Below are positions 1-8,694 of a DNA stretch of 8,694 nucleotides, in pieces. Position 1 is the stretch's first letter. Each line of letters opens with the position of its first letter. The stretch is from the NCBI GenBank assembly GCA_014383605.1, contig JACNHM010000531.1, forward strand, positions 2,111 to 10,804. Direction: 5' to 3'. The position numbers were made by a program, and so were the translations under genes. This DNA comes from Chloroflexota bacterium (GTDB lineage Bacteria > Chloroflexota > Anaerolineae > UBA3071). A model generated the notes under the pieces. The model searched no databases. It worked only from the letters and a program-made list of their open reading frames with translations, and was not told the DNA's origin.

Positions 1-180
1 CCCCCCCCCCCCAACCCCCCCCCCACACAACCTCACAACCCCACCCCCCCCCACCCGCCCACCCACCCCAACACGCCCCACCCGCCTGCCCCCCCCCCCA
101 ACCACCTTCCCCCCCACGGAGAGCGGCGCCGAGCCGAGGCGGCGGGCCAAGACCCCCCCCCCCGACCCGGCCCCCCGGGC
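1..180. other. Poly-C low-complexity contig edge, probable artefact
   Basis: The first ~110 bases are almost entirely C with scattered A. The first G appears near position 57 and T is very rare. A further C-run lies at about 152-163. From about 200 onward the composition becomes that of a normal high-GC coding region. No stop codon occurs in any forward frame simply because T is nearly absent, so the open frame here carries no coding information. This pattern fits read-end base-calling failure or a mis-assembled contig terminus better than a biological repeat. The real N-terminus of the following gene is therefore not recoverable from this window. Confidence 0.75.
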
Positions 181-199
181 CGCGCCTCGCCGCCGCGCC

Positions 200-1132
200 G
201 CAGACGCCGCCGCAGCCATCGCCGCCCGCCTGGGCTGGGAGCCCGCCGCCACTTACGACACGCTCAAGGACATGGCCCGCCACGGCCTGATCCGGGCACA
301 GCGAGACGAGCAAGAACTCACCTTCGGCCTCATGCCCTTCGTCGTCGGCGTGTACGAGGCCCAACTGGCGCGCATGGACGAGGAGCTGGCCCAGCTCTTC
401 GAAGCCTACTTCCAGGAGAGCTTCGGCCGCCAGGTGCTGAGCACCTCGCCCTCCGTGCACCGCATCATCCCCATCGAGCAGAGCATCGCTGTGGACATGG
501 AGGTCTTCCCCTACGAGCGGGCCTCGCAACTGCTGGAAGGGGGCCACTCCTTCGGCGTGCGCGACTGCATCTGCCGCGTGGAGAAGCAGTTGTTGGGCCA
601 GGGCTGCGACCACCCCGTGGAGAACTGCCTGGTCTTCCATCCCGCCGAGAATGCCTTCGGCCGCAGCCGCACCATCCGGCCCATCAGCAAAGAAGAAGCC
701 CTGCAGGTTCTGCGTGAAGCGACCGACTCTGGCCTGGTGCACTCCTCCGCCAACGTCCAGAAGGGGCATGGCTACATCTGCAACTGCTGTACCTGCTGCT
801 GCGGCATCCTGCGCGGCCTCACCGAGTTCGGCAACGCCGATGCCATGGCCCGCTCCGATTTCCACGCCGCGGTTGAAGCTGACCTATGCACCGCCTGCGA
901 GGTATGCCTGGACACCTGCCCCTTCGGGGCGCTGTCGCTGCCCGACGACGTCGTGCAAGCAGACCTGAGCCGCTGCATGGGCTGCGGGCTGTGCATTCCT
1001 TCCTGCCCCAGCGAGGCGCTGAGCCTGATGCGCAAGCCGGAGGCGGAAGTCACCCCGCCGCCGGTTGACGAACAGGCCTGGCTGGTAGAAAAGGCCAGGA
1101 GCCGCAATATCGCCCTGCACGAGATCCTGTAG
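200..1132 (+). CDS. 4Fe-4S ferredoxin-type iron-sulfur protein (5' end unreadable)
   Basis: Cytoplasmic iron-sulfur protein of the ferredoxin-containing oxidoreductase-associated type; exact electron partner unknown. Counting from the internal ATG at 272, two classical C-x2-C-x2-C-x3-CP motifs lie at residues 206-216 and 235-245, enough for two [4Fe-4S] clusters. An upstream Cys-rich region contains CIC (99-101), C112, C119 and a dense CNCCTCCC block (170-177), typical of a family of bacterial 4Fe-4S proteins and a candidate additional cluster or metal site. Codons before 272 continue coding-like in frame (AARLGWEPAATYDTLKDM), resembling the winged-helix-like N-terminal segment of such proteins. 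The ATG at 272 is therefore internal, and the true start lies in or beyond the poly-C edge. The stop is TAG at 1130-1132. The next gene begins 63 bases downstream on the same strand, with no obvious functional link. Family assignment is strong; specific role is not known. Confidence 0.85.
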   Translation, partial: ADAAAAIAARLGWEPAATYDTLKDMARHGLIRAQRDEQELTFGLMPFVVGVYEAQLARMDEELAQLFEAYFQESFGRQVLSTSPSVHRIIPIEQSIAVDMEVFPYERASQLLEGGHSFGVRDCICRVEKQLLGQGCDHPVENCLVFHPAENAFGRSRTIRPISKEEALQVLREATDSGLVHSSANVQKGHGYICNCCTCCCGILRGLTEFGNADAMARSDFHAAVEADLCTACEVCLDTCPFGALSLPDDVVQADLSRCMGCGLCIPSCPSEALSLMRKPEAEVTPPPVDEQAWLVEKARSRNIALHEIL

Positions 1133-1195
1133 CGCGCCCATGCAAGTCGGCGTCTGCGATCAAGGACGGAAGACGAAGGACGAAAAGCACCATCC

Positions 1196-2656
1196 ATGAC
1201 CATCACCACCCCCGATTGGGTCAAAGACGCTGTTTTCTACCAGATCTTCCCCGACCGCTTCGCCAGGAGCGAGGCCGTGCCCAAGCCCTGTCGTCTGCAG
1301 CCCTGGGACGCGCCGCCCACCCGGCACGGCTTCAAAGGCGGCGACCTCATTGGCGTCGTCGAGCATCTGGATTACCTGCAAGACCTGGGGGTAACGGCCA
1401 TCTACTTCAACCCCATCTTCCAGTCCGCCGCCAATCACCGCTACCACACCTTTGACTACACCCAGGTGGATCCCCTCCTGGGCGGGAACAGCGCGCTGCG
1501 CACGCTGCTGGACGAGGCGCACCGCCGCGACATGCGCATCGTCCTCGACGGCGTTTTCAATCACGCCAGCCGCGGTTTCTTCCAGTTCAACCACATCCTG
1601 GAAAACGGCCCCGATTCGCCCTATCTCGACTGGTTCACCATCAAGCGCTTCCCCCTCAACGCCTACGAGAACAACGGCACGCCCAACTACGAGGCCTGGT
1701 GGAACCTGCCCGCCCTGCCCAAGTTCAACACCGCCAACCCGGCCGTGCGGGAGTTCCTGTGGGATGTGGCCGAGCATTGGGTGCGGGAGGGCATTGACGG
1801 CTGGCGGCTGGACGTGCCCGAGGAGATTGACGACGCCGAGTTCTGGCGGGAATTCCGCCGCCGCGTCAAGCGGGCCAATCCCGAAGCCTACATCGTGGGT
1901 GAGATCTGGCACGAGGCGCAACGCTGGCTGCGGGGCGATCAGTTCGACGCCGTGATGAACTACCCCTTCACCCGCGCCTGTTTGGGCTTCTTCGGCGGGG
2001 AGAAACTGGACCGCCGCTCCCGGCCTGGCGGCTACGAGCTAAGGCGGCTGGACGCGCCGGCATTTGCCGCGGAGATAGACAGACAACTGCACCTGTACGA
2101 CTGGGAGGTGGCCCAGGCTCAGCTCAACCTGCTGGGCAGCCACGACACCTCCCGCTTCCTGACCCTCATTGGCGGCGACAAGGCACGCTTCAAGCTGGCC
2201 ATCCTCTTCCAGATGACCTTTGTAGGTGCGCCGTGCATCTACTACGGTGACGAGATCGGGCTGCAAGGCGGCCCCGATCCCGATTGCCGCCGCGCCATGC
2301 CCTGGGACGAGCGGCTTTGGGATCGCGACTTGCTGGATTATGTCAAGAGATGCACCGCGCTGCGGCGGACCTACCGCGCCCTGCAGCGGGGCGACCACAC
2401 CCGCCTGTACGCCTCCCACGGCGTCTACGCCTTCGGGCGGCGGCTGGGCCAGGAGACGCTGGCGGTGGTGCTGAACAACAGCGCCTCCACCTTTGCGCTG
2501 AAGGTACCCGTGGCTGACTACCTGGCCGACGGCGCTGTGCTGCGAGACGTATGGAACGGCGACGAGACACTGGCGGTCAGGGATGGATACCTGAGCGGGC
2601 CGACGCTGCCGCCCCGCTCGGGGGCCGTGTTGGTCAGCGGATCAGTCAGCGGATGA
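1196..2656 (+). CDS. GH13 alpha-glucan hydrolase (neopullulanase/cyclomaltodextrinase-like)
   Basis: 486-residue glycoside hydrolase family 13 enzyme, expected to hydrolyse alpha-1,4 (possibly alpha-1,6) linkages in maltodextrins, cyclodextrins or pullulan-type oligosaccharides. All conserved GH13 regions are visible: region I DGVFNH (118-123), region II GWRLDV with nucleophile D206, region III GEIWH with acid/base E236, and region IV NLLGSHD with transition-state-stabilising D317. LPKFN at 174-178 matches the MPKLN-type region V used to recognise the neopullulanase/cyclomaltodextrinase subfamily. There is no signal peptide, so it is probably cytoplasmic. The N-terminal CBM34-like domain common in that subfamily is absent: the catalytic barrel begins almost at residue 1 (DWVKDAVFYQIFPDRF). 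The C-terminal beta domain spans about 395-480. The ATG is preceded by purine-rich GAAGGACGAAAAG. The last codons carry a 12-bp tandem duplication. Exact substrate is inferred only to subfamily level. Confidence 0.92.
   Translation: MTITTPDWVKDAVFYQIFPDRFARSEAVPKPCRLQPWDAPPTRHGFKGGDLIGVVEHLDYLQDLGVTAIYFNPIFQSAANHRYHTFDYTQVDPLLGGNSALRTLLDEAHRRDMRIVLDGVFNHASRGFFQFNHILENGPDSPYLDWFTIKRFPLNAYENNGTPNYEAWWNLPALPKFNTANPAVREFLWDVAEHWVREGIDGWRLDVPEEIDDAEFWREFRRRVKRANPEAYIVGEIWHEAQRWLRGDQFDAVMNYPFTRACLGFFGGEKLDRRSRPGGYELRRLDAPAFAAEIDRQLHLYDWEVAQAQLNLLGSHDTSRFLTLIGGDKARFKLAILFQMTFVGAPCIYYGDEIGLQGGPDPDCRRAMPWDERLWDRDLLDYVKRCTALRRTYRALQRGDHTRLYASHGVYAFGRRLGQETLAVVLNNSASTFALKVPVADYLADGAVLRDVWNGDETLAVRDGYLSGPTLPPRSGAVLVSGSVSG
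2633..2656 (+). repeat. 12-bp tandem duplication at the 3' end of the GH13 gene
   Basis: GTCAGCGGATCA (2633-2644) is followed immediately by GTCAGCGGATGA (2645-2656), 11/12 identical. The duplication gives the protein its SGSVSG ending and supplies the TGA stop codon. It looks like a recent slippage event that lengthened the C-terminus by about four residues. Confidence 0.8.
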
Positions 2657-2681
2657 TGCGGAGATAGCGGAAGACGACCAC

Positions 2682-2703
2682 GTTTTACGCTTTACGTTTT
2701 ACG
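2682..2703. repeat. Heptamer-type AT-rich repeat (TTTACG units)
   Basis: Three successive units, GTTTTACG, CTTTACG and TTTTACG, form a 7-bp-period array just left of the insertion sequence boundary, in the 46-base gap after the GH13 stop. It is short and has no coding content. Similar degenerate heptamers are, to my recollection, common between genes in several bacterial phyla. Confidence 0.6.
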
Positions 2704-2724
2704 GCATTGAGGCAAAAGTGACAC
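2703..2724 (+). repeat. Left terminal inverted repeat of the IS
   Basis: GGCATTGAGG, then C, AAAAGT, GA, CAC. It matches the reverse complement of 4491-4512 at 19 of 22 positions (mismatches at positions 11, 18 and 19). The repeat also contains the -35 hexamer of the transposase promoter. Confidence 0.88.
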
Positions 2725-2746
2725 GAGCGTGAGTTTGTGGTACAAT
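2718..2746 (+). promoter_or_regulatory. Sigma70-like promoter of the transposase
   Basis: GTGACA (2718-2723, 5/6 to TTGACA), a 17-base spacer, then TACAAT (2741-2746, 5/6 to TATAAT). The -35 lies inside the left inverted repeat, so transposase binding at the end could repress its own promoter, a common IS arrangement. The expected transcription start is near 2753, giving a leader of about 30 bases before the ATG at 2785. Confidence 0.7.
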
Positions 2747-2784
2747 TGGACCGCACCAACAGAGTACAGAGAAAGGAGCGGTCC

Positions 2785-4489
2785 ATGGCCAAGACAGCCA
2801 AGCAGTTAGAAGTCAAAGCACGGCACATTTACAAGCCAGAGATAGAGACCTGTCCCCATTGCGACGAACCATTGCGTGCACGTTCCTACTACCAGTGGCG
2901 CAAGACGGTGCAGCAGTTGGCTGGGGCGGTGTATGTGGCCAGTGAGGCCCAAGAGTGCGTCAATCCGGAGTGCTCGCATCAAGGGCAGCCTTACACCTCG
3001 GCGGAGGCGCAGATGGTCACGGTGCCGGAATGCACGTATGGTCTGGACATCATCGCCCAGATCGGCTGGTGGCGAGACCGGGAGCATCTGAACCGGGAGC
3101 AAATCCATAGCCGGCTCCGGGAGCGAGAGGTGCAGATCAGTGAGCGTCAGGTAGACCATCTGTATGCTCGCTATCAGGTGCTGATGGCCAGCGCTGAACG
3201 GCTGGAACGGGAACAGTTGGAACAGGTGGTCGCCGAGCGCGGAGGCCTGATCATCAGCCTGGACGGTCTGGAACCCGAAGGGGCGTCCGAGCAACTGTGG
3301 ATGGTGCGCGAAGTACAAAGCGAACTGATCCTTGTGGTGGGCTGGTTGCCCCGGGTGAACCACCAGACCTTGAAGGGTTTGCTGGCCCCGGTGGCGGACC
3401 TCGGACTGCCAGTGCTGGCCACGCTGAGCGACAAACAAAGGTGTGTGCGCAAAGCGTTGGAGGAGACCTGGCCGGAAGTGCCCCATCAATGGTGCCAATC
3501 GCACTACCTGGGCAATGTCACCCGCCCTATTTACGACCACGATTCGGCGCTCAAGACGGAGTTACGCAAAACCATCCGCGAAGCGCTACGGGAAAGCATG
3601 AAGGGGGTGTTATCCGCGCCGGAAGGCTCGGTTTTTTCCCCCTCAGTTGGTCACGGGGATGCTGGTGGAGGCTGTCCCCGCTGAAGATGTCACTGGGCAA
3701 CCGCCGACCCGGCAGCAGGTGGTGCGGGACTTGGCCATGGATATGCAACAAGCCCTATCACGCACGGGACGGGCCCCCTTTGAGATGTCCGGGTTGCCTA
3801 TGTTCGACGACCTCTGCGCCCTGCAGGAAACGCTGGCCCAATGTCTGGCGCTGGGTGAGGACCCCCACTTGCGCCATTGGCACCGGGTGTTAAGCCAGAC
3901 GTTGCCGGCCTACCGGCAGCCCTTTACCGAGGTACAACAGGCCCTCGACTGGGTGAAGCCCATCAAGGTCATTCTGCAGCAGGCTCCTTTGCCCACGGAG
4001 AAGGAAGCGTCTCCGGGGGGCGATAGGGTCGCCCGCCAACTGGCTCACTACCTGGGCCCGTTGGCTGACAGGTCGGATCTCAGCCCCTGGCTGACCGCTT
4101 TTCGCAAGGAGCTGTTGGCGATCAGCGAACGCTACTGGTCGGGGCTCTTTCACTGCTACAACATCATGGGCTTGCCCCGTACGAACAACGACCACGAAAA
4201 CCTGTATGGGCAGATCAAACGGCATCTCAGACGGCAACGCGGTGTGGAAGACCTGCGTGATCCCCTGCGCCGTCATGGGGCCTGGCTGGTCTTCCAGAAC
4301 CAGGGGGCATCTCCCGAAGAGTTGTGGGAACGCCTGGCTCAAGTCAGTTGGGAGGCGTACTTCGCCGAGCGTGCCCGCTATGAGCAGCGACAGGCGCTCT
4401 TTCGCCGACGCTACCAGTGGCGCCACAAGCGGGAAGCAGTGAGGCAGCAACGAGTGACCGCCTGGGCTGAAGCTGTCTTGGATTGTTAA
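2785..4489 (+). CDS. DDE/CxxH-type transposase, interrupted by a frameshift
   Basis: Transposase of the IS, about 567 residues if the frameshift is bridged. The start ATG at 2785 is chosen because GAAAGGAG (2771-2778) sits six bases upstream. N-terminal half: putative zinc ribbon CPHC (residues 23-26) with C58 and C63, a helix-turn-helix-like segment around 101-130, catalytic-type Asp in SLDG (D160) and LSDKQ (D216), and a CQSH (237-240) CxxH motif as in Mutator/IS256/ISL3-like RNase H transposases. C-terminal half: the candidate catalytic Glu lies in TNNDHENLYGQIKR (codon at 4196-4198). The first frame continues to a stop ending at 3684. The second frame, one base later, is clearly the natural continuation from about 3640 to 4489. 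The shift lies near G5 at 3603-3607 or, more likely, the T6/C5 run at 3632-3642. It could be an inactivating indel, a homopolymer sequencing error, or a programmed +1 shift at CCC-TCA. The DDE residue assignments are mine, by motif context. Confidence 0.85.
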
Positions 4490-4490
4490 C

Positions 4491-4512
4491 GTGCGACTTT
4501 TACCTCAATGCC
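4491..4512 (-). repeat. Right terminal inverted repeat of the IS
   Basis: Read on the minus strand it is GGCATTGAGG, T, AAAAGT, CG, CAC, pairing with the left repeat at 19/22. It begins one base after the transposase stop codon. The gene A start codon lies 39 bases beyond its outer end. Confidence 0.88.
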
Positions 4513-4551
4513 TAAAAAGGCAAACCGCACGCGAGCAAAGGACATCTGACC

Positions 4552-5454
4552 ATGAAACTTCCCCCATCCGACGTAGACATCTTTTACGAAATCCAAACGT
4601 CCCTCTACAGCTTCGTAAACCAGCAGCGCCAACTGTTTCCGGAGATGGAGACGCGAGAGGACCTCACCATGTTTGCGGAGTTGGAGAAGATAGACGCCTT
4701 GCGCCAGGCACTCTACGACGACATGAGCCTGCTGGACGAGTTCCTGGCCGTCAATCCCCATACCCTGCCCGCCGGTCACCTGGAGATCGCCCGCTCCTGG
4801 CATCACCGCAAGGCCGGCACGTTCTACATCTTCCGCTACCTGAAGAAGTACACCGTCTTTCTCGACGACAAAGAACCGGCGAAGGCCTACGGCGTGCTGG
4901 GGCTGCGCAGCGACTTCGACGAGGTCGTGCCCATGCCCCTTCCGACCCTGGTCCAAGCGGTGCTACTGCCCTTCCGAGCGCATATCGTCTTCGATGGCCT
5001 GCTCAAACCCTACAGCGTGATCTTCGGCGGCGGCATCCGGCGCAGTCTCAACGATAGCTACCGCGACGCCAAAGAACGCTTCGGCATCATCACCTCCCTG
5101 CTGCCCGAGCCAGGAGAGGACGAGGCGGCTGTCCAGTCCAGTTATGCACCTATACTCAAGGCGTTTCGTCGTTGGCTGGGCAAGTACGCTTTGCGTCCGC
5201 AGACCGTCGAGAGGCACGTCAGCAACGTCCATCACTTTGCCGAGACCTACCTGGAGCGTCAGAAACCGCCGCGCCGTTTCGACCAAGTCACGACGGCTGA
5301 AGTAACCGCTTACCTGGCCGGACCACTCCCGCCGGGTGTCCAGATCAAAGGCAGCGTCGTCAGCTTCAAGAAATTCTTCCGGTTCATGGAAGAGACCGGA
5401 CGGATGGACTACGAGGCTGCCTACGACATCCTGGCTTATCTGCGTATTCAGTGA
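4552..5454 (+). CDS. Gene A: 300-residue protein of unknown function with recombinase core-binding-like C-terminus
   Basis: I do not recognise a named family. The N-terminal part (1-100) is helical and acidic. The middle (about 77-182) has a conserved-looking sequence (EIARSWHHRKAGTF, YLKKYTVFLDD, YGVLGL, LLPFRAHIVFDGLL, IFGGGIRRSLNDSY) predicted to be an alpha/beta domain. Residues about 198-298 (AFRRWLGKYALRPQTVERHV through FKKFFRFMEETGRM) resemble the SAM-like core-binding domain of tyrosine recombinases, but no catalytic domain with R-H-R-Y follows. No signal peptide or membrane segment is seen. The ATG follows AAAGGA (4537-4542) by nine bases. The coding 5' end is 93% identical over 86 bases to a remnant at 7658-7743, and 28 of 38 leader bases also match. 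The IS right end lies 39 bases upstream, so the original promoter region is missing. The gene B tail remnant begins two bases after the stop. A DNA-binding or accessory role is possible but unproven. Confidence 0.8.
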   Translation: MKLPPSDVDIFYEIQTSLYSFVNQQRQLFPEMETREDLTMFAELEKIDALRQALYDDMSLLDEFLAVNPHTLPAGHLEIARSWHHRKAGTFYIFRYLKKYTVFLDDKEPAKAYGVLGLRSDFDEVVPMPLPTLVQAVLLPFRAHIVFDGLLKPYSVIFGGGIRRSLNDSYRDAKERFGIITSLLPEPGEDEAAVQSSYAPILKAFRRWLGKYALRPQTVERHVSNVHHFAETYLERQKPPRRFDQVTTAEVTAYLAGPLPPGVQIKGSVVSFKKFFRFMEETGRMDYEAAYDILAYLRIQ

Positions 5455-5456
5455 CA

Positions 5457-5686
5457 ATGGCTCGCTTTCGCCACCATCGCGACTTCATCTTTGTCTTGGC
5501 GCGGCTGGTGCCGTCCGGCGCCCGCCTCTGGCTCCAGGGCTGGTTGGAAGCCACAGCTCATGGCACCTTCGCCGTTCACGAACTACCATTTTGAGAGGGA
5601 AGGAAGCGCCGTACATCGCCCGCCTGCGGGAGGAGCAGCGGCGGCTGCCCGCTCTGCAAGACGAACTGAACAGGTCCGGGCTGTGA
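5457..5686 (+). pseudogene. Remnant of the 3' end of gene B
   Basis: Bases 5463-5543 match 8614-8694 of gene B at 73/81 positions. The encoded RFRHHRDFIFVLARLVPSGA segment is nearly the same as RFRHHRDFIFALARLMPSGA in gene B. The fragment could be read from ATG 5457 as a 45-codon ORF ending in TGA at 5592-5594. Immediately after, another frame gives good coding-like sequence (GKEAPYIARLREEQRRLPAL and on to NRSGL) ending in TGA at 5684-5686. This suggests the remnant also suffered a frameshift near 5590 and that the true B C-terminus ends like this. It lacks roughly the first 282 codons of B. It starts two bases after the gene A stop, where an intact B would be expected. Homology to B is seen directly; the frameshift and tail extension are inferred. 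Confidence 0.75.
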
Positions 5687-5711
5687 GCGGAGCTCAGCAC
5701 ATCACAATTGA

Positions 5712-5777
5712 TGGCGAGGAGTTGCACAGTGTTGGCGAGGAGTTGCACTCCGAGCCCTTGTGCGGAAGTACAACTCC
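5712..5777. repeat. Direct repeat pair plus inverted partner (hairpin candidate)
   Basis: TGGCGAGGAGTTGCAC occurs twice, at 5712-5727 and 5733-5748, offset 21 bases. GTACAACTCC at 5768-5777 is a near inverted copy of GGAGTTGCAC (9 of 10 paired), so the second copy and this segment can form a 10-bp stem with a 19-base loop. It lies in the ~120-base gap between the gene B remnant (+) and the minus-strand DUF389-like ORF, which converge here. No T-tract follows, so it is not a textbook terminator. It may be a bidirectional transcription-stop structure, an operator-like repeat, or debris. The rest of the gap shows no gene. Confidence 0.5.
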
Positions 5778-5808
5778 CTCTCATCGGGCAGCCGAGCTGT
5801 GAGCAGGG

Positions 5809-6012
5809 CTAGCGAGGTGGGGCTTCGACCTCCGTGATGGGGATGGTCATCAAGCGGACGCGCGTCGGCCTGCCGATGTCCCGGCTCAACTCATCGCTCA
5901 ACCACTCAGCCTCGGCCGCGGTGATGGGACGCTGCCTGTAGAGGGTGGCCATCACCTCCACCTCTGTCCTGTGATCCTCGAATTCGAAGCCCACCAACTC
6001 CACATCGTCCAT
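5809..6012 (-). CDS. Small DUF389-tail-like protein, standalone or remnant
   Basis: 67-residue ORF from ATG at 6012-6010. The sequence (MDDVELVGFEFEDHRTEVEV, then PITAAEAEWLSDELSRDIGR, ending VRLMTIPITEVEAP) resembles the cytoplasmic C-terminal tail of DUF389 membrane proteins as I remember them: a short beta strand, a helix and a final hydrophobic strand. No membrane-spanning part is present. The frame extends upstream to a TTG at 6063, but that would run through the -35/-10 elements of its own apparent promoter, so the internal ATG is preferred. With a predicted transcript start near 6019 the leader would be only ~7 bases and without a Shine-Dalgarno site, meaning near-leaderless translation. 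It could be a functional orphan domain or the last piece of a decayed DUF389 gene. Homology is from memory and moderate. Confidence 0.5.
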   Translation of the reverse strand: MDDVELVGFEFEDHRTEVEVMATLYRQRPITAAEAEWLSDELSRDIGRPTRVRLMTIPITEVEAPPR

Positions 6013-6025
6013 CTGAGCCGAGTAT

Positions 6026-6054
6026 AGTATAGCAGCCTTCGCACTGTTTGACAA
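6026..6054 (-). promoter_or_regulatory. Sigma70 promoter for the minus-strand DUF389-like ORF
   Basis: On the minus strand, TTGTCA (6054-6049, 5/6 to TTGACA), a 17-base spacer and TATACT (6031-6026, 5/6 to TATAAT). A second overlapping TATACT lies immediately downstream. The expected start is near 6019, only ~7 bases before the ATG at 6012. Its -35 overlaps the plus-strand -35 by five bases, so the two promoters probably compete for polymerase. Confidence 0.65.
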
Positions 6055-6076
6055 AAGGTTCAACTTGGCCTATCAT
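6048..6076 (+). promoter_or_regulatory. Sigma70 promoter for the phosphofructokinase gene
   Basis: Perfect -35 TTGACA (6048-6053), 17-base spacer, -10 TATCAT (6071-6076, 4/6 with the key TA and final T kept). The expected start is near 6083, giving a leader of about 30 bases containing GGAGGG (6100-6105) six bases before the ATG at 6112. Confidence 0.8.
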
Positions 6077-6086
6077 ATCGTTGAAC
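6058..6086. promoter_or_regulatory. Candidate operator: GTTCAAC-N15-GTTGAAC
   Basis: A perfect 7-bp inverted repeat, GTTCAAC (6058-6064) and GTTGAAC (6080-6086), brackets the -10 of the phosphofructokinase promoter. Half-site centres are 22 bases apart, about two helical turns, as expected for a dimeric repressor bound to one face. The left half lies in the spacer and the right half over the predicted start. No regulator gene is nearby. Chance occurrence is possible. Confidence 0.4.
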
Positions 6087-6111
6087 GGAGCAGAGGTTTG
6101 GAGGGTATGAC

Positions 6112-7410
6112 ATGGCTCGACCTCGAAACGTCGTCGTCGCCCAGTCGGGCGGCCCAACACCGGTGATCAACAACTCGCTGCGCGGCATCGGGGAAACCTG
6201 CCGGGCCATGCCGGAGCATTTCGGCACGGTCTATGCCGGCTGGCACGGCATCGAGGGCCTGCTGCAAGAGGAACTTCTGGACCTTTCGGCGCAGCCCGCG
6301 GAGGAGATCTGCCTGCTGGGCGTCACGCCCGCTGCCGGGGCCATCGGCACCTGCCGCTACAAGATGAAAACCGCCCAGCAGGAGGACTTCGAGCGCGTGG
6401 TCGAGGTCTTCAAGGCCCACAACGTCGGCTACTTCTTCTACATCGGCGGCAACGACAGCATGGATACGGCCCACCAGGTGGCGCGACTGGCCGGCGAGCG
6501 GGGACTGGATCTCGTCTCCACCGGCGTGCCCAAGACCATTGACAACGACGTGGGCGATGCCGAGTTCAAGCTGATTGACCACACGCCAGGCTACGGCTCG
6601 GTGGCCCGCTACTGGGCGCTCACCGTGCAAAACGCTAACCAGGAGAACGCCGGCTCCTGTCCCGCCGACTCGGTACTGGTGATGCAAGCCATGGGGCGCA
6701 AGATCGGCTTCATCCCCGCCGCCGCCCGCCTGGCCGACCCGCAGCGAGAGATGCCCCTGCTCATCGCCCTGCGGGAGTCGGGGCTGATGCTTTCAGAGCT
6801 GGCCGACGCCGTCAACGACGTGCTGCGCCAGCGGGGCCGCTGCCTGCTGGTCATTAGCGAGGGCTTCTCCGTCCCCCAGGAGCAACTGGGCGTGCTGAAG
6901 GACAGTTTCGGGCACGTCATGTTCTCCTCCAGCCGGATGAACGTCGAGCGCATCGTGGTCAACTACCTGAACGACGTGGGGCTGGCGGCGCGCGGCGCCG
7001 CCCGCGGCAATGTGCCCGGCACCGACCAGCGCCACAGCATGATCTACGCTTCGACGGTGGATCTGGAGGAAGCATACAAGGTGGGGCAGAAGGCCGTGCT
7101 GCTGGCTCTGGAGGATGGCTCCGGCTACATGGCCACGATCCTGCGGGAGCCCGGCCCCATCTACAACGTGCGCTATGACAAGGTGGAGCTGGAGTTGGTG
7201 GCTAACTCCGAGCGATCTTTCCCTGCGGCCTGGATCGCTCCCAGCCGGCTGGATGTGACCGACGACTTCGTGCGCTACGCCCGCCCGCTCATCGGCGACG
7301 ATTGGCCGAGCATCCCACTGGTGGATGGTCGCCAGCGCTTCGCCCGCTTGCAGCCCATCTTTGCCGAGAAGAAGCTGCCTGCGTACGTCCCTCAGGCCTA
7401 CCGCGTCTGA
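6112..7410 (+). CDS. Pyrophosphate-type 6-phosphofructokinase
   Basis: 432-residue cytoplasmic phosphofructokinase, converting fructose 6-phosphate to fructose 1,6-bisphosphate, most likely with PPi as donor (reversible) rather than ATP. Family motifs: QSGGPTPVIN (11-20, phosphoryl-donor loop), IGGNDSMDTA (111-120) in place of the GGDGS of ATP enzymes, PKTIDND (140-146, with the catalytic-base Asp of the TIDND motif), MGRKIGF (194-200, sugar-phosphate binding) and ISEG (248-251). Asn in GGND replaces the second Gly/Asp position diagnostic for ATP versus PPi use. This variant occurs in a PPi-PFK-like subgroup, so the donor is inferred. Length fits the ~400-430 residues of this group, longer than the ~320 of bacterial PfkA. 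The start ATG is supported by GGAGGG six bases upstream; an earlier ATG at 6107 is out of frame. It is transcribed from its own strong promoter and appears monocistronic. Confidence 0.93.
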   Translation: MARPRNVVVAQSGGPTPVINNSLRGIGETCRAMPEHFGTVYAGWHGIEGLLQEELLDLSAQPAEEICLLGVTPAAGAIGTCRYKMKTAQQEDFERVVEVFKAHNVGYFFYIGGNDSMDTAHQVARLAGERGLDLVSTGVPKTIDNDVGDAEFKLIDHTPGYGSVARYWALTVQNANQENAGSCPADSVLVMQAMGRKIGFIPAAARLADPQREMPLLIALRESGLMLSELADAVNDVLRQRGRCLLVISEGFSVPQEQLGVLKDSFGHVMFSSSRMNVERIVVNYLNDVGLAARGAARGNVPGTDQRHSMIYASTVDLEEAYKVGQKAVLLALEDGSGYMATILREPGPIYNVRYDKVELELVANSERSFPAAWIAPSRLDVTDDFVRYARPLIGDDWPSIPLVDGRQRFARLQPIFAEKKLPAYVPQAYRV

Positions 7411-7470
7411 TCTTGGCACATCCTCTTGCGAGTGTGATGGTCAACTGCATGCTGGACAATCCGGTGGGAC

Positions 7471-7499
7471 GCGGACAAACGCAGACGAACGCGGAGACC
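7471..7499. repeat. Decamer tandem repeat GCGGACAAAC-type, three units
   Basis: GCGGACAAAC (7471-7480), GCAGACGAAC (7481-7490) and GCGGAGACC (7491-7499) form a ten-base-period array, one helical turn per unit, in the 241-base gap after the phosphofructokinase stop. The following stretch (7500-7560) is pyrimidine-rich and shows no gene. Such degenerate arrays are typically dispersed in intergenic regions of this kind of genome, as I recall. Confidence 0.65.
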
Positions 7500-7570
7500 T
7501 CTTTGTTTTCCGCGCCTTTCCGTGTTCATTCGTGCCTTATCCCTTTGCCGCTTTGTCGGACATCCGCCCG

Positions 7571-7599
7571 TTGTCGTTTGGCGCCAGGCGTGATAGAAT
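7571..7599 (+). promoter_or_regulatory. Probable promoter of the right-hand A/B locus
   Basis: TTGTCG (7571-7576, 4/6), 17-base spacer, TAGAAT (7594-7599, 5/6). The expected start is near 7606, about 46-52 bases before the ATGs at 7652/7658 and ~160 bases before gene B. The left locus has no equivalent, because the IS replaces the sequence at this position. Confidence 0.5.
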
Positions 7600-7657
7600 A
7601 CCGGCACCATTCGCATCTCAAGAAGGCACAAGGCACGAAGGCAGAGGAGATATGACC

Positions 7658-7743
7658 ATGAAACTTCCCTCCCCCGACGTAGACATCTCTTACGAAATCC
7701 AAACGTCCCTCTACAGCTTCGTAAACCGGCAACGCCAACTGTT
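7658..7743 (+). pseudogene. Remnant of the 5' end of gene A
   Basis: The first 28 codons of gene A (MKLPSPDVDISYEIQTSLYS and on to RQRQL) are kept, 80/86 bases identical to 4552-4637. The 38 leader bases before the ATG (7620-7657) also match at 28 positions. GAGGAG at 7643-7648 gives a ribosome site, and an in-frame ATG lies at 7652. Homology stops abruptly after CAACTGTT and is followed by GGTGACAAGG and the gene B ribosome site. The open frame then runs out of register through the gene B start to a stop at 7868-7870, so a ~70-residue chimeric peptide could be made but has no coding support past codon 29. Best read as gene A with codons ~30-300 deleted; alternatively a translated leader for gene B. 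Confidence 0.75.
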
Positions 7744-7767
7744 GGTGACAAGGAAAGGAGATGAACC

Positions 7768-8694
7768 ATGTCGATTCAGGAATGCGCCCTCTACAGCGAT
7801 TTGGTCCTCTGGCTGCGCGACCGAGCCGCCGAACTGTTGGCCGAGGCCAAGAGTGGGGCCACTACCGTAGAGGCGGAGGCCGCCCGTCTGGACGAACTGA
7901 TCCGCAGTTGGTTCTTCACGCCCCAGGAGGAGCTCTACGGCTCTGCGCCGCGTGAGGTGATCTGGAGAGAACAGTTGGGCGAGCCCAACCCGATCCCCAA
8001 GGAATACGCAGACGAGGCCATCGCCGATGATGACTGCCCTATCTGCCAGATGATGCGCGAGGAGATCGAATCGGCCGAGAGCGACCACAATCACGGCTGG
8101 CACTGGACATATTGTCCCGATAGCTGCCTTCTCGACCGCTACGATCCGGAAGGGAGCGAGGAGCGTTGGCAGAAGGATCTCGCTGATTTCGGTGAGTGGA
8201 AAGCTCAAGGAGAGGAAGACCAGCGCCAAACCGCATCGCCTCCGCCCCGCGCTCCGCTTCCGATGGAAAGCAAGCAGGTGGACCCCGAAACCTTCCTGCA
8301 ACTGTTGCGCTGGCCCTGGCTTGATCCCGAACTGCACCGGGCGGCCCAGGAGCTGGCCCAGCGCTGCGACGTGCCGGCCCGTGACGAAGGCGGCAACCTG
8401 GCCTATCGCCGGCTGACCCAGACGGAAGCGGTTTCGATGGTCGCTGGCCTGCAGCGTCAGGGGGTAGACGTTTCAGCCCTCATGAGCCAGATCGTAGCCT
8501 GGCCCTACCAGAACGTGGCGCTGGACTGGCTCAGCCAGCCGGAGGAAAATGCGGCCCTCATCTGCCAGGCTATGGAGACGGAGATCTCTCCACAAGATGC
8601 CAGCGAACTGACACGCTTTCGCCACCATCGCGATTTCATCTTCGCCCTGGCGCGGCTCATGCCTTCTGGCGCCCGCCTCTGGCTCCAGGGCTGG
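7768..8694 (+). CDS. Gene B: unknown protein with Cys/His cluster, runs off window
   Basis: Open from ATG 7768 to the window end with no stop, at least 309 residues. The start is supported by AAAGGAG (7754-7760) seven bases upstream. Residues 1-85 are mostly helical. At 90-120 lies DDDCPICQMMREEI (C90, C93), then H107, H109, H112, and YCPDSC (C116, C120), a plausible zinc-binding module. A Gln/Pro-rich linker (about 150-168) leads to a second, helical region (172-309) rich in Trp and Leu (LLRWPWLDPELHRAAQEL). No signal peptide or membrane segment is seen. The C-terminus can be guessed from the remnant at 5544-5591, whose codons continue as LEATAHGTFAVHELPF, and possibly ~30 residues more. I do not recognise the family. 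Codon use (GC-rich third positions) matches the neighbours. It probably functions with gene A, since remnants of both occur together twice. Confidence 0.85.
   Translation, partial: MSIQECALYSDLVLWLRDRAAELLAEAKSGATTVEAEAARLDELIRSWFFTPQEELYGSAPREVIWREQLGEPNPIPKEYADEAIADDDCPICQMMREEIESAESDHNHGWHWTYCPDSCLLDRYDPEGSEERWQKDLADFGEWKAQGEEDQRQTASPPPRAPLPMESKQVDPETFLQLLRWPWLDPELHRAAQELAQRCDVPARDEGGNLAYRRLTQTEAVSMVAGLQRQGVDVSALMSQIVAWPYQNVALDWLSQPEENAALICQAMETEISPQDASELTRFRHHRDFIFALARLMPSGARLWLQGW

Follow-up and report, generated by a model that had tools for sequence, protein, structure and literature searches.

Two incomplete arrangements of the same two genes, designated A and B, flank a phosphofructokinase gene in a stretch of 8,694 nt from a Chloroflexota bacterium (contig JACNHM010000531.1, positions 2,111 to 10,804; hereafter the window). 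The left arrangement consists of gene A followed by the end of gene B, the right one of the start of gene A followed by gene B. Are these the two copies of a formerly contiguous A-B pair, each of which lost the opposite partner, or did the pieces come together separately? The relevant features are compiled in Table 1.

Table 1. Features of the window that bear on the history of genes A and B
Feature	Position	Strand	Evidence or remark
IS-like element	2703..4512	+	Two overlapping transposase frames (2737-3684, 3647-4489); inverted repeats at both ends
Leader of A, left copy	4514..4551	+	28/38 identical to 7620-7657
Gene A, 300 aa, full length	4552..5454	+	N-terminal helices and OB-like part, C-terminal XerD-type core-binding part
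GTGACAA across the stop codon of A	5451..5457	+	Identical 7-mer at 7745-7751
B remnant, final 45 codons and stop	5457..5594	+	In-frame ATG 2 bases past the stop of A
Phosphofructokinase, diphosphate-dependent type by profile	6112..7410	+	PF00365, 5.6e-33; NF010675, 353.6 bits (cut-off 273)
Sigma-70-like promoter TTGTCG-17-TAGAAT, TG before the second hexamer	7571..7599	+	Consensus match only
Leader and 5′ end of A (86 bases, 28 codons plus 2 bases), right copy	7620..7743	+	Sequence match to the left copy
GTGACAA, probable relic of the stop region of A	7745..7751	+	TGA at 7746-7748, 19 bases before the ATG of B
Probable ribosome binding site of B, GGAAAGGAG	7752..7760	+	Direct reading
Gene B, codons 1-309 of 325, cut off by the window end	7768..8694	+	Comparison with P0121

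The start of gene A (4552-4637) recurs on the plus strand at 7658-7743 with 80/86 identical positions, and the B tail at 5463-5543 matches 8614-8694 at 73/81 (90.1% over 81 nt). These are the figures given by the initial annotation, and recomputation returned them unchanged. The match of gene A runs 38 nt further 5′ of the ATG (28/38 identical), yielding 87.1% identity over 124 nt for leader and A start in full (4514-4637 versus 7620-7743). A repeat search recovered the same two families (87% over 124 nt and 88% over 86 nt). BLASTN scores were 152 bits for the A start and 111 bits for the B tail, far above the top score of 30.1 among 500 dinucleotide shuffles of the left region. Both matched pieces share a common order, a common strand and comparable divergence. 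Remnants of both genes are therefore present in both copies in like order and orientation, as reciprocal loss demands.

The product of gene A (300 aa) has 545 homologues at E values of 0.001 or below and is of full length, its C-terminus falling near the ends of its relatives. An OB-like part is followed by a XerD-type core-binding part that ends at residue 300. The core-binding (SAM-like) domain is shared with tyrosine recombinases such as XerD, XerA and lambda Int. A defining feature of tyrosine recombinases is their catalytic domain; A departs from them here, as the Pfam matches of A and of 31 aligned relatives include no catalytic-domain family. The resemblance to OB-fold proteins (SSB, RecO, PriB) has a Z value within the range of common arrangements, and Pfam scans gave no sequence relation to them. 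From its fold, A is probably a DNA binder. In two haloarchaeal plasmids (L092, L093) the first domain of A follows a UPF0175-PIN pair.

For gene B, 189 homologues were found, with no good match to any known family, and no function can be assigned. The nearest homologue, P0121, comprises 325 aa, is 99% identical (2 differences in 309 residues) and ends in WLEATAHGAFTVHELPF. Because this protein gives the length of B as 325 aa, the left fragment, which translates to MARFRHHRDFIFVLARLVPSGARLWLQGWLEATAHGTFAVHELPF and then reaches a stop at 5592-5594, covers B from codon 281 to its end at codon 325, 45 codons in all. The end of B had previously been predicted from positions 5544-5686; comparison with P0121 bears this out up to 5594, while 5595-5686 do not belong to B. 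The window end (8668-8694) is an exact 27-nt repeat of 5517-5543 and leaves B 16 codons short of its end. As the contig stops exactly where this repeat ends, the missing 3′ end suggests an assembly break. Both differences between B and P0121 (residues 293 and 298) lie within the duplicated tail 8614-8694. Residue 298 of P0121 agrees with the left tail copy, and an exchange between tail copies in another strain is possible from this residue.

The junctions carry a further shared element. The stop region of A reads CAGTGACAATGG, and the segment right of the A-head, before the ATG of B, reads TTGGTGACAAGGAAAGGAG; both contain GTGACAA. A shared 7-mer of any kind occurred between random 17-nt pairs from this window at a frequency of 0.012. 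On the right, GTGACAA lies where the stop of A would be expected if A had once run up to B. The nearest relatives of A after P0001, namely P0002 and P0003 (72-73% identical), have tryptophan as the last residue before the stop; this would fit a TTGG-TGA reading on the right, while other relatives end otherwise. The motif common to both junctions would thus support, but does not prove, a former adjacency of A and B. At the left junction the stop of A and the ATG of the tail are two bases apart, within GTGACAATGG.

The two remnants have diverged in different ways. The A-head differs from A by 6 bases in the first 28 codons, and 5 of these 6 fall in codons in which the residue is changed; one of the residues affected is F11, in a column that hardly varies. 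Between the B-tail copies there are 8 base differences, of which 6 are synonymous and 2 alter the amino acid (P = 0.007 for two or fewer amino-acid changes out of 8 under the neutral expectation). This contrast, in numbers that are small, is what would be expected if the A-head has been drifting while the B tail diverged under constraint.

A promoter scan of positions 4400-8694 on both strands listed 4 sites versus a mean of 0.7 in shuffles. One of them precedes the right A-head; none was listed before the left A in 4400-4551, the scan having begun at 4400. On the simplest reading, the old promoter and leader survived in the right copy, with a putative role for B. Upstream of the left copy, the IS-like element has inverted repeats that agree at 21/26 positions in the best 26-nt alignment, at 2700 and 4515, its edges having been set by eye. 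Its right edge (4512) lies two bases before the homology of the A leader begins. No target duplication was found within 6 nt of its edges, and weak profile matches to MULE, IS256 and IS66 all fell below the cut-off. The transposase frame is split near a T6C5 run at 3632-3642.

If A and B had formed a standing operon, adjacent homologues should occur in relatives. Among 396 related genomes of the class, a set that includes 3 genomes of one order and 10 of another, B was found in 26 and A in 67, with a best match below E 1e-40 in 37. A draw of 400 genomes of the phylum gave B in two, both already among the earlier B genomes. B was found here in one class of Chloroflexota only, and the first domain of A reaches haloarchaea. 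A was upstream of B in none of the 21 genomes whose contig extends more than 1 kb beyond the 5′ side of the B match; in five more B genomes (G006, G008, G030, G163, G360), which are outside this count, the contig ended too soon. The comparison is strongest for five of the 21 (G001-G005), because only these have a close full-length B, the others being diverged, first halves or fragments. A separate scan of genome contigs gave 9 loci with B, with A within the stretch read in one. Across 139 loci, A and B were both present in 3 (two of them on one contig) and never adjacent; the contigs of the closest relatives are not among these loci. The initial annotation had named an intact pair with GTGACAAGGAAAGGAG between the genes as support for its model, and a lack of adjacent A and B homologues elsewhere as its refutation. 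Loci were compared by gene adjacency, and with 0/21 the pair does not qualify as a conserved operon.

Just two genomes carry a strong A match and B on one contig, in neither case as neighbours: in G006 B comes first, at a distance of about 4.6 kb, and in G141 about 2.6 kb separate A from a B fragment with stops. In G004 the two genes lie on different contigs in unrelated settings: A adjoins a gene that contains a recombinase-like region, with a large helicase-like gene nearby, and B is enclosed by transporter ATPase and permease genes, all names being read from translations. At L004 2114-3076, B is situated between the apparent ATPase and permease genes of an ABC transporter.

The genes nevertheless co-occur. 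B was present in 4 of the 5 genomes with full-length A versus 0.33 expected (hypergeometric P = 7e-5, kinship ignored), and in 7 of the 37 genomes with A below E 1e-40 versus 2.4 expected (P = 0.006, kinship ignored). Among the B genes of those four genomes, two are fragments with stops and one is a first half only. Overall, A and B look like independent accessory genes that were joined in this lineage.

Broken copies were found elsewhere as well. Short head pieces of B occur in G114, G065 and G141 (the last with stops), a B piece with stops in G009, and pieces of A in G048, G141 and G196. In G003 (L003 9500-11420), a stretch with N gaps has B in the middle, gene C on either side of it and a B tail at each outer end. 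Given these B fragments and the one tandem B array, such decay is not rare.

The phosphofructokinase gene between the two copies had matches at E 1e-100 or below in 59/396 genomes, the twelve best being 79-90% identical. Fifteen phosphofructokinase loci, namely these twelve and three from B-bearing genomes, were read at length, several contigs being short. B occurred in one of them (G001), 3.4 kb upstream of phosphofructokinase on the same strand and without A; A occurred in none, and no outgroup with one intact A-B copy was found among the 15. B may have been near phosphofructokinase before A joined it, judging by this one locus, or the proximity may be due to chance. At L130 4824-10520 (G001), B lies near an apparent triose-phosphate isomerase gene and the phosphofructokinase gene. 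In the window, an 84-codon open frame on the minus strand (5809-6063) had no match among the loci compared.

Taken together, the most economical reading, and in our judgment a probable one, is that one A-B pair was duplicated and then underwent complementary deletions. A contiguous pair would have existed in this lineage, with gene A, about 19 bases and gene B, the short ancestral spacer being predicted to contain GTGACAAGG. This pair would have been duplicated so that its copies now flank the phosphofructokinase gene. From the left copy, codons 1-280 of B would have been deleted from directly behind the stop of A, leaving A and the last 45 codons of B. In the right copy, a deletion would have removed A between codon 29 and roughly its stop; what stayed, namely the promoter region, the ribosome site and the 28 codons at the start of A, would now form the 5′ leader of B. 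The window directly shows the order, strand and identity of the pieces and the motif at the junctions, and A is of full length on the left and B intact on the right as far as the contig goes. From these features we infer that there was one duplication, that deletions followed and that B now uses the old promoter. The co-occurrence of A and B, the near-identical tail on other contigs and the promoter-like site listed before the right A-head but not before the left A also speak for this reading. Against it count the 0/21 genomes with A upstream of B, the lack of an intact A-B pair in any locus read, the shortness of the shared fragments (124 and 86 nt), the presence of B without A near phosphofructokinase in G001, the broken state of three of the four co-occurring B genes and the start of the left deletion within 3 nt of the stop of A, which is convenient for it. 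The reading is compatible with 0/21, since A and B may have been paired in this lineage alone. Hence, of the original proposal of a reciprocally decayed A-B operon, the duplicated A-then-B order and the complementary losses are supported and the standing operon is not; its further suggestion that the pair would work only with both loci kept is a conjecture.

A and B could instead be independent, fragment-prone accessory families whose pieces spread or recombined separately, without any former A-B pair. The pieces of B in G114, G065, G141 and G009, the tail copies and repeated neighbour gene in G003, the pieces of A in three genomes, and the lack of any genome among those examined in which A and B adjoin all speak for such a history, and the modular recombination offered as an alternative in the initial annotation gains some support from the B fragments and the array of B pieces in one genome. 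Two separate events would, however, have to yield the same order, strand, similar divergence and GTGACAA, and we regard this explanation as rather unlikely and still prefer duplication with complementary loss. An assembly chimera of two strains or loci might be suspected from the first ~120 bases, which are almost pure C, and from a contig end exactly at a 27-nt internal repeat. At most about 7 bases are shared at the junctions, which would be too few for a usual graph join, and near-identical counterparts of the tail and of the A and B proteins are known from other contigs; we consider a chimera very improbable. Open frames run through the almost pure C of positions 1-120, which looks like a sequencing artefact (poly-G reads).

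The retained pieces might also be functional: the A-head would then supply B with a leader and a promoter, and the 45-codon tail would be translated as a mini-protein by coupling to A. An in-frame ATG two bases past the stop of A opens a 45-codon frame that runs to the stop of B, a promoter-like site precedes the A-head, and the excess of synonymous changes between the tail copies (6 versus 2, P = 0.007) would fit a translated tail. This excess may, however, date from a time when both B copies were whole, and the ATG may be inherited, because some relatives of B (P0227, P0233, P0242) have Met at this position. No ribosome site is evident for the tail, and 5 of the 6 A-head changes fall in residue-changing codons. 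A search with the B tail alone returned 8 small proteins. One of them, P0241, equals the 45-aa tail except at one position (98% identical) and occurs on 5 contigs, which is in favor of function. As the longest of these contigs measures 1853 bases, none of them is this window, and the tail sequence is therefore not unique to this assembly. The remaining tail matches resemble truncated frames, P0247 having a foreign start. We consider a function of both pieces improbable and give only a slightly better, still slim chance to the narrower idea that the B tail is a translated 45-residue gene, the last two helices of B split off and coupled to A. If so, one duplication would have replaced the pair by two separate units, A with a mini-protein and B with a leader derived from the start of A.

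If duplication followed by complementary deletion is right, the window offers a compact example of a lost pair whose two halves, junctions included, are still readable, and the order of events would be datable in related strains. It also draws attention to A and B, two protein families without a family model here, both often broken, that seem not to have been described before.

Duplication-degeneration is the process in which linked genes are duplicated and then lost in a complementary manner. The present locus differs from it in that the A-B linkage was not seen in relatives and that the second copies are proven by fragments only. It resembles it in that two copies of a linked set are present, each of which keeps a different member, and complementary loss of this kind would be an ordinary outcome of duplication and decay.
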